Positions 1 through 64,000 of a DNA stretch of 64,000 nucleotides are shown here, piece after piece. Every line of letters begins with the position of its first letter. Positions within the stretch are counted from its first letter, which is position 1. The notes beneath the pieces are model-generated. The model searched no databases, was not told the origin of the DNA, and saw only the letters and a list, made by a program, of their open reading frames with translations. A program made the translations under genes and the position numbers. Source of the DNA: Halopiger aswanensis (GTDB lineage: Archaea > Halobacteriota > Halobacteria > Halobacteriales > Natrialbaceae); contig NZ_RAPO01000003.1 of the NCBI RefSeq assembly GCF_003610195.1, positions 372,001 to 436,000 on the forward strand, read 5' to 3'.

Positions 1-244
1 GGAAACGCCACCCGAACTGGAAGCCGCGGCGGGACGGAAGGAGGGCGCGAAGATCACCAAGCGCGAGTACGAGGACGAGCAGGTCGTCGCCGTCGATTTC
101 GGACCCAGCAGCGGGAAGCCGACGCTCGACGTGACCGGAACCACGGCGATCGTCGTCGTTGGAGACGACCAGTTCGAGTTCGATATTCCGTCCGACGCGA
201 CGGACGTGACGGTTAACGACGGGATTCTGACGATCCGCGGCTGA
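1..244 (+). CDS. Hsp20-like (DUF7127-type) protein, 3' end only
   Basis: The gene enters from outside the window; the reading frame opens at base 2 and about 80 C-terminal residues are visible before TGA. The visible part is a string of short beta strands ending in NDGILTIRG, the closing strand typical of alpha-crystallin/Hsp20-like sandwiches. Haloarchaea carry a family of such small proteins (I associate it with DUF7127). The role, possibly chaperone-like, is inferred from fold resemblance only. It converges on the downstream glycosylase gene. Confidence 0.7.
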   Translation, partial: ETPPELEAAAGRKEGAKITKREYEDEQVVAVDFGPSSGKPTLDVTGTTAIVVVGDDQFEFDIPSDATDVTVNDGILTIRG

Positions 245-262
245 CGCGAGCGAATCGCCTGC

Positions 263-940
263 TTACGCCTTCTCGAGCGCCGCCTCGAGATCCGACTCGA
301 TCGCGTCGACTTTACTCCGATCGTACAGCGCTGCGGCGGGGTGAAACGACGGGATGACGAGCCGCCCGTCCCGCTCTCGCGGCTCGTCACCGTCGTCTCG
401 CGGCTTCGCCGCTCGACTGTCCGCGGAACTCTGTTCCGCGCTACTCGAGGAGTCCGAGGTGCGTGGTACCTCGCGCTCGAACTCCCGTCCGTGCAGATCC
501 GTGATCGTCTCGTCGGTATCTAGAATCTCGGCGGTCGCGAAACTTCCCATCGGGACGAGCACCGTCGGATCGACGCGCTCGATTTCCGCCTCGAGAACCG
601 GCCACCAGGCCTCGATCTCGTCGACGTGGGGGTCGCGGTTCTCCGGCGGCCGGACCTTGACCAGGTTCGTGATGTAGCAGTCGCGGCGATCGTAGCCGAT
701 CGACTCGAGGGCGCGATCGAGCTGTTTGCCGGCCTGGCCGACGAACGGCTCGCCCTGCGTGACCTCCTGCCCGCCGGGGGCTTCGCCGACGAGCATGACG
801 TCCGCCGAGAGCGGGCCGACGCCGGGGACGAACTGGTCGGGATCGTAGTGTTCGTCCGGGACGGCCTCGAGGACGTCGGCGAACTCCGTTTCGAACGCCC
901 AGTCGGTCGCCTCGTCGGCGGTAGCGTCGCCGTCGCTCAT
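263..940 (-). CDS. Uracil-DNA glycosylase, family-4-like, lacking Fe-S cysteines
   Basis: A 225-residue protein that should excise uracil from DNA. Motif 1 GEAPG (52-56) followed by GEPFVGQAG (63-71), the segment [14 protein letters not shown] (about 89-102) and the C-terminal HPAAAL (200-205) are the family-4 UDG signature. The four cysteines that bind [4Fe-4S] in family 4 are absent: the position normally Cys in KCRPP is Val, the next is Trp (AWWPVL), and there is no N-terminal Cys pair. Residues 158-193 are a low-complexity Ser/Asp/Arg insert made of palindromic DNA just before the HP motif. I chose the ATG at 940 because the 22 upstream residues of the longer frame look non-coding. Confidence 0.85.
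355..440. repeat. Three tandem palindromes inside the UDG gene
   Basis: Three hairpins sit within the insert of the glycosylase gene. 355-389 has an 11-bp perfect stem (TGACGAGCCGC with its complement). 400-412 is GCGGC-TTC-GCCGC. 422-440 is CGCGGAAC-TCT-GTTCCGCG. All are in frame and encode a Ser/Arg/Asp-rich linker that most UDGs lack. This resembles coding palindromic elements such as those of Rickettsia. Mobility is inference. Confidence 0.7.
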
Positions 941-1086
941 GCACTGCGCTACAGCAGCCGCGGCAAACACCGTTTCCTTGCGTACGCACCGGGGACGGCG
1001 ATTCACACCAGTCCCTGTGGCAATTCGGACGACGCGTGCCGCAATCGCGAGCGGACCCTTTTGTCGCCAGCCGTCGAACGGCGGGT

Positions 1087-1521
1087 ATGGCCACGCACGT
1101 CCTCGTTCCGGTCGACGATTCGGATCCGTCCGACGCCGCCCTCGAGTTCGCGCTCGAGGACCAGCCCGACGCGACGATCACGGCGCTGCACGTCGTCGAT
1201 CCGGCCGACCTACCGGGCTCGCCCACGCTCGAGGCGGAAACCGACGAGGAGTACGACGAGTTCCGACTCCAGCAACGGGAATTTTCGGAGGAGATCTTCG
1301 ACGACGCACGGAAGGTGGCCGCCGAACACGGCGCGTCGATCGAGACGGATCAGGTCGTCGGCTCCGTCGCCGACGCAGTCATCGAGTACGCCGACGAGCA
1401 CGCCGTCGATCGAATCGTGATCGGCAGCCACGGCCGGACGGGTGCGAGTAGAGTTCTGTTGGGGAGCGTCGCGGAAACCGTCGCGCGGCGCGCGCCGGTG
1501 CCGGTGACGATCGTCCGCTGA
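1087..1521 (+). CDS. Universal stress protein, UspA family
   Basis: A 144-residue single-domain Usp protein, cytoplasmic and probably dimeric. The N terminus HVLVPVDDSDPSDAALEFA is the conserved first strand and helix. Near the C terminus GSHGRTGASRVLLGS fits the ATP-binding G-x2-G-x9-G(S/T) pattern, so it should be an ATP-binding type. Its usual role is stress-responsive signalling; the exact ligand effect is unknown. The start is the ATG at 1087; the longer upstream frame (from 1036) lacks family similarity. It is monocistronic, divergent from the UDG gene. Confidence 0.92.
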   Translation: MATHVLVPVDDSDPSDAALEFALEDQPDATITALHVVDPADLPGSPTLEAETDEEYDEFRLQQREFSEEIFDDARKVAAEHGASIETDQVVGSVADAVIEYADEHAVDRIVIGSHGRTGASRVLLGSVAETVARRAPVPVTIVR

Positions 1522-1621
1522 CGCCGAGTTCTGCCCGCGAGACGGAACCTCGCGCTCGAGCCGACCGAGAGCGTGCGCATTCAGGGGCGATCGTTAGGCT
1601 CGCGGCGGCCGCAGTACCGGT

Positions 1622-1891
1622 ATGGCCGACACACCATCCGTAAACAAGGTCGAGACCGAGGACGACTACATCCACGTCCGGTTTCGCGATCCGGACGAGT
1701 ACGACGAGATCCGGACGCCCGACTGGGCGGAGGACCCTGCGGAGTCGGTCTCGGAGGGGAGCGAGGTCCGCACCGGAAAGGTCGAGGGCGAGGACGATTG
1801 GGAGGTAACCAGCGTCCTCATCGAGAAGCACGTCGGCGAGGACAAAGCCGAGGAGCAGGCCGAGCAGATCGTCGAGAAGATCGAATCCTAA
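1622..1891 (+). CDS. Small conserved acidic haloarchaeal protein
   Basis: An 89-residue, very acidic, soluble protein without cysteines, membrane segments or a signal peptide. It looks like one small alpha/beta domain (segment YIHVRFRDPDEYDEIRTPDW, then a strand-rich stretch with EVRTGKVEGEDDWEVTSVLI) ending in an acidic helix. Composition and codon use match neighbouring real genes, and the frame is clean from ATG to TAA. I recognise the style of a conserved haloarchaeal small protein but no function. Confidence 0.75.
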   Translation: MADTPSVNKVETEDDYIHVRFRDPDEYDEIRTPDWAEDPAESVSEGSEVRTGKVEGEDDWEVTSVLIEKHVGEDKAEEQAEQIVEKIES

Positions 1892-2014
1892 CGCGAACTC
1901 GCCGCTCGAGTGCGTGATTCGCGGTCGACGACTCGAGCGACGACGGCTTCCGGGCGACCCGCCGTTTCGAAACCCGGGCCAGCAGTTTTCCCGTCGAACG
2001 GCGGACGCCGAACC

Positions 2015-2161
2015 CTGACCGACATCACCGCGGACGAGACCGGCAAGCGCGTGGTAAACGGCAACGGCGAGGAGATCGGCGTCGTCCTCGAGGTCGACGC
2101 AGACGAGAGTACCGCCGACGTCGAACCCGACGAGCCGATCCGGCTGCGCGACGAGTACTGA
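2015..2161 (+). CDS. Short PRC-barrel-like protein with apparent CTG start
   Basis: Residues TDITADETGKRVVNGNGEEI and the following GVVLEVD match the N-terminal half of haloarchaeal PRC-barrel proteins, which usually begin M-T-D-I. Here the codon at that place is CTG (2015-2017). The only in-frame conventional start upstream is GTG at 1910, and the 35 residues between are Ser/Arg/Thr-rich and look non-coding. The protein stops after 48 residues, shorter than typical family members. Either CTG is used, or the gene has lost its ATG and part of its 3' half and is decaying. Confidence 0.5.
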   Translation: MTDITADETGKRVVNGNGEEIGVVLEVDADESTADVEPDEPIRLRDEY

Positions 2162-2215
2162 CTCGTTACGGCCCGAATCGTCACCGAACACCACACGCCC
2201 GCGCGTAAAGGGTGG

Positions 2216-2225
2216 CTTTTTATGG
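2216..2225 (+). promoter_or_regulatory. TATA box of the PCNA gene
   Basis: CTTTTTATGG lies 24-33 nt before the PCNA ATG at 2249, the spacing expected for a leaderless haloarchaeal transcript. It supports choosing ATG 2249 over the in-frame ATG at 2222, which overlaps the TATA box itself. Confidence 0.6.
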
Positions 2226-2248
2226 CAACCGTCCGTAGCCCGTCCTAT

Positions 2249-2992
2249 ATGTTCAAGGCCATCGTGAGCGCGGCAACGCTCACCAGCGCGCTCGATTCGG
2301 TGAGCGTGCTGGTCGACGAGTGCAAGATCCACCTCGAGGAAGACGGGCTCGAAATCCGGGCCGTCGATCCCGCCAACGTCGGGATGGTCGACCTCTCGCT
2401 CGACGCGGCTGCGTTCGAATCGTACGAAGCCGACGGCGGGCTGATCGGCGTCGACCTCTCGCGGCTCGAGGACATCGCGGGAATGGCTGAATCCGGCCAG
2501 CTCATCCAGCTCGAACTCGACGAAGAGACCCGCAAGCTCCACATCCAGATCGACGGGCTCGAGTACACCCTGGCGCTGATCGACCCTGACTCGATCCGCC
2601 AGGAACCCGACATTCCGGACCTCGATCTGCCCGCCGAGGTCATCCTCGAGGGCAAGGACGTCAACCGCTCGGTCACCGCAGCCGATATGGTCTCCGACCA
2701 CATCGCGCTCGGCGTCGACGAGGGCGAGGAGTTCTTCTACGTCGACGCGGAGGGCGACACCGACGACGTCCACCTCGAGCTCACCCGTGAGGACCTGATC
2801 GACCTGCAGGCCGGCCCGGCCCACTCGCTGTTCTCGCTGGACTACCTGAAGGACATGAACAAGGCGATCCCCTCGGACGCCGAGGTAACGCTGCATCTGG
2901 GCGAGGAGTTCCCCGTCAAGATGTTCTTCGGCTTCGCGGAAGGGCAGGGTCAGGTCACCTACATGCTCGCGCCGCGCATCCAGAGCGACTGA
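2249..2992 (+). CDS. pcn: DNA polymerase sliding clamp (PCNA)
   Basis: A 247-residue homotrimeric sliding clamp that tethers DNA polymerases, RFC, Fen1 and ligase to DNA. The protein begins [11 protein letters not shown] and shows two repeated clamp domains: the first includes the [20 protein letters not shown] strand-helix pattern, the second starts near residue 125 ([19 protein letters not shown]) and ends in VTYMLAPRI. The length equals other haloarchaeal PCNAs. Negative charge on the outer surface is typical for salt-adapted clamps. It has its own promoter and stands alone, but primase PriL is 2.5 kb downstream. Confidence 0.98.
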
Positions 2993-3252
2993 ATCGACGC
3001 GGTCACGGTTTCGTTCCTGTTCGCCTTCTCGTTCGCGTTCGTTCTCGAGTACTACCCGACTGCTCGGCTGCTCGGCTATTCGTTCGTTCGCCGTCCCGGA
3101 CCGACTCGAGCCTGTGTTATTCGGATCGTCGGGAAATAGCGTCACAGTCGCCGCTGCGGTCCGCAGGTTCGGTTGCACGCTAACTAGCGCCCAGCGTCCA
3201 GTTCGTGAGGCGCCCTTCGGTTTTATCAATGGCATCGTCGTTGCGGTGGGTA

Positions 3253-3930
3253 ATGGCAACGCTCGTCGAGTTCACCGTCGACGGCGACGAGTTCCCGTTG
3301 GGCGCGCTGTTCGCGTCGCTGCCGGACGTTACGATCGAACTCGAGCGGATCGTTCCGACGACGGAGTCGCTGTTTCCCTACGTCTGGATCCGCGGCGCGA
3401 GCCCGGCCGAGGTCGAGGCGGCGATCAGCGCCTCGGCGGCGGAGACGCTCACGGTGGTCGACGACCTCGGCTCGCGGGGTGTGCTCTACCGTGCGGTCTG
3501 GCGACCCGATGTCGACGGGATCGTCGACGCGATCGTCTCGTCGAACGTCACGCTGCTGTCGGCGACCGGAACGGCGAATCAGTGGACGTTCCGGCTGCGA
3601 GCCGACGACCACGAGACAGTCAGCGCGTTTCGGGAACGCTGTCGGCGCAAGGGGATTCACATCGACGTGACCCGGCTCCAGCCGCTGGCGCTGGTCGACG
3701 CCCGCGACGAGGATGGACTCACTGCAGCCCAGCTCGAGGCGCTCGAACTCGCGTACGAGCGAGGCTACTTCGACGAGCCGCGGCGGGCGACGCTCGAGGA
3801 TCTCGCGGCCGAGGTCGGCATCACGCGCCAGTCGCTCGCCGGCCGACTCCGCCGCGGCCACCGGAACCTGTTGGCCGGACTGTTCGGCTTCGACCGCCCC
3901 GACGAGCGGCTCTCGGCGGGACGACACTGA
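3253..3930 (+). CDS. HTH-10 (bacterio-opsin activator-like) transcription regulator
   Basis: A 225-residue haloarchaeal regulator. The N-terminal 150 residues form the sensor-like module common to Bat/DmsR-type proteins. The C terminus (about 160-215), with LTAAQLEALELAYERGYFDE, then TLEDLAAEVGITRQSLAGRL, is the HTH_10 DNA-binding domain. ATG 3253 is preferred because TATA-like TTTTAT sits about 30 nt upstream and the extra 16 residues of the longer frame are not family-like. The targets are unknown. It is divergent from no neighbour and probably monocistronic. Confidence 0.9.
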   Translation: MATLVEFTVDGDEFPLGALFASLPDVTIELERIVPTTESLFPYVWIRGASPAEVEAAISASAAETLTVVDDLGSRGVLYRAVWRPDVDGIVDAIVSSNVTLLSATGTANQWTFRLRADDHETVSAFRERCRRKGIHIDVTRLQPLALVDARDEDGLTAAQLEALELAYERGYFDEPRRATLEDLAAEVGITRQSLAGRLRRGHRNLLAGLFGFDRPDERLSAGRH

Positions 3931-4033
3931 CGGCTCTCGAGCGGCCGCCGATCCGCGGCCGATCGCCGATACTACTTAAAAATACTACATAGTAAGGAGC
4001 ACACCTACCGGGCCGGTTGGAATAGGAGGGGGT

Positions 4034-4348
4034 ATGCCCTCCGTTGACGATTCCGACGACGCGCTACGGTGCGTTGCGACGTTCGATCCCGACGCCGGCG
4101 AACGCGCGAGCGAGACGATCGTGACCGCGGTTGCGGCCCTCGTCGACGACGATCCCGGCGCTCTCTCCCCGCTGTACGACGCCGTCGATCCGGAGGCGCT
4201 CGACTCGCTCGTCGCACACGCCCGGCGAGCCGACGACGCCGGGACGCACGAACTCCGATTCACCTACGAGGGGTTCGACATCGGCGTCCGAACGGACGGC
4301 CGGATCCAGATCGAAGACGCGAACGCGCCGGCACCCTCGAGCGCCTGA
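4034..4348 (+). CDS. HalOD1 (halobacterial output domain) protein
   Basis: A 104-residue stand-alone HalOD1 protein. Typical features are the central DDDPGALSPLYDAVDPEALDS helix-turn region and the C-terminal strand pair ELRFTYEGFDIGVRTDGRI. The family is thought to be a signalling output module in haloarchaea; its partners are unknown. A purine-rich GGAGGGGG just upstream of the ATG is a good Shine-Dalgarno, unlike the leaderless neighbours, and TTAAAAATAC at about 3975 is a likely TATA box. Confidence 0.85.
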   Translation: MPSVDDSDDALRCVATFDPDAGERASETIVTAVAALVDDDPGALSPLYDAVDPEALDSLVAHARRADDAGTHELRFTYEGFDIGVRTDGRIQIEDANAPAPSSA

Positions 4349-4360
4349 ATCGCGACTCGT

Positions 4361-5257
4361 CTACCTGCGGGTCGACCCTACCCGGCCTTCCCGTCCCTGT
4401 TCCTCCAGAAACGCCAGCAGCGACTCGTTTACGCGGTCGTCCCGTTCGATGAAGAAACAGTGCGAGCCGCCCTCGACGTACTCGAGTTCGGCGTCGGGAA
4501 TCCGCTCGGCGAGGAGCCGCGCGTTCGCGGGCGGCACGACGCGGTCGTCGTTCCCGTGCAGGATCAGCGTCGGGACGCGGATGGACCCCAGTCGATCGGC
4601 GACATCGAAACTCGAGACGGCGGCAGCCTGCGCGATCTGGGCCGGACCGCCGGCGTCCTGCTCCCGTCGCCACTCGACGATCCGGTCCATGAGGTGCGGG
4701 TTTCGGTTGGTGAACCGCTCGGAGAAGGCCGGTCGCATCGAGTCGCGAAGCCGTTTGCGGTCGCCGTCGCCGCTCGACGCGAGCAACTGCTGGCGGATCT
4801 CCTCCGGAATCGGCGCGGCGTCCGGTCCGCCGTGACTCGTAGACAGCAGCGTCAGCGACGACGCTCGCGAGTACTCGACGGCGTACTGCTGGGCGACCAT
4901 CCCGCCCAAACTCGCGCCGACGATGTGGGCGCTGCGCACCCCCGCGTCCTCGAGCACGGCCTCGAGATCGGCAGCCAACCCCTCGACCGAGTAGCCGAAT
5001 CGAGACAGCAGCGGCGTCCGGAGTCGACCGGGCAGCCGCGGCACCAGTGGTGGCAGGCCGGCGTCCGAACGGCCGGTGCCGCGGGTATCCGGCGCGATCA
5101 CCTGATGCGTGTCGCGGAGCGCCTCGCGCTGCCAGCGCCACATCCAGCGGCCGAAGCCCAGTCCCTGCAGCAGGACGACCGGGTCGGCAGCCCCGTCGCC
5201 CCCACCTTTTTCGTGCTCGTAGTAGATCGACACATCGTCGCGCGTCGCCCGTGGCAT
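4361..5257 (-). CDS. Alpha/beta-fold hydrolase
   Basis: A 298-residue serine hydrolase of the alpha/beta fold. The oxyanion region is LLQGLGFGRWMWRW (29-42), the nucleophile elbow GASLGG has Ser at 116, the acid is in HGNDDRVVP near residue 243, and the catalytic His is in GGSHCFF near 270. A lid helix region lies between about 125 and 205. Substrate cannot be told from sequence; relatives include esterases and 3-oxoadipate enol-lactonase-like enzymes. The ATG at 5257 begins the conserved N terminus MPRATRDDVSIYYEH; the frame extends upstream but that part is not protein-like. Confidence 0.9.
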   Translation of the reverse strand: MPRATRDDVSIYYEHEKGGGDGAADPVVLLQGLGFGRWMWRWQREALRDTHQVIAPDTRGTGRSDAGLPPLVPRLPGRLRTPLLSRFGYSVEGLAADLEAVLEDAGVRSAHIVGASLGGMVAQQYAVEYSRASSLTLLSTSHGGPDAAPIPEEIRQQLLASSGDGDRKRLRDSMRPAFSERFTNRNPHLMDRIVEWRREQDAGGPAQIAQAAAVSSFDVADRLGSIRVPTLILHGNDDRVVPPANARLLAERIPDAELEYVEGGSHCFFIERDDRVNESLLAFLEEQGREGRVGSTRR

Positions 5258-5484
5258 ACCCGACTCGACGTGTCGGATCCCCTTGAAATCGACCCTCGAC
5301 GGCGGGGGTTCTCGAGGGTGCCCCGGCCGGACCGCACAGGGTAAGCAGCGCCTACCGGCCACCGTGTCCGATCGATCCCAGCCGTCGCGCTCGCGGCGAC
5401 CGCAGCCAACGCAGCCACCCCGGCCGACCACTGCGAGGAAAACAATCAGCGGGCTTATCCCGCCCCAGTAAAATCACATTACCG

Positions 5485-6576
5485 ATGCAGCGACTGCACG
5501 CCCGGTACCCGTTCCTCGAAGCCGCCCGCGAGACCGTGGCGACCGAAACGGTCGATTTGGCCACCGTCGTCGAACAGGACGGTGCCGTCGTCGATCGCGC
5601 CCGCCAACGCGTGATTACCGCCATCGAGGACGGAACGGTCGGCGAACCACACCGCGACGCCCGCGTCGAACTGCTCTCCTACCCCGTCGCGCGCGTCCTC
5701 GTCTCGATGGTCGACGAGCGCGTTCTCGTGCGCAAGTACGCCCGCGCCGAAGCCGCGACCGCCTACGACCGCTTTACGGCCGATCTCGAGGACACGACCG
5801 AACTCAAGAGCGTCGACTCGACCGGACTGGATCTCGAGGACCTGCTCGCGGAGTTCGACTTACAGAGCGCGGTCCGGGAGACCGCCGAGGGAAGGAACGA
5901 GTACCGGATCGACGTCGGCACGTACGTGCCGCTGGCCGAAGACCTCTGGGAGGACGGCTGGCGGCTCGTAAACCAGCCGCTCGACCGGGGCGCGGTCCCG
6001 GTCGACGAAAGCGATCTCCTGACGCTGTTGCGCGAGGCGATCCGCACCCGGATCGACGACGGTCTCCCCTTCGAGGTTCCCGATGCGATCGCCACGACGT
6101 TGGAAGAGGAGGCCGCAGCGATTCGAGACGTGCTCGCGGACCTCGATCTGACCCGCGAGATCGACACCGTCGTTCCCGACCTGTTCCCGCCCTGCATGAA
6201 GGCGCTGCTCGATCAGATCCAGAAGGGCGAACACCTGCCCCATCACTCCCGCTTCGCGATCACCGCCTTCCTGACGAGCATCGGGATGACCACCGACGAG
6301 ATCGTCGAACTCTACCGCGTCAACTCGTCGTTCGGCGAGGAGATGACCCGCTACCAGACCGACCACATCCGGGGCGACACCTCGCCGACGGAGTACTCGC
6401 CGCCCTCCTGTGCGACGATGCAGTCCTACGGCGACTGCGTCAACAAGGACGACCTCTGCGAGCAGATCCCCCATCCGATGGCCTACTACGAGGAACGCAT
6501 CGACGACGCGGACGACGACGACCTCGAGGACTGGCGCGAGGGCGCCGAGGAGAGCGAAGCCGCGAGCGGCGACTAG
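5485..6576 (+). CDS. priL: DNA primase large subunit PriL
   Basis: A 363-residue large subunit of the archaeal/eukaryotic-type primase, which with PriS makes RNA primers for replication. The C-terminal domain carries the expected [4Fe-4S] cysteines: one in LFPPCMKALL (about 236) and three in SCATMQSYGDCVNKDDLCEQ (about 311-330). The N-terminal two thirds are helical, as in the family. The ATG follows an AT-rich stretch (AGTAAAATCACATTACC). The acidic C-terminal tail is a haloarchaeal feature. PCNA and this gene lie within 3.5 kb but are separated by unrelated genes. Confidence 0.97.
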   Translation: MQRLHARYPFLEAARETVATETVDLATVVEQDGAVVDRARQRVITAIEDGTVGEPHRDARVELLSYPVARVLVSMVDERVLVRKYARAEAATAYDRFTADLEDTTELKSVDSTGLDLEDLLAEFDLQSAVRETAEGRNEYRIDVGTYVPLAEDLWEDGWRLVNQPLDRGAVPVDESDLLTLLREAIRTRIDDGLPFEVPDAIATTLEEEAAAIRDVLADLDLTREIDTVVPDLFPPCMKALLDQIQKGEHLPHHSRFAITAFLTSIGMTTDEIVELYRVNSSFGEEMTRYQTDHIRGDTSPTEYSPPSCATMQSYGDCVNKDDLCEQIPHPMAYYEERIDDADDDDLEDWREGAEESEAASGD

Positions 6577-6609
6577 CTGTTTCTGTCCGCCGAATCCCCG
6601 CGCGTACCG

Positions 6610-7077
6610 TTAGGAGTTGCGCGACGGATCATCCGACCCGGCCAGTTCGTCGGCTTCGTCCTGAATCTCCTGCAGAGCTCGCGTTTGTTCGTCGCGAGCG
6701 AGCCCGCCGGATTCGACGTGTCGACCGTCGTACTGCCAGGACGGGATCGCGTTCCAGATGTTCCCGTCGTCAGCGGCGGTCTCGTCGGCGTCAGGATTGG
6801 CAGCGGCGTCAGCCTCGCCTTGCCCCGACGCTCGAGCGTCGCCCGCGGATCGACTCGACAGGCCCACGAGTGCGAGGCCGACGATCGCGAGGACGACCGA
6901 CCCGATCACCGCCGTCGTCGCGTCGACGACAGCCGAGGCCCGCACGAGGACCGACGAACAGAGTAACGCGAGGACGGCGACAACCGCGAGGGTACGACCC
7001 GGCGACCGGGCTGACACGGCGTCACCGTCGGCGTCGGAGCCGCCGTCGCCGTCAGTACCGGTATCGGAACTGGCCAT
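6610..7077 (-). CDS. Small membrane protein, two predicted helices
   Basis: 155 residues: an acidic N terminus, then two hydrophobic segments around residues 29-48 (TLAVVAVLALLCSSVLV) and 56-74 (VIGSVVLAIVGLALVGL), followed by an acidic soluble tail containing NIWNAIPSWQYDGRHVESGG and a C-terminal helix. The tail motif with WNAIPSWQYDGRH looks conserved rather than low complexity and may be the functional part. No function recognised. It is transcribed toward the end of priL and is followed upstream by another small membrane protein on the same strand. Confidence 0.75.
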   Translation of the reverse strand: MASSDTGTDGDGGSDADGDAVSARSPGRTLAVVAVLALLCSSVLVRASAVVDATTAVIGSVVLAIVGLALVGLSSRSAGDARASGQGEADAAANPDADETAADDGNIWNAIPSWQYDGRHVESGGLARDEQTRALQEIQDEADELAGSDDPSRNS

Positions 7078-7137
7078 ACCTACTGTCAGCCGGCTATAAG
7101 GAAAAGCGTGGCGTCGGATTCACCCGACGGAAATCGC

Positions 7138-7410
7138 TCAGATCGTGTTTTGTGGGTCGGCGTCGACCTCGTCGTCCTCGTTCTCGAGGCCGTCCTCGGG
7201 GTCGTTCAGTACGTAGGCGAGACCGATACCGACCGCCGTCATCAGGAGAATGAAACCGACGATGACGCCGACGAGGAGTTGGGCGCCGTCGGGGTTGAGC
7301 GTCCCGTTGGTACCGCCGTACGCGGTGCCGATGAAGAGCATGGCACCGAGCATCAGAAGGACAGAGGTGACGGCGGCAGCGATTTCGATCAGTTGCTCGC
7401 GCTCGGGCAT
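7138..7410 (-). CDS. Small two-helix membrane protein (DUF7472-like)
   Basis: A 90-residue protein with two transmembrane helices (about 10-28 and 45-66) separated by a short Gly/Asn-rich loop, and an acidic C-terminal tail. The order and length resemble a haloarchaeal membrane family I associate with DUF7472; I am unsure of the number. Function unknown. It lies 60 nt downstream of htpX on the same strand, so the two may be co-transcribed. Confidence 0.8.
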   Translation of the reverse strand: MPEREQLIEIAAAVTSVLLMLGAMLFIGTAYGGTNGTLNPDGAQLLVGVIVGFILLMTAVGIGLAYVLNDPEDGLENEDDEVDADPQNTI

Positions 7411-7470
7411 TACAGGGTCGGTTTCGCCGGCCGGGCCAAAAGCGCTTCGAAGGGCGCGTCGCCGCCCCGT

Positions 7471-8355
7471 CTACATCGTCGCCATTTCCTGCTCGAGGGA
7501 GCGCAGTTGTTCGATGCGCTTCTCGGTCGGCGGGTGGGTGCTAAAGAGGCGGCCGACGACGCCGGACTTGATGGGGATGATGAAGAAGGCGTTCATCTCG
7601 GCCTCCTCGCGCATGTCCTCCTTGGGCACCTTGTCCATCCGCCCGGAGATCTTCATCAGCGCCGAGGCCAGCGCCGACGGGTTGCCGGTGATTGCGGCCG
7701 CGCCGCGGTCGGCCGCGTACTCGCGGTACCGCGAGAGCGCCCGGATCAGCAGGTAGCTGATGATCCAGACGAGCAGCGAGACCAGAATGGCGACGACGAT
7801 GCCGCCCCCGCCCTGCCGGCCGCGGCCGTGCCCGCCGCCGAAGAACGCGCCCCAGCGGACGATCATGAACGCGATCGTCGAGAGGAACGAGGCGATCGTC
7901 ATCACCATCATGTCCCGATTTTTGACGTGGGCGAGTTCGTGGGCGAGCACGCCCTCGAGTTCCTCCTCGTCCAACGTGGTCATGATGCCGGTCGTCACGC
8001 AGACGGCGGCGTTTTTCTGGTTGCGGCCGGTCGCGAAGGCGTTCGGCACCTGCGAGTCGACGACCGCGACCTTCGGCTTCGGGAGATCGGCCTGCTGCGA
8101 GAGGCGCTCGATCGTGGCGTGCAGTTGCGGGTATTCGTCCGCCGATACCGTTCGTGCCCCCATGCTGCGGAGGGTGAGCGTGTCGCTGAAGTAGTACTGG
8201 ACGAGGGACATGCCGCCGAACATGAGGGCGAACACCAGTAGTCCGCCACCCATGTATGCGGCAATCGCGCCCGCGAAGACGATGTACAGCGCGAACAGCA
8301 GAAACATCGTCAGGAACATCCGGGCTCGAAGGCCCCAGTCCGCCTGCCATTGCAT
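7471..8355 (-). CDS. htpX: Membrane zinc metalloprotease HtpX
   Basis: A 294-residue M48 peptidase for quality control of membrane proteins. It has two N-terminal transmembrane helices (about 15-60), the zinc motif HELAHVKNRD near residue 130, two further hydrophobic segments (about 145-200) and the third zinc ligand region YREYAADRGAA. The end of the protein has FSTHPPTEKRIEQL, typical of HtpX. ATG 8355 gives the family N terminus MQWQADWGLRARMF; the 12 extra residues upstream lack support. Confidence 0.95.
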   Translation of the reverse strand: MQWQADWGLRARMFLTMFLLFALYIVFAGAIAAYMGGGLLVFALMFGGMSLVQYYFSDTLTLRSMGARTVSADEYPQLHATIERLSQQADLPKPKVAVVDSQVPNAFATGRNQKNAAVCVTTGIMTTLDEEELEGVLAHELAHVKNRDMMVMTIASFLSTIAFMIVRWGAFFGGGHGRGRQGGGGIVVAILVSLLVWIISYLLIRALSRYREYAADRGAAAITGNPSALASALMKISGRMDKVPKEDMREEAEMNAFFIIPIKSGVVGRLFSTHPPTEKRIEQLRSLEQEMATM

Positions 8356-8448
8356 ACTGTCAATTTCGGTCCGCAGCGGAATAAGTGTCACCGATGGGAC
8401 TGTCCGAACGTATTGGATTTCGTACTACTTCGAGCGAGTGACTCACAA

Positions 8449-8467
8449 CCCCTTCGTTTCGCATGGA
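8449..8467 (-). other. Origin-recognition-box-like element 1
   Basis: CCCCTTCGTTTCGCATGGA; read on the minus strand it is TCCATGCGAAACGAAGGGG, close to the haloarchaeal Orc1/Cdc6 ORB core (GAAACGAAGGGG with the terminal G-string). It lies in the 360-nt gap between htpX and nmd3, which has no gene. A second copy is 107 nt away in the same orientation. No orc1/cdc6 gene or clearly AT-rich unwinding element is visible nearby, so origin function is unproven. Confidence 0.55.
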
Positions 8468-8555
8468 GACCCCGCGACGGGACACCGTCTGACGCAGCCG
8501 AGTCGCCGAACGTCTGACGGGTGGCTGACACCGATACGCACGGCGTCAATCCGGA

Positions 8556-8574
8556 CCCCTTCGTTTCGCGTGGA
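8556..8574 (-). other. Origin-recognition-box-like element 2
   Basis: CCCCTTCGTTTCGCGTGGA, identical to element 1 except at one base (A to G at position 15) and in the same orientation. The rest of the 8356-8715 gap holds the promoters of htpX (left) and nmd3 (right) and no convincing reading frame. Confidence 0.55.
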
Positions 8575-8715
8575 CGAAACGACTAGTTAGCAGATCGACG
8601 GCTCACGTGCTCGAGCACGATCCTCGACGGCTCACAAAAGGAAACGAGAGTCGACGCGAGGACGAGCGGGACCGAGAGCGCGCCGTTTAACTCCGTGAGG
8701 GGCAAAACGGGGACA

Positions 8716-9912
8716 ATGAGTGAATCGCGTGCGTTCTGCCCTCGCTGCGGGGATCCGGTGCCCGAGCGATCGGCGAGCGACGCAACGGACCCGCTTCGAC
8801 CCGGCGCGGAGGTCGAGCTCTGTGACGCGTGTTACTTCGAGGACTTCGACTTCGTGGACGCGCCGGATCGGATCGACGTTCGCGTCTGTTCGCAGTGCGG
8901 TGCGGTCTACCAGGGGAACCGCTGGGTCGACATCGGGGCCCGCGACTACACCGACATCGCCATCGAGGAGGTCAGCGAGGCGCTGGGCGTCCACGTCGAC
9001 GTCGCCGACGTCGCCTGGCAGGTCGAACCCGAGCAGGTCGACGAGAACACGATCCGAATGCATTGTTTCTTCACCGGCGTGGTCCGCGGGACGCCGGTCG
9101 AGGAGGAGGTGACCGTTCCGGTCAAAATTTCGCGCCAGACCTGCCAGCGCTGCGGCCGGATCGCCGGCGACTACTACGCCAGCACCGTCCAGATCCGGGC
9201 CGAGGACCGCACCCCGACCAGCGAGGAGACCGACCGCGCCGAGGAGATCGCCCACCAGGTCGTCGCCGACATGGAGGCGACGGGCGACCGCAACGCCTTC
9301 GTCACCGAGATCGGCGAGGTCGACGACGGCCTCAACATCAAGGTCTCGACCAACAAGATCGGCAAGAAGATCGCGAACAAGATGGTCGAGGAGTTCGGCG
9401 GCACCGTCAACGACGCCGAGACCCTCGTCACCGAAGACGAGGACGGCAACGAGGTCTACCGGGTCACCTTCGCCGTCCGCCTGCCGCCGTACACCCCCGG
9501 CGATATCATCGACCTCGCGAACGACGACGAGGGCCCCGTGCTCGTCCGCAGCGCCCACGGCAACCTCAAGGGGACTCGCGTGACCACCGGCGAGCGCTAC
9601 GAGGCCAGCTACGAGGAGGGGAACTCGCCCGAGGCGCGCAAACTGGGCGAACTCGAGGACGGCGTGGAGACGACGGTCGTCACGGTCGAAGACGAGAACG
9701 CGGTGCAGGTGCTCGATCCGGAGACCTACCAGGCGAAGACCGTCTCGCGGCCGACGTACTTCGATCCCGACGCTGAGACGGTCCCCGTTCTGAAGAGCCG
9801 GGCGGGACTGCACATCCTCCCGGATCCGGACCCGGATACGGGCGACGACGGCGACGACGAGCCCTACGATCCGTACTCGCACACCGACAGTGATCCCGAT
9901 ACCGATGCCTGA
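8716..9912 (+). CDS. NMD3-related ribosome biogenesis protein
   Basis: A 398-residue archaeal homologue of NMD3, the eukaryotic adaptor for large-subunit export; in archaea it presumably acts in 50S maturation. The N-terminal third carries zinc-binding cysteine pairs: CPRCG (about 9-13), CDAC (43-46), CSQCG (64-68) and CQRCGR near 150. The middle has the conserved NKIGKKIANKMVEEFGG segment, and the last third a beta-rich SH3/OB-like part. The start ATG 8716 places the first zinc knuckle at once. Its last 8 nt overlap the next gene, indicating coupling. Confidence 0.93.
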   Translation: MSESRAFCPRCGDPVPERSASDATDPLRPGAEVELCDACYFEDFDFVDAPDRIDVRVCSQCGAVYQGNRWVDIGARDYTDIAIEEVSEALGVHVDVADVAWQVEPEQVDENTIRMHCFFTGVVRGTPVEEEVTVPVKISRQTCQRCGRIAGDYYASTVQIRAEDRTPTSEETDRAEEIAHQVVADMEATGDRNAFVTEIGEVDDGLNIKVSTNKIGKKIANKMVEEFGGTVNDAETLVTEDEDGNEVYRVTFAVRLPPYTPGDIIDLANDDEGPVLVRSAHGNLKGTRVTTGERYEASYEEGNSPEARKLGELEDGVETTVVTVEDENAVQVLDPETYQAKTVSRPTYFDPDAETVPVLKSRAGLHILPDPDPDTGDDGDDEPYDPYSHTDSDPDTDA

Positions 9913-11131
9913 GGACGGTCACAGCGACGGATCCGACGGCGTAGAGGAAAGCACCGTCGACACCCTCGAGCGCGCGGACGCGCCGCTGGCCGCAATCGTC
10001 GAGAAGCGGCGGGCGGAGACCGCCATCGAGTCGCTGCGCGCGGAGGGCGTCTACGACGACGACCGACGGGTGCGCGAGGCTCGAGGGCGGAGCGAAGCGA
10101 AGCCCTCGGCCGTGCGAACGGGGAGCGAAGCGACCCGTGAGCGCGACGGGCGCGAGGACGAATCCGAACCCGACAAGGTCGCACTCCCGGTCACCGAGCC
10201 GCCGACCGAGACGCGCGTGCTCGAGGTCGTTCGCCAGCTCGAGCCCGACTACCGCACGACGGATCTCGCGGACCTGCTGGCCGAGCGGGGCTGGAGCGAG
10301 AGCGAGATCGAGGCGGCGCCGAGTTCCTGGGCCGTGATCGGCTCGGTCGTGCTGGTGACGGTCCCCGAGGACTGTCCCGACGAGACGGAACTGGCGGAAG
10401 CGCTGCTCGAGCTGCACGGCGAGGCCGACAGCGTGCTCGCGGACGAGGGCGTCGCCAACGACGGGCAGGCAGGCACCTACCGCGAACCCCGGACCCGGCT
10501 GCTTGCGGGCGAGAGAGACACCGAGACGATTCACGCGGAACACGGCACGCGGTACGGACTCGACCCCGCCAAAGTGATGTTCTCGCCGGGGAATCAGGCC
10601 GAGCGCGCCCGGATGGGCGATATCAGCGGCGACGACGAGCACGTCTTCGACATGTTCGCCGGGATCGGCTACTTCACCCTCCCGATGGCTCGAGCAGGCG
10701 CGCGGGTGACCGCCACCGAGATCAACCCGACCGCCTTTCGCTACCTGCTCGAGAACGCCGTCCTCAACGAGGTCGACGACCGGGTCGAGGCCTACATGAC
10801 CGACTGCCGCGACATCGCCGGCGAGATCGAGGCCGACCGCGTCGTCATGGGCTACTACGGCAGCGCGAACGGGACCGACGCGGACGGCCACGGCACCCGG
10901 GCCGACGAGGCCCACGACTTCCTCGAGCACGCGTTCGAGGCGCTGGTCCCCGGCGGCGTCGTCCACTACCACGAGGCCACGCCCGAAAATCGGCTGTGGG
11001 AACGGCCGCTCGAGCGACTCTCCGCGGCGGCCGCCGACGCGGGGCGGACGGTCGAGGTGCTCGACGAGCGTCGCGTGAAGAGCCACAGCGCGGGCGTCGT
11101 CCACGGAGTCGTCGATGCGCGGATCGACTAA
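9905..11131 (+). CDS. taw2: tRNA wybutosine-synthesis Taw2-type aminocarboxypropyltransferase
   Basis: A 408-residue class I SAM-dependent enzyme of the Trm5/TYW2 family. Motif I is DMFAGIGYFTLPMARAG near 245-262 and motif II ATEINP. Two features favour Taw2 (acp transfer to the wyosine precursor at G37 of tRNA-Phe) over Trm5 methylase: after motif IV the sequence is VVMGYYGS rather than N-L-P, and it ends in a GGVVHYHEATPE block followed by WERPLERL as in archaeal TYW2. Residues about 58-85 are a palindrome-derived insert. ATG 9905 overlaps the nmd3 stop by 8 nt. Confidence 0.85.
   Translation: MPEDGHSDGSDGVEESTVDTLERADAPLAAIVEKRRAETAIESLRAEGVYDDDRRVREARGRSEAKPSAVRTGSEATRERDGREDESEPDKVALPVTEPPTETRVLEVVRQLEPDYRTTDLADLLAERGWSESEIEAAPSSWAVIGSVVLVTVPEDCPDETELAEALLELHGEADSVLADEGVANDGQAGTYREPRTRLLAGERDTETIHAEHGTRYGLDPAKVMFSPGNQAERARMGDISGDDEHVFDMFAGIGYFTLPMARAGARVTATEINPTAFRYLLENAVLNEVDDRVEAYMTDCRDIAGEIEADRVVMGYYGSANGTDADGHGTRADEAHDFLEHAFEALVPGGVVHYHEATPENRLWERPLERLSAAAADAGRTVEVLDERRVKSHSAGVVHGVVDARID
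10083..10138. repeat. Two palindromes inserted in frame in taw2
   Basis: Hairpin 10083-10107 is GAGGGC with GCCCTC, and hairpin 10118-10138 is ACGGG with CCCGT. Both loops contain the same sequence GAGCGAAGCGA. They encode a Ser/Arg/Glu-rich linker between the N-terminal domain and the rest of Taw2. The composition and placement resemble the insert in the UDG gene of this window. Confidence 0.65.
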
Positions 11132-11209
11132 CGAACCGTCAACGCCGAGTACGGTTCGAGCAGCCGAACGGTCGTGAGATACATGCTACTGGAACCACAA
11201 GCGACGCGT

Positions 11210-11299
11210 ATGAACAAACGAAACAAGATCATCGCCGTGCTGTTCGCCCTGCTGACGGCGACCTCGATGATCGCGATGCCCGCGATGGCGCTCTTCTAA
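11210..11299 (+). CDS. 29-residue hydrophobic peptide
   Basis: A short frame from ATG to TAA: basic start MNKRNK, a hydrophobic stretch (IIAVLFALLTATSMIA), then MPAMALF. This is exactly a Sec-type signal peptide or a single membrane span, with an Ala-x-Ala-like end. It lies 78 nt downstream of taw2 and just before the convergent helicase gene. Its size leaves open chance occurrence, but the n- and h-region order is not what random high-GC DNA gives. Confidence 0.4.
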   Translation: MNKRNKIIAVLFALLTATSMIAMPAMALF

Positions 11300-11336
11300 G
11301 CGACTAGCAACTCTACGGACCATACCCGACGGGGCG

Positions 11337-13190
11337 CTACCCGTCGGTATCCCACACGTCAGCGACCGGACTCGAGGACGAGGAAGACGACGAGGACCGC
11401 CCCGAGCGTCGCGAGCGAGACCGACCGCGCCCGCCGCGGCTGTTGTTGTCGTTGGACGTCCCGGTGGAACTTCGAGTGCCCGTCGTCCCGTTGTTTCCGG
11501 ATAGCGCCGCCCGCGGCTGGAACTCCGGCAGGTCCGGGGTCGACATCCGATCGACCTGTTCTTCGAACCAGTCGGGCATGTCCGTCCGCGCGCGCTCGAA
11601 CAGATCCAGCAGGCTCGAGTCCGCGAGGTAGGTCGCGCCGTGGTCGTCCGGCGCGCGGACGACCCGTCCGCAGGCCTGGATGACCGTCCGGAGGGCGGTG
11701 CGGTAGTACCACGCCCACTGGCCCTCCTCCAAGCGGTGGGCGACCCTCGAGTCGCCGGTGTTGAGAAACGGCGCCTTGCACAGCACCTGCCAGCGACAGA
11801 GGTCCCCTTTGAGGTCCAGCGCCTCCTCCATCTTCACCGAGAGGAAGACGTCCGGATCGTTGCTCGCCTTCCACTCCTCTAAGGCGTCGTCCCGGCCGTC
11901 GCGGTCGTGAACGCGGATGCGCTCGCCGACGCCGAAATCCCGCAGGAGGTCGGCCAGTCGCTCCTGAATGTTGTAGGAGTGAGCGTGGATCAACCCCTTC
12001 TCGTCGGGGTGGCGTTGCATGAGCCGGACGATCGTACGGGCGATCTTCGGCGTGGTGTCGTCGCGGTGTTCGTAGGTCATCTTCCCCTGCGTCACGTCGT
12101 ACAGCGGCCGGTTCTCGACGGGGAACGTGTGGCCGACGTCGACCAGGGCGACGTTCTCGGGGGTCAGACCCACCTGGCGGCAAAAGGCGTCCTTGTTGAG
12201 GATCGTCGCCGACAGCAGCGCGAACTTGTTGCCCCGATCCCAGACCGTGTGCTGGAGGTACTTTTCGGGGTTCATCGGCTTGATCGTCAGCGGACCGCCC
12301 TGCGGGTCGTCGCCGTCGTCATCCCCGCCGCTCGAGGACGAGTTCGAGGGTGATTGGTCGACCAGCCAGGTCGTCGGACTCTGGGGATCGCGGTAGTCCG
12401 AGACGAACCAGTCGAGTTCGCCGATCAGTTCCTGCAGGCGGTCGCGCTCGCGCACTTCGGCGGGCGAGAGCGAGTCCTGCGCGAGCAGGTCGTCCTTGCG
12501 CCGAGTGCAGGTCTGTTCCAAGTTCTCGGCGTAGCGGGCGGCTCGCTCGACGTTGTCGATCTCGGGGACGCGAAGGTCGTCCCAGAACGGAACGGTTCGG
12601 GGTCCGAGCTGGATCGTCGCGTACATCTCCGCCCACTCGGCGAGGCCGTGGGCTTCGTCGACCACGACCACGTCGCGCTTGCGGAAGACTTCGCTACCCG
12701 CTGTCTGCATGAAGTACGCCAGCGTCATCGCCGCGATCTCGCGGTTCGAGGCGATCGCGCGGTCCGAGAAGTACGGGCAGCGATGCTTGACCGAACAGTC
12801 GTAGCCCCGCTCGCGAACGCAGGGGGCCTGATTGACCGGCGTATTGCGCTCGTTCGGAAGAATGCAGGTGTAGTTTGACTTCCCGCGGATGACGTTGAGG
12901 TCCGCGAGCAGATCGTCGGCCGCGACGTCGTCTAACTGCGAGACCTGCGGCGTCGTGTAGTAGGCGCCGGAGGCCTCGCTGGGCTCGGCGTCCTCGACGG
13001 TGCGGGCGCAGCCGGCGACGGCCCGCGCGAGCAGGGACTTGCCGCTCCCGGTCGGCGCGCGGACGAGCACCACGTCGTTCCCGGCCGCGAAGGCGTCGCG
13101 AATGTCGCGGAGGGCCTGCTCCTGATTCCCGCGGTAACTCGGGGCGGGAAACGCGTCGAAGATCCGCTCGGGGTTCACCGTTCGACTCAC
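11337..13190 (-). CDS. XPD/Rad3-like superfamily 2 DNA helicase
   Basis: A 617-residue helicase of the XPD/DinG type. Walker A is APTGSGKS (about 45-52). An iron-sulfur domain has four cysteines between about 109 and 140 (YTC, APC, YDC and HRCPY). DEAH is near 178. The C-terminal helicase motifs include GRVVRAPDDHGATYLAD. Family members unwind DNA 5' to 3' in repair. The last 70 residues are a Ser/Gly/Arg-rich tail without fold, unusual in the family. The gene is divergent from the tRNA-like gene to its right. Confidence 0.9.
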   Translation of the reverse strand: MSRTVNPERIFDAFPAPSYRGNQEQALRDIRDAFAAGNDVVLVRAPTGSGKSLLARAVAGCARTVEDAEPSEASGAYYTTPQVSQLDDVAADDLLADLNVIRGKSNYTCILPNERNTPVNQAPCVRERGYDCSVKHRCPYFSDRAIASNREIAAMTLAYFMQTAGSEVFRKRDVVVVDEAHGLAEWAEMYATIQLGPRTVPFWDDLRVPEIDNVERAARYAENLEQTCTRRKDDLLAQDSLSPAEVRERDRLQELIGELDWFVSDYRDPQSPTTWLVDQSPSNSSSSGGDDDGDDPQGGPLTIKPMNPEKYLQHTVWDRGNKFALLSATILNKDAFCRQVGLTPENVALVDVGHTFPVENRPLYDVTQGKMTYEHRDDTTPKIARTIVRLMQRHPDEKGLIHAHSYNIQERLADLLRDFGVGERIRVHDRDGRDDALEEWKASNDPDVFLSVKMEEALDLKGDLCRWQVLCKAPFLNTGDSRVAHRLEEGQWAWYYRTALRTVIQACGRVVRAPDDHGATYLADSSLLDLFERARTDMPDWFEEQVDRMSTPDLPEFQPRAALSGNNGTTGTRSSTGTSNDNNSRGGRGRSRSRRSGRSSSSSSSSSPVADVWDTDG

Positions 13191-13370
13191 TGCGCGGCCG
13201 AGCCCTAAAGGCTACGGACCGTTGCGCCGACTGAAGGCGCCGTCGTGTCGACCGACCGGAATAATCGTGACCGCTCGAGCCGCGGCAACCGGACCGATGG
13301 GTGGCGCGGAATCCGCTCGAGTCCCTCGCCTCCGGCCGGTAGGTGGCGTATACCAGGGGGTAGCGGCCTG

Positions 13371-13380
13371 ATTACAAATA
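13371..13380 (+). promoter_or_regulatory. TATA box of the tRNA-like gene
   Basis: ATTACAAATA, the only AT-rich stretch in the area, ends 26 nt before the first base of the tRNA-like element at 13407. This matches archaeal TATA-to-start spacing and argues that the element is transcribed. Confidence 0.5.
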
Positions 13381-13406
13381 CGAAATCCGCCATCGGACCG
13401 ACGTGC

Positions 13407-13493
13407 GGAAGGGTCGCTCAGCGGTAGAGCACCGCGGTGCCCTTGGCCCGCGGCGGCGTCAAGCCTCGTGGCGTTCAAATCCCACCCCTTCCG
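13407..13493 (+). tRNA. tRNA-like gene with abnormal anticodon arm (isotype not assignable)
   Basis: An 87-nt element with a perfect 7-bp acceptor stem (GGAAGGG with CCCTTCC, extendable to 9 bp), a canonical D arm (GCTC-AGCGGTA-GAGC), and a consensus T loop TTCAAAT whose stem GTGG(C)G/CCCAC carries a bulged C. The middle does not give a 5-bp stem with a 7-nt loop. It folds as CCGCGG-T-GCC-CTT-GGC-CCGCGG, then a 14-nt variable region with a GGC/GCC stem. No CCA is encoded and the discriminator would be G. It could be an intron-bearing tRNA I fail to resolve, a pseudo-tRNA, or a tRNA-shaped regulatory RNA. Confidence 0.5.
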
Positions 13494-13576
13494 CTTGCGG
13501 TGCGGTTGTGGTTGCAGTTGCGGTGTGGTGCGGTAATGCAGTGCGGTGCGGTTCGGTGCGGTTCGATGCGCTGCGG
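13494..13576 (+). repeat. Degenerate TGCGGT tandem array
   Basis: About 80 nt made of imperfect copies of TGCGGT and its variants (TGTGGT, TGCAGT, TTCGGT), directly following the tRNA-like gene. It is G/T-rich on the plus strand and almost devoid of runs that code sensibly. The rest of the gap to 13716 shows nothing further. Confidence 0.6.
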
Positions 13577-13716
13577 GCTCCCCCGCATCAGTACGGTTCC
13601 AGTGTGCCAGTGCTCACGTGTCCGTGGTCGTGGGTTCGACTGCCCCTGTCAGGTCAGTTCCCACGGTCGTCTCCACACTCTACGCTGTCCATTTTTCCCG
13701 ACGCGCACGTCACGGC

Positions 13717-13959
13717 CTACAGCACGCGCAACTGCGACGTCTCACCGTCCTGCTCGAGGCGCTCGACGTCCGCGGCGGTCGGCTCGTCCGGCAGGGCCTC
13801 GATGCAGGGGTAACACAGCAGGTGCTCCGACCCGTCCTCGAGTTCCAGGGTCATCGCGGTCCCCTCGCTGCCGTCGCGGTCGCCGAACGTCCAGAGGTTG
13901 GGGACTCCGCCGGCGACCGAAATCCGTCGGCCGCAGCCGTCGCAGGTGTTCTTGCCCAT
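13717..13959 (-). CDS. Small zinc-binding protein (DUF7561-like)
   Basis: An 80-residue protein with CDGC at residues 6-9 and CYPC near 49-52, a split zinc ribbon common among haloarchaeal small proteins (I associate it with DUF7561). Between them is a beta-rich stretch with NLWTFGDRDGSEGTAMTLEL. Function unknown. The ATG at 13959 puts the first Cys pair at the N terminus, as in relatives; the longer frame upstream is non-coding in character. Confidence 0.8.
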   Translation of the reverse strand: MGKNTCDGCGRRISVAGGVPNLWTFGDRDGSEGTAMTLELEDGSEHLLCYPCIEALPDEPTAADVERLEQDGETSQLRVL

Positions 13960-14110
13960 ATGTGGGGCTAGGAATCGAACGCTGAAAGCCGTTCTCCTCG
14001 GGTCGGCAAGGACGTGCTCGAACCGGCGGCTGCGGACGCGAGACCCCGTCGAACCGGCAAAACGATGCGCCGGGCGAGGCGTTATCCCGTCCGAAACGGT
14101 AGCTTCGCGT

Positions 14111-15058
14111 ATGGAGGTGCACTGCGAAGGCTGTGCGGGCTGTTGTATGGACTGGCGACCGCTGACGGACGGCGACGCCGCGGGCGGCCGGCGCAGGGCC
14201 GCGCTCGACGACACGACGCGGGAGTCCCTCGACGGCGATCCCAACTTCGTGCCGCTCACCCGCGGCGAAGTCCGGACGTTCCTCGAGCGCGGCATGGCGG
14301 CCGCCCTGACCCCGCGGTTCTGGCACGCCGCCGACGAGGCAGAAGCGGTCGAGATCGACGGCTACGAGGTCGCGTCCGTCGCCGACCGCCCGGTCTTCTT
14401 CGTCGGCCTCCGGAAGCCGCCGAAGCCGGTCGCTCCCTTCGGCCGTGAAGGCGAATCGTGGCTTCCGACCTGCGTCTTCCTCGACCCGACGACGCTGCAG
14501 TGTCGCATCCACGACAGCGACCTCTACCCCGCCGAGTGCGGCGCCTACCCGAAACACAACCTCGCGCTCGAGCAGGAAACCGAGTGCGAGCGCGTCGAAG
14601 CGGCCTTCGGCGGCGACGGCGATCGGCTCGTCGACGATTCGGTGCCCGACGACCTCGAGGACCTCCTGCTGGGCTCGCAGGCGATCGGGGAGAAACTCTT
14701 CTGTCACCCGGTTCCCGAGCGCCTCGAGGGGATCGTCGACCGCGTCGCGACGGGCGAGCTGACTCGAGAGGACCGCGCCGAGTGTCTCGCGGTCGCCGCG
14801 GCCTCGAGTCCGGGCACCGTCGCGATTTCCGAGTACCACTACGAGTGGGGGAAAGAGCGGGCGCTCGAGGCGACGGCGGCTGACGACGCGGACGACGCCG
14901 AGTCGTGGCTCGGGCCGGCGATCCGCGAGTGGGAACGGCGCCGCGAGGGGGCCAGCGCTGCCGACGGCGGATCCGTCCCGCCGGCGAGCATCGCCGACGA
15001 CATCGAAACGGAGCGCGGCGCACCGGAGACGCCCGGTTGGGACGCCCTCGAGTCGTAA
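14111..15058 (+). CDS. YkgJ-family cysteine-cluster protein
   Basis: A 315-residue protein with the YkgJ/Fe-S-like cysteine set: CEGCAGCC at residues 5-12, then PTCVFLDPTTLQCRIHDSDL (about 119-138) and AECGAYPKH. These eight or so cysteines likely bind a metal or Fe-S cluster. The C-terminal 150 residues, rich in acidic helices, are an extension beyond the core domain. No reaction is assigned to the family. The ATG starts directly at the first cysteine motif. Confidence 0.85.
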   Translation: MEVHCEGCAGCCMDWRPLTDGDAAGGRRRAALDDTTRESLDGDPNFVPLTRGEVRTFLERGMAAALTPRFWHAADEAEAVEIDGYEVASVADRPVFFVGLRKPPKPVAPFGREGESWLPTCVFLDPTTLQCRIHDSDLYPAECGAYPKHNLALEQETECERVEAAFGGDGDRLVDDSVPDDLEDLLLGSQAIGEKLFCHPVPERLEGIVDRVATGELTREDRAECLAVAAASSPGTVAISEYHYEWGKERALEATAADDADDAESWLGPAIREWERRREGASAADGGSVPPASIADDIETERGAPETPGWDALES

Positions 15059-15161
15059 CGCAGTCGCTCTCGAGGGGAAACGGAACGCGGACGCCGACGA
15101 GCCGCACCGTCACTGGTACCGCGAGCTGTGAGAGTCGTACGGCTCGAGACAGCGATCGGTG

Positions 15162-15341
15162 CTACTTCGACTTCGTCTTGATCTGCTCGAACTGATCGAG
15201 AAGTTCCTCTGTAGACTCGCCGGAGTCGTATTCGACCTCGCCGTGGTAGATCGTCCGCTCGTCGTCGAAATCGGCATCCACCCTCGAGGATTGGTGTTCG
15301 CGTCGCTCGTGTTCATCCTCGTCATAGGCACCCATTGACAT
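15162..15341 (-). CDS. DUF5786 small acidic protein
   Basis: 59 residues beginning MSMGAYDEDEHERRE, with DDERTIYHGEVEYDSGES in the centre and a short C-terminal helix EELLDQFEQIKTKSK. This is the haloarchaeal DUF5786 family, of unknown function. Two in-frame codons further upstream could also start translation, but relatives begin MSMGAY. Its start region faces the DUF5784 gene, so both promoters share about 100 nt. Confidence 0.9.
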   Translation of the reverse strand: MSMGAYDEDEHERREHQSSRVDADFDDERTIYHGEVEYDSGESTEELLDQFEQIKTKSK

Positions 15342-15442
15342 GGCAATCATGCACATGTAGTCGCGTCACACACATCAATGTAACGGTCGTTCATGTCGGG
15401 TCGGCGCGTAAAACGTATGGCCGCCCGCGGCGTAGGAATCCC

Positions 15443-16462
15443 GTGGCACAGCCGCTTCGCTTTCGCTACTCGCCCGAGACCTGGAGCGAGCAGCGGGTCC
15501 GACAGGACATTTTACAGCCGCTCCGGTCGAATATCGGCGCCCGCGCCGTGACGCCGCGGTTCGAGATCGGGGCCGACTGGACGACGCACCGATTCGAGAT
15601 GCAAAACGGCGACCTCGCCCTATTCGCACACGGCGGCGACGGGGGCGGCGGCTACTGGATGGGGAACACGGAAACGCCGTCCTCGCTGTGGCGCACCGAC
15701 AAGTTCGGCTGGACGGAGGTGCCCTACCACGTCGCCCGATGGACCCAGCGGGAACTGCTCGCGACGCTTCACGAGGAGGACCCCTGGCTCGCCGACTACC
15801 CGCACCTCTCGTGGTTCTTCTTGCCGGTCTTCATGTCCAAGGACGGCCGCGAATCGACGCGGGCGTTCTTCCGCGAGTACGCGGCCGGCTTCCCCGATGC
15901 CGACCGCCGCGAAACGACCCAATTTTTCGAAGACTTCCTTTCGACCGGCGCACTGGACGACTACCGACACGTCATGGCCGGCAAACTCGGCACCAGCAAC
16001 CACGTCGACCGCGTCCGCATGAGCGCGACGATGGGGGAGTTCATCGCCGCGAAGATCCTCACCGAGGCGGGCTACGACGTCGTCCCCGAGATCGAGGTGA
16101 CGACGGGTCACTCGCTGGATTTCCGCGCCGAAGACCCCGCGACGAACACGAACGTCCTCGTCGAAGTCACCCGACCGCAGCCCCCGACCAACCGCGCAGC
16201 CAGCGGCCCCGTCGCCGCCGTCCGGGATACCGCCGAAACGAAGACGAACGGCCAACTCTCCCGGCACGGCGGCGGCGCCGTCCTCTTCGTCGACTGCTCG
16301 AGTTTCCGCGACGACAGCTGGGCGGCCGTCCGCGGCGAACAGCCGGACGTGCGCCACCGGCCGGCGGTCGTCTACCGCGCCCGCCCCGACGGCCGCGTCG
16401 AAGGCTACCGGAAGGGGTCGGTGCCGCTCGAACTCGAGAACGTGATCGAGTTTCTAGACTGA
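15443..16462 (+). CDS. DUF5784 family protein
   Basis: A 339-residue soluble protein, predicted start GTG at 15443 giving MAQPLRFRYSPETWSEQ, the family N terminus. The C-terminal half has a nuclease-like look: IAAKILTEAGYDVVPEIEV, then SLDFRAED and VLVEVTRP, an order (E...D...ExT) reminiscent of PD-(D/E)XK restriction-like folds. I infer this from pattern only. The family is haloarchaeal and unassigned. It converges on the DUF5789 gene across a palindromic element. Confidence 0.8.
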   Translation: MAQPLRFRYSPETWSEQRVRQDILQPLRSNIGARAVTPRFEIGADWTTHRFEMQNGDLALFAHGGDGGGGYWMGNTETPSSLWRTDKFGWTEVPYHVARWTQRELLATLHEEDPWLADYPHLSWFFLPVFMSKDGRESTRAFFREYAAGFPDADRRETTQFFEDFLSTGALDDYRHVMAGKLGTSNHVDRVRMSATMGEFIAAKILTEAGYDVVPEIEVTTGHSLDFRAEDPATNTNVLVEVTRPQPPTNRAASGPVAAVRDTAETKTNGQLSRHGGGAVLFVDCSSFRDDSWAAVRGEQPDVRHRPAVVYRARPDGRVEGYRKGSVPLELENVIEFLD

Positions 16463-16505
16463 GCGCTGCGGAGTAGTGCTGTTCCGTAACAGGAGGAAGT
16501 CGTGT

Positions 16506-16620
16506 ACCGCTCGCGTAGCGAGCGGTTTCTCCGAGCGTGCCGTCGGCGCGCTCGGCACTTTTTCATCGAAGTTTTTGCGCGAGGGTTCGCCTTCGGCGAA
16601 CCCGACGCGGAAAAAGTTCG
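16506..16620. repeat. Cluster of three long palindromes between convergent genes
   Basis: 16506-16526 is ACCGCTCGC-GTA-GCGAGCGGT. 16531-16555 has CCGAGCG/CGCTCGG arms around a nested GCCG-T-CGGC and is followed by TTTTT. 16567-16620 is an imperfect inverted repeat with arms of about 25 nt (core GGGTTCGCC-TTC-GGCGAACCC, outer CGAA-TTTTT-CGCG blocks). The block begins 44 nt after DUF5784 stops and touches the end of the DUF5789 gene, so it may serve as a two-way terminator or be a palindromic mobile element. Confidence 0.75.
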
Positions 16621-16908
16621 CTAGAAGGACACGGCGTCGGGCGAGTAGGGGCTCCCGACCGGAGTCGGGTCCCGGTCGCTGTATCCGACGCGACCGACCG
16701 CCTTGTCGCTCACTCCAGTGTAGATGGCGAACCGCGCGTCTTCCGGCGTCTCGAAGGTTTCCGACTCGATCCGATCGAGTACGTCGCAGACCTGTTCGCT
16801 TCCGTTCGGGAGTTCGAGCGTGTGCTCGCCGCAGTCTGCGATCAGTTCCTCGGTCGTCGCGGGGTAGTCGTAGTCGTCGATGACGTCGCCGGTGCCGTTT
16901 AGCAGCAT
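16621..16908 (-). CDS. DUF5789-like small protein
   Basis: A 95-residue acidic protein with the family pattern YPATTEELIADCGEHTLELP, then an acidic helix, TPEDARFAIYTGVSDKAVGR and the near-C-terminal GYSDRDP, ending in -SF. Haloarchaeal DUF5789 proteins share this order. Function unknown. ATG 16908 is chosen; a TTG three codons upstream is also possible. A strong AT-rich promoter with a palindrome lies just upstream. Confidence 0.8.
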   Translation of the reverse strand: MLLNGTGDVIDDYDYPATTEELIADCGEHTLELPNGSEQVCDVLDRIESETFETPEDARFAIYTGVSDKAVGRVGYSDRDPTPVGSPYSPDAVSF

Positions 16909-16927
16909 TACACCCAATCCTCAGTGA

Positions 16928-16947
16928 ACAATGATTATAAACATTGT
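16928..16947 (-). promoter_or_regulatory. Palindromic operator overlapping a TATA box
   Basis: ACAATG (16928-16933) and CATTGT (16942-16947) form a perfect 6-bp inverted repeat whose 8-nt centre ATTATAAA contains the TATA element of the DUF5789 gene (20-39 nt before its ATG). A repressor bound here would block TBP. The sequence also lies upstream of the divergent PHP gene at 17059. Confidence 0.5.
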
Positions 16948-17058
16948 CCATAATTGTTTTCTAGCGAGCCAATGGAGATTATATTCCTAATATGCCACGG
17001 CGTCTCGCGGTGCGAGCGCGAAGAAACGCCTTTCCGGACGGGCCCGTTCGAGTGAGCT

Positions 17059-17871
17059 ATGCCATACGCGGATCTGCACGTCCACACGACGCGGTCGGAC
17101 GGCAGCCTCGAGCGCGCGGCGGTCCCCGAGGCCGCCCGCCGCGCCGGCGTCGAGGTCGTCGCGCTGACCGACCACGACCGCCTGCAGCCGGTCTCCGAGC
17201 CGATCGTCGAGCGCGAGGGCGTGACGATCGTCAACGGGATCGAACTCCGCGTGGAGGTCGACGCGGAAACTGCCGACCGCGGGGACGGCCGTCTCGACGG
17301 GCAGCGCGTCGACCTCCTCGGTTACGGCGTCGAGCCGACGCCGGCGCTCGAGGAACTGGTCGACGCGATCCAGACGAACCGGATCGAGCGCGGCCGGGCG
17401 ATCGTCGAGCGCGTCGAGGATCGGCTGGGGATCGACCTCGACGTCCCGATCGACGAGGGATTCGGACGGCCCCACGTGGCTCGAGCGATCGACGTCCATC
17501 CCGACACCGACTACGACTACGAGGGCGCGTTCGACGACCTCATCGGCAACGGCGACCCCTGTTTCGTTCCCCGGGAGATTCCGTCCTTCGAGCGCGGGCA
17601 GCGGGTGCTCTCGGACGCGTGTTCGCTCGTCTCGCTCGCCCATCCGCTCCGGTATCCCGACCCCGAGTCCGCGCTCGCGCTGACGGCCGACCTCGACGCC
17701 GTCGAACTGTGGTACCCATACGACCGCGACGTCGACCGCGGGATCGTCGAGCGGGCGATCGACCGCCACGACCTACTCGCGACCGGCGGCAGCGACGCAC
17801 ACGAGGACGTACTGGGCGTCGCCGGCCTGACTCGCGACGCCTACGAGCGGCTCGGGCTGTCAGCAGAGTAA
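17059..17871 (+). CDS. PHP-domain metal-dependent phosphoesterase
   Basis: A 270-residue PHP protein. Metal-ligand motifs: DLHVHTTRSDGS at 5-16, ALTDHDRL near 36-43, NGIELRVE near 60, SLAHPLRYPD near 194-203 and the closing GGSDAHED near 240. This set is typical of small PHP phosphoesterases acting on nucleotides (for example nucleoside 3',5'-bisphosphates) or other phosphoesters; the substrate cannot be told here. A second, different PHP protein is encoded at 36673. Confidence 0.9.
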   Translation: MPYADLHVHTTRSDGSLERAAVPEAARRAGVEVVALTDHDRLQPVSEPIVEREGVTIVNGIELRVEVDAETADRGDGRLDGQRVDLLGYGVEPTPALEELVDAIQTNRIERGRAIVERVEDRLGIDLDVPIDEGFGRPHVARAIDVHPDTDYDYEGAFDDLIGNGDPCFVPREIPSFERGQRVLSDACSLVSLAHPLRYPDPESALALTADLDAVELWYPYDRDVDRGIVERAIDRHDLLATGGSDAHEDVLGVAGLTRDAYERLGLSAE

Positions 17872-17927
17872 CGGGAATTGCGGCCGATAGCGGAGGGTTC
17901 AATGCGGCGCAGGTCGTATACGTGTGT

Positions 17928-18092
17928 ATGCATTGCCACTACTGCGACCGCGAAGCCGCCTTCGCAGCAGAATCCGACGGGCTGAAAGTTGGACTGTGCG
18001 AGGAGCACTTCCGGGAGCGGTTGCAGGAGCTAGCCGAAGCGGACGGGCTCGAGCAGCTCAAAGAGCAAGTCGACGTCGACCGAGCCGAGTAA
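17928..18092 (+). CDS. Small zinc-finger protein (DUF6757-like)
   Basis: 54 residues with CHYC at 3-6 and CEEHF near 24-28, a C-x2-C...C-x2-H zinc site, followed by an acidic helix (FRERLQELAEADGLEQLKEQ). I associate it with haloarchaeal DUF6757; the number is from memory. Function unknown. It begins 56 nt after the PHP gene on the same strand. The 192-nt gap that follows contains no gene. Confidence 0.8.
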   Translation: MHCHYCDREAAFAAESDGLKVGLCEEHFRERLQELAEADGLEQLKEQVDVDRAE

Positions 18093-18284
18093 GGTCGGAC
18101 GCGGCGACGGGCTGCACTGCCTACTGAGACACGGCGAACGACCGATAGTTGCAGTCGCTTTTCGACCCGCGGGAGCAGGAAGGGCAGCAACGGGTGTAGA
18201 ATAACGTAAGCAGCCGGAACTCGATATCTCGAGGCAGAGCGGAGAGGAGCGTCGACGCCAGACCGAACCGCGTGATCGACTCGA

Positions 18285-19216
<932 letters not shown>

Positions 19217-19236
19217 CCACGGAAGGCGAGCGACGG

Positions 19237-20055
19237 TTACTGTCCGCGCGGGTCCTCGCCTCGAGGCGTCCCCTCGAGGTGGCCGATCCGATTGTCGAGC
19301 AGTTCGCGGATCCAGACGGCGAAGCCGTGATCGCGGCCGTACGTCCAGACGGCCATCTCCTGAACTACGTCGGGAAGGTCGCCGTCCTTGACGCCGGCCG
19401 CGACGATCGCCTGCTGGTCGACCAGGAGGAGTTGACCCGGCCACTCGTCGTACACGTCGTTGGTCGACGCGAGATCCGGTGCGACGACGATCTCGGCGTC
19501 CGGAACCTCATCGGCGTACTCCGCCTGAACGCCCTCGGACGGTACCTCGACGTACACTGTGACGCCCCGCTCGGCGGCCGAGCGCAGCGCCTCGCGGATC
19601 TGTCGGTCGACGACCGACGTCGCGGCGACGAGGTAGTGGATCGTGTCCTCGGCCTCCTCGAGGAAGGTGACGACGCGGTCCGTGACGTGTTCCTTCTGCG
19701 TGATCGACCACATCCCCTCGTCGTCCGGGGCATTTGGCTCCTCGACCTGCTGGAGCGCGTTCTCGGCGGCGTTGATCCGGGAGTCGTAGTCCTCTCGAAT
19801 GCGACGACACGCCGTGTCGACCGGGACCGCCCGGTACTCGCGGGGATCGGTCTGCTGGACCTCGACCAGCCCCTTCCGGTCGAGGCGCTCGACGGTGTCG
19901 TACACCCGCGATCGCGGCACGTCCGCGACCTGACTGACCTCGCGGGCCGTCCCCTTCGAGATGCGCGTTAGTGCGACGAAGCACCGCGCCTCGTACTCCG
20001 TGAGTCCGAGCTCCTCGAGTGCACCGACGGCCTCTTCGGCATCGCTACTTGACAC
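19237..20055 (-). CDS. TrmB-family transcriptional regulator
   Basis: A 272-residue regulator, predicted GTG start at 20055 giving MSSSDAEEAVGALEELGLTE; another GTG 14 codons upstream is possible. The winged helix (about 10-75) reads LTEYEARCFVALTRISKGTA and VPRSRVYDTVERLDRKGLVE. The C-terminal half has the PLD-like TrmB/HVO fold. TrmB-type proteins bind sugars and control transport and metabolism; the ligand here is not evident. It lies 87 nt downstream of the MFS transporter on the same strand and is a plausible regulator of it. Confidence 0.9.
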   Translation of the reverse strand: MSSSDAEEAVGALEELGLTEYEARCFVALTRISKGTAREVSQVADVPRSRVYDTVERLDRKGLVEVQQTDPREYRAVPVDTACRRIREDYDSRINAAENALQQVEEPNAPDDEGMWSITQKEHVTDRVVTFLEEAEDTIHYLVAATSVVDRQIREALRSAAERGVTVYVEVPSEGVQAEYADEVPDAEIVVAPDLASTNDVYDEWPGQLLLVDQQAIVAAGVKDGDLPDVVQEMAVWTYGRDHGFAVWIRELLDNRIGHLEGTPRGEDPRGQ

Positions 20056-20142
20056 AGTTTTACTGACGAGAAGCCCCGAATGCGGTAAAGTTCGCACCTT
20101 TCATCGGACGGGTCGGTCGGCGAACTCGCTCGAGTGCGGAGG

Positions 20143-21351
20143 TCAGTACTCCAACCCGAGCGCCCAGTTGCCCGCGAGCGCGACGACGACCAGCGCGAGC
20201 AGGGCGGCGAGGACGGCGAAGGCGACGCCCCAGCCGGCTAGATCCGCCACGAGCCCGGTTCCGGCCGATCCCGTCGCGCCGACGATTCCGTAGACCGTCC
20301 GAATCAGTCCGAAGCCGACGCCCCGTTCGACGCTCGAGAGGGCGTCGATAAAGCGCGGCAACAGCGCCGCGCCCCAGCCGAGGCCGATCCCGAGCAGGAC
20401 GACCGCGGTCGCGATAGCGACGATACCGGGCACGGCGATCAGCAGTCCGAATCCGGTCGCGGCCAGCACCATACAGCCCGCGGTCGCGACGTCCCGGCCG
20501 AACCGGTCCGATATCGCGCCGACGCCGACCTGCGTGACCGTCTGGACGACGAAGTAGGCCGCGAAGACGGCGCCCGCGAAGGGCGTCGACTGGCCGCGAT
20601 ACTCGACGAGAAAGGTCGGCAAGAAGGAGGCCGTCGCCTGCCAGACGAACGCGCCAGCGACGGCGAGACAGATCGGAAAGGCGATCGTCGGCCGAGTGAG
20701 CAACTCGGCGGCCGGCTCGAGATCGAGCCGCTCGCGCATGGGTTGGTCCGGCCGGGCCGGCGGCGTCGGCCGCACCCGCCGGGCGAACAGGTAGAAGATC
20801 GGCAGGGCGATGACGGCGCCGACGGCGACGGCGGGCCGCCAGCCGTAGCGGACGCTGATCCAGGCCGCGACCGGCGGCGCGACGAGGCCGGCGGCGGGCC
20901 CGCCGCTGTTGTGGACGCCGATCGCGGTCCCGATCTCCGCGTAGGTCTTGATCAGCAGCGTCGTCGCGACGCTGTAGTGGAGCCCGGCGACGGCCCCGAG
21001 GACGACCGTCGCGCCGACGAAAACCGCGAAGCTCGGCGCCAGCGCGAGGAAGAGGCAGGCGATTGCCGTTCCGCCGAGCGAGACGAGGATGATCGGCCGC
21101 TCGCCGTAGCGGTCCGCGAGGACGCCGCTGGGGTACTGCGAGAGGAAGTAAGCCATCCACATCCCCGAGAGGGCGAGGCCGATCGTCGCGTTCGAGACGC
21201 CGAAGTTCGCAGTTAGCTGCGGGACGACCGGACTGATCGCCACGCGTCCGGCCATCGTCCCGAAGAAGGCCAGCGTCGACAGCGCGAGCACGGTCTCCCG
21301 GTAGCGCCACCGCGTCCTCGTCGTCGTTCGTGCGCCAGAATCGTACTCCAT
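20143..21351 (-). CDS. Major facilitator superfamily transporter
   Basis: A 402-residue membrane protein with about twelve hydrophobic helices in two halves. The MFS signature GVLADRYGERP lies between helices 2 and 3 (about 75-85), with a related AISDRFGRD in the second half (about 275). Closest in style to nitrate/oxalate or general metabolite MFS members; the substrate is not predictable. ATG 21351 is chosen because the preceding 16 residues of the frame are not helical or conserved. Confidence 0.9.
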   Translation of the reverse strand: MEYDSGARTTTRTRWRYRETVLALSTLAFFGTMAGRVAISPVVPQLTANFGVSNATIGLALSGMWMAYFLSQYPSGVLADRYGERPIILVSLGGTAIACLFLALAPSFAVFVGATVVLGAVAGLHYSVATTLLIKTYAEIGTAIGVHNSGGPAAGLVAPPVAAWISVRYGWRPAVAVGAVIALPIFYLFARRVRPTPPARPDQPMRERLDLEPAAELLTRPTIAFPICLAVAGAFVWQATASFLPTFLVEYRGQSTPFAGAVFAAYFVVQTVTQVGVGAISDRFGRDVATAGCMVLAATGFGLLIAVPGIVAIATAVVLLGIGLGWGAALLPRFIDALSSVERGVGFGLIRTVYGIVGATGSAGTGLVADLAGWGVAFAVLAALLALVVVALAGNWALGLEY

Positions 21352-21581
21352 CCGGTCGAGTTGTCCCTCGTTCCGAACGGATGAGCGTGTTGCCGGCACG
21401 GCCCAGCGGGCGATTCCGGCGCTGTGGCCGCGTCGCGAGGTCGGCCGATCGAACCGGGACTCGAGGGCGACTTATTAGGCGGCATTCGCAAGCAACGCCG
21501 GAAGATAACGGTCGCTGGCTTGAGGTACCCGGTGTGGTATGAACTACCAACTGTTCTCGAGGGTTGCTCGAGGGTGGGAGC

Positions 21582-23066
21582 ATGATCGGTGAACAGGTTA
21601 CCGATCCGGTGGTACTGACGATGATCGGCTACTTCGCGCTGACGCTGGCGGTCGGGCTGTGGTACGGTCGCGGCGCCGGCGAGGGGTACGTGGAGTTCAC
21701 CCTGGCCGGGCGGGACCTGAGCCTGCCGGTCTACCTGATGACCTACTTCGCGACGTTCACGGGCGGCGGGCTCACGATGGGGATCGCCCAGCAGGCGTTC
21801 GTCGAGGGGATCAGCGCGCAGTGGTACGCGATGACCCAGGGGTTAGCGTGGATGACGATGACGCTGTTCATCGGTTTCATCTACTCGTTCGAGGTCGTCA
21901 GCGTCCCCGAACTGCTCGGCCGCGTGTACGGCGACTACACGAAGTACTTCGCCGGGCTGTTCACCGTCCTCGGACAGGTGGCCCTGACGGCCGGCCAGAC
22001 GATCGGCATGGCGTCGGTCCTGTCGGTCGTCACCGGGATCGACCTCAACACCGCGTTCTGGGTGAGCGTCGCCATCTTCGTCGGGCTCACCGCCTACGGC
22101 GGGATGAATACGGTCGCGTACACCGACACGCTGCACGGGGTCGTCATCATCATCGGGATGCTCGTCGCGATTCCGCTGGCGGTGACGAACGTCGGCGGCA
22201 TTGGGACCATTACGGCCTCAGTGCCGCAGGGCCACACGAACTGGATCGGCGTCGGCGTCGTTCAGATCGGCACGTGGTACCTGATGTACATCACCGTCGC
22301 CGGCGCCCAGCAGCAGATGCTCCAGCGCACGTGGTCCGCCCGGAACCGGCGGGTCGCGATGTTCGGCACCTTCCTCGCGGGCACGATCATCGTCGGCTAC
22401 GGCATCCTCACCGCCACGGCGGGCATGATCGCCAACGCGCAGGGAGCCGACATCGAGTCCTCGATGGCGTTCGCCTGGACGATCACGAACATCCTGCCGG
22501 ACGCCTTCGCGGGCCTGCTGCTGGCCGCGGCCGTCTCGTCGGTCATCACCGGCGCTGACTCGTTCCTGCTGGCGGGCGCGACGAGTTTCGTCAACGACCT
22601 CTACATCCCGCTGCGGGGCGGCCAAGATCAGCTCGCGGACGCTCACCTCGTCGTCGTAACCCGGTTGACCATCGTCGGCTTCGGCGTCGGCGCCGCGCTG
22701 ATCGCCTTCAGCGGCATCGAGATCATCGTCATCAACACGCTCGGCATGGGCATCATGTCCGTGCTGTTCGCGGGTCTGGTGATGATGCTCTGGGACGGTA
22801 CCGTCCGCGAGGCGGGGCTGCCGGGCTTCATCGTCGGCGGCCTCGTCTTCGTCGTCTGGGAGTTCGGGCTCGGCTCGCCCGAGTTCTTCGGTCAAGGGCA
22901 GGTCGAACCGGCCGTCCCCGCGACGGCCGCGGCGATCCTCACGATCTGGCTCGTCAGCGTCGCCTACGACGGCGAGCAGTTCGACAACGAGGAGATCCAG
23001 GAGCACGCGAGCCGCGACATGGATCGGCTGACCGCCGGCGACGTGACGGAGGTGGCCGACGACTGA
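21582..23066 (+). CDS. Sodium:solute symporter (SSS) family protein
   Basis: A 494-residue transporter with about 13 transmembrane helices. The N-terminal half has GRDLSLPVYLMTYFATFTGG (helix 2, sodium site region), and helix 8-9 has SSVITGADSFLLAGATSF, the conserved SSS Ser/Thr sodium-binding area. Substrates of the family include proline, pantothenate, acetate and urea; none can be chosen from this sequence. The cytoplasmic C-terminal tail (about 460-494) is acidic. It precedes hemB by 96 nt and may share its transcript. Confidence 0.93.
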   Translation: MIGEQVTDPVVLTMIGYFALTLAVGLWYGRGAGEGYVEFTLAGRDLSLPVYLMTYFATFTGGGLTMGIAQQAFVEGISAQWYAMTQGLAWMTMTLFIGFIYSFEVVSVPELLGRVYGDYTKYFAGLFTVLGQVALTAGQTIGMASVLSVVTGIDLNTAFWVSVAIFVGLTAYGGMNTVAYTDTLHGVVIIIGMLVAIPLAVTNVGGIGTITASVPQGHTNWIGVGVVQIGTWYLMYITVAGAQQQMLQRTWSARNRRVAMFGTFLAGTIIVGYGILTATAGMIANAQGADIESSMAFAWTITNILPDAFAGLLLAAAVSSVITGADSFLLAGATSFVNDLYIPLRGGQDQLADAHLVVVTRLTIVGFGVGAALIAFSGIEIIVINTLGMGIMSVLFAGLVMMLWDGTVREAGLPGFIVGGLVFVVWEFGLGSPEFFGQGQVEPAVPATAAAILTIWLVSVAYDGEQFDNEEIQEHASRDMDRLTAGDVTEVADD

Positions 23067-23162
23067 GGCGACTCTCGGCGACTCGAGCAGCCGGTCCCGC
23101 GTCCGTCTCGGATCGCTCGAGAGAGCCGCGCCGCTTTTGACCCGGCCGTTTCTAGGGTGGAT

Positions 23163-24182
23163 ATGGACCTTACACATCGCCCCAGACGGCTCCGCCAGGA
23201 CGGCGTGCGCGGGCTCGTCAGCGAGACGAGCCTCGAGCCGACCGACTTCATCGCGCCGGTGTTCGTCGACGCGACGACCGACGAACGGGTGCCGATCGAA
23301 TCGATGCCCGGCCACGAGCGCGTGCCGATCGACGAGGCGGTCGCCCGCGTCGAGGAAGTCCTCGAGACCGGCGTCGAAGCGGTCATGCTGTTCGGGATTC
23401 CCGAATCGAAAGATGCCGAGGGAACCCGCGCGTGGGCCGAAGATGGTGTCATCCAGGAAGCCACGCGTCGAGTCACCGCTGAAACCGAGGCCTACGTCAT
23501 CACCGACGTCTGCCTCTGCGAGTACACGACCCACGGCCACTGCGGCCCGCTCGAGGAGGAACTGCGCGGCGAGGACCACGAGCACGGCCCCGCCTGCGAC
23601 CACGATCCTGACCCGACCCTAACCGTCGACAACGACGCCGCCCTCGAGTCGCTCGCCCGGACCGCCGTCTCCCACGCCGAGGCGGGCGCGGACATGGTCG
23701 CACCGAGCAGCATGATGGACGGCATGGTCGGCGCCATCCGCGCAGGCCTCGACGACGAGGGGTACGAACACGTCCCGATCATGAGCTACGCGGCGAAGTA
23801 CGAGAGCGCCTTCTACGGGCCGTTCCGCGATGCGGCGGATGGTGCCCCCTCGTTCGGCGACCGCCGCCACTACCAGATGGACCCCGCCAACTCGCGCGAA
23901 GCCCTGCGGGAAGTACGTCTCGACGCCCAGGAGGGCGCCGACGTGATGATGGTCAAACCCGCACTCCCCTACCTCGATATCGTCAGCGCCGTCCGCCGGG
24001 AGTTCGACCACCCCGTCGCCGCCTACAACGTCTCCGGCGAGTACGCGATGCTCCACGCCGCCGCCGAGAAAGGCTGGCTCGACCTAGAGGAGGTCGCCCG
24101 CGAGTCGCTGCTGTCGATCAAGCGGGCCGGCGCGGATCTGATTCTCACCTACTTCGCCGAGGACGTCGCATCTGAACTGTAG
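23163..24182 (+). CDS. hemB: Porphobilinogen synthase (delta-aminolevulinate dehydratase)
   Basis: A 339-residue enzyme condensing two 5-aminolevulinates to porphobilinogen. The zinc site [11 protein letters not shown] (about 117-127) shows it is the zinc-dependent class. Active-site lysines lie in [15 protein letters not shown] (about 205) and [11 protein letters not shown] (about 262). A His/Asp-rich insert ([15 protein letters not shown]) follows the zinc loop and is a haloarchaeal extra. It begins the hemB, hemL, hemC, cobA-hemD neighbourhood. The ATG at 23163 is the family start; GTG 23157 is an alternative. Confidence 0.97.
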
Positions 24183-24223
24183 ATCGGAACCCGATCACCG
24201 TTCTTTGGAGTTCAGACTGGGCG

Positions 24224-24262
24224 GAGGACCCAAGCTATTCGGACGAACGTCCATCGGTCCTC
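24224..24262. other. Nested inverted repeat downstream of hemB
   Basis: GAGGACC (24224-24230) pairs with GGTCCTC (24256-24262), and between them GGAC-GAAC-GTCC (24241-24252) forms a second stem. The inner part contains GACGAACGTC, which recurs next to the promoter at 24368. The 24183-24550 gap has no convincing gene apart from this and the promoter elements. Confidence 0.4.
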
Positions 24263-24360
24263 GATACTCAGCATACAACTGGCAACATCTGCCGCGCGCG
24301 AGCCGGCAATGGCGTTTTTGGCGCCGTTTCGGCGGCGATCCGGACGAACCCCGACCTAAT

Positions 24361-24387
24361 TTCGATTGACGAACGTCGAATATATAA
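24361..24387 (+). promoter_or_regulatory. TATA box with adjacent palindrome, upstream of amtB
   Basis: TTCGATTGACGAACGTCGAA (24361-24380) is an inverted repeat (TTCGA/TCGAA, GAC/GTC) touching a strong TATA box TATATAA (24381-24387). It would start RNA near 24410, 220 nt before amtB. A second TATA-like CTTATATGG is at 24502-24510, closer to the small frame at 24551. Regulation by nitrogen status is inferred from the downstream gene. Confidence 0.45.
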
Positions 24388-24550
24388 CCACGTCTCGAAA
24401 AACACTCGATGTTCAACGCCCTTATACACATTAAATTACCTCTAGATTTGTTCGGTTGTCCCTATTACTAGCCCATTTTGAGACAGATGTCAACGCTAAT
24501 CCTTATATGGAGATGGTCCATCGGAATCAGACGTGATTCAGAAGACAACC

Positions 24551-24631
24551 ATGAGCCCGAACGATTCAGACGTGGACATTCGTCTACAACCCAACGGACG
24601 CGCTACGGAACTGACGGAGGTGCGTGAGTGA
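24551..24631 (+). CDS. 26-residue leader frame overlapping the amtB start
   Basis: ATG to TGA encoding a hydrophilic, acidic 26-residue peptide (begins [16 protein letters not shown], ends TEVRE). Its stop TGA shares the A with the amtB ATG (TGATG), the classical translational-coupling arrangement. No hydrophobic part, no cysteines. It could be a regulatory leader or a small partner; chance is not excluded. Confidence 0.4.
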
Positions 24632-26304
24632 TGGAACCGACCGTCCTCCAGACCGAGGTCGAGATGCTGACCGAGGCGATCAACTACACGTGGATCCTGG
24701 TCGCCACGTTCCTGATCTTCTTCATGCACGCCGGCTTCGCCATGCTCGAGGCGGGGCAGGTACGCTCGAAGAACGTCGCGAACCAGCTGACGAAGAACCT
24801 GCTGACGTGGTCGGTCGGCGTGACGGTGTTCTTCTTGATCGGCGCCACCGTGGAGGGCCTCGTCGCCGGAAACGGACTGTCGTTCCAGTTCGAGAGCGCT
24901 GCGTCGGGCTGGATCGACTGGCTGTACGGGGCCGTCTTCGCGATGACGGCGGCGACCATCGTGTCAGGGGCCGTCGCCGGCCGCGCGAAGCTCCGCGCGT
25001 ACGTCACGTACACCTTCCTGCTGGCCGCGGTGATCTACCCGGTCGTCACCGGCCTCACGTGGGCCGGCGAGCACCTCGCGTACGGCGACGTCCTGTTCCA
25101 CGACTTCGCGGGCGGGATGATCGTTCACGGCATGGGCGGCATCGCCGGGCTCACCGCCGCGTGGGTGCTCGGGCCGCGCATGGACCGATACAATAGCGAC
25201 GGCACGGCGAACGTCATCCCCGGCCACTCGCTGACCTTCGCCGCGCTCGGCACGCTGATCCTCGCGTTCGGCTGGTACGGCTTCAACGTCGGTACCTCGG
25301 CGATCATCGGCGAGGGCGCGTTCCTCGGCGACCAGCTCGGTCGCGTCGCCCTGACGACGACGGTCGCGATGGCCTGCGGCGCGATGGGCGCCGGACTCGT
25401 CGCCTGGCTCAAGACCGGCAAAGTCGACACGCTGTACGTCGCGAACGGACTGCTGGCCGGCCTAGCCGCGATCACCGCGATCCCCGACACCACCGCGTGG
25501 TGGGGCGCGTTCGTCGTCGGCGGTCTCGCAGGCATCCAGCTGCCGCTCGTCTTCGAGTTCGTCGAGCAGTACCTGAAGATCGACGACGTCTGTGCGGTCT
25601 TCCCCGTCCACGGCTCCGCGGGGGTCCTCGGAACGTTGCTGTTCCCGTTCGTCGCCGCGCCGGGCGTCGTCGAGAGCGTCACGAACGCGTTCGTCGCTCA
25701 GGTCATCGGCGTCGTCGTCATCACCGCCTGGACGGTCGTCGCGACCGGCCTGATCTGGTTCGTGTTCAAGGCCGCCGGCCAGGCCCGCGTCTCCCCCGAA
25801 CACGAGCGCGACGGGCTCGACGTCTCCGAACACGGCGTCGACACCTACCCCGAGTTCGGTCAGCACGACGTCGACGTCGCGACCGACGGCGGCGAACTCC
25901 GTACTGACGGCGGCACGGACGAGAAGATCATCCGCACGGACGGAGGCAAACCTAACGACGGCGAACTCAAGATGATCACCGCGATCATCCGTCCCGACAA
26001 GCTCGGCGACGTCAAGAAGGCCCTCGCCGAAGTCGGCGCGCCGTCGCTGACCGTCACCAACGTCTCCGGCCGCGGCTCACAGCCCGCGAAGAAGGGCCAG
26101 TGGCGCGGCGAGGAGTACACGGTCGACCTCCACCAGAAGGTCAAAATCGAGTGCGTCGTCGCCGACATCCCGGCCCAGGACGTCGTGGAAGCGATCGGCG
26201 AAGCTGCCAACACCGGCGAGCCGGGCGACGGCAAGATCTTCGTGATCCCCGTCGAGGGCGCCTACCAGGTCCGCACCGGCAAGACCGGACAGGACGCGGT
26301 CTAA
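24631..26304 (+). CDS. amtB: Ammonium transporter Amt fused to a C-terminal P-II (GlnK) domain
   Basis: A 557-residue fusion. Residues 1-395 are an Amt/Rh channel with eleven helices: [19 protein letters not shown] near 30-48, and the pore twin histidines at about 166 ([10 protein letters not shown]) and 327 (FPVHGSAG). An acidic Gly/Asp linker (395-447) leads to a complete P-II domain (448-557): [19 protein letters not shown] loop with [11 protein letters not shown], then [14 protein letters not shown] for the B loop. The uridylylated Tyr51 position is Trp here. Such Amt-PII fusions are known in some microbes; they tie gating to nucleotide and 2-oxoglutarate sensing in one chain. Confidence 0.95.
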
Positions 26305-26516
26305 GCGCTCGGCGACTCCACGTCCCTCGCTGTTATCGCTGTCAATCGAGACGCTGTATCCGTGGCGCTGTTCGGACAGCGGGCGCGGATTTCGGTTCGA
26401 TCGGCTTCGGTTCGGTCTTCATTTTGGCCTCGAGTTCGAGCGCCGGGTATCATGTTCGGGAGCGGCTGCGAGCGGACCTCGGTACTACTTTGCCGTCGCG
26501 TTTCCTAGGGCCGGAT

Positions 26517-27791
26517 ATGAACGAAGACAACTCGCGCGAGCTGTACGATCGAGCGCTGTCGGTCATGCCCGGCGGCGTTAACTCCGCCGTGCGAGCGGCG
26601 ATCGAACCGTACCCGTTCTTCGTCCAGAAAGGCGACGGCGGCCACGTGATCGACGCGGACGGGAACCGCTACGTCGACTGGGTGCTGGGACTCGGCCCGC
26701 TGCTTTTGGGCCACGACCTCCCCGAGCCCGTGCAGGCCCGTATCCAGCGGAAGGCCAGCGAGGGACCGATGTACGGGACGCCGACGGAGATCGAGGTCGA
26801 CCTCGCGGAGTTCGTCGTCCGCCACGTTCCGAGCGTCGAGAAGATCCGGTTCGTCAACTCCGGGACGGAGGCGACGACCTCGGCGGTCCGGCTCGCACGC
26901 GGCTACACAGGTCGCAACAAGATCGTCGTCAACCAGGGCGGCTACCACGGCGCCCAGGAGTCGACGCTGGTCGAGGGCGACGCCGAGAATCCCCGGCCCT
27001 CCTCGGCGGGCGTCCCGCAGTCCTTTGCGGAACACACGCTGCCGGTACCGTTCAACGACGAGGAAGCGGTCCGCGAGGTCTTCGAGGAACACGGCGACGA
27101 CATCGCCGCGGTGCTCACCGAACCCATCCTCGGCAACTACGGCATCGTCCAGCCCGAGGACGGCTACCACGAGTTCCTCCGCGACATTACGGCAGAGCAC
27201 GGCTCCCTACTGATCTTCGACGAAGTGATTACGGGCTTCCGCGTCGGCGGCCTCGGCTGCGCCCAAAGCGAGTTCGGCGTCACGCCCGACCTGACTACCT
27301 TCGGCAAGATCATCGGCGGCGGCTTCCCCGTCGGCGCCATCGGCGGTCGCGCCGAGATCGTCGAGAACTTCACCCCCTCCGGCGACGTCTTCCAGGCCGG
27401 CACCTTCTCCGGCCACCCCGTCACGATGGCCGCCGGCCTCGAGACGCTCAAATTCGCCGCCGAGAACGACGTCTACGACCACGTCAATGGCATCGGCGAG
27501 CAGCTCCGGACCGGCCTCGAGGAGATCGTCGCCGAGCAGGCGCCGGAGTACACCGTCGCCGGGACGGACTCGATGTTCAAGGTGATCTTCACCCGTGACG
27601 GTGAGGCCCCAAAGAACGCCGCCGACGTCAAGAACGCCGAGACCGACCGCTGGCGTCGCATCTTCTGGGGGAAGATGAAAGAGCAGGGCGTGTTCCTCTC
27701 GCAGAACCAGTTCGAGTGCCAGTTCGTCAGCTACGGCCACACCGAGGAAGACGTCGAGCGGACCCTCGAGGCGTACAAGGAGGCGCTGTAG
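26517..27791 (+). CDS. hemL: Glutamate-1-semialdehyde 2,1-aminomutase
   Basis: A 424-residue PLP enzyme making 5-aminolevulinate in the C5 pathway. It starts [20 protein letters not shown], with the substrate region [28 protein letters not shown] binds the PLP phosphate, [11 protein letters not shown] contains the PLP-contacting Asp, and [14 protein letters not shown] carries the Schiff-base lysine (about 264). Length and motifs are normal. It feeds hemB upstream and hemC downstream, but here each is separated by unrelated genes. Confidence 0.97.
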
Positions 27792-27833
27792 GCGCCTGAG
27801 TAGCACCCGGCCGGACCGATCAGCGTCGCCGCC

Positions 27834-29006
27834 TTAGTTCTCGACCGCAGGCGCCGGTTTCGACTCACTGGTAGACTGGGCGGGGGTCGCTGTTGGCAGT
27901 TCGACCGCGAACGTGCTTCCGTCAGCACCGGTCTCGACGAGTTCGACCGAGCCGTCGAACTGGGTTACCAGCCGCCGGACCAGATAGAGACCGAGCCCGT
28001 GGTTGCTCCCGCGACCTTCGACCCGTTCGAAGAGGACATCGACCTCCGCGTCCGGGATTCCGGGTCCGTTGTCCGCGATTTCGATCCGGACGGTATCCGG
28101 TCCGGGTTCGACCGTCACCGAAACGCGCGGCCGCTCGGCGTCGTTGTGTTCGACCGCGTTCACGAGGAGGTTCCCGAAGACGCGAGCGACCAGTTCGTTC
28201 GCTCGGACGTGTACCGGCGAAGGGATCGACGTCTCGAGTGCAACCGGCCCCCACTTGTGCTCGAGTTTCTCGAGTTCGTCGCGCAGGACGCGGGAGACGT
28301 CGATCGGCTCGCGGGTCCACTCGCCGTCGGTCGTCCGGAGGAGCACCCTGACGTCGTCGATCACGGTCGCCATCTCGTCGGCCTCGTCCATGACGACCGT
28401 CGCCCACTGCCGCTGCTGGTCGGTCGTCGCGGCCTCCTCGCGCAGCAGCGACGCGTAGCCGTTGATAACCGTCGCGGCGTTTAACACCTCGTGGCGGAGG
28501 ACGGTGTTGAGGTAGTCCAGGTAGTCCCGCTGCTCCTCGAGGTGCGCGGCCCGAAGCGCGGCCCGCTCGGCGGCCAGCGAGCGTTGGATGGCCCGCGCTT
28601 CGATGCAGCCGATCAGTAGCCCGACGCCGGCGCCGAGGGCGACGGCCCATCGGATCCACCCGACGACAATCGCCCACCAATTCGGCGGCATAACGGCAAT
28701 GATCGGGACGTTGATGAGTAGAAAGGTGAACACGCTGCCGAGGATCCATCCGGCTATCCGCGGGTACCGAGACGGCGAGAGATCGGCCCCGCGAAGCCAG
28801 TACCCGCCGAACGCGATACCGGCGAGGAAGGGAAGCGTCGTAACGACGCCGATCAGAAAGACGCCGTCTGTGACAACTGTCGAACCGACGGCGAGGAGCA
28901 CGCCGATTTCGGTGAGTAAAACGAGCGTCAGTAGCGCGCCGAATCCGAGTACGTACTCGGGGAGCCGATCACCGACACCGATATCGATACCGGCGAGTCG
29001 GTGCAT
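27834..29006 (-). CDS. Membrane sensor histidine kinase
   Basis: 390 residues: four transmembrane helices in the first 130 residues, a coiled coil (AERAALRAAHLEEQRDYLDY), the phosphoacceptor box TVLRHEVLNAATVINGYA near 167-184, and the HATPase domain with NLLVNAVEHN (N box), DNGPGIPD (G1) and GLGLYLVRRLV (G2). No receiver or response-regulator gene lies beside it, as is common for haloarchaeal kinases. It ends 42 nt from hemL (convergent) and starts 115 nt from the end of the NO reductase gene. Confidence 0.92.
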   Translation of the reverse strand: MHRLAGIDIGVGDRLPEYVLGFGALLTLVLLTEIGVLLAVGSTVVTDGVFLIGVVTTLPFLAGIAFGGYWLRGADLSPSRYPRIAGWILGSVFTFLLINVPIIAVMPPNWWAIVVGWIRWAVALGAGVGLLIGCIEARAIQRSLAAERAALRAAHLEEQRDYLDYLNTVLRHEVLNAATVINGYASLLREEAATTDQQRQWATVVMDEADEMATVIDDVRVLLRTTDGEWTREPIDVSRVLRDELEKLEHKWGPVALETSIPSPVHVRANELVARVFGNLLVNAVEHNDAERPRVSVTVEPGPDTVRIEIADNGPGIPDAEVDVLFERVEGRGSNHGLGLYLVRRLVTQFDGSVELVETGADGSTFAVELPTATPAQSTSESKPAPAVEN

Positions 29007-29121
29007 ACGCCATACTTTCCGCCGAGTTTGTTAGCAGTTCTGGCCCGGTTTGTAGCGCCGTCGTCACGACTGCACCGAAAACGGCCCGCTGCTCGAGCCG
29101 TCAGTTGTCAGTTGTCTGCCG

Positions 29122-31458
29122 TCAGTCGTCGTCGCTAACCGGCTCGGCCGGATCGGTCGGATCGATCGCGTCGCTGTCGCCGAAGATCCGGTCGGCGATG
29201 ACGTGACTGTGCGTCTCCTCGGCGGTCGGCTTCCGCTGGAACAGCAGTTTCGCGACCACGTCCCAGGCGAAGATTCCGGCACCGGCGATCAGCAGCGTGT
29301 CGCCGGGCATGCGCAGCCAGAACAGCGTCTGGATGATACCGCTGTTGTAGAACTCGAGGCTGCGCGAGGCGGCGTAGCCCTGCGTGAACGCGGTCTCGAG
29401 TTGCAGGAAGCCGACGGGCAGCAGCGACAGGAACAGCATCAGCGCGAGCCCGACGTTGCACAGCCAGAACGACCAGGTCAGGCGCCGCTCGGACCAGTGG
29501 GACTCGCGGGTGGTCACCCGGAGGATGTAGACGGCCATCCCCATCGCGAGGAAGCCGAAGGCGCCGAACATCGCGCCGTGGGCGTGGGCGACCGTGAGGT
29601 AGGTCCCGCTCTGGAAGTAGCTGATCACCGGCAGGTTGATGAAGAAGCCGATGACGCCCGCGCCGAAGAAGTTCCAGACGCTCGAGGCGACGATGAAGTA
29701 GAAGACCATCCGGTAGGGGAAGTCCTTCGACGCCCCGTCCATGGCGCGGTACTGGCCGAGCGCCTCGTAGAGGATAAAGAGCAGCGGGATGAACTCGATG
29801 GTCGAGAAGACGCTGCCGATGGGCAGCCAGACCTCGGGGAGGCCGGCCCACCAGTAGTGGTGGGAGACGCCGATAACGCCGCTGCCCATCACCAGCGCAG
29901 CCTGGAAGATGACCGCCTTTTCGGCGGACTTCTTGCGCAGGAGGTTCATCGAGACGAGCGTCAGGGCGATGACGACGAGGATGAAGAACTCGAAGACGCC
30001 CTCGACCCACATGTGGACGACCCACCAGCGCCAGAACTCCGTGACGACGATGTTCGTCCGGGGCGTGTAGAGGAAGCCGGCCATAAAGAGCAGGCCGATC
30101 GAACCGCCCGCGTAGACGATCATGTGGGCGAGCCCGTAGCGGGGTTCGCGGTCCAGCAGCGGTTTGAAGCCGCGGGCCACGAGGGCGGTCCAGCCGAGGA
30201 AGCCGACCAGCAGACCGGCCTGCCAGACGCGCCCGATCTCTAAGTACTCGAGGCCCTCGTTACCGAGCAGCCACCACAGTTGGCCGTCGAAGAAGTTGTT
30301 GATGCCCAGCCAGATGCCCGCGAGCGCGCCGACGGCGACGACGAGCAGGGCGCCGATCAGCCCCTTGACGTACAGGGCCTGCTTGCGCGGCTCGCGGCCG
30401 GTCAGCAGCGGCGCGAGGAAGAGGCCGGCGCCGAGCCAGATCGTCGCGATCCAGAGGATGCCGAGGTCGACGTGCCAGGTGCGGGCGATCGACCAGGGCA
30501 GGATCTGCATGATGTCGATGCCGAGGAACTCGTGGAGTCCGAAGAAGTCGTCGCGTTCGACGTAGTAGTGGGCGAGTAAGCCGCCCAGTAGCGTCTGGGC
30601 GAAGAACAGGAGCGCCCCGATGAGGACGAACCGGGAACTTAACAGCTGGCTCGGCGTGAGGTCGATCTCCTTCGGATGGGGGATCGAGACGCCCTCGGCT
30701 TCGGGTTCGGGGAGTTCGACGGCCTGGTAGAGCCAGATGGCGATCCCCGCGCCGCCGACCAGCAGCACCATCGCGATGACGCTCCAGGTCATCACCGGCC
30801 CGCCGGCGTCGTTACCCGCAGCGGGCGAGTAGGGGAAGTCGTTGGTGAACGAGGCCTCGGAGCCAGGACGGTCGGTGTGGGAGATCCAGGCCGTCCACAG
30901 CGCGAAGTCGGCGAAGTCCTCCGCGGCCTCGGCGCTCTGGACCTGTTCTTCGGGGATGCCGCGCTCGCGGTCACCCTCGTAGTAGCGCTCGACGTACTCC
31001 TGGCGGACCTGCTCGTGCGCGTAGCCTTCGGCGGCTGAGTACTCGACCTGCGTGTCGTCGTAGTTGCTCGACTGCAACTCTTGGCGGACCCGCTCGTCGA
31101 TCGCCGCCTGCTGCGACGCGTCGAGATCCTCGTAGGCTACGTCGTGTTCGTTTTGCGCGTAGTAAGCGCGCATGTGCTCGGTCTTCAACTCGAGCGTGTC
31201 GGCGGTGTAGTCGGTGTCGTAGTAACTGCCGCGCCCGAGTATCGACCCCTGGTTCATCAAGCCGTTCTCTTGGAAGATTTCCTTGCCGTCGCGAACGTCG
31301 TCGCTGGTCGCGACTTGCTCGCCGTCGGGTCCGACGATCGTGTCGGGGATATCCGGCGAGTTCGCGTACGAGAGCCACGCCCCACCGCCCATGACGATGA
31401 GGTTCACGACGAAAATCGTCGCGAGGAACGTGGCGAGTTGTTTCCTGGTTACTTGCAT
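29122..31458 (-). CDS. norB: Quinol-type nitric oxide reductase, single-chain
   Basis: A 778-residue haem-copper-oxidase relative that reduces 2 NO to N2O with quinol as donor. It has an N-terminal transmembrane helix, then a long hydrophilic domain (about 35-215) with no CxxCH haem c motif, as in qNOR, then a NorB core of about 13 helices. His ligands are seen in HEFLGIDIMQILPWSIARTW and HVDLG, MWVEGVFEF with the NorB-specific Glu, HHYWWAG and VAHAHGAMFGAFG. The start MQVTRKQLATF is at ATG 31458. A perfect NarO-type box lies upstream. Confidence 0.95.
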   Translation of the reverse strand: MQVTRKQLATFLATIFVVNLIVMGGGAWLSYANSPDIPDTIVGPDGEQVATSDDVRDGKEIFQENGLMNQGSILGRGSYYDTDYTADTLELKTEHMRAYYAQNEHDVAYEDLDASQQAAIDERVRQELQSSNYDDTQVEYSAAEGYAHEQVRQEYVERYYEGDRERGIPEEQVQSAEAAEDFADFALWTAWISHTDRPGSEASFTNDFPYSPAAGNDAGGPVMTWSVIAMVLLVGGAGIAIWLYQAVELPEPEAEGVSIPHPKEIDLTPSQLLSSRFVLIGALLFFAQTLLGGLLAHYYVERDDFFGLHEFLGIDIMQILPWSIARTWHVDLGILWIATIWLGAGLFLAPLLTGREPRKQALYVKGLIGALLVVAVGALAGIWLGINNFFDGQLWWLLGNEGLEYLEIGRVWQAGLLVGFLGWTALVARGFKPLLDREPRYGLAHMIVYAGGSIGLLFMAGFLYTPRTNIVVTEFWRWWVVHMWVEGVFEFFILVVIALTLVSMNLLRKKSAEKAVIFQAALVMGSGVIGVSHHYWWAGLPEVWLPIGSVFSTIEFIPLLFILYEALGQYRAMDGASKDFPYRMVFYFIVASSVWNFFGAGVIGFFINLPVISYFQSGTYLTVAHAHGAMFGAFGFLAMGMAVYILRVTTRESHWSERRLTWSFWLCNVGLALMLFLSLLPVGFLQLETAFTQGYAASRSLEFYNSGIIQTLFWLRMPGDTLLIAGAGIFAWDVVAKLLFQRKPTAEETHSHVIADRIFGDSDAIDPTDPAEPVSDDD

Positions 31459-31526
31459 GACGGACGATACTGAGTCGTCACACCCCGTCAAATAGGCCGA
31501 GAGTTCCTACGAACTGGAAAAACGCG

Positions 31527-31538
31527 CGAACAGGTTCG
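31527..31538. promoter_or_regulatory. NarO-type box CGAA-N4-TTCG upstream of norB
   Basis: CGAACAGGTTCG, a perfect dyad of the form reported for the haloarchaeal denitrification regulator NarO (CGAA-N4-TTCG, recalled from work in Haloferax volcanii). It lies 69-80 nt before the norB ATG; the minus-strand TATA-like CCTATTTGA is at about 31486-31494. No gene is visible in 31459-31684. Confidence 0.65.
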
Positions 31539-31684
31539 GGGCAGCGGTTAGGGGGACCGCGGGAATAGGTGTTCCACCGTCGCCTCGAGACTCGCCGGCG
31601 AATCGCGCCGAATCGATACGGATAACTACCGATCGAGGAAGAACTGGTTCTCGCCGTTCGAAAAGTGAGTGGAGTTCTGCGCCG

Positions 31685-32050
31685 TCAGTTCGGAACCGTA
31701 ACGATGTCGTCTCGGTAGCTCTCGATCGCCTCGAGAACGGCCTGTCGATCGTCCCTGTCGATGTCGAACTCCGCGAGGGTGTCGTCGAGGTGGGTCGCGA
31801 TCGCCTTGAAGTCCGCGGGAGTGATCCCCAGGTCGTCGTGGGCGGCTTCCATCTCCTCGCCGGTGTACTCGACGGGACCGCCGGCGACGGAGCTGATGAA
31901 CTGGGTCTGGTGGGCGCGCTGTTTCTGCATGTCGACGTCGTCGAAGTAGTGTGCGACCTGCTCGTCGGCCATAACGCGATCGTAGAATCGATCGACGACC
32001 TGGGCGATACCGTCCTCGCCGCCGAGTCGATCGTACAGGGTGTCTGTCAT
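31685..32050 (-). CDS. glbN: Truncated haemoglobin, group 1
   Basis: A 121-residue 2-on-2 globin. B10 Phe/Tyr lies in VDRFYDRVM, HQTQFISSVAGGPVEYTG covers the EF region, and the proximal His is in FKAIATHLDDTL (about 92). Group 1 globins bind O2 and NO and often act as NO dioxygenases. The position next to a nitric oxide reductase and the NarO-like box upstream favour a role against NO. ATG 32050 gives the standard N terminus MTDTLYDRLGGEDG. Confidence 0.94.
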   Translation of the reverse strand: MTDTLYDRLGGEDGIAQVVDRFYDRVMADEQVAHYFDDVDMQKQRAHQTQFISSVAGGPVEYTGEEMEAAHDDLGITPADFKAIATHLDDTLAEFDIDRDDRQAVLEAIESYRDDIVTVPN

Positions 32051-32091
32051 CCACTCATATGTACCCCTTTGAAGAGAAATAATTGCCGCCC

Positions 32092-32103
32092 CGAACACGT
32101 TCC
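32092..32103. promoter_or_regulatory. NarO-like box CGAA-N4-TTCC upstream of the globin gene
   Basis: CGAACACGTTCC matches CGAA-N4-TTCG in 7 of 8 fixed positions. It lies 42-53 nt before the globin ATG, right upstream of an AT-rich TATA-like stretch (AATTATTTC on the minus strand). Together with the box of norB it suggests joint control by low oxygen or nitrogen oxides. Confidence 0.5.
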
Positions 32104-32275
32104 GCAAAAACTATGTGTGGTTGTCCCACACAAGGAGCGGATCGATCCGGAACGTCGTTCTCTCGATAGAATCGCCGAAATCGGGTACCGCGTTCGCGGA
32201 CCGGTGTCACGGGAGACCGTGTCCGACCGTCGGACAAGCGTGCGCTTTTCATACCCGAGGCACCCACTGGCGCCT

Positions 32276-33466
32276 ATGAGAACGCGCGGGACGCTGCGAC
32301 TGGCGACGAGGGGGTCCACACTCGCCCGGCGACAGGCCACCCTGGTGAAGGAGGCACTGGAAGACCGCCGGTACGAGGTGGAACTCGTCACGGTCGAGAC
32401 GACGGGGGACCAGATCAGGGACGAACTCATCCACCAACTCGGCAAGACGGGGGCGTTCGTCCGCGAACTCGACGAGCGCGTCCTCGAGGGCGAGCTCGAC
32501 GGCGCCATCCACTCGATGAAGGACATGCCGACCGAGCAGCCCGACGAGCTCGTGACCGCCGCCGTCCCCGAGCGCGGTCGGCCGGGCGACGTGCTCGTCA
32601 CCCCCGACGGCTCGACCCTCGAGGAACTCCCCGAGGGCGCCACTGTCGGTACCTCGAGCCTGCGACGTCGCGCGCAACTGCTGTCCGAGCGCGACGACCT
32701 CGAGGTCGAGCCCCTGCGCGGGAACGTCGACACGCGCCTCGAGAAGTTGCTCGCGCCCGCGCTGCAGGAGGAACACCAGCAGCGCTCCGAGGCCGATAAG
32801 GAACGCAAGGCCAACACCGGCGACGAAGACTTCGAACCGGAGTACGACCGGACCGTCGACGAGTGGTTCGACGACCTCTCGGAACTCGAGCGCCAGGCCC
32901 TCGGCCGCGAGGTCGAGACCGAGTACGACGCGATCGTCCTCGCCCAGGCGGGCCTCGAGCGCAGCGGGCTGGCCCACTACGTCGACTACCGGGAGCTGCC
33001 GACGTCGACGTTCGTCCCCGCGCCGGGCCAGGGAGCGCTCGCCGTCACCGCGACCGACGGCGAGACGGCTCGGGACATCCAGTCGGCGATCGACCATCCG
33101 CGCAGCCGCGTCGAGACGACCGTCGAGCGGACGATCCTCGCGGAACTGGGCGGCGGCTGCATCGCGCCCGTGGGCATTTACGCGGTCGTGCAGGGCGAGT
33201 ACGTCCACGCCGCCGTCACCGTCTTCGACCGCGACGGCGAGGAGTCGGTGACCGGCACGCGGGACCTGCCGATCGAACGCCACGCCGAGGCCGCCCGCGA
33301 GTTCGCGCGGGACCTCGCCGATCGAGGTGCCGCGGACCTGATCGAGCGGGCGCGGAAGGAAGCGGGCGCCGACGCTGACAACGACGGCGACGCGGCCGAC
33401 GCCGATGACACCGATGGCGGCAGTACTGGCGGCGTTCCCTCGGAAGATAAGCCCGCGGGAAAATAG
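32276..33466 (+). CDS. hemC: Hydroxymethylbilane synthase (porphobilinogen deaminase)
   Basis: A 396-residue enzyme polymerising four porphobilinogens. Conserved parts: RLATRGSTLARRQA (8-21), KTGAFVRELDERVLEGELD (57-75), HSMKDMPTE (79-87), GTSSLRRRAQL (125-135) and LRGNVDTRLEKL (147-158). The dipyrromethane cofactor cysteine is in LGGGCIAP (about 295). Residues about 160-215 are an acidic helical insert absent from bacterial HemC, and the tail from 365 is a low-complexity Asp/Ala linker. It is 15 nt from the next gene, so they form an operon. Confidence 0.96.
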   Translation: MRTRGTLRLATRGSTLARRQATLVKEALEDRRYEVELVTVETTGDQIRDELIHQLGKTGAFVRELDERVLEGELDGAIHSMKDMPTEQPDELVTAAVPERGRPGDVLVTPDGSTLEELPEGATVGTSSLRRRAQLLSERDDLEVEPLRGNVDTRLEKLLAPALQEEHQQRSEADKERKANTGDEDFEPEYDRTVDEWFDDLSELERQALGREVETEYDAIVLAQAGLERSGLAHYVDYRELPTSTFVPAPGQGALAVTATDGETARDIQSAIDHPRSRVETTVERTILAELGGGCIAPVGIYAVVQGEYVHAAVTVFDRDGEESVTGTRDLPIERHAEAAREFARDLADRGAADLIERARKEAGADADNDGDAADADDTDGGSTGGVPSEDKPAGK

Positions 33467-33481
33467 GTAGGATATACTGAG

Positions 33482-35047
33482 ATGGACGCACGCGACATCG
33501 AGGCCGAACCCGGCACCGTCTACCTCGTCGGCAGCGGCCCCGGCGACCCCGGGCTGTTGACCGTCAGAGCGAAAGCCCTGCTCGAGGACGCCGACGTCAT
33601 CCTCCACGACAGGCTGCCGGGACCGAAGATCATCGGGATGCTGCCCGACGAGCGCTGCGAATACGTCGGCAAGCACGCCCAAGGCGAGCGAACGACGCAG
33701 TCGGAGATCAACGATCGGCTGGTCGAGTACGCCCGCAACGGCAAGAAGGTGGTCCGACTCAAGGGCGGCGACTCGTTCGTCTTCGGCCGCGGCGGTGAGG
33801 AAGCGGAGTATCTGGCGAATCACGGGGTTCCCTTCGAGGTCGTCCCCGGCGTCACCTCGGCGATCGCCGCCCCCGCCGTCGTCGGGATCCCGGTTACCCA
33901 CCGTGACTACGCCTCCTCGGTCTCCTTCGTCACCGGCCACGAGGACCCGTCGAAGACCGAGTCGGCGGTCGACTGGGAGGCCTTAGCCGAGGCCGGCGGC
34001 ACCATCGTCGTCCTGATGGGCGTCAAGCGACTCCCCGACTACACCAGAGCGCTGCGCGAGGCCGGCATGGACCCCGAGACGCCGGTTGCGCTCGTCGAAC
34101 GCGGTACCTGGCCCCAACAACAGGTCGCGACCGGCACCCTCGAGACAATCGTCGAGGCCCGCGACGAGGTCGGCATCAAGCCGCCGGCCGTGACGGTGAT
34201 CGGCGACGTCGCCGCCACCCGCGAGTCGGTACTCGACGTGCTGGAAAACGAGTACGCGCCCCTCGTCGACCGCGCGGAAGCGCAGGAGGGAGGAGCGAAA
34301 GCGACGAGCGACGGCGACGCGCCGACGGTCGCGGTCTTCCGCCCCGACGACGACCGTATCACGGACGCCGTCACTCTGCTCGAGGAACTGGACGCCGAGC
34401 CCGTTCCGGACCCGATGCTGGCCGTCGAGGCAACCGGCGCGACACCCCGGAGCGACGCCGACTACGTCGTCTTCACGAGCAAGACCGGGGCGGAACTCGT
34501 CGCCGAGGCCGGCTGGGAACCCGAGGCGGAAACCGTCTGCGCGATCGGCCCCGCGACGGCCGACGCGCTGCGCGCCGAAGGGTACGCGGTCGATCTGGTC
34601 CCCGAGGAGTTCACCTCGAGCGGCCTCGTTACCGCGCTCGAAGACCGCGTCGCGGGCGCCCGCGTCGAGGTCGCCCGCAGCGACCACGGCAGTCCCGTCC
34701 TGCTCGAGGGGCTCGAGGACGCGGGCGCGTACGTCCACGAGACGGTGCTCTACCGACTCGTCCGACCCGAGAATAGCGGCCGCTCTGCCGAGTTAGCCGC
34801 CGACGGCGAGCTCGACGCCGCCTGCTTCACCTCGTCGCTGACGGTCGAGCACTTCCTCGAGGCTGCCGCCGAGCGTGAGATCCGAGAAGAGGCGCTCGCG
34901 GGCCTCGAGGCCGCCACCGTCGGCGTCATCGGCGAACCGACCCGCGAGACGGCCGCCGAGCACGACGTCACGGTCGATCTGGTCGCCAGCGAGGCCACGT
35001 TCGAGCGCCTCGCGCGCGAGACCGTCGACGCAACGCGCGAGGACTGA
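33482..35047 (+). CDS. cobA-hemD: Fused uroporphyrinogen-III methyltransferase and uroporphyrinogen-III synthase
   Basis: A 521-residue two-domain protein. Residues 1-255 are CobA/SUMT: VYLVGSGPGDPGLLTVRA, the VRLKGGDSFVFGRGGEE signature and a VVPGVTSAIA loop; it makes precorrin-2 with two SAM. Residues about 280-521 are HemD, which closes the hydroxymethylbilane ring with inversion: VVFTSKTGAELV, then FTSSLTVEHFLEAA. The two are joined by an Ala/Glu/Gly linker (AEAQEGGAKATSDGDAP). In most haloarchaea I know them as adjacent separate genes. The fusion channels HemC product to precorrin-2. Confidence 0.95.
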   Translation: MDARDIEAEPGTVYLVGSGPGDPGLLTVRAKALLEDADVILHDRLPGPKIIGMLPDERCEYVGKHAQGERTTQSEINDRLVEYARNGKKVVRLKGGDSFVFGRGGEEAEYLANHGVPFEVVPGVTSAIAAPAVVGIPVTHRDYASSVSFVTGHEDPSKTESAVDWEALAEAGGTIVVLMGVKRLPDYTRALREAGMDPETPVALVERGTWPQQQVATGTLETIVEARDEVGIKPPAVTVIGDVAATRESVLDVLENEYAPLVDRAEAQEGGAKATSDGDAPTVAVFRPDDDRITDAVTLLEELDAEPVPDPMLAVEATGATPRSDADYVVFTSKTGAELVAEAGWEPEAETVCAIGPATADALRAEGYAVDLVPEEFTSSGLVTALEDRVAGARVEVARSDHGSPVLLEGLEDAGAYVHETVLYRLVRPENSGRSAELAADGELDAACFTSSLTVEHFLEAAAEREIREEALAGLEAATVGVIGEPTRETAAEHDVTVDLVASEATFERLARETVDATRED

Positions 35048-35153
35048 CCGGCCGCGCGGGCGGCACCGGCGGTTCCGGCGGTGCCGAGCGCGGATCGACC
35101 GCCGCAGGGAGAGTCCGCGACTTTATCACGAAAGCCGCCCCAAGCACATCTCG

Positions 35154-36632
35154 ATGGCTGGGCCGATTCCCGAACTCGAGGAGCGTGCGACCCGCTGTGC
35201 GCGACGGCTGTGCGAGGCCGATCGCGTCCTCCTGGCGTCGCACATCGACGCCGACGGACTGACCAGCGCCGCGATCGCCGCGCAGGCGCTCGAGCGGGCG
35301 GCGATCCCCTTCGAGACGGTCTTCGAGAAGCAACTCGACGCGGACGCCGTCGCGGATATCGCGGCGACCGACTACGATACCGTCCTCTTCACTGACTTCG
35401 GGAGCGGCCAGCTCGATATCATCGGCGACCACGAGGACGCCGGGGACTTTACGCCGGTCATCGCGGACCACCACCAGCCGGCCGACCGCGAGACCGAGTA
35501 CCACCTGAACCCGCTGCTGTTCGGGATCGACGGTGCCTCGGAGCTGTCGGGTGCCGGGGCGAGCTACGTGCTCGCGCGGGCGCTCGCCGAGGAGGCCGAT
35601 CAGTCAGTTGCGGCGGACGGCGGCGCCGTCGCAGTCGATTCGGGAACGCCCGCGCGCGCCGACAACCGCGACCTCGCGGCCCTCGCGGTCGTCGGCGCCG
35701 TCGGCGACATGCAGGCCTCCGGCGGCGAACTCCACGGGGCGAACGAGCGGATCGTCGCCGAGGGCGTCGAGGCCGGCGTCCTCGAGACGGGCAAGGACCT
35801 CGCGCTCTACGGGAAACAGACCCGGCCCCTCCCGAAACTGCTCGAGTACGCCACCGACGTCCGCATCCCCGGTATCTCGAACGACGAAGCGGGCGCGCTC
35901 CGGTTCCTCGAGGACCTCGATCTCGAGTTGCAACGCGAGGAGGACGGCGAGTGGCGTCGATGGGCCGACCTCGAAAACGAGGAGAAACGGACCGTCGCCA
36001 GCGCGCTCGTTAGGCGCGCCGTCTCGCGGGGCGTTCCCGCGACGAAGATCGAGAGCCTCGTCGGCACCGCCTACGTCCTGTGCGAGGAGCCCGTCGGCAC
36101 CGAACTGCGCGACGCCAGCGAGTTCTCGACGCTGCTGAACGCGACCGCCCGCTACGAGCGGGCCGACGTCGGCCTCGGCGTCTGTCTCGGCGACCGCGAG
36201 GGCGCGCTCGAGCAGGCACGGACCCTACTGCGAAACCACCGGCGAAACCTCTCCGAGGGGATCGATCTGGTCACGCGGGAGGGCGTTACCCACGAGGACA
36301 ACGTCCAGTGGTTCCACGCGGGCGATCGCATCCGCGAGACGATCGTCGGCATCGTCGCGGGGATGGCGATGGGTAACGAGGGGATCAGCCGCTCGAAGCC
36401 GATCATCGCCTTCGCACAGAAAAACGACGAGGAGGTCAAGGTCTCGGCGCGCGGGACTCACTCGCTCGTCCGAAAGGGGCTTGACCTCTCAGTTGTGATG
36501 GGCGAGGCCTCGCGCGCCGTCGACGGCGACGGCGGCGGCCACGACGTCGCGGCCGGCGCGACCGTCCCGATCGGTCGCGAGGAGGAGTTCATCGAGATGG
36601 CCGAGGAAATCGTCGGCGAGCAACTGTCCTGA
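35154..36632 (+). CDS. DHH-family nuclease, RecJ/GAN-like
   Basis: A 492-residue archaeal RecJ-like protein. The DHH domain shows SHIDADGLTS (about 28-37), LFTDFGSGQ (D-x-G) and ADHHQP (about 104-109), which carry metal ligands; the C-terminal DHHA1 domain has GHDVAAGATVP near 465. Archaeal members include GAN, the GINS-associated 5'-3' exonuclease acting at the replication fork. Residues 140-165 are a low-complexity Ala/Glu linker. It follows cobA-hemD by 107 nt. Confidence 0.88.
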   Translation: MAGPIPELEERATRCARRLCEADRVLLASHIDADGLTSAAIAAQALERAAIPFETVFEKQLDADAVADIAATDYDTVLFTDFGSGQLDIIGDHEDAGDFTPVIADHHQPADRETEYHLNPLLFGIDGASELSGAGASYVLARALAEEADQSVAADGGAVAVDSGTPARADNRDLAALAVVGAVGDMQASGGELHGANERIVAEGVEAGVLETGKDLALYGKQTRPLPKLLEYATDVRIPGISNDEAGALRFLEDLDLELQREEDGEWRRWADLENEEKRTVASALVRRAVSRGVPATKIESLVGTAYVLCEEPVGTELRDASEFSTLLNATARYERADVGLGVCLGDREGALEQARTLLRNHRRNLSEGIDLVTREGVTHEDNVQWFHAGDRIRETIVGIVAGMAMGNEGISRSKPIIAFAQKNDEEVKVSARGTHSLVRKGLDLSVVMGEASRAVDGDGGGHDVAAGATVPIGREEEFIEMAEEIVGEQLS

Positions 36633-36672
36633 CCGACTGCGGGTACCGCGACGGTCGTTACGACGGCTGCGA

Positions 36673-37440
36673 TTACGAACGGGACTGCGAGGACCGCTCC
36701 ATCGACGCCGGCACCGTCGGCACCAGTGGCGCGTGGGAGGTTACGACGAAGGTCCCTTTTCGGACTGCCCCCTTGGCGTACTGGACGGCACTCTTGCGGA
36801 TCGGCGTTCGCTTCCCGCGGATCTGGGTCCGTCCCTCGAGGATGGCCTCGACGAGTTCGTCGCCGTCGATGTCGGCGCGGGTGGGGTTCTCGGCGTCCGG
36901 CGTCACGAGGACCTCGGTGTAGGCCTTGCCGACGTTCGGCAGGTAGTGGGCGTCGCTGGCGCCGATCTCGGGATAGCCGCGCCGACGGGCGAAGGTTCGT
37001 GCGCGGCGGTTACGGTAGCCGGTAAAGAGCATCGAGTTGTAGGTCTCGATGGCGTCGACGTCGTCGACGTGGCGTTTTCGGATGCCGTGGCGACTGCGCT
37101 GGAACGGGTGGGGGACGATCGCGATCCCGCCGAGGTCGCGGACGGTCTGGACGGTCTTCCCGACGGGGCGGCCCGGCTCGGGGCGTTCCTCGACGCCGAT
37201 CGCCAGCAGGTGGCCGTGTTTCGTCGAGACTTCGACCCCCGGAATACCGATCAACCCGTACTCGGGCGCCAGTTCGGCGGCCCGCAGCGACTCGCCGATC
37301 TCGTCGTGGTCCGTGATAACGACGCCGTCGAGACCGATATCCGACGCGTGCTCGAGAATGAGTTCGACGGGTTCGTGACCGTCGTAGGAGTCGTCGGAGT
37401 GGACGTGAAAATCGATGGTAAACGGGATCTGGGTCGTCAT
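36673..37440 (-). CDS. PHP-domain protein
   Basis: A 255-residue PHP phosphoesterase-like protein with DFHVHSDDSYDG (9-20), VITDHDEIGES, GVEVSTKHGHLLAIG, VPHPFQRSRHG and GASDAHYLPNVG as the metal-ligand set. It differs from the PHP protein at 17059 in its second half, which matches the PHP-associated C-terminal domain type. Substrate unknown. It converges on the RecJ-like gene and is divergent from the metal-box operon to its right, across a 414-nt gap. Confidence 0.88.
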   Translation of the reverse strand: MTTQIPFTIDFHVHSDDSYDGHEPVELILEHASDIGLDGVVITDHDEIGESLRAAELAPEYGLIGIPGVEVSTKHGHLLAIGVEERPEPGRPVGKTVQTVRDLGGIAIVPHPFQRSRHGIRKRHVDDVDAIETYNSMLFTGYRNRRARTFARRRGYPEIGASDAHYLPNVGKAYTEVLVTPDAENPTRADIDGDELVEAILEGRTQIRGKRTPIRKSAVQYAKGAVRKGTFVVTSHAPLVPTVPASMERSSQSRS

Positions 37441-37596
37441 AGGGGGCGGGGAGATACGGCTAATAGCCTGTTGGACAGCATAAACGCTGTGTTGGCGATC
37501 GGATTTTAGCCCTGATTTGATATATCGATATCCGGTTTATCCTACTGCGAGTAACCTGATAGGGGACCGAGTGGCGGCCACGACTCGAAGAGAAGA

Positions 37597-37658
37597 CCTC
37601 TACCGCGATAAGAGACCAGTATCCCGCGAAAGCGGAATTTAGAGGCCGTCAAACGGCC
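37597..37658 (+). ncRNA. Candidate structured RNA or leader in the 37441-37854 gap
   Basis: CCTCTA (37597-37602) can pair with TAGAGG (37640-37645), enclosing CCGC-GAAA-GCGG with a GNRA tetraloop (37624-37635). GGCCGT-CAA-ACGGCC (37644-37658) overlaps the right arm by two bases, so the two folds compete. TATA-like TTTATCC lies at about 37534. This is a fold-based guess without family match. The rest of the gap holds an ATATCGATAT palindrome near 37522 and the promoter described next. Confidence 0.3.
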
Positions 37659-37691
37659 AGTAGTTGGATCGGCTGCGACCGACAACAGGTC

Positions 37692-37741
37692 TTAGGCCCA
37701 CCTAAAATCCAGTAGACTTATTTACCTTTAGGTTGGCCTAA
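37692..37741 (+). promoter_or_regulatory. Promoter bracketed by two TTAGG-N4-CCTAA boxes
   Basis: TTAGG-CCCA-CCTAA (37692-37705) and TTAGG-TTGG-CCTAA (37728-37741) are perfect inverted repeats 36 bp apart. The TATA box CTTATTTA (37717-37724) is exactly between them, so the second box would cover the space between TATA and the start of RNA. The half sites match the DtxR/IdeR family operator (TTAGGTTAG-type), which controls iron or manganese genes. It serves the two-gene operon that follows, after a leader of about 110 nt. Confidence 0.7.
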
Positions 37742-37854
37742 ACCATGAGCAAGCCGTGATCCGCGAGCGAACCCGTCCTCGCAGGAGGCGATTTCCGCGC
37801 GGATCGCGACGAGCGGACCGAAATCCGGTTCGAACGCCGTAGGAACGAGCAACC

Positions 37855-38808
37855 ATGGTCGGAACGACACTACGAGAAATCCGCGAGCGAATCGAACAGT
37901 TAGCGAGCGACGGCGGCGAGTACTACATCGTCTGTGGCCGATCCGGCGAGCGGCCAGTTCCCGTCGCCGGCAAGCGATTTCCGTCGCGCGAGGCTGCGGT
38001 CGACGCCGTAAAAGCAACCGAGCAGTACCGGGCTGCACTGCGCCGCTACGACCCACAGCTGCCGTTTTACGATCCCGTCGTCTGCCAGGAGGGACAGGGT
38101 TCGGCTGCCGATCCGGCGCCGCCCGCACCGAGCGCCGCCGAACCGGTCGCCGGCCGCTCGAGGTCGACGGACGCGACCGGCGGCGGACGACAGCCGCTGA
38201 TCGGCTTCTGCCACGACGTCTCGGGCGCCGTCTTCGAGGCGCTCTCGGCGCGCGATCACGCTGCCGCCGAGAGCGCGATCATGGACACGTACCTCGCCGC
38301 CGCGGAGGCCGTGACCGACCCGGACGCCCTCTGTCTGGTGCTGCTCGAGAGCATGGCGACGGAGCTGGAACGCCATCTCACGCCGAGCGAACGCGTCGGG
38401 GTGCTCGAGGCGGCAGCACGGGCCCTGTCACCGGTGCAGGCGGCCGTGGCCGAGGACCCCGTCGAAGCGAGCCTCGAGCACCTGCACTCGCTTTCGCTGA
38501 TCTCCGAGTACGGAGTCGTTCGCCGGCCGCTCGACGCCGACGGCGGCAACGCGTGGGTCGTCTACCTGCGCGGCTACGCGATGGAAAGCAGCGAGCGTCG
38601 GTTTCCGACGCTGCCGATCGGGATCGACCTGCTCCGTCGGACGGTCGACGAGGAAGGGAGTGTGAAAGCCGGAGCGGATGCCGGCCGCTGTGCCCCCCTC
38701 GGCGTCAGTGAGGCGAGTGCGCTCGGCGACGACGACTGGCGACTCGTGTTGACGACGGACGCGGCGGCGGACGGGCTAATCTGCGTCGAGGAGGGATCCG
38801 AATCGTGA
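37855..38808 (+). CDS. Conserved haloarchaeal protein of unknown function (DUF7551-like)
   Basis: 317 residues. The first 70 form a small alpha/beta module (VGTTLREIRERIEQLASDGG, YYIVCGRSGERPVPVAGKRF, FPSREAAVDAVKATEQYRAAL) that also occurs in other haloarchaeal proteins. A Pro/Ala linker (about 83-105) follows, then a helical domain with FCHDVSGAVFEALS and a C-terminal part. No membrane segments or signal. I recall a DUF7551 label but am not sure. Its stop overlaps the next start (GTGA), and the promoter carries two metal-type boxes. Confidence 0.75.
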   Translation: MVGTTLREIRERIEQLASDGGEYYIVCGRSGERPVPVAGKRFPSREAAVDAVKATEQYRAALRRYDPQLPFYDPVVCQEGQGSAADPAPPAPSAAEPVAGRSRSTDATGGGRQPLIGFCHDVSGAVFEALSARDHAAAESAIMDTYLAAAEAVTDPDALCLVLLESMATELERHLTPSERVGVLEAAARALSPVQAAVAEDPVEASLEHLHSLSLISEYGVVRRPLDADGGNAWVVYLRGYAMESSERRFPTLPIGIDLLRRTVDEEGSVKAGADAGRCAPLGVSEASALGDDDWRLVLTTDAAADGLICVEEGSES

Positions 38809-39617
38809 CCGGGGACGCGACCGAGACGGCATCTGCGACGGACGTCCACCGTGCGCTCGAGTGCGTCACCGAACAGCGAGCGTCGGTTGCGGATCGAATC
38901 GACGCGTTCGAATCGTTCGCCGCCTGCGTCCGTGATCTGCCGGCCGGCCCCTCCGCCACGACCGCCGGCCCGGTCGCACAGGCGACGCCGACGGTGATGA
39001 CGTCCCGGGCCGCCGGTGCGGGGCCGGCGACGCCCGATCCCTGCGCCGTCGTCCGACGAACGTTCCTCGAGACGATCGTCCCGCATACCACCATCGAGAT
39101 CGACGGCGAGGAATCGGTCGTACGAGCGCTCGCGGCGGAATTCTCGCGCGACATCGCCGTTGCGCTGACGACGAACTCGACCTGGACTGCGGAGTTGAAA
39201 ACCGCCGTCGTCGAGGCGGCGACGACGCGACGCTTCGAGGCGGAACGGCTGCAGGCGGCGCTCGAGACCGAAGCCGAACGCCTCGAGACGCTCGTCGACG
39301 ACCTCGATTCGATCGTCGCGTGGCTTCGGTCGACGGCCGCGGAATCGCTGCACCAGTGCGGATTCGACGAGTTGCGGGCGAAACACGACCGACTCGAGGA
39401 ATTCTGCGATCGGCTAGGGACGGTGCTCGAGGAGCGACAGGAGCGGTTACAGGACCCGGTTCGGGACGCCGGCGACGTGCCGTATCGAACGCTCGTGGAA
39501 TCGGTGTACGCGTCGTTCGATTCGCGGTATCCGGTGCTCGCGACGCTCACGCGCCTGTATCGGATCTGCCGGGAGTGCCAGCGAACGGTTCGCGACCACC
39601 TAGTCCGGCGGGCGTAA
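38805..39617 (+). CDS. Conserved coiled-coil protein (DUF7260-like)
   Basis: 270 residues, GTG start at 38805 sharing 4 nt with the stop of the previous gene, so translation is coupled. The centre (about 130-225) is a long helical stretch (ATTRRFEAERLQAALETEAE, LDDLDSIVAWLRSTA, FCDRLGTVLEERQERLQ), probably coiled coil. The C terminus is helical with RLYRICRECQRTVRDHL. The style fits haloarchaeal DUF7260. No function is known. The pair forms the operon behind the TTAGG-N4-CCTAA promoter. Confidence 0.75.
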   Translation: MTGDATETASATDVHRALECVTEQRASVADRIDAFESFAACVRDLPAGPSATTAGPVAQATPTVMTSRAAGAGPATPDPCAVVRRTFLETIVPHTTIEIDGEESVVRALAAEFSRDIAVALTTNSTWTAELKTAVVEAATTRRFEAERLQAALETEAERLETLVDDLDSIVAWLRSTAAESLHQCGFDELRAKHDRLEEFCDRLGTVLEERQERLQDPVRDAGDVPYRTLVESVYASFDSRYPVLATLTRLYRICRECQRTVRDHLVRRA

Positions 39618-39685
39618 CGCGGACGAGGAGACGAGCGACTCTCGATGTGGCTGTCGGCGAAAAACGGGCAGTATGGACTGTTCGG

Positions 39686-40093
39686 TTACGCTTCGTTGCC
39701 GCCGCGGGCACCGTCCGAGCGGCCGTCAGGAACGATCTCCGAGAGCGAGATGCGATCGAGGACCGTAGTCACGTCGAACGGATCGTCGATCGATTCGGCC
39801 CGCTCGTGGACCCGGCGCATGCTCTCGAGGAGGCCCTCGACGGCGGCGCGCCTGGTCGAGACGAGGCCGATGGCTTCCGAGATGGAACGGTCGCGAAGCG
39901 AGTACCGGTAGCGGAGCTCCCAGCAGTACCCGAGTCCGAGTCGGGGGTGAGAGTGATCGGTTGTCGTTCGATCCGCGACGAGTTCGATTGGCGGCTGCCT
40001 GTATCGGTAGGCGAACCGATCGTCGCAGAGTTCAGCGGCGCCCCATCCCGGCGGTAACGCTTCCGGCGGAATGGGTCGCTGGTCGATGGACAT
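39686..40093 (-). CDS. Hypothetical haloarchaeal protein
   Basis: A 135-residue soluble protein starting MSIDQRPIPPEALPPGWG. It has two parts: a beta-rich half with DDRFAYRYRQPPIELVADRT and a Tyr/Arg-rich GYCWELRYRYSLRDRSISEA, then a helical half with RRAAVEGLLESMRRVHERAE. Pro-Gly-Trp near the start and a C-terminal Gly/Asp tail. It looks conserved but I cannot name it. It converges on the DUF7260-like gene and may be functionally linked only by proximity. Confidence 0.7.
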   Translation of the reverse strand: MSIDQRPIPPEALPPGWGAAELCDDRFAYRYRQPPIELVADRTTTDHSHPRLGLGYCWELRYRYSLRDRSISEAIGLVSTRRAAVEGLLESMRRVHERAESIDDPFDVTTVLDRISLSEIVPDGRSDGARGGNEA

Positions 40094-40280
40094 GTGATTC
40101 GTATTAACGGTTGAGTTCGGGGTGTTCGTTCCGCTTGCGTACGCAGCCATGTTTGTAGGCAGTCGATACCGTTTCAACCGAGCGGAGCGCTCCGGTAACA
40201 GAATCTTAACGATTGTTTTCTACAGTGTATCGCTCCGGCCGATCGTCCGACTTTTATCGTCGCTCCCGCTGCATTCCGGT

Positions 40281-40598
40281 ATGGCCGACTTCGACCCCGA
40301 GAAATTCGAAGACAAGTACGCCAACTACTTCCCGGAGCTCCAGCAGGCGTACAAGAACGCGTTCAACCGGATGAACGACCAGTACGACTCCGAACTCGTC
40401 CACGCGATCGACCAACAGGTCCTCAACGAGAGCGAACCCTTCTACGAGGGCGACGGCGAGTTCCGCGTCGAGCTCCCCGAGGACCCGTACGGTCGGCTTT
40501 CCGGCGTTCTCGTCGAGGAGGAACGCTTCGAGACCGTCCTCGAGACGCACGTCGAGGAGATCGAGACGGAACTGCGGCGAGTGTTCGACTTCGAGTAG
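40281..40598 (+). CDS. DUF5783 family protein
   Basis: A 105-residue acidic haloarchaeal protein beginning MADFDPEKFEDKYANYFPEL, with DQYDSELVHAIDQQVLNESE in the middle and a helical end (VEEIETELRRVFDFE). No known activity. TATA-like CTTTTATC at 40250-40257 is 24-31 nt before the ATG, as for a leaderless transcript. Confidence 0.88.
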   Translation: MADFDPEKFEDKYANYFPELQQAYKNAFNRMNDQYDSELVHAIDQQVLNESEPFYEGDGEFRVELPEDPYGRLSGVLVEEERFETVLETHVEEIETELRRVFDFE

Positions 40599-40742
40599 GT
40601 CCTCGAGACGGGACGACTCGAGTAAGGCCGGCCGCCGTGGAACTGGTCACACGCTCGTCACAGCCGTATTTTCGGCCACAGCGTGCGAAGAGCGAACAGG
40701 GAGGACGGAAGGTTTAGGGGGACTCACACCCAAGGCAGTTCT

Positions 40743-41105
40743 ATGAGCACGGAAACCCAGAACGACGGGGACGACCTCGAAGAGCGCGTCGCGAACTTCC
40801 TGCGGCGGAACTTCCCGCAGATCCAGATGCACGGCGGCAGCGCGGCGATTCAGGACCTCGACCGCGAAACCGGCGAGGTCTCGATCGCGCTGGGCGGTGC
40901 CTGCAGCGGCTGTGGCATCTCGCCGATGACGATTCAGGCGATCAAGAGCCGCATGGTCAAGGAGATCCCGGAAATCGAGCAGGTCAACGCCCACACCGGC
41001 ATGGACGGTGGCGACGACATGGGCGGCGGCATGGAGCCGTCGTTCCCCGGCGAAACCGTCGACGACGACGGCGAGTCCGACGAAGGCCCCGAAGCGCCGT
41101 TCTAA
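40743..41105 (+). CDS. NifU C-terminal-domain (Nfu-type) Fe-S scaffold protein
   Basis: 120 residues with the Nfu core: LEERVANFLRRNFPQIQMHG, then GGACSGCGISPMTIQAIKSR with the CxxC that carries the cluster, and VKEIPEIEQVNAHTG. The tail is acidic and disordered. It should pass Fe-S clusters to apoproteins such as the primase, the XPD-like helicase and ferredoxin of this window. ATG 40743 is preferred to the frame opening at 40683, whose first 20 residues are not family-like. Confidence 0.92.
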   Translation: MSTETQNDGDDLEERVANFLRRNFPQIQMHGGSAAIQDLDRETGEVSIALGGACSGCGISPMTIQAIKSRMVKEIPEIEQVNAHTGMDGGDDMGGGMEPSFPGETVDDDGESDEGPEAPF

Positions 41106-41188
41106 GTCGTCTCCAGCCGATATCCCGCTTTTATTGTTTCCTGCCGCGTAGCCGGCAGTTCGGCGGTCGCGTCGGCACCGAGCCGTCC

Positions 41189-42115
41189 CTACCGCAGTCC
41201 CCGCCCGCGCTCCCACGCTCGAACGAGCGCCGTCAACGTCCGATTCGTCGGCACCTCGAGCCCTCGTTCGTCGGCTCGGGCGGCGATATAGCCGTTGATC
41301 GCGTCGATCTCAGTTCGGCGGCCCGCGAGGACGTCCTGGCGCATCGACGACGTGTTCGCAGCCGTCTGCTCGGCGACCCGCTCCATCGCAGCGAGCGCCT
41401 CGCGATTCGATACTCGGACGTCGCAGTCTCGAGCGACGCGGGCCGTCTCCCGCGTCGCCGCTCGCGCCACGTCGTTCGCCGGCGTCTCGAGTACTGCTCC
41501 GTTTTCGGTCGCTGTCAGCGCCGTTACCGCGTTGATACCGGCGTTAACGGCGGCTTTTTCCCACAGCCGACGCGGCATGTCCGTCGCGACCGTCGCCTCG
41601 AGTCCGGCGGCGGCGAACGCCGCCCCGATTCGATCAGCGACGGGCGATTCGCCGCCCGCTCGAGCGCCGAGGGCGAGCTCGCCGAGGCCGGTGCAGGCGA
41701 CGCAACCCGGCTCGCGGAGCAGTGCGCCGTAGGTCGCCGTCCCGGCGAGTACCGGCGCCTCGAGGCGATCCGCGAGCCGCTCCTCGTTTCCCAGCCCGTT
41801 CTGGAGCGAGAGCACGGCGTCGAACGAGCCCGTCGCGAGCGCGTCGGCAGCCGCCCCGGTGTCGAAGGCCTTGACCGCGACGATTGCGAGATCCGCTTCG
41901 CGGTTCCGGCCGTCGGTCGTCGCGGTCGGCCAAGTTGTCGTCGGCGTCTCGACCTCGAGGGCGCCGTCGTCGGTACTGTCCTCGAGTCGGAGTCCGGACT
42001 CGCGAATCGCTGCAACGTGGTCCTCGCGGCCGACGAGGGTAACGTCGTGCTCGCGAGCCAACAAGCCGCCGACGAGGCTCCCCAAGCTCCCGGCCCCGAA
42101 AACGAGCGTCTCCAT
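41189..42115 (-). CDS. panE: 2-dehydropantoate 2-reductase (ketopantoate reductase)
   Basis: 308 residues. The Rossmann start FGAGSLGSLVGGLLAREHDV binds NADP(H). The middle has LQNGLGNEE, and the C-terminal helical domain has RRLWEKAAVNAGINAVTAL with the catalytic Lys, as in PanE, and a conserved Glu region. It reduces ketopantoate to pantoate on the way to CoA. Archaea often lack bacterial PanC/PanK and use this reductase with their own enzymes. No other CoA gene is adjacent. Confidence 0.9.
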   Translation of the reverse strand: METLVFGAGSLGSLVGGLLAREHDVTLVGREDHVAAIRESGLRLEDSTDDGALEVETPTTTWPTATTDGRNREADLAIVAVKAFDTGAAADALATGSFDAVLSLQNGLGNEERLADRLEAPVLAGTATYGALLREPGCVACTGLGELALGARAGGESPVADRIGAAFAAAGLEATVATDMPRRLWEKAAVNAGINAVTALTATENGAVLETPANDVARAATRETARVARDCDVRVSNREALAAMERVAEQTAANTSSMRQDVLAGRRTEIDAINGYIAARADERGLEVPTNRTLTALVRAWERGRGLR

Positions 42116-42215
42116 GCCACGAGGTGGATCGAGCGCGGTAAAAACGGTTTTCGTCGGGAGTTCGGTCCGCCGACCTCGAGTTCGGTTGTAGTTCGACGAA
42201 ACCTAGCCCCGAGGG

Positions 42216-42509
42216 TCAGTCCTCCGTCCAGTAGTACAGTTCCTCGCGTTCGGCACCGCAGTTCGGGCACGCATCCGGGACATCCTCCTCGAGACGCCCC
42301 ATCTCGCCGCACTCCCAACAGCGCCACATGAGTTCGGCCTCGCCGAACTGCTGGCCCGATCGGACGTGTTCGACGCTCAGCCCCTGAATCCCGTCTCGAA
42401 GGGAGATGTAGAGGCCGTTCTCGTCGACGCCGCGAATCTGGCCGATTTCGGTGCCGTCCTCGGTGTAAACCGTCGTGCCAAGCGTGAGCTGCGGTTGTTC
42501 TGCGGCCAT
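42216..42509 (-). CDS. Rubredoxin-like zinc-ribbon protein (DUF7130-like), copy A
   Basis: 97 residues in two parts: a PRC-barrel-like N half (LGTTVYTEDGTEIGQIRGVD, then GLSVEHVRSGQQFGEAEL) and a C-terminal metal ribbon MWRCWECGEM...CPNCGAEREELYYWTED. Four cysteines in two CxxC pairs suit zinc or iron. It is a close paralogue of the protein at 42933-43271, separated by a decayed gene. Function unknown, possibly redox. Confidence 0.88.
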   Translation of the reverse strand: MAAEQPQLTLGTTVYTEDGTEIGQIRGVDENGLYISLRDGIQGLSVEHVRSGQQFGEAELMWRCWECGEMGRLEEDVPDACPNCGAEREELYYWTED

Positions 42510-42599
42510 GTGACTCACCGCTAGAGAGCTACGTCTCGAGAGGCCATAAATCATAACCCGCTATATAGAATTCGGGCGTGCTCGGCTCGAGCGTAGAGA

Positions 42600-42850
42600 T
42601 TGGCTCGGCGGAGACGGGCGTTCGGACCGGCCACCGCGATCGGCCTCGCGAGCGTCCTGTTCGCCGCCGTTCACGTCACGCACTGCGCGGGGGAGCAGCG
42701 GGAACGCTCGGAGCGGTGGGCGCGTTCGTCGCCCTCGCGATCGTCTTCGGGGTCACGGACGAGCGGACGCGAAACCTCGCCGTTCGGATGGTCGTCCACG
42801 GACTGTACGACGCGACGATCTTCCCGGTCGGCTACGCGGCGCTCGCGTGA
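42600..42850 (+). pseudogene. Frameshifted C-terminal remnant of a CPBP (ABI) membrane protease
   Basis: One frame gives FGPATAIGLASVLFAAVHVTH, a CPBP helix with the motif-2 type F-x-x-x-H. After about 42690 the similarity continues in another frame as GTLGAVGAFVALAIVFGVTD and RMVVHGLYDATIFPVGYAAL, the motif-3 helix with H-G-x-x-(N/D). The N-terminal half with the EExxxR active site is missing. The gene is therefore truncated at its 5' end and frameshifted. Confidence 0.65.
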
Positions 42851-42932
42851 TGATCCGACTCGATCTCGAGACCGAAGCGTCACGACGGAGAACGGAAACG
42901 AAAACAGTCAGCGAGGTGGGCGGCACCGCGGC

Positions 42933-43271
42933 TCAATCTTCGGTCCAGTACATCAGGTTCTCCCGCTCGGTCCCGCAGTTCGGGCACTCGTCGGGCAGTC
43001 CGTCGTCGATATCGCCCATCTGTCCGCACTCCATGCAGCGCCACATCAGGTGTGCTTCGCCGAACTCGTGGCCCGAGCGAGCGTGTTCGACGCTCATCGC
43101 TTCGGCCCCTTCGCGGGTAGTGACGAAAAACCCGCTCTGCTCGAGCCCGCGGACGCGGCCGAGCTCGTTGCCGTCCTCGTCGTAAACCGTCTGACCCAGA
43201 TTGACGTCGTGAACCTCCTCGATTGCCTCTGCCTCGCCTTCCCTCGCCGGTGTCTCGCCAGTTTCGACCAT
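42933..43271 (-). CDS. Rubredoxin-like zinc-ribbon protein (DUF7130-like), copy B
   Basis: 112 residues with an extra acidic N terminus (MVETGETPAREGEAEAIEE), the PRC-like half (LGQTVYDEDGNELGRVRGLE, MSVEHARSGHEFGEAHL) and the ribbon MWRCMECGQM...CPNCGTERENLMYWTED. It shares gene order of motifs and the ending YWTED with copy A, so the pair is a local duplication. Each copy keeps all four cysteines, so both look functional. Confidence 0.88.
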   Translation of the reverse strand: MVETGETPAREGEAEAIEEVHDVNLGQTVYDEDGNELGRVRGLEQSGFFVTTREGAEAMSVEHARSGHEFGEAHLMWRCMECGQMGDIDDGLPDECPNCGTERENLMYWTED

Positions 43272-43343
43272 GTACGAACGTCCGCCGCCGACGCCGATAA
43301 AGACACAGCGCGCATTGTTCAGGGCCGCGAACGCGGCCGCGAC

Positions 43344-44591
43344 TCACCCTCTACGACGCCCTGCCGCGATACCGAGTGCGGCGAGTGTAGCGACGATGCC
43401 GAACCCGGGAATCGAATCGTTCGTCGATTCAGTCGATTCCGTCGCCGACGCCGAAGTCGATGCGCTCTCGTTCGACTGCGCTTCTTCCGTTCCTTCGGTC
43501 GTATTTCCGGCATCGACGATAGCAACGGATCGCTCCTCGACGAGTTCGTCCGCCGAGTAGGCGCTGAGGGTCGCCCCGACCCCGGCGTCGACACCGTCGA
43601 GATCGAACGCGGCCTGTACGGTCCCATTTTGGTCGACCGTCGCTGTCGATTCGCGCACGAACTGCTCGGGCGAGACGAGCATCACGTCGAGTTCCGTGCC
43701 CGTTTCGGCATCAACGTCAAGCGCAACCGACGCCGACGACGCGTTCTCGAGTATCGTATCTGCATTAGTAGTCGACCGATCACCGTCTTGCCCGGCCGCA
43801 GTCACGTAGACGGGGTAGTCTTCGGAGACGTTCGCTTCGTCCCCTCGAACGGCGAACTCCGCTCGTTGCGGGGCCGAGTGATCCTCGAGGTCGAACGTCA
43901 CGGTTGCGACGCCGCTTTCGTTGACCGTTGTCGACTCGGTCACGACGAAAACCCCAGGTGCCGACAGTCGGACCTCGAGTTGATCGCCTTCGGTCGCTCC
44001 GGCCGGTTCGAGTGCGATCGTTTCGGCCGAGTCATTCTCGAGGAGGATCCAGCCCCGGTCGGTCGGAGTCACGGGGTCGTCACTCGCCTCGACGGCGTTC
44101 TCGTTTCGGTCGTCCGCCGCAGCGACGACAACGTTCGTTTCGTCAATAACGGACTCACCGTCCGCATTCGACTCGAGCACTGCGAGCTCGTAACTCGCCG
44201 GATCCAGCGCCGACTCGAGTTCCGATTCACTGCTGATATCGAGCGACGCGTCGCCCGCGACCGAAATCGGCGATTCGGAGTCGGCCGTCGCATACGGATC
44301 GATCCGGATCGTTACCGTCTCCGCTTCGCCCGGATCGATCGTTCCGGTGAGTTCGTAGTTGAGCTGATCCTCGTCGCCGAATCGGACGGGAATTTCGTCC
44401 GCGTCGCCGACCGTTACGTTGACGGTCGCAGTTTCGTTCTCCTGCACTTCGACGGTATCCGAATCGAACGACGGATCATCGGCAGCGGCGGCTACACTCG
44501 CACTCGCAGAGAGGACACAGAGGGCGAGCAGTCCGATCGCGAGCAGTCGTTTCGATATCGCTACTCCTGCTATGGGGGACCAATTACCCAT
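43344..44591 (-). CDS. Secreted surface protein with PGF-CTERM anchor
   Basis: A 415-residue exported protein. There is a signal peptide at about 15-36 (LLAIGLLALCVLSASASVAA), then several Ig-like beta domains rich in Asp/Glu and N-x-T/S sites (NVT, NES, NAS). A Thr/Ser/Glu linker (about 365-390) leads to the C-terminal tripartite tail PGFGIVATLAALGIAAGRRR. This PGF-CTERM signal is cut by archaeosortase ArtA and the protein is lipid-anchored at the surface. Its beta modules resemble BGTF/S-layer proteins. The partner is unknown. Confidence 0.9.
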   Translation of the reverse strand: MGNWSPIAGVAISKRLLAIGLLALCVLSASASVAAAADDPSFDSDTVEVQENETATVNVTVGDADEIPVRFGDEDQLNYELTGTIDPGEAETVTIRIDPYATADSESPISVAGDASLDISSESELESALDPASYELAVLESNADGESVIDETNVVVAAADDRNENAVEASDDPVTPTDRGWILLENDSAETIALEPAGATEGDQLEVRLSAPGVFVVTESTTVNESGVATVTFDLEDHSAPQRAEFAVRGDEANVSEDYPVYVTAAGQDGDRSTTNADTILENASSASVALDVDAETGTELDVMLVSPEQFVRESTATVDQNGTVQAAFDLDGVDAGVGATLSAYSADELVEERSVAIVDAGNTTEGTEEAQSNESASTSASATESTESTNDSIPGFGIVATLAALGIAAGRRRG

Positions 44592-44719
44592 ACGCGGGAG
44601 TAGTTACGTCGCTGTAATATATTCTTCGTTGACAATAAATGGAGCGAGTTTGGAAACTCGATACTCAGGTCAAATCCGATACCGACGAACGAAGCAGTGA
44701 TATCGACCGGCCAAACACG

Positions 44720-47700
44720 TCACATGAAGTCCTCGATGCCTGATTGTTTGTTCTTGTCGTTCTCGAAGATGCTCTCGAGCGAGCGCTCTAAGACCTCCAA
44801 CCGCTGTTTCGTGTAGTCGCGACAGTCGTACTCCTCGGCGACCTGAATCGCGGTCTGCATGTACTTGTTCACCGAACCCTGGTGGACGGTGAGGTTGACC
44901 TGGCCGCCACACTCCCGACACTCGCCGGTCAGGGGCATCCGGCGGAACTTCTCGCCGCAGTCGAGACACCGGGTTTCCTGCCGCGAGAAGGCCCGCAAGT
45001 TGCCGATCAGGTCCGGCAGGAAGTGGTACTCGATGACCCGCTCGGCGACGTCGGTCTCGTCGACGGCCTCGAGTTTCCGCGAGAGTTCCAGTTGGGCGTC
45101 CATCTTCTCCATCATCGAGCCCAGCGTCTTGTAGGCGGAGAGGTCGGGGCCCATCGCGATGTCGGTGGTGTCGTGGGTATGCTCGAAGCCGGTGTACTCG
45201 CGGTCGGTTCCGAGCGTCTCCTCGGCGATCTGGATGTCGACCTCCTCGGGGTCGGCCTGCTCGCGGGTGGCCTCGTAGAACTCGCGGGGATACTGCGAGA
45301 CGATGTCCATGTTGTGGGCCTCGTCGTCGATCTCGGAGGGATCGATGCGGGAGGACATGACGAGGGGGGCGTCCATCTTGCCACCGCGCTTGTCCGGCAA
45401 GAAAGACTTACTGAAGTTGAGAAGTCCGTCGAGAAGCAGCATGACGCAGTCCTCGTCGCCGTCGCAATTGCGACGCTTCGCGGCGTGGAAGTACGGATGA
45501 GCGTACCCAACGGCTGCACTGGTGAAACCGATCACACGTCCGACAGTTGCGGCGCTCGTGTGGGGCGCCATGCCGAAGACGAGTTCGCCCACGAGGTCCT
45601 GGCGATCCTCGATCTCGTAGAACGGCTCGAGGCCGTAGTACTGCTCTAAGAGGTCGTCGATGAAATCCGCCGTTTTCATCATGTGCTCGGCGGCGCCGTC
45701 CGAGAGAACGATGTCCTGCACTTTCAGCTCGACCAGCTGGTCCTCGTGGGTCAGCGGCTCGCCGTGGATGTCCTCGTCGTAGCCGAGCGCCTGCAGTTGG
45801 CCGACGTCGACGTCGAGTTCGCTGGCCCGAACCGCCGTTACAGGGAGGTCGGTCATGTCGTAGCGGACGGTGCCGTCCTTGAACGCCGAGACGTCGTGTT
45901 TCGCCCGCAGAACGCCCTTCTCGATCGGTTCGGGGATCTTGTTCGTCGAGGAGAGCCCCTTGACGCCTTTCAGAATGTCGAAGGCGTTCTCGCGTTCACC
46001 GACCGACTCTAAGGCGCTGCGGAACTCGTCGTTGACGTCGATCTCGCGGGATTCGACGCAGGTCCCCTCGACCTCGCAGCGGTCGCACTCGACGCGACCG
46101 GCGTCGTCGGGCTCGAGCGATTGGTCGCAGTCCGGACAGCGGTAGTCGGGCTCGGTTCGGGCGTTGCAGTCCGGACAGCGGTTCTTGAACGTCTCCGCGT
46201 CGCAGTCCGGACAGCGCTGGCGGCCGACCTGCACTTCGACGACGCCCGGCGTATCGGACATCGTCTCGGCGTGTTTGGCCGCGTCGGCGACGTTGCGCTG
46301 CGTGCCGCCGGCCTCGCCGATCGGGAACAGGGTGTGGACGGCGGGACTTAGATCCCGGCTCTCGGACTTCTCCGGGCGGCCCATTCGGTTCCCGATTCGG
46401 GTGGGTGCGCGCTCGCGAACCTCGAACGGGGCGACCTCGTTGACCGCCTCGATGGCGTTGTCGCCTTCCTCGTCGTGGCCCCAGGTGCGGGCCCGCTCGG
46501 AGAGGTCGTCGTCGCTCCAGGTACGCTCGAGTTCGACGGTCGGCGCCTCGGGGTCGGGTTCGGGCTCCTCCCCGCGACCCTCCGGATCCGGCTCGAGCGC
46601 GGCCCCGTCGGCGACCGCCTGCCGGAGCTCGCAGCCGACCGTGCGAACGAACGGCCGCCAGTCGTCGATTTCGATGCGGTCCTCGCTTTCGCGCTGGCGG
46701 TGCTCGATGACGACGGTCTCGAGTGCGTCTGCGACCGCCTCGTCGTGCTCGAGGACGAGGATGCTGTCGTCCCCGTTACCGTTCACGCTGCCGTCGCCGT
46801 CCTCCTCGATTCGTCCCTCGGCGACCGCCGCCGCGAGGTCGCAGAAGGCGTCGACCGAGATGTCGTGCCAGAGGTAGGTGTACTCGGGATGGAGCGGGGC
46901 GTCGTACTCGAGGGCCCACTCGAGGGCCTCCTCGGGGTCGGGGAACTCGAGGTCGATTCGAGGGTCGTCTTTCAGGGCTTGGACGTCCACACCGGCTTCC
47001 TCGAGGTCCTGTACCCACCACTCGTAGGTGTAGGAGGCCGGCGCGAGCGGGTGGTTGTTCTCGACGAACTCGCCGTAGTTGACCAGGTACTCCCCGAGGT
47101 CCAGGATCTTCTCGACGCCGTTTCGGATTTCAAGGGCGTCCTCGGGGTCATCGATCCGGCGCACGTCGCCGTTGGCGAGTTTGACGGTCGGGCCCTCGAT
47201 GGAGTCGACGGGGACGACCCCCGCCGCTTTGCCGGGCCGTTCGGTCTTGATCTGAGTCCCGGTCGCGAGGAAGTCGTCGACCAGGTGCATCGCGGCGGGG
47301 TGGACGCCGGCGGTCGCGAAGCCGTGATTGCGCGCGCGGCCGTAGCGCAGGCGGAACCCACCGTGAGCGCAGGGGTGGGAAAAGACCGGCCGGCCGGCGA
47401 TCAGGTCCCGGAGGAACTTCTTCGATTTGTCGACGCGCGGGGGACCCTGCGGTTCGTCGGATTCGGAACCGTCGTCGGCGCCCTCGGCATCTGCATCGTC
47501 CCCGTCATCGGCGGATTCCTCGTCGGCGTCGTCGGCCTCGTCGTCGCTTTCCTCGTCGCCCGCATCGTCGTAGTAGGTGCCGTCGATCAGATCCTGCAGC
47601 CACGGCCAGTCGACCTCCTCGAGATTGCGGGTGTAGCGCTGGATCTTCGGGGCCTTCAGGGCGATCCCTTCGGCCATGACGAGACACATCCCGCCGCGGG

Positions 47701-48409
47701 CGCTGTTGGTGTCGACCCGCTCCAAGTCGCGAAAGCCCGACACCTCTTCGTCGCCCGTCGCTTCGCCGTCCAGCATGATCGGCATGTGCTTCGCGATGAA
47801 CTTCGTCTCCTTGTCCTTGGGCGTGTACTGGAGACCGGTCTCCTTGTCGTAAAGGGCAATTTCCTCGGCGTAGCGCTCGATCTCGTCGTCGCGGGCCTTG
47901 TACTGGTCGATGCCCACGAGCGCGCGGGTGTAGTCCGCCACGAGCACGGAGAGGGCCTGCGCGGTACCACCCGCCGAGCGGATCGGTCCCGCGTAGTAGA
48001 CGTTGACGAACTCGGTGCCGTCGTCGTTCTCGAGGATTTCGACCTTGTCGATCCCCTCGATGGGGGCGGCGACGACGCCCTCGGTCAGTAGGGCGACCGC
48101 AGTACGGACGGCGCCCTCGACCTTCCCGGCTTTGGTCTCGTAGTCGCCCACACGACCCTCGGCGAAGTCCTCGGCGAGTTCGAGCGCTGCTTCCTCGCGG
48201 GACATCTCGCCCTCGAGTTCGCGGACGCGTTCGGCGACGCCGTCGATCCCGAGGATGTTCTCGACGCGGTCGGCCATGTCCCGCGCGGTCGGAATCTCGA
48301 CCTCGGGTTTCGGGTCGGCACCGCGCTGTTTGGCCGTCTCTGCCACGTCGAAGGCCTCGTCGAGGCGAGATTCGAGCGTCTGGAAGTACTGCTCGTCTTC
48401 CTCGCGCAT
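44720..48409 (-). CDS. polC: DNA polymerase D large subunit DP2
   Basis: A 1229-residue catalytic subunit of the archaeal replicative polymerase PolD. Conserved blocks: NVYYAGPIRSAGGTAQALSV near 136, DTNSARGGMCLV near 230, the catalytic stretch NCDGDEDCVMLLLDGLLNFS near 975 with the key aspartates, and two zinc knuckle sets (CPDCDAETFKNRCPDC around 745 and CLDCGEKFRRMPLTGECREC near 1165). It has no intein, unlike several haloarchaeal DP2 genes. Residues 285-325 are a long Asp/Glu linker. The stop of the upstream PPC gene is one base before its ATG. Confidence 0.97.
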   Translation of the reverse strand: MREEDEQYFQTLESRLDEAFDVAETAKQRGADPKPEVEIPTARDMADRVENILGIDGVAERVRELEGEMSREEAALELAEDFAEGRVGDYETKAGKVEGAVRTAVALLTEGVVAAPIEGIDKVEILENDDGTEFVNVYYAGPIRSAGGTAQALSVLVADYTRALVGIDQYKARDDEIERYAEEIALYDKETGLQYTPKDKETKFIAKHMPIMLDGEATGDEEVSGFRDLERVDTNSARGGMCLVMAEGIALKAPKIQRYTRNLEEVDWPWLQDLIDGTYYDDAGDEESDDEADDADEESADDGDDADAEGADDGSESDEPQGPPRVDKSKKFLRDLIAGRPVFSHPCAHGGFRLRYGRARNHGFATAGVHPAAMHLVDDFLATGTQIKTERPGKAAGVVPVDSIEGPTVKLANGDVRRIDDPEDALEIRNGVEKILDLGEYLVNYGEFVENNHPLAPASYTYEWWVQDLEEAGVDVQALKDDPRIDLEFPDPEEALEWALEYDAPLHPEYTYLWHDISVDAFCDLAAAVAEGRIEEDGDGSVNGNGDDSILVLEHDEAVADALETVVIEHRQRESEDRIEIDDWRPFVRTVGCELRQAVADGAALEPDPEGRGEEPEPDPEAPTVELERTWSDDDLSERARTWGHDEEGDNAIEAVNEVAPFEVRERAPTRIGNRMGRPEKSESRDLSPAVHTLFPIGEAGGTQRNVADAAKHAETMSDTPGVVEVQVGRQRCPDCDAETFKNRCPDCNARTEPDYRCPDCDQSLEPDDAGRVECDRCEVEGTCVESREIDVNDEFRSALESVGERENAFDILKGVKGLSSTNKIPEPIEKGVLRAKHDVSAFKDGTVRYDMTDLPVTAVRASELDVDVGQLQALGYDEDIHGEPLTHEDQLVELKVQDIVLSDGAAEHMMKTADFIDDLLEQYYGLEPFYEIEDRQDLVGELVFGMAPHTSAATVGRVIGFTSAAVGYAHPYFHAAKRRNCDGDEDCVMLLLDGLLNFSKSFLPDKRGGKMDAPLVMSSRIDPSEIDDEAHNMDIVSQYPREFYEATREQADPEEVDIQIAEETLGTDREYTGFEHTHDTTDIAMGPDLSAYKTLGSMMEKMDAQLELSRKLEAVDETDVAERVIEYHFLPDLIGNLRAFSRQETRCLDCGEKFRRMPLTGECRECGGQVNLTVHQGSVNKYMQTAIQVAEEYDCRDYTKQRLEVLERSLESIFENDKNKQSGIEDFM

Positions 48410-48410
48410 G

Positions 48411-48830
48411 TCAGAGCCAGAGGTCCAGTTCGGTCGTCTCGTCGTACTCGCGCTCGAGGGGGTCCTCGAAGACGCGCATGTGAACCTCGCCGGCCCAGAT
48501 CGTCGCCTCGTTCAGGTGGCCCGCGTAGGTCGTGCCCTCGTCGTCGGAGAGCACGGCGTGGGTGTGGGCGAACCGCTCGTCGTCCAGCCACGAGACGTTG
48601 CCCACGCAACTGGCCACCTCGAGCGGCTCGTCGAACTCGATCGGGTAGTACTCGCACTCGTCTTGATCGTAGAACCAGAGTTCCGCGTCCTGCACGGCGC
48701 CGAGCGCGGTAAACCACGCCGCGTCGGCCTCGACGTCGTCGGCGAGCGATTCGATCTCGGCCCGCCAGTCGGCCCCCGTCTCGAGACGGGCCACGTACTC
48801 GGCCGTCGTCTCGACCTCGCGATAATCCAT
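48411..48830 (-). CDS. PPC-domain (DUF296) protein
   Basis: 139 residues forming one PPC domain: WFTALGAVQDAELWFYDQDE, ASCVGNVSW, and the metal-binding FAHTHAVLSDDEGTTYAGHL followed by EVHMRVFEDP. Plants use the domain in AT-hook DNA-binding proteins, while archaeal and bacterial copies stand alone and form trimers. It is the first gene of the DP2 operon (1-nt spacing), which hints at a link to nucleic acid metabolism, by context only. Confidence 0.9.
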   Translation of the reverse strand: MDYREVETTAEYVARLETGADWRAEIESLADDVEADAAWFTALGAVQDAELWFYDQDECEYYPIEFDEPLEVASCVGNVSWLDDERFAHTHAVLSDDEGTTYAGHLNEATIWAGEVHMRVFEDPLEREYDETTELDLWL

Positions 48831-49115
48831 ACGTTCACGTCTGGTGGACGGCATCAAAAAGGTTGAGGAACCCCGTCGCGGGGGCCGCTCGACCGGCGCA
48901 GATCGACGCGGCAGCCGAGCGCGCTGAGAGGACTGTCGACAGTCTAAGTGCCTTTCTGACAACACGCAGGCGTACGAAGACGGCCTCGAGCGGACGACTA
49001 CATCCGATCGAGACCGGAAACTGATACTTTGTCGCAGTCATGTTCTTCGAGTACCATTTTCGAACAGGGACGTACAGTCGAGACCGCGTAACAGGGAATT
49101 ACACAACTCGGCGGC

Positions 49116-49125
49116 GAATATATCA
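49116..49125 (+). promoter_or_regulatory. TATA box of the oligopeptide ABC operon
   Basis: GAATATATCA lies in the gap 48831-49187, which has no gene. It would start RNA near 49150, giving a short leader before the ATG at 49188. The sequence CGGGAGGATG touches the start codon but leaves no spacing for a Shine-Dalgarno. Confidence 0.45.
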
Positions 49126-49187
49126 CCGAATACACAGTAGTTTGGTAGGAGATAACAAAGACCACTGGTACGTCTATCGTCGGGAGG

Positions 49188-50864
49188 ATGGGATATCAGT
49201 CACCGACTTCGACTCGCCGTCGAGTACTGGCCGCCGGTGGGGCGGTCTCGGCGGCGGTCATCGCAGGGTGCATCGGTGAGGAGGACGGCGGTAACGGGAA
49301 CGGTGATGGGAACAGCACCGCCGACATCAGCGACTACCAGTACGAGCGCGAGGAGCCCGACGACGAGGAGGCGGCCCGCAGCAGTTCCCTCGAGTTCCTC
49401 CAGCCCGCCGAGCGGGACGAGGACTTCGACCCCGTCGTCTCCTTCGACTCCTACAGCATGCAGGTCGCGAACCTCGTGTTCGACGGCCTCTACGAGTGGG
49501 ACGACGAGATGACGCTCGAGCCGAAGATCGCCGACGGGATGCCCGAGGAGGAGGACGGCACGACCTACGTCTTCCAGATTCAGGAAGGAATCGAGTTCCA
49601 CAACGGCGACGAGGTGACCGCCTCGGACGTGGCCCACTCCTTCACGGCGCCCGTCGAGGAGGAAACCCAGAACGCGGCGACGTACGCGATGATCGAGTCG
49701 GCCGAGCCGATCGACGATTACTCGCTCGAGGTGAGCCTCGAGCACGAGTACGGCCCCTTTACCATGATGACGATGGGCGTCAACGTCGTCCCGGAGGACG
49801 TCCGGACCGAGGACAGGGAGGCCTTCAACACCGATCCGATCGGCTCGGGTCCCTACCAGTTCGCGGACTTCCAGCCCGGCGAGTACGTCGAACTCGAGCG
49901 CTGGGACGACTACTGGGATGATCCCCAGCCCTACGTCCAGACGATCCGGTTCGAGGCGGCGCCGGACGACGCGAACCGCGTCGCGCAGGTGCTGGCAGGC
50001 GATACGGACGTCATCGACACGGTGCCGGCCACGGAGTGGGACGAGGTCGAGAGCGAGGACGGCGTCCGGATCCACGGGACCCGGAGTCCGTCGTACATGT
50101 ACCTCGCCTTCAACTGCAACGAGGGCCAGACGACGGATCCGGACGTCAGACGGGCCGTCGCCCACTCGTTCTCGATGCAGCAGTTCGTCGAGGACCACCT
50201 CGGGGCCGCGGCCGACGCGCTCGTGAGCCCGATTCCGGAACTGACCAACGAAGCGGGCGGCTGGGAGTTCCCCACGGACGAGTGGGCGGACCAGATGCCC
50301 GAGTACGATCCCGACCAGGCCGAGCAACTGCTCAACGACGCGGGCGTCCCGGACGATTGGTCACCCCGGATCATCGCCCCCGAGGGCGGCCCGCGCGAGG
50401 CGCTTGCCGAACGGATCGGCTCCCGGCTCACCGAGGTCGGCTACGGGGCGGACGTCCAGGGCATGTCGTTCGCGACGCTCGTCGACACCTACGTGACCGG
50501 CAACGCCGACGACTACGAGATGTACCTGCTGGGCTGGACCGGCGGCCCGGACCCCGACGTCTACTACTACAACCTCTTCCACGAGAGCCAGGAGGGCGTC
50601 GGCCAGGGCCACTTCTACGAGGGGCAGGGCGAGTTCCACGACAACATCCTCGCGGCCCGCGAGAGCGCCGACAAGGAGGAGCGCCGAGACCTGTACGTTA
50701 GCGTCACCGAAGAAGTTCTCGAGTACCTGCCGGTGTTGCCGGCCTACTCGGAGCACAACACGATGGCCGCCCGCGAGCAAGTCAAGGACCTGCACGCGCA
50801 CCCGGAGGTGAGCTACAACCCGCGCATTGTCTCGGACTACCAGAATACCTGGATCGACGGTTGA
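49188..50864 (+). CDS. Oligopeptide-type ABC transporter solute-binding lipoprotein
   Basis: 558 residues. The Tat signal STRRRVLAAGGAVSAAVIAG is followed by the lipobox Cys at about 28 (AGCIGEED), so it is folded before export and lipid-anchored outside. A Gly/Asn-rich spacer leads to an SBP_bac_5 domain: FDGLYEWDDEMTLEPKIADG, HNGDEVTASDVAHSF and IGSGPYQFADFQPGEYVELE. It binds di- or oligopeptides or similar nickel-type ligands. It is the first of five genes in a complete Dpp/Opp operon. Confidence 0.95.
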   Translation: MGYQSPTSTRRRVLAAGGAVSAAVIAGCIGEEDGGNGNGDGNSTADISDYQYEREEPDDEEAARSSSLEFLQPAERDEDFDPVVSFDSYSMQVANLVFDGLYEWDDEMTLEPKIADGMPEEEDGTTYVFQIQEGIEFHNGDEVTASDVAHSFTAPVEEETQNAATYAMIESAEPIDDYSLEVSLEHEYGPFTMMTMGVNVVPEDVRTEDREAFNTDPIGSGPYQFADFQPGEYVELERWDDYWDDPQPYVQTIRFEAAPDDANRVAQVLAGDTDVIDTVPATEWDEVESEDGVRIHGTRSPSYMYLAFNCNEGQTTDPDVRRAVAHSFSMQQFVEDHLGAAADALVSPIPELTNEAGGWEFPTDEWADQMPEYDPDQAEQLLNDAGVPDDWSPRIIAPEGGPREALAERIGSRLTEVGYGADVQGMSFATLVDTYVTGNADDYEMYLLGWTGGPDPDVYYYNLFHESQEGVGQGHFYEGQGEFHDNILAARESADKEERRDLYVSVTEEVLEYLPVLPAYSEHNTMAAREQVKDLHAHPEVSYNPRIVSDYQNTWIDG

Positions 50865-50978
50865 CGCCGCCCGATCGGTGCCGTGAGCAGCCTCGTCGGC
50901 GCCGACGATCCAGTCGCAGCGAGGAGAGACGAACCGGACACCGAACACACGCCGAACCCCCCGCTTGAGAGCCACGCA

Positions 50979-51977
50979 ATGGGACTACTCCGCTACACGA
51001 CCTACCGATTCGCGCAGGCGATCCCCGTCCTGATCGGGATCTCGGTCATCACGTTCGTCCTCGCGAACATGACGCCGGGCGACCCGATCAGGCTGATGGT
51101 GCAGGGTCAGGAGGTCGACGCCGAAACGATCGCGCAACTCGAGGCCCGCTACGGCCTCGACAGGCCGCTCCACGAGCGGTACCTCGATTACATGGCCGGG
51201 CTCGTGCAGGGCGACATGGGTCACAGCTTCCACCGGAACCGCCCCGTCTCCGACCTGATCGCTCGGCGGATCGGCCCGACGCTGATGCTGGTGCTGTCGG
51301 CGTACGCGTTCGCGCTCGTCACGTCGATTCCGCTCGGCATCCTCGCGGCCAAGCGGCGAAACGAGCCGTTCGACCACGTCTCGCGGATCGTCGCGCTGAT
51401 CGGCGTGAGCACGCCCTCGTTCTGGATCGGCATCATGCTGATCCTGCTGTTCGGCGTCCAACTGGGCTGGCTCCCGTCGTCGGACCTGGTCTACCCCTGG
51501 TGGCCGCCGGAGACGTACGGGCACGACGGCTACGTCGAGCACGCGGTCGAGACGCTCCGGCACCTGCTGTTGCCGATGATCGCGCTGGGGACCCTGCAGA
51601 TGGCGACGCTGATGCGCGTCGAGCGCACGCAGATGATCGACTCGCTGCAGGGCGAATACGTCAAGCTCGCGCGGGCCTACGGCGTCCCCGAGGGCACGAT
51701 CCTGCGCAAGCACGCGTTTCAGGTCGCCCAGTTGCCGATCATCACGATCGTCGGGCTCAACCTGTCGACGGCGCTGGGCGGCGCGGTACTGACCGAGTTC
51801 GTCTTCAACATCAACGGCCTCGGGCGACTGTTCTACGAGGCGATCGTCCAGTTAGATTACCAACTCATCATGGGTATCACGATGATCATCGCGACGATGT
51901 TCGTGATCGGCGTCATCATCACCGACATCGCCTACGCGTACATCGATCCGCGCGTCACGTACGGGGAGGCTGAATAG
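50979..51977 (+). CDS. ABC transporter permease, DppB type
   Basis: 332 residues, six helices. The N terminus (RFAQAIPVLIGISVITFVLA) is the conserved first helix of DppB/OppB, the EAA loop is EYVKLARAYGVPEGTILRKH (about 225-244), and the end has VFNINGLGRLFYEAI. It is 1 nt from the next permease. ATG 50979 gives the family N terminus; the frame extends upstream into non-conserved sequence. Confidence 0.95.
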   Translation: MGLLRYTTYRFAQAIPVLIGISVITFVLANMTPGDPIRLMVQGQEVDAETIAQLEARYGLDRPLHERYLDYMAGLVQGDMGHSFHRNRPVSDLIARRIGPTLMLVLSAYAFALVTSIPLGILAAKRRNEPFDHVSRIVALIGVSTPSFWIGIMLILLFGVQLGWLPSSDLVYPWWPPETYGHDGYVEHAVETLRHLLLPMIALGTLQMATLMRVERTQMIDSLQGEYVKLARAYGVPEGTILRKHAFQVAQLPIITIVGLNLSTALGGAVLTEFVFNINGLGRLFYEAIVQLDYQLIMGITMIIATMFVIGVIITDIAYAYIDPRVTYGEAE

Positions 51978-51978
51978 C

Positions 51979-52974
51979 ATGGCGGTCGGCGAAACCCAGG
52001 TCGAGAGCGGCACCGAGCCGGCGACCAAGGAAACCGAAACCGGGTGGCGCAACACCCTCCGGAAGATCAAGCGAGACACCACCGCTCGCTGGGGTCTCTA
52101 CGTCATCCTGACCGTCCTGTTGATCACGGCGTACACGCTCGTCGACGCGAACCTCTCGCGGCTCACGTTCGGCGCGCTCTCGGATTTCACGTTCGCGGAG
52201 ACGCTGCCGATCTTCGAACACCCCGAGAACCTGCCGCCGCCGGGCGAAGCCCAGCCGAACGAACCGCCCGCGTTCCACGCCGGCGGGTCGCTCGAGCACC
52301 CCCTCGGGACGGATCCGAGCGGCCGGGACTACTTCACCCGGATCGTGTACGGCGCGCAGGTGTCGGTCAGCGTCGGCCTCGCCGCGACCTTCCTCGGGCT
52401 GGTCGGCGGGACGATCGTCGGCGCCGTCGCCGGCTACTACGGCGGCTGGGTCGACGACCTGCTGATGCGGATCATCGAGACGGTGTACGCGATCCCGCCG
52501 CTGATCCTGATCATCGTCTTCACGGTGTTCGTCAGCGGCGGCAGCCCGGACGTGATGTACGCCATCGTCGGCGTCGGCGTCGCCTTTATCCCGGTGTTCG
52601 CCCGGATCATCCGCAGCGAGGTGCTGTCGGTTCGCGAGATGGACTACATCGAAGCGGCCCGCGCCGCCGGTGTGAAAGACCGCAACATCATCCTGCACCA
52701 CGTTATCCCGAACAGTTTCGCACCCGTGCTGGTGTACGCGACGTTGCAGATCGGCGTGACCATCCTGATCGTCGCCGGCATCTCGTTCCTCGGGTTCGGC
52801 GCGCAGCCGCCGACGCCCGACTGGGGCGAGATGCTCAACACGTCCCACAGCTACATGCACTCGAACGTCTGGCTCTCGATCTGGCCCGGCCTCGCGATCA
52901 TGGTCACCATCATGGGCTTCAACCTGTTCGGCGACGGCCTGCAGGACGCCTTAGACCCCCGAATCAACGATTAA
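51979..52974 (+). CDS. ABC transporter permease, DppC type
   Basis: 331 residues. A cytoplasmic N terminus of about 35, then helix 1, a long extracytoplasmic segment (about 55-110) with HPLGTDPSGRDYFTRI, five further helices, and the EAA loop MDYIEAARAAGVKDRNIILH. Family length is close to 300; the extra length is in the first outside loop (FEHPENLPPPGEAQPNEPPA). It is 1 nt apart from both neighbours. Confidence 0.95.
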   Translation: MAVGETQVESGTEPATKETETGWRNTLRKIKRDTTARWGLYVILTVLLITAYTLVDANLSRLTFGALSDFTFAETLPIFEHPENLPPPGEAQPNEPPAFHAGGSLEHPLGTDPSGRDYFTRIVYGAQVSVSVGLAATFLGLVGGTIVGAVAGYYGGWVDDLLMRIIETVYAIPPLILIIVFTVFVSGGSPDVMYAIVGVGVAFIPVFARIIRSEVLSVREMDYIEAARAAGVKDRNIILHHVIPNSFAPVLVYATLQIGVTILIVAGISFLGFGAQPPTPDWGEMLNTSHSYMHSNVWLSIWPGLAIMVTIMGFNLFGDGLQDALDPRIND

Positions 52975-52975
52975 T

Positions 52976-54199
52976 ATGGCTCAGTCGGACCCACTCCTCC
53001 GCGTCGAAAACCTGAAGACACAGTTTTTCACCCAAGCAGGCACGGTACGCGCCGTCGACGGCATCTCCTTCGAGGTCCGCGAGGGCGAGATCGTCGGCCT
53101 CGTCGGCGAGAGCGGCGCCGGCAAGTCGGTCGCCTCGATGAGCCTGCTGCGACTCGTCGAGTCCCCCGGAGAGATCGTCGCCGGCGAGATCACCTACAAG
53201 GGCGAGACCATCTTCGGCCTCGAGGAGGGGCCGGACGGCGAGTTGCGGGAACGCGACGACGTGCTCTCCGACGAGGAGATCCGCACCCGCATCCGGGGTA
53301 ACGAGATCGCCGTCATCTTCCAGGATCCGATGGAGTCGCTGAATCCGGTCTTCACCGTCGGCGGGCAGTTGCGGGAGTTCATCGAGTTGAACCGCGGCCT
53401 CGGTAAAGACGAGGCGCGGCAGGAGGCGGTCGACATGCTCCGCGAGGTCGGCATTCCCGATCCCGAAGAACGGTACGAGGAGTACCCTCACCAGTTCTCG
53501 GGCGGGATGCGCCAGCGCGTGCTGATCGCGATGGCCCTCGCGTGCGAACCGAGCCTCATCATCGCCGACGAGCCGACGACCGCACTGGACGTGACGGTGG
53601 AGGGCCAGATCATCGACCTCGTGGACGAACTGCAGGAGAAGTACGGAACCAGTTTCATCTGGGTGACCCACGATATGGGCGTCGTCGCCGAGATCTGCGA
53701 CCGCGTGAACGTGATGTACCTCGGCGAGATCGTCGAGCAGGCGCCGGTGGACGAATTATTCCACGACACCAAGCACCCCTACACCGACGCCCTGCTGGAC
53801 TCGATTCCCCGCCCCGATCGCACCGTCGAGCAACTCGAGCCGATCGAGGGCGTGATGCCCGAGGCGATCGAGCCGCCCTCGGGCTGTCGGTTCCACCCGC
53901 GCTGTCCCGACGCGCGGGAGGTCTGCCAGCGGGTGCATCCGGAGACGAAGGAAGTCGACCGCGCCGGCGACCACCCGCACCGGGCGGCCTGCGTCAAACA
54001 CGACGCCTTCGACGTGGGCTACGACGAGAGCCCGCCGCTACAAACGGAACCGCAGGTGACGGCCGACACGCCGGAGAGCGCAGAGGGGCAGGGTGGCGGG
54101 AGCACCGAGACGACAGACGGCGAACGAAGCGATACCGACCGGACCGACTACAGCCGCGATGCCCGCGCCGACGGCACCGGAGGTGACGGCCGTGAGTGA
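52976..54199 (+). CDS. Oligopeptide ABC transporter ATPase, DppD type
   Basis: 407 residues. Walker A GESGAGKS (about 42-49), Q loop VIFQDPME, signature FSGGMRQRV, Walker [13 protein letters not shown], switch His in WVTHDMG. The C-terminal oligopeptide-family extension has [14 protein letters not shown] with cysteines as in Opp/Dpp ATPases. Residues 345-407 are a Ser/Thr/Asp tail. It pairs with the next ATPase to drive the two permeases. Confidence 0.95.
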
Positions 54200-55565
54200 C
54201 GTCGGCCGCGTCACGGGTGAGACGGCGACCGACGTCGACGAGGGCGAGTCGCTGCTCGAGGTCGACGGGCTCAAGAAGTACTTCGCCCAGGAGTCGGGCC
54301 TGCTGAGCGGCGTTTCGATCGACACGAGCCAGTTCCCGCCGATCGACGTCGGCCAGGAACGGGTCAAGGCCGTCGACGACGTGAGCTTCGAGGTACGGCG
54401 GGGCGAGACGCTCGGCCTCGTCGGCGAATCGGGCTGCGGGAAGAGCACGCTCGGCCGGACGATCCTCCGGCTGCTCGAGCCGACCGACGGCACGATCGCG
54501 TTCAAGGGCGACGACCTCGCGACGTTAAGCGGCGAGGCGATCCGCGAGAAGCGCTCGGAGATGCAGATGATCTTCCAGGACCCGCAGGCGTCGCTCGATC
54601 CGCGGATGACGGTCGGCCGGATCATCGAGGAGCCGATGCGCGCCCACGGCATGTTAGACGACGAGGGGAGGGAGGCCCGCGCGAAGGAACTGCTCGAGAA
54701 GGTCGGGCTGGATCCGCACCACTACGAGCGCCATCCGCACGCGTTCTCGGGCGGCCAGCGCCAGCGGGTCAACCTCGCGCGAGCGTTGTCGGTCGATCCG
54801 GACTTCGTCGTCTGTGACGAGCCCGTGTCGGCGCTGGACGTCTCCATCCAGGCGCAGGTGCTGAACACGATGGACCAACTGCAGGACGAGTTCGGCCTGA
54901 CCTACCTCTTTATCGCCCACGACCTCTCGGTCATCCGCCACATCTCCGACCGCGTGGCGGTGATGTACCTCGGCAACATCGTCGAGTTGGCCGACAAGGA
55001 GGAGTTGTTCGAAAATCCCCAGCACCCTTACACGGAGGCGCTGCTCGAGTCGATTCCCGTCCCCGATCCGCGCAAGCGAAACGCCCGCGGCGTGCTCGAG
55101 GGCGAGGTGCCGAGTCCGGTGAACCCGCCGTCGGGCTGTCGGTTCCGGACGCGGTGTCCGAAGCTGATCGCACCCGAGCGGTACGAGTTGACCGAGGAAG
55201 AGTGGGCGCACACGCGGGCGTTCATGCGCGCGGTCAAACGCCGCGGGTTCGAGCCGACGGCGGCCGCCGACCTCGAGCGGGAGTTCTTCGACGGCGAACT
55301 GCCGGGCGGCGAGGCGGGCGAGATCGTCGCGGAGGCGCTCGAGTTGATCGCGACCGATTCCGAGCGGAGTGCCGGCGGAAACGGGGCGAGCGCGGAGTCC
55401 TCGGCCGACGGCGAGGGTGCCGCCGTCGACTGGGAGACGGCCACCGAGCGCCTGCTCGAGGCCTTCGCCGAACAAAGTATCTGCGCCCGCGAGCGGCCGG
55501 CCTACGAGGTCGACCCGGCGTACGGCTCGGGGACCCATTACGCGGCCTGTCACCGCCACCGCTGA
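54192..55565 (+). CDS. Oligopeptide ABC transporter ATPase, DppF type
   Basis: About 457 residues from GTG 54192 (overlapping the previous stop by 8 nt); ATG 54159 is an alternative. Walker [10 protein letters not shown] loop MIFQDPQAS, signature FSGGQRQRV, Walker [13 protein letters not shown] and H loop FIAHDLS. The Opp_C part has [10 protein letters not shown]. The C-terminal 120 residues are a helical acidic extension longer than normal, ending in [26 protein letters not shown] insertion between the two N-terminal strands is typical for DppF. Confidence 0.94.
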
Positions 55566-55811
55566 GACAAGGGCCTTACGGCGCGAGGCGACTCGAGCGC
55601 CGATCGGAACCGGCCGTGCGACCGACTGTTCTACGCATCACGGCAGTTCCGACCGACCGGACTGATCTGACCAGTTGTAATTCTTATCGGTTAGTTCGGC
55701 GACGAATACACACATCGTGCATGCTATCCACCAACGAATGAAGAACGATTAACCAACACGGTCTATCGCTGCAAAAATACTTATCCGTGTGCCCCGAGTA
55801 TTTACTCGTGT

Positions 55812-55967
55812 ATGAGTAAGATCCTCGCTCTGATGGCAACGTACACGCAGACCGGCGCAAAGATCCGACGAACGATCGAACACTCCCCCGACTTCGGCGA
55901 CAACGAGTCGGCGGACGACGACAGCCCCTCGGGACGCATTCCACCGGGCGGCATGCTCACCGGATAA
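55812..55967 (+). CDS. Small hypothetical protein, 51 residues
   Basis: Reads MSKILALMATYTQTGAKIRR, then an acidic Asp-rich part and GRIPPGGMLTG at the end. TATA-like AAATACTTATCC at about 55772-55783 is about 30 nt upstream of the ATG, with an AT-rich surround, so expression is plausible. The amphipathic start could touch the membrane. No family recognised. The gap 55566-55811 has this promoter and a second AT-rich stretch near 55680, and no other gene. Confidence 0.5.
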   Translation: MSKILALMATYTQTGAKIRRTIEHSPDFGDNESADDDSPSGRIPPGGMLTG

Positions 55968-56057
55968 CGGGGGCAACACGGTTGCACGGACCGCAATCCG
56001 ACCGCTGCTTTTCATCCACCCGACTCGACCGCCTCGCCGGCCGGTCGACGCCGGGTT

Positions 56058-56642
56058 TCACTCGAGTTCGATAACAGTCGAATCGCTCGGCCGATAGCGA
56101 TCCGCGTGCGTCGCGACGAACGCTTCGATTTCGTACTCGCCGGGGCCTGGAACGACTGATTCGTGCCGAGCACCCGTTCGCTCGAGTCGCCCGTTCCACG
56201 TGACGGTCGCGCGCTTTCGCTCGCCGCCGCGGAACGAGATCGAGGACGGCCGATCTCGGACGTAGCGTCGCTCGTCAGTAGCCTCGAGTTCGCCGTCGAC
56301 GCGCCAGTCCCACGGTCGCTGGCGCGGCGTCGGCACCTCGACCGGGAGCGGGAGCCGATTCCGGAACGCGACGGTGATCTCGACGGGATCGCCGCGCGCG
56401 TAGACCGCGCGGTCGGTCTCGACCGCGACGTCGATCGCGCGCCGCGCGACGGCTGCGGGCACGAGCCGCTCGAGGCCGAGGCCGGCGGTGAGGGCGTACG
56501 TCGACGCAGCCTCGAGGCCGGCGTCGTGACGCGAGTGCGGGTCCGCGCCCGACTGCGCGTCTCGAGTCGTCCCGGACCGCGAGCGGAAGCGAGACTGCGA
56601 GTCCGAACGCGATCGGTCGCTTCGCGGTCGGGAATCGTCCAT
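56058..56642 (-). CDS. Ig-like (BsuPI/CARDB-like) cytoplasmic protein
   Basis: 194 residues. The first 50 are Ser/Arg/Asp-rich linker. After a hydrophobic patch (AASTYALTAGLGLERLVPAA), a beta-sandwich follows: VYARGDPVEITVAFRNRLPL, then WDWRVDGELEAT and SISFRGGERKRATVTWNGRL, and PGEYEIEAFVATHADRY. This order resembles intracellular proteinase inhibitor (BsuPI) or CARDB folds and a haloarchaeal DUF I recall as DUF7974. No catalytic role is expected. Confidence 0.7.
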   Translation of the reverse strand: MDDSRPRSDRSRSDSQSRFRSRSGTTRDAQSGADPHSRHDAGLEAASTYALTAGLGLERLVPAAVARRAIDVAVETDRAVYARGDPVEITVAFRNRLPLPVEVPTPRQRPWDWRVDGELEATDERRYVRDRPSSISFRGGERKRATVTWNGRLERTGARHESVVPGPGEYEIEAFVATHADRYRPSDSTVIELE

Positions 56643-56811
56643 GAGCGGAGCCACGACGCCGAACCCAGTAAAGCTAGCCTCGAGGTGCACGTGGAGTGCG
56701 CTCACGCGTAGTGCGAGAGACGTCCGCATCCGTCGATAACGGCCGTGTTACCTGGGGAAACCGATGTCCAAGAACGGCTATTACGGTAGCGTTTCTACAG
56801 TTGGTTACACG

Positions 56812-57264
56812 ATGTTACCAGCAATCGAATCGGTACCGTTGCAGTTCGACGGCCCGTTCGCGGCCGAACTGTTTCTCGTCGCGCGCATCCTGTTTGGCGG
56901 CACGCTCGCCTTTACGGGACTGAATCACTTCCTCGACCTCGAGAACATGGCGGGCTACGCCGAGATGAAGGGCATTCCGGCGCCGAAAGCGTCGGTCGCG
57001 CTGTCCGGTCTGGCACTCGTGTTCGGCGGCCTCGGCGTCGTCCTCGGCGTCTTCCCGGGACTTGCGGCCGCCGCGCTCGGGGTCTTCCTACTGGTCGCGA
57101 CGCCGACGATGCACGACTTCTGGGCCGTCCCCGAGGAGCAGCGACAGTCGGAACTGACGAGTTTCCTGAAGAACGTCGGCCTGCTCGGCGCGTCGATCGC
57201 GCTGTTCGCGGTTGCCGCCCTCGAGTGGCCGTACGCGCTCGGATTCGGACTCGGTCCCTTCTAA
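56812..57264 (+). CDS. DoxX-family membrane protein
   Basis: 150 residues with four hydrophobic helices and the DoxX hallmark of LVARILFGGTLAFTGLNHFL (about 20-39) and PTMHDFWA near 103. DoxX proteins sit in the membrane and are linked to thiosulfate oxidation or redox stress depending on context. ATG 56812 has TATA-like CTATTAC 28-34 nt upstream; an in-frame ATG at 56764 would overlap that promoter. Confidence 0.88.
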   Translation: MLPAIESVPLQFDGPFAAELFLVARILFGGTLAFTGLNHFLDLENMAGYAEMKGIPAPKASVALSGLALVFGGLGVVLGVFPGLAAAALGVFLLVATPTMHDFWAVPEEQRQSELTSFLKNVGLLGASIALFAVAALEWPYALGFGLGPF

Positions 57265-57349
57265 CGCTGCTACCGGCTATCGGTTACCGGCTAGTCCAAC
57301 AGCGACTAGTAATTCGGAATCGAAAGAGTAGAGGATCCCCCAACCCCCG

Positions 57350-57517
57350 TTATCGCCAAGCAGTCAGCGTCGGTGCATCATCGGCCTGCATCGAAAGCCA
57401 GGCATCGTCGGCCGAAATATCGGCGATGACGTACGCGTCGCCGTCGCTCGCGTCGGTCGAATCGATCGACCCGACGATCGTCTCGTTCTCCGCCATGGCG
57501 TGGGGGTTCGTCGCCAT
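57350..57517 (-). CDS. DUF7556-like small protein
   Basis: 55 residues: MATNPHAMAENETIVGSIDS, then GDAYVIADISADDAWLSMQ and the ending ADDAPTLTAWR. The segment VIADI..DDAWLS and ..APTL..WR is conserved in a haloarchaeal small-protein family (I recall DUF7556). Acidic, no motifs for metal or nucleotide. It is convergent with doxX. The frame is open further upstream, but the codons before Met are not family-like. Confidence 0.75.
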   Translation of the reverse strand: MATNPHAMAENETIVGSIDSTDASDGDAYVIADISADDAWLSMQADDAPTLTAWR

Positions 57518-57648
57518 GTATGTTACTGTCTCCCACCCACATATAAAGTCGTCGAATCGGACTGTCCGTCGGACGGACCGATCAGCCGTCGGGGTCGCCG
57601 GCGTGTGAAACACTGGGTTTATACTCATTTTCGCCGTACCGTGGTGAT

Positions 57649-58503
57649 ATGAACGTAGCCGACGCGATGACGCCCCGCGAGGACGTGGTAACCGTGGAGC
57701 TGCCGGGTACCCGGTCCGACGTCCTCGAGTACCTGCAAGAACAGCCGTTCTCGTCGGTCCCGGTCGTCAAACCGACCGACGACGGGCCGGAGTATCGGGG
57801 CCTGATCTCCCGGAACGCCCTGATCGAACAGCCCGACGAGGACCAGCTGGTTATGCTGATGGACGAGGACGTGCCGACCACCACGGCCGACACCGCGCTC
57901 GAGGACGTCGCGCGGACGATGGTCGAGCAGGGCGCGCGTCGCGTCCCGGTCGTCGACGGTGAGTTCGAGGGAATCGTCACCGTCACCGACGTCGTCCACG
58001 CGATCGCGACCGGCGACCAGCCGACCGACGACACCGTCGAGGCGTGGGCCAGCGAGAACGTGAACACGACCTACGAGGAGACGCCACTGCCGGTCGCCGA
58101 ACGTGAGCTCTCCTACGCGAACGTTCCCTACGCCGTCGCGCTCGACGACGACGGCCGGATGAGCGGCATCCTCACGATCGTCGACGTGCTCGAGGTCGCT
58201 CGCATCGTCGAGGGAGAGGAGGAGACCGGCGACAACTTCGGCGACCAGGACGACGAGTGGTCCTGGGAGGGCATCAAGGCCGTCGGCAGCCGCTACCTGC
58301 CCACGCGGGACATCGAGATTCCCGCCGGCCCCGTCAGCGAGTTCATGAGCGACGACGTCGTCACGGTCTCGGCGAACACGTCGATCCAGGAGGCCGCACA
58401 GCGGATGATCAGCAACGACATCGAACAGATTCCGATGGTGACCGGCGAGCAGCTCGTCGGCATCGTCTGCGACGTCGACATCTTGGAGGCACTCTATGAG
58501 TGA
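57649..58503 (+). CDS. Four-CBS-domain protein
   Basis: 284 residues holding four CBS motifs: MNVADAMTPREDVVTVEL (start), LMDEDVPTTTADTALEDVAR (about 65), the third with VNTTYEETPLPVAERELSYA (about 138), and VSEFMSDDVVTVSANTSIQE (about 228). The pairs bind adenine nucleotides such as AMP or ATP. TATA-like GGTTTATACT is 24-33 nt before the ATG. The gene overlaps glyS by 8 nt, so it may report the energy state for translation, by context only. Confidence 0.92.
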   Translation: MNVADAMTPREDVVTVELPGTRSDVLEYLQEQPFSSVPVVKPTDDGPEYRGLISRNALIEQPDEDQLVMLMDEDVPTTTADTALEDVARTMVEQGARRVPVVDGEFEGIVTVTDVVHAIATGDQPTDDTVEAWASENVNTTYEETPLPVAERELSYANVPYAVALDDDGRMSGILTIVDVLEVARIVEGEEETGDNFGDQDDEWSWEGIKAVGSRYLPTRDIEIPAGPVSEFMSDDVVTVSANTSIQEAAQRMISNDIEQIPMVTGEQLVGIVCDVDILEALYE

Positions 58504-60268
58504 ACAACAACACCCCGAGGAGCGTACGGCGACGAGCGAGAAACTGGTTGAACTGGCCAAGCGACGCGGCTACTTCTTCCAGTCCTCCGGGGCGTACGGC
58601 GGCGTCGGCGGCTTCTACACCTTCGGCCCGCAGGGCGCGTCACTGAAGGGCAACGTCGAGGACGCCTGGCGCGACCGCTTCGCGGTCGCCGAGGGTAATA
58701 TGGAGATCGACGCGCCGACGATCATGCCCGAACCCGTCTTCGAGGCCTCCGGACATCTGGACGGCTTCGACGACATGCTCGTCGAGTGTCCCGAGTGCGG
58801 CGAGAGCCACCGCGCGGACCACGTCGTCGAGGACAACACGGAGTACGAGGACGCCGAGAGCCTCCCGATCCCGGAGGTCGAAGAAGTCATCGCGGAGTAC
58901 GAACTCGTCTGTCCCTCCTGCAGCGCCGGCCTCGCGGGCCAGGCCGTCGAGGCGTTCAACCTCATGTTCGCGACGAACATCGGTCCCGGCGACTCCGACC
59001 CGGGCTACATGCGCCCCGAAACGGCCCAGGGCATCTTCGTCGAGTTCCCGCGCCTGAAGGAGTACGCCCGGAACCAACTGCCCTTCGGCGTCACCCAGAT
59101 CGGCCGCGCCTACCGCAACGAGATCAGCCCGCGGCGCTCCATCATTCGGACGCGGGAGTTCACGCAGGCCGAACTCGAGTACTTCATCGATCCCGAAACC
59201 GACAAGCCGGACCTCTCGACGGTCGAGGACGTCGAAGTGACGCTGTACCCGGCCAGCGAGCAGAACAAGGACGACGGCGAGGAGATCGAGACGACCATCG
59301 GCGCGGCCGTCGAGGAGGGCATCATCGGCGACGAGTGGGTCGCCTACTTCCTCGGCGTCGCGAAGCCGTGGTACGACGCGGTCGGCGTCGACATGGACCG
59401 ATTCCGGTTCCGTCAGCACCTCTCGGGCGAGCGCGCTCACTACGCGGCGGACTGCTGGGACGCCGAGAGCGAGATCGACGGCAACTGGATCGAGATGGCC
59501 GGCTTCGCCTACCGCGGCGACTACGACCTCTCGAAGCACGGCGAGCACGCCGACGACCGCTTTACGATCTTCAAGCAGTACGACGAACCGAAGACCGTCG
59601 AGCGCGCGACGGTCGACCCCGACATGAGCTACCTCGGCCCCGAGTTCGGCGGGGACGCGCAGGCCGTCGTGCAAAAGCTCGAGGACCTCGCGGCCCGCGA
59701 TCGATCCGCGTTCGAGGGCGACACCGTCGAGATCACGCTCGAGGGCGAGACCCACGAGATTCCGACCGAAAAGACCGGCTTCAGCGTCGAGGAACAGACC
59801 GAAGCGGGCGAACACATCACGCCCCACGTCGTCGAACCCTCCTTCGGCGTCGACCGACTGGTCTACACCGTCCTGCACCACGCCTACCGCGAGGACGAGG
59901 TCGACGGCGAGGAGCGGACGTACCTCGAACTCGAGCCCGAGGTCGCCCCGACTTTCGTCGGCGTCTTCCCGCTCCAGACCGACGACGAACTGGTCGAGCA
60001 AGCGCAGGATATCGTCGCCGACCTCCGCGAGGTCGGCCTCTCGGTGACCTACGACGACTCGGGCAACATCGGCCGGCGCTACCGCCGCCAGGACGAGGTC
60101 GGCACGCCGTTCTGCGTGACCGTCGACTTCGAGACCCTCGAGGAAGAGGAGACGACGGTTACGGTGCGCGAACGAGACACGACCGAGCAAAAGCGGCTGC
60201 CCGTCGACGAACTCCCCGAGACGCTGTCGGCGCTTCGCAGCGGCGACCTCGCGTTCGAGGAGCTGTAA
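58496..60268 (+). CDS. glyS: Glycyl-tRNA synthetase (class IIa)
   Basis: A 590-residue alpha2-type enzyme. Motif 1 region GYFFQSSGAYGGVGGFYTFG, a zinc-like insertion with CPECGESH and CPSC, FPRLKEYARNQLPFGVTQIG in motif 2 with RTREFTQAELEYF, and motif 3 with EPSFGVDRLVYTVL near 445. The C-terminal anticodon domain is FPLQTDDELVEQAQDI and onwards. Length fits. The ATG lies in ATGAGTGA at the end of the CBS gene, giving an 8-nt overlap. Confidence 0.97.
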   Translation: MSEQQHPEERTATSEKLVELAKRRGYFFQSSGAYGGVGGFYTFGPQGASLKGNVEDAWRDRFAVAEGNMEIDAPTIMPEPVFEASGHLDGFDDMLVECPECGESHRADHVVEDNTEYEDAESLPIPEVEEVIAEYELVCPSCSAGLAGQAVEAFNLMFATNIGPGDSDPGYMRPETAQGIFVEFPRLKEYARNQLPFGVTQIGRAYRNEISPRRSIIRTREFTQAELEYFIDPETDKPDLSTVEDVEVTLYPASEQNKDDGEEIETTIGAAVEEGIIGDEWVAYFLGVAKPWYDAVGVDMDRFRFRQHLSGERAHYAADCWDAESEIDGNWIEMAGFAYRGDYDLSKHGEHADDRFTIFKQYDEPKTVERATVDPDMSYLGPEFGGDAQAVVQKLEDLAARDRSAFEGDTVEITLEGETHEIPTEKTGFSVEEQTEAGEHITPHVVEPSFGVDRLVYTVLHHAYREDEVDGEERTYLELEPEVAPTFVGVFPLQTDDELVEQAQDIVADLREVGLSVTYDDSGNIGRRYRRQDEVGTPFCVTVDFETLEEEETTVTVRERDTTEQKRLPVDELPETLSALRSGDLAFEEL

Positions 60269-60377
60269 CGCTCGTACCCCACCTGCGCCCGCACCCGGAC
60301 CACCGGTACGTTCGCGAACATTTCTCAACTGAATGTAACCGACGGACTGAAGGTCGTCTCCGTCGAGCGATGCAGTG

Positions 60378-60968
60378 ATGGCCGACGAACTGAAGCGACG
60401 GCTGGTCCACGCGAGCGGCTCCGGGCTGGTCGCGCTCTACCTGCTCGCGGACGCCCTCGAGCTGGGGCTGACGTGGGCGCGCTTTCGCGTTCTGATGGTC
60501 GTCCTCGCAACCGGCGCGCTCGTCCTCGAGTTCGTTCGGCTTCGGATCGGTCTCAACTGGCGGCTCTACGACGTGCTCACCCGCGACTACGAGGAGGACA
60601 ACCCCGCGGGATACGCCCTCTACCTGCTCAGCATGACCGCCGTCGTTCTCGCGTTCGAGCCGGCTATCGCCCTCCCCGCGATGTTGATGCTCGCGCTCGG
60701 CGACCCGATCAGCGGAGCCGTCTCGGACAACACGCTAAAGCGGGTCAAGGGGCCGAAGGTGCTCGCGACGATGTTCGTCGTCTCGGCGCTGCTCGCCGCG
60801 CCCTTCCTCGCCGACTCGCCGCTGGCCGTACTCGCGGCGGCACTCGGCGCGACCGTCGCCGACGGCGTTACGCTCGAGATTCGGACCTACATCATCGACG
60901 ACAACCTGACGATCCCGATCTACGCCGCCGGGCTGGCGTGGCTGGCCCTCGAGTTCGGGCCCATGTAA
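60378..60968 (+). CDS. Dolichol/polyprenol kinase-like membrane protein
   Basis: 196 residues, about six helices. The start ELKRRLVHASGSGLVALYLL and the central LALGDPISGAVSDNTLKRVK with an Asp-Pro and Gly-x-x-x-D, followed by VTLEIRTYIIDDNLTIPI, are conserved in the SEC59/dolichol-kinase group, CTP-dependent kinases of polyprenols. In haloarchaea dolichol phosphate carries N-glycans, so a role in surface glycosylation is plausible. GTG at 60375 could also start it. It precedes a convergent glycosyltransferase. Confidence 0.85.
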   Translation: MADELKRRLVHASGSGLVALYLLADALELGLTWARFRVLMVVLATGALVLEFVRLRIGLNWRLYDVLTRDYEEDNPAGYALYLLSMTAVVLAFEPAIALPAMLMLALGDPISGAVSDNTLKRVKGPKVLATMFVVSALLAAPFLADSPLAVLAAALGATVADGVTLEIRTYIIDDNLTIPIYAAGLAWLALEFGPM

Positions 60969-60990
60969 GCGGAAGTGTGAGTTGCCGCTC

Positions 60991-62235
60991 TCAGTCCCCG
61001 AAGACGGACGATTCGAACGCCTCGTCGGACTCGCGCAGGAGTCGATCGGTCCCGTCGTGGGCCGCGAGTTCGCCGGGTTCCAGTTCGTCGTGGAACGTCT
61101 CGATCCTCTCCGGGACGACCTTCTCGGTGACGTCGAACGTCGTCGCAGGCTGAAAAATACCCCAGAGCGCGCCGATCGCGTGGGTCACGACGGCGACCGG
61201 CGTTAGCACGAGAACCGGCAGCCAGAGGAGCGGATGCTTCCGGTAGGCGACCAGGCCCCCGCTCATGTAGACGAAGAGGATACCCGCGAGAACGGCGGCG
61301 ACCGAGCCGTACCACTCGAGGGTCGGAAGCTGTCCCGGCGCGAGGTACGCGGCGAGAGCGACGACCGGGACCAGCGGCGAGAGCCCCCAGACGATGACTC
61401 GAGTGTAGTACAGCGGCCGGTAGCGGCGCGGCAGGATGTGCCCGTCGGCGATCGTCCCGGAGATCCACCGCCGGCGCTGTCTGATCAACTGGCGCACCGA
61501 CGGCGGCGCCTGGTTTCGAAATCGGGTGTCGAGCAGCCGGTAGGAGAGGTCGCCCGCGTCGGCGGCCCGCCAGATGAAGTTCGTATCCTCGGTGATGGTG
61601 CGCGCGTCCCAGGTGACCGCGTCCTCGAGCGACGCCCGGACGGCGATCCCGCCACCCCACGCGTAGAGGGGGTATCGCAGGCGGTGAAAACCGAGCTGCT
61701 CGAGTTGGTAGCCGACGCGGAACAGCTCACAGAGGTACGCGAGCCGGGAGCCGGTGTAGATCGGCTTCTCGGTGAACTGGACGACGTCGGCGTCCGGCAG
61801 GCCGTCGAAGCCGGTCATGATCGTATCCTCGTCGAGGTAGAGCACGTACTCCGACTCGCAGGGAACGTTTTGGCGAGCCCACTCGACGGCCCGTCCCTTT
61901 CTGACTGCCGTGCAGTCGAACTCGTCGGGGACGACGTGGACGGTCGCCCCGTCGATCGACAGCTCCGATTCGGCGATCACGCGAACGTCCGCGATCGCGT
62001 CGGGCACGGCGTTGACCGTCGCCTGGACGACGGGTTCGGCGTCGACGGTCAGGATCCGAACTTGTACGTCGTCCGGTCCCCACGGCCGGTCCTCGTCCGC
62101 AACGCGCCAGCCGCGGGCGAACACGAGCGTCTCGAGGAGCCACCAGCCCGCCGAGAAGCCGTACAGCCCCAATCCCACCCAGAGGACCGCGACGAGCGCG
62201 CCCGATAACGGATTCGCGAAAAAGAACTCGAGCAT
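60991..62235 (-). CDS. Membrane glycosyltransferase family 2
   Basis: 414 residues: one N-terminal helix pair, the GT-A domain with VRILTVDAEPVVQATVNA, YVLYLDEDTIMTGFDGL (D-x-D type), ITEDTNFIWRA (catalytic E-D) and the Q-x-x-R-W box RQRRRWISG, then four helices. This is the cellulose-synthase-like layout for a processive or polymer-building enzyme. Donor and product unknown. ATG 62235 is supported by a conserved hydrophobic start (MLEFFFANPLSG). Confidence 0.88.
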   Translation of the reverse strand: MLEFFFANPLSGALVAVLWVGLGLYGFSAGWWLLETLVFARGWRVADEDRPWGPDDVQVRILTVDAEPVVQATVNAVPDAIADVRVIAESELSIDGATVHVVPDEFDCTAVRKGRAVEWARQNVPCESEYVLYLDEDTIMTGFDGLPDADVVQFTEKPIYTGSRLAYLCELFRVGYQLEQLGFHRLRYPLYAWGGGIAVRASLEDAVTWDARTITEDTNFIWRAADAGDLSYRLLDTRFRNQAPPSVRQLIRQRRRWISGTIADGHILPRRYRPLYYTRVIVWGLSPLVPVVALAAYLAPGQLPTLEWYGSVAAVLAGILFVYMSGGLVAYRKHPLLWLPVLVLTPVAVVTHAIGALWGIFQPATTFDVTEKVVPERIETFHDELEPGELAAHDGTDRLLRESDEAFESSVFGD

Positions 62236-62796
62236 GTACTGTCTACTGCTACTGACTGTACCGTCAGATGACAATAAGATTGGCGACTCGGGCCGTAAGA
62301 CGGTTACTGATGGCAATCGCGGCGCGTGAAATCGAAGTCGGTCCGTTCGTCAGGTGGAGTCAGCGAGGAACACAGCGCGTGCGACGATGCCACAAAGATC
62401 TATTGGAACGGCTCGAAATCGCCCGTATTGCACTCGAGCGAGAGACATTTCCACCGGCAATAGGAGTCGTGGTCGCCGAGCGGAAACGACGGTTTGAATC
62501 GACGTATAAATTCCCATTACACAGATCGACGAGGACAATCCGGCGATACGGACGGGGTCTCGGGGAGTCTGTTCGCCCGAGACATCTGCGTGTTACTCGT
62601 ACGGACGGCACCGTTTCCGTACTCAAATAAGACACATATCAATGGAACTATATCTCGCGCTTAATACGCTCACCGGCGCTACTCCCTGTCGGGTCACGTA
62701 CACGAGGACGGCGAGGCGTCCTGACAACGGGGCGTCCCACCGGGGCCTAGACCAGTGGCGACGCCGTCTCCCCGTACGTGCCCGGAGTGTAAAAGC
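62236..62796. other. 561-nt gap with no convincing gene
   Basis: Two overlapping frames (62268-62630 plus and 62360-62635 minus) are basic, Arg-rich and without family features; I reject them. The right part holds a short AT-rich stretch (AACTATATC near 62650), likely the promoter of the secreted protein downstream, and a GGACG-GCGAGG-CGTCC hairpin near 62707-62722 in its leader. Confidence 0.5.
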
Positions 62797-63135
62797 ATGA
62801 AGCGAACACTTGCAATCGTACTTACAATCGCAGTCGTCGGTGGCCTCCTGTTTATGGGCACAGCCGCTGCACAGGACAACCAAACCGACCAAGATGCGGA
62901 TCTCGATCAAGCCGCTGCGAACGTCGCTGATCTCACGCAGGAACAGAATCAGGCGAACACGAACTCGCTCTCCGGCGAGACGGGCGACGCACCGTTGATC
63001 CAGGTCCAGCAATCGGATCAAACGAACTTCGGTGAACAAAGCGCGGATGTCGATCAAGACATCGAGCAAGACACCAGCCTCGAGCAGGAGATCCAACGAA
63101 TCGTCGAGGAGGCCTTAAACGGCAATACAGGATAG
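62797..63135 (+). CDS. Secreted Gln/Asp/Asn-rich small protein
   Basis: 112 residues. A Sec signal (KRTLAIVLTIAVVGGLLFMG, cleavage after TAAA) leads to an 85-residue mature part made of Gln, Asp, Asn, Ala and Thr with few aromatics. Irregular Q-x(n)-N/D spacing (DQAAANVADLTQEQNQANTN and similar) recalls amyloid-like curlin repeats or a coiled stalk. No function is recognised. ATG 62797 puts the signal at once; the longer frame with CPEC has no support. Confidence 0.6.
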   Translation: MKRTLAIVLTIAVVGGLLFMGTAAAQDNQTDQDADLDQAAANVADLTQEQNQANTNSLSGETGDAPLIQVQQSDQTNFGEQSADVDQDIEQDTSLEQEIQRIVEEALNGNTG

Positions 63136-63356
63136 ACCGCCAAGCCACGGAGACGCCTCGAACGCTGGAGTGACGCTCCACACCCCGGAATAGAGAGCAC
63201 GCGCGTTAGGAGTGTTCTCACGGAGGCGGCGAGCCGTCGATGCGTTGCCCACTGTTTCTCGTCCGCCGCCTCCGTTCGACGCGCGCTATCCTCACCGGCC
63301 TGAGCACGACCCGAGGCTGGCGACGTCGGCAAACCCACGCTCTGCCCCGATTCCGA

Positions 63357-64000
63357 TCAGTGTCGCGTCGTTCGTTCCCAGGCGGCCTCCATGAACGTCG
63401 CGTGCACGTCGGTCGAGGGTTCGTCGACCCGTTTCCGACGCCGCTCGTACGACCCGTCCGGTTGCATCACCCACCGATTCCGGGTATCCTCGAGCAGCGT
63501 CTCCAGGATTTCATCGAGCCGGGACTGCAATCGCGGCTCCTCGATCGGCGTCACCGCTTCGACGCGGTTGTCGAGGTTGCGGGCCATCCAGTCCGCCGAG
63601 CCGGTGAAGTACCGCTCCTCGCCGCCCGCGCGGAAGTAGAAGATCCGCGAGTGCTCGAGGAATCGCCCGACGATACTGTGAACGGTGATGGTCTCGCTGA
63701 CGTCCTCGAGTCCCGGTCGCAGCCGGCAGACGTCCCGAACGATGAGATCGATATCGACGCCGGCCATCGACGCGTTATACAGTTCCCGGACGAGCTGAGG
63801 GTCCTCGAGGCGGTTGACCTTCACGACGATTCGGGCGTCCTCGCCGTTGCGGGCGCGCTCGGCTTCCTCGCGGACGAGGTCGACGAACCGCTCGCGCATG
63901 TTCCCGGGGGCGACGAGCAGTTTCCGATACTCGCGGTGCATCGAGTGACCGGTGAAGTAGTTGAACACGCGCACGAGGTCTTGGCCGATATCGCGGTCGG
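63357..64000 (-). CDS. ppk1: Polyphosphate kinase Ppk1, C-terminal part
   Basis: The frame runs off the right edge; 214 C-terminal codons are inside. Visible blocks: VRVFNYFTGHS, VKVNRLEDPQLVRELYNASM, DLIVRDVCRLRPGLEDVSET and FYFRAGGEERYFTGSADWMA with NLDNRVEA, the PPK1 catalytic C domain. It transfers phosphate between ATP and polyphosphate. The C terminus is normal in length with a short acidic or basic tail. Between it and the secreted protein is a 221-nt gap without a gene. Confidence 0.95.
   Translation of the reverse strand, partial: DRDIGQDLVRVFNYFTGHSMHREYRKLLVAPGNMRERFVDLVREEAERARNGEDARIVVKVNRLEDPQLVRELYNASMAGVDIDLIVRDVCRLRPGLEDVSETITVHSIVGRFLEHSRIFYFRAGGEERYFTGSADWMARNLDNRVEAVTPIEEPRLQSRLDEILETLLEDTRNRWVMQPDGSYERRRKRVDEPSTDVHATFMEAAWERTTRH

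Follow-up and report, generated by a model that had tools for sequence, protein, structure and literature searches.

Idr, SirR and TroR are the regulators of the DtxR-family iron regulon in haloarchaea. In Actinobacteria, the operators of DtxR and IdeR are palindromes with TTAGG half sites and serve iron metabolism. Papers on that topic include PMC524172 and PMC8464063. According to PMC11349517, every fhu operon of Haloferax volcanii is preceded by a regulon signal credited to Leyn and Rodionov (2015). PMC11218638 lists an NAD(P)/FAD oxidoreductase among the iron-uptake genes that are repressed together. Here we analyse a two-gene operon in a 64-kb stretch of Halopiger aswanensis DNA (the window), which shares with the haloarchaeal regulon the palindromic TTAGG-N4-CCTAA box at its promoter. 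The same box is shared by siderophore ABC transporter genes and one DtxR gene and lies near Dps, whereas this operon contains no gene for a transporter, a storage protein or a regulator. Its promoter resembles the Actinobacterial operators in the TTAGG half site, the palindromic form and the connection to iron metabolism, but differs from them in that two separate palindromes, spaced 34–36 bp, stand on either side of an archaeal TATA element. On this sequence evidence we consider it highly probable that the operon belongs, as a conserved component, to the DtxR-family iron regulon of haloarchaea.

Promoter and genes of the operon

The features of the locus, in window coordinates, are the following:

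37692–37705, no strand: box 1, TTAGGCCCACCTAA, an exact palindrome 5' of the TATA-like element
37718–37724, plus strand: TATA-like element TTATTTA, read directly from the sequence, between the two boxes
37728–37741, no strand: box 2, TTAGGTTGGCCTAA, an exact palindrome between the TATA-like element and the inferred transcription start
37742–37854, plus strand: 113-nt leader, beginning ACC-ATG AGC AAG CCG TGA
37855–38808, plus strand: gene 1, 317 aa, with the Pfam domains DUF7552 (residues 5–79) and DUF7551 (residues 115–312)
38805–39617, plus strand: gene 2, 270 aa, DUF7260, helical, with a GTG start that overlaps the TGA stop of gene 1

The sequence-only reading had described two perfect DtxR-type palindromes 36 bp apart around a TATA box, and this description is accurate: both boxes are exact TTAGG-N4-CCTAA, they start 36 bp apart at 37692 and 37728, and TTATTTA lies between them. 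Box 1 also agrees with TTAGG-Y-NN-R-CCTAA, the pattern of the related loci. No other exact TTAGG-N4-CCTAA occurs in the window. When two mismatches are allowed, the window holds five matches against 4.33 expected by chance, so the window alone would not decide whether the boxes have a meaning.

Transcription should start at about 37743–37747, with box 1 just 5' of the TATA/BRE region, because leaderless relatives show box 2 directly before the ATG. As gene 1 begins 113 nt past box 2, the transcript would then carry a leader. An Rfam scan of this leader gave no match and no terminator-like site was found; a single sigma-70-like match was dismissed as irrelevant to archaea. A four-codon frame (ATG AGC AAG CCG TGA, 37745–37759) begins 4 nt past box 2 and sits about where transcription should start. 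It was rejected as a leader peptide because the sister species does not share its stop codon.

Two coupled genes with no known function had been proposed, and the coupling is borne out by the overlap of the gene 2 GTG with the gene 1 TGA; the domain content of gene 1 had to be corrected to two Pfam domains, DUF7552 and DUF7551. Residues C27, C119, H120, F127, E128, Y146, C160, Y241 and P254 are among the invariant positions of the gene 1 protein, and the gene 2 protein has a conserved C-terminal CxxCQRxVRxHL stretch. The predicted models reach a pLDDT of 85 for gene 1 and 88 for gene 2. By sequence search, neither family has a meaningful relative in the PDB, and Foldseek against the PDB returned nothing at E <= 0.001 for either model. 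Structural comparison of the gene 2 model recovered common helical arrangements only (best Z 8.3). NCBIfam gave no match for gene 1, and an SMC-related coiled-coil match of gene 2 was discarded as far under the cut-off. None of the papers covered by a literature search names DUF7551, DUF7552 or DUF7260.

The box at orthologues and across haloarchaeal genomes

Genome-wide, exact TTAGG-N4-CCTAA occurs at 33 sites against 5 for a reversed control pattern, and the surroundings of all 33 sites were examined. About half of the boxed promoters precede Peripla_BP_2 or FecCD genes, which belong to the siderophore/iron ABC transporter class, and at several of these the box lies 18–26 nt ahead of the start codon. 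Further boxed genes encode an SBP_bac_6 transporter, an ABC ATPase and a ScdA/hemerythrin protein, and some boxes adjoin Dps ferritins. The genome encodes DtxR-family regulators (four strong PF01325 matches, E <= 6e-13), one of which has its own box pair upstream, at C2:1210140 and 1210176. A scan of proteins encoded next to boxes recognised no manganese transporter.

Conservation of the boxes upstream of orthologues, which the sequence-only reading had set as the test, is seen for single and for paired boxes alike. Orthologue loci were collected by protein and not by box. Among the 117 distinct orthologues of gene 1 sampled from 115 genomes, 75 show an exact box in the 400 bp before the gene, compared with 0 of 120 loci for the exact reversed control. 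Boxed orthologues make up 46 of 57 in the organism's own family and 29 of 60 in other families, so that about half of the sampled orthologues outside the family have no exact box within this distance. The 80 loci from named genomes (1.24 Mb) contain 142 boxes against none for the control. Gene 1 was called in 78 of them: it has its own box within 320 bp upstream in 50, stands behind a boxed gene within a run of genes on one strand in a further 16, and has a box elsewhere in the locus in 9, leaving three with no box in the locus (L218, L228 and L242). By class of gene, boxes precede 49 of 79 gene 1 copies, 31 of 54 genes for siderophore-binding proteins and 52 of 940 other genes (Fisher p 1.6e-34, ignoring shared ancestry); the share for gene 1 is thus close to that for the binding proteins and above that for other genes. 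The orthologue loci share ancestry, and box counts are therefore not independent events. In some genomes (L147, L159 and L161), a box also stands before a gene for a protein with DUF7552 alone, with DUF7260 encoded next.

Pairs spaced 34–36 bp occur five times in this genome and are present in 147 of 242 haloarchaeal genomes, with a control count of 0 in each genome listed. All 59 distinct pairs in the related loci are spaced 34, 35 or 36 bp, in a search that permitted spacings of 29–44, and the spacer holds a TATA-like string in 57 of them under a permissive pattern. Among the four central bases of the box in these loci, Y is favoured at the first place and R at the fourth. The promoters of relatives take two forms: in one, box 2 stands directly before the ATG of a leaderless gene 1, and in the other a leader of about 20–360 nt intervenes, which in Natrinema often ends with GGAGG before the ATG. 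In some species, a short frame of about 30–55 codons starts immediately past the box and precedes gene 1 (L220, 7769–7933; L119, L134, L140 and L156), which gives the impression of a small extra gene placed at the head of the operon.

Several other boxed genes came to light. Four boxes lie within 11 kb in L017 (G000:C1:1389389-1400355), where they precede genes for a GMC oxidoreductase, a glycosyltransferase, an SBP_bac_6 transporter and an RGP-like protein. The gene for a halocyanin-type copper protein (DUF5059 + Copper-bind, L013:3397-4911) is preceded, at a distance of 46 nt from its start, by an iron box (G000:C1, 520850), which suggests iron sparing through a copper protein. A DUF7331 protein of 54 aa is encoded near Dps (L011:3552-3716; G000:C1, box at 169028), and proteins of 54–56 aa like it are found in L187, L192, L211 and L239. 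An iron box lies some 23 nt ahead of their start and Dps is nearby; they often end near '(V/I)FxExxNxDGWxxxD' and look like a small iron-regulated protein.

Gene neighbourhood and the DUF7551 model

In the named loci, 80 in all, the genes no more than five places from gene 1 include DUF7260 in 30, siderophore-binding Peripla_BP_2 proteins in 24, an ABC ATPase in 17, a thioredoxin-reductase-like FAD oxidoreductase in 14, a DtxR-family regulator in 11 and Dps in 9. The fullest cluster is that of Natronomonas sp. CBA1123 (L239), which runs from an ABC ATPase through three binding proteins, a 57-aa gene, gene 1 and gene 2 to DtxR, DUF7331, a 97-aa gene and Dps. Gene 1 comes directly after a boxed binding-protein gene in Haloferax mucosum and H. 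larsenii (L194 and L208). Within the window, no iron gene adjoins the operon.

In the DUF7551 model, a part of four helices leads into helix-strand-strand-helix-strand-strand, which is the order of H-NOX domains (HNOB, PF07700): alpha(4)-alphaF-beta1-beta2-alphaG-beta3-beta4. Most top rows of a VIA-align comparison are H-NOX chains, the best with Z 7.2 over 161 residues at an rmsd of 4.2 A, a Z that unrelated folds can also reach. The model has one N-terminal helix fewer than H-NOX. Haloarchaeal H-NOX has a proximal His and YxSxR, whereas neither a conserved proximal heme His in helix F nor YxSxR is present among the invariant columns of DUF7551. No HNOB sequence-profile match was found in gene 1 at E <= 0.1, and kinship to H-NOX by sequence was rejected after hhalign against a haloarchaeal H-NOX alignment gave a probability of 0.3%. 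The likeness of the predicted model is thus a weak one and serves as a lead only. It is distinctly unlikely, though conceivable, that DUF7551 would be a heme-free H-NOX/Bet3/V4R-like branch which, with DUF7552 and DUF7260 and by way of the invariant Cys/His, senses or handles siderophore iron or redox and feeds the DtxR regulon. Two HNOB domains are encoded elsewhere in the same genome (G000:C3:621352-621834 and G000:C3:693435-693908), and the former (L243) has both the heme His and YxSxR.

Probable iron control, its alternatives and a possible role of the operon

From the regulon content, we take the letters TTAGG-N4-CCTAA to be those of the Leyn and Rodionov 2015 signal. The box matches the known haloarchaeal DtxR-family iron-regulon signal, an identification made because the fhu operons carry the regulon signal (PMC11349517) and because siderophore genes surround the sites. 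The 'undescribed metal-responsive system' of the sequence-only reading was too strong a term, given that the box and the paired-box promoter are a general haloarchaeal signal, with the same box before fhu/FecCD-type transporters and a DtxR gene and beside Dps in this genome. Metal control itself, as proposed there, is backed by the regulon content and appears well supported, with iron the likely metal.

What follows is an inference as to which regulator binds, in which direction it controls the operon and what the products do biochemically. When iron is sufficient, metal-loaded dimers of a DtxR-family protein would occupy both boxes around the TATA element and shut out both TBP/TFB and RNA polymerase. 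Once iron runs short, the dimers would leave and both genes would be expressed, gene 2 through translational coupling to gene 1, whose helical partner it may be. The operon stands behind the switch of haloarchaeal iron-uptake genes, and relatives retain it behind a switch of this type, so that it very probably takes part in the response to iron shortage. From the neighbouring genes we tentatively suggest that the products could act in the cytosol on ferric-siderophore iron, receiving, reducing or releasing the iron that co-regulated ABC transporters deliver.

Other readings differ in what they make of the boxes and of the proteins. Were the boxes chance or unrelated palindromes and the operon outside metal control, a two-mismatch count in the window equal to chance would be expected, as is seen; we regard this as extremely improbable, since exact palindromes are far above the control, are conserved upstream of orthologues and have a fixed spacing. 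Control by manganese or a metal other than iron is very unlikely. The DtxR family does include MntR, and the boxed DtxR gene of the genome scores 51 bits against MntR models, far under their cut-off of 350; however, the regulon consists of siderophore-type ABC transporters, Dps and ScdA/hemerythrin, and the scanned proteins next to boxes included no recognised manganese transporter.

The remaining alternative concerns the function of the products: instead of handling iron, gene 1 together with gene 2 would tune the DtxR-family regulator, an H-NOX-like domain sensing redox state or a ligand and gene 2 relaying the signal. A DtxR gene lies no more than five genes away in 11 loci, often in the order gene1-gene2-DtxR or gene1-DtxR, and this is consistent with such a role, as are the H-NOX-like element order of the DUF7551 model (best Z 7.2) and the invariance of C27, C119, H120 and C160. 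Gene 1 nevertheless lies beside transporters or alone without DtxR in more loci, the window among them, and the fold match is weak with no match in sequence, so we hold this role to be rather unlikely. We favour membership of the iron regulon, with handling of siderophore iron in the cytosol as the tentative function.

As far as we have checked, the new part is the placing of DUF7552/DUF7551 and DUF7260 as conserved iron-regulon members, the regulatory system itself being known. Two uncharacterised protein families (three counting domains) thereby gain a physiological setting that can be tested, and deletion is practical in Haloferax volcanii, as it holds both families (control matches). The genes occur in many haloarchaeal genera behind an iron-type promoter, sometimes in a cluster with siderophore transporters, an FAD oxidoreductase, DtxR and Dps, and DUF7552/DUF7551 and DUF7260 are candidates for a part in the release of iron from imported siderophores in haloarchaea.
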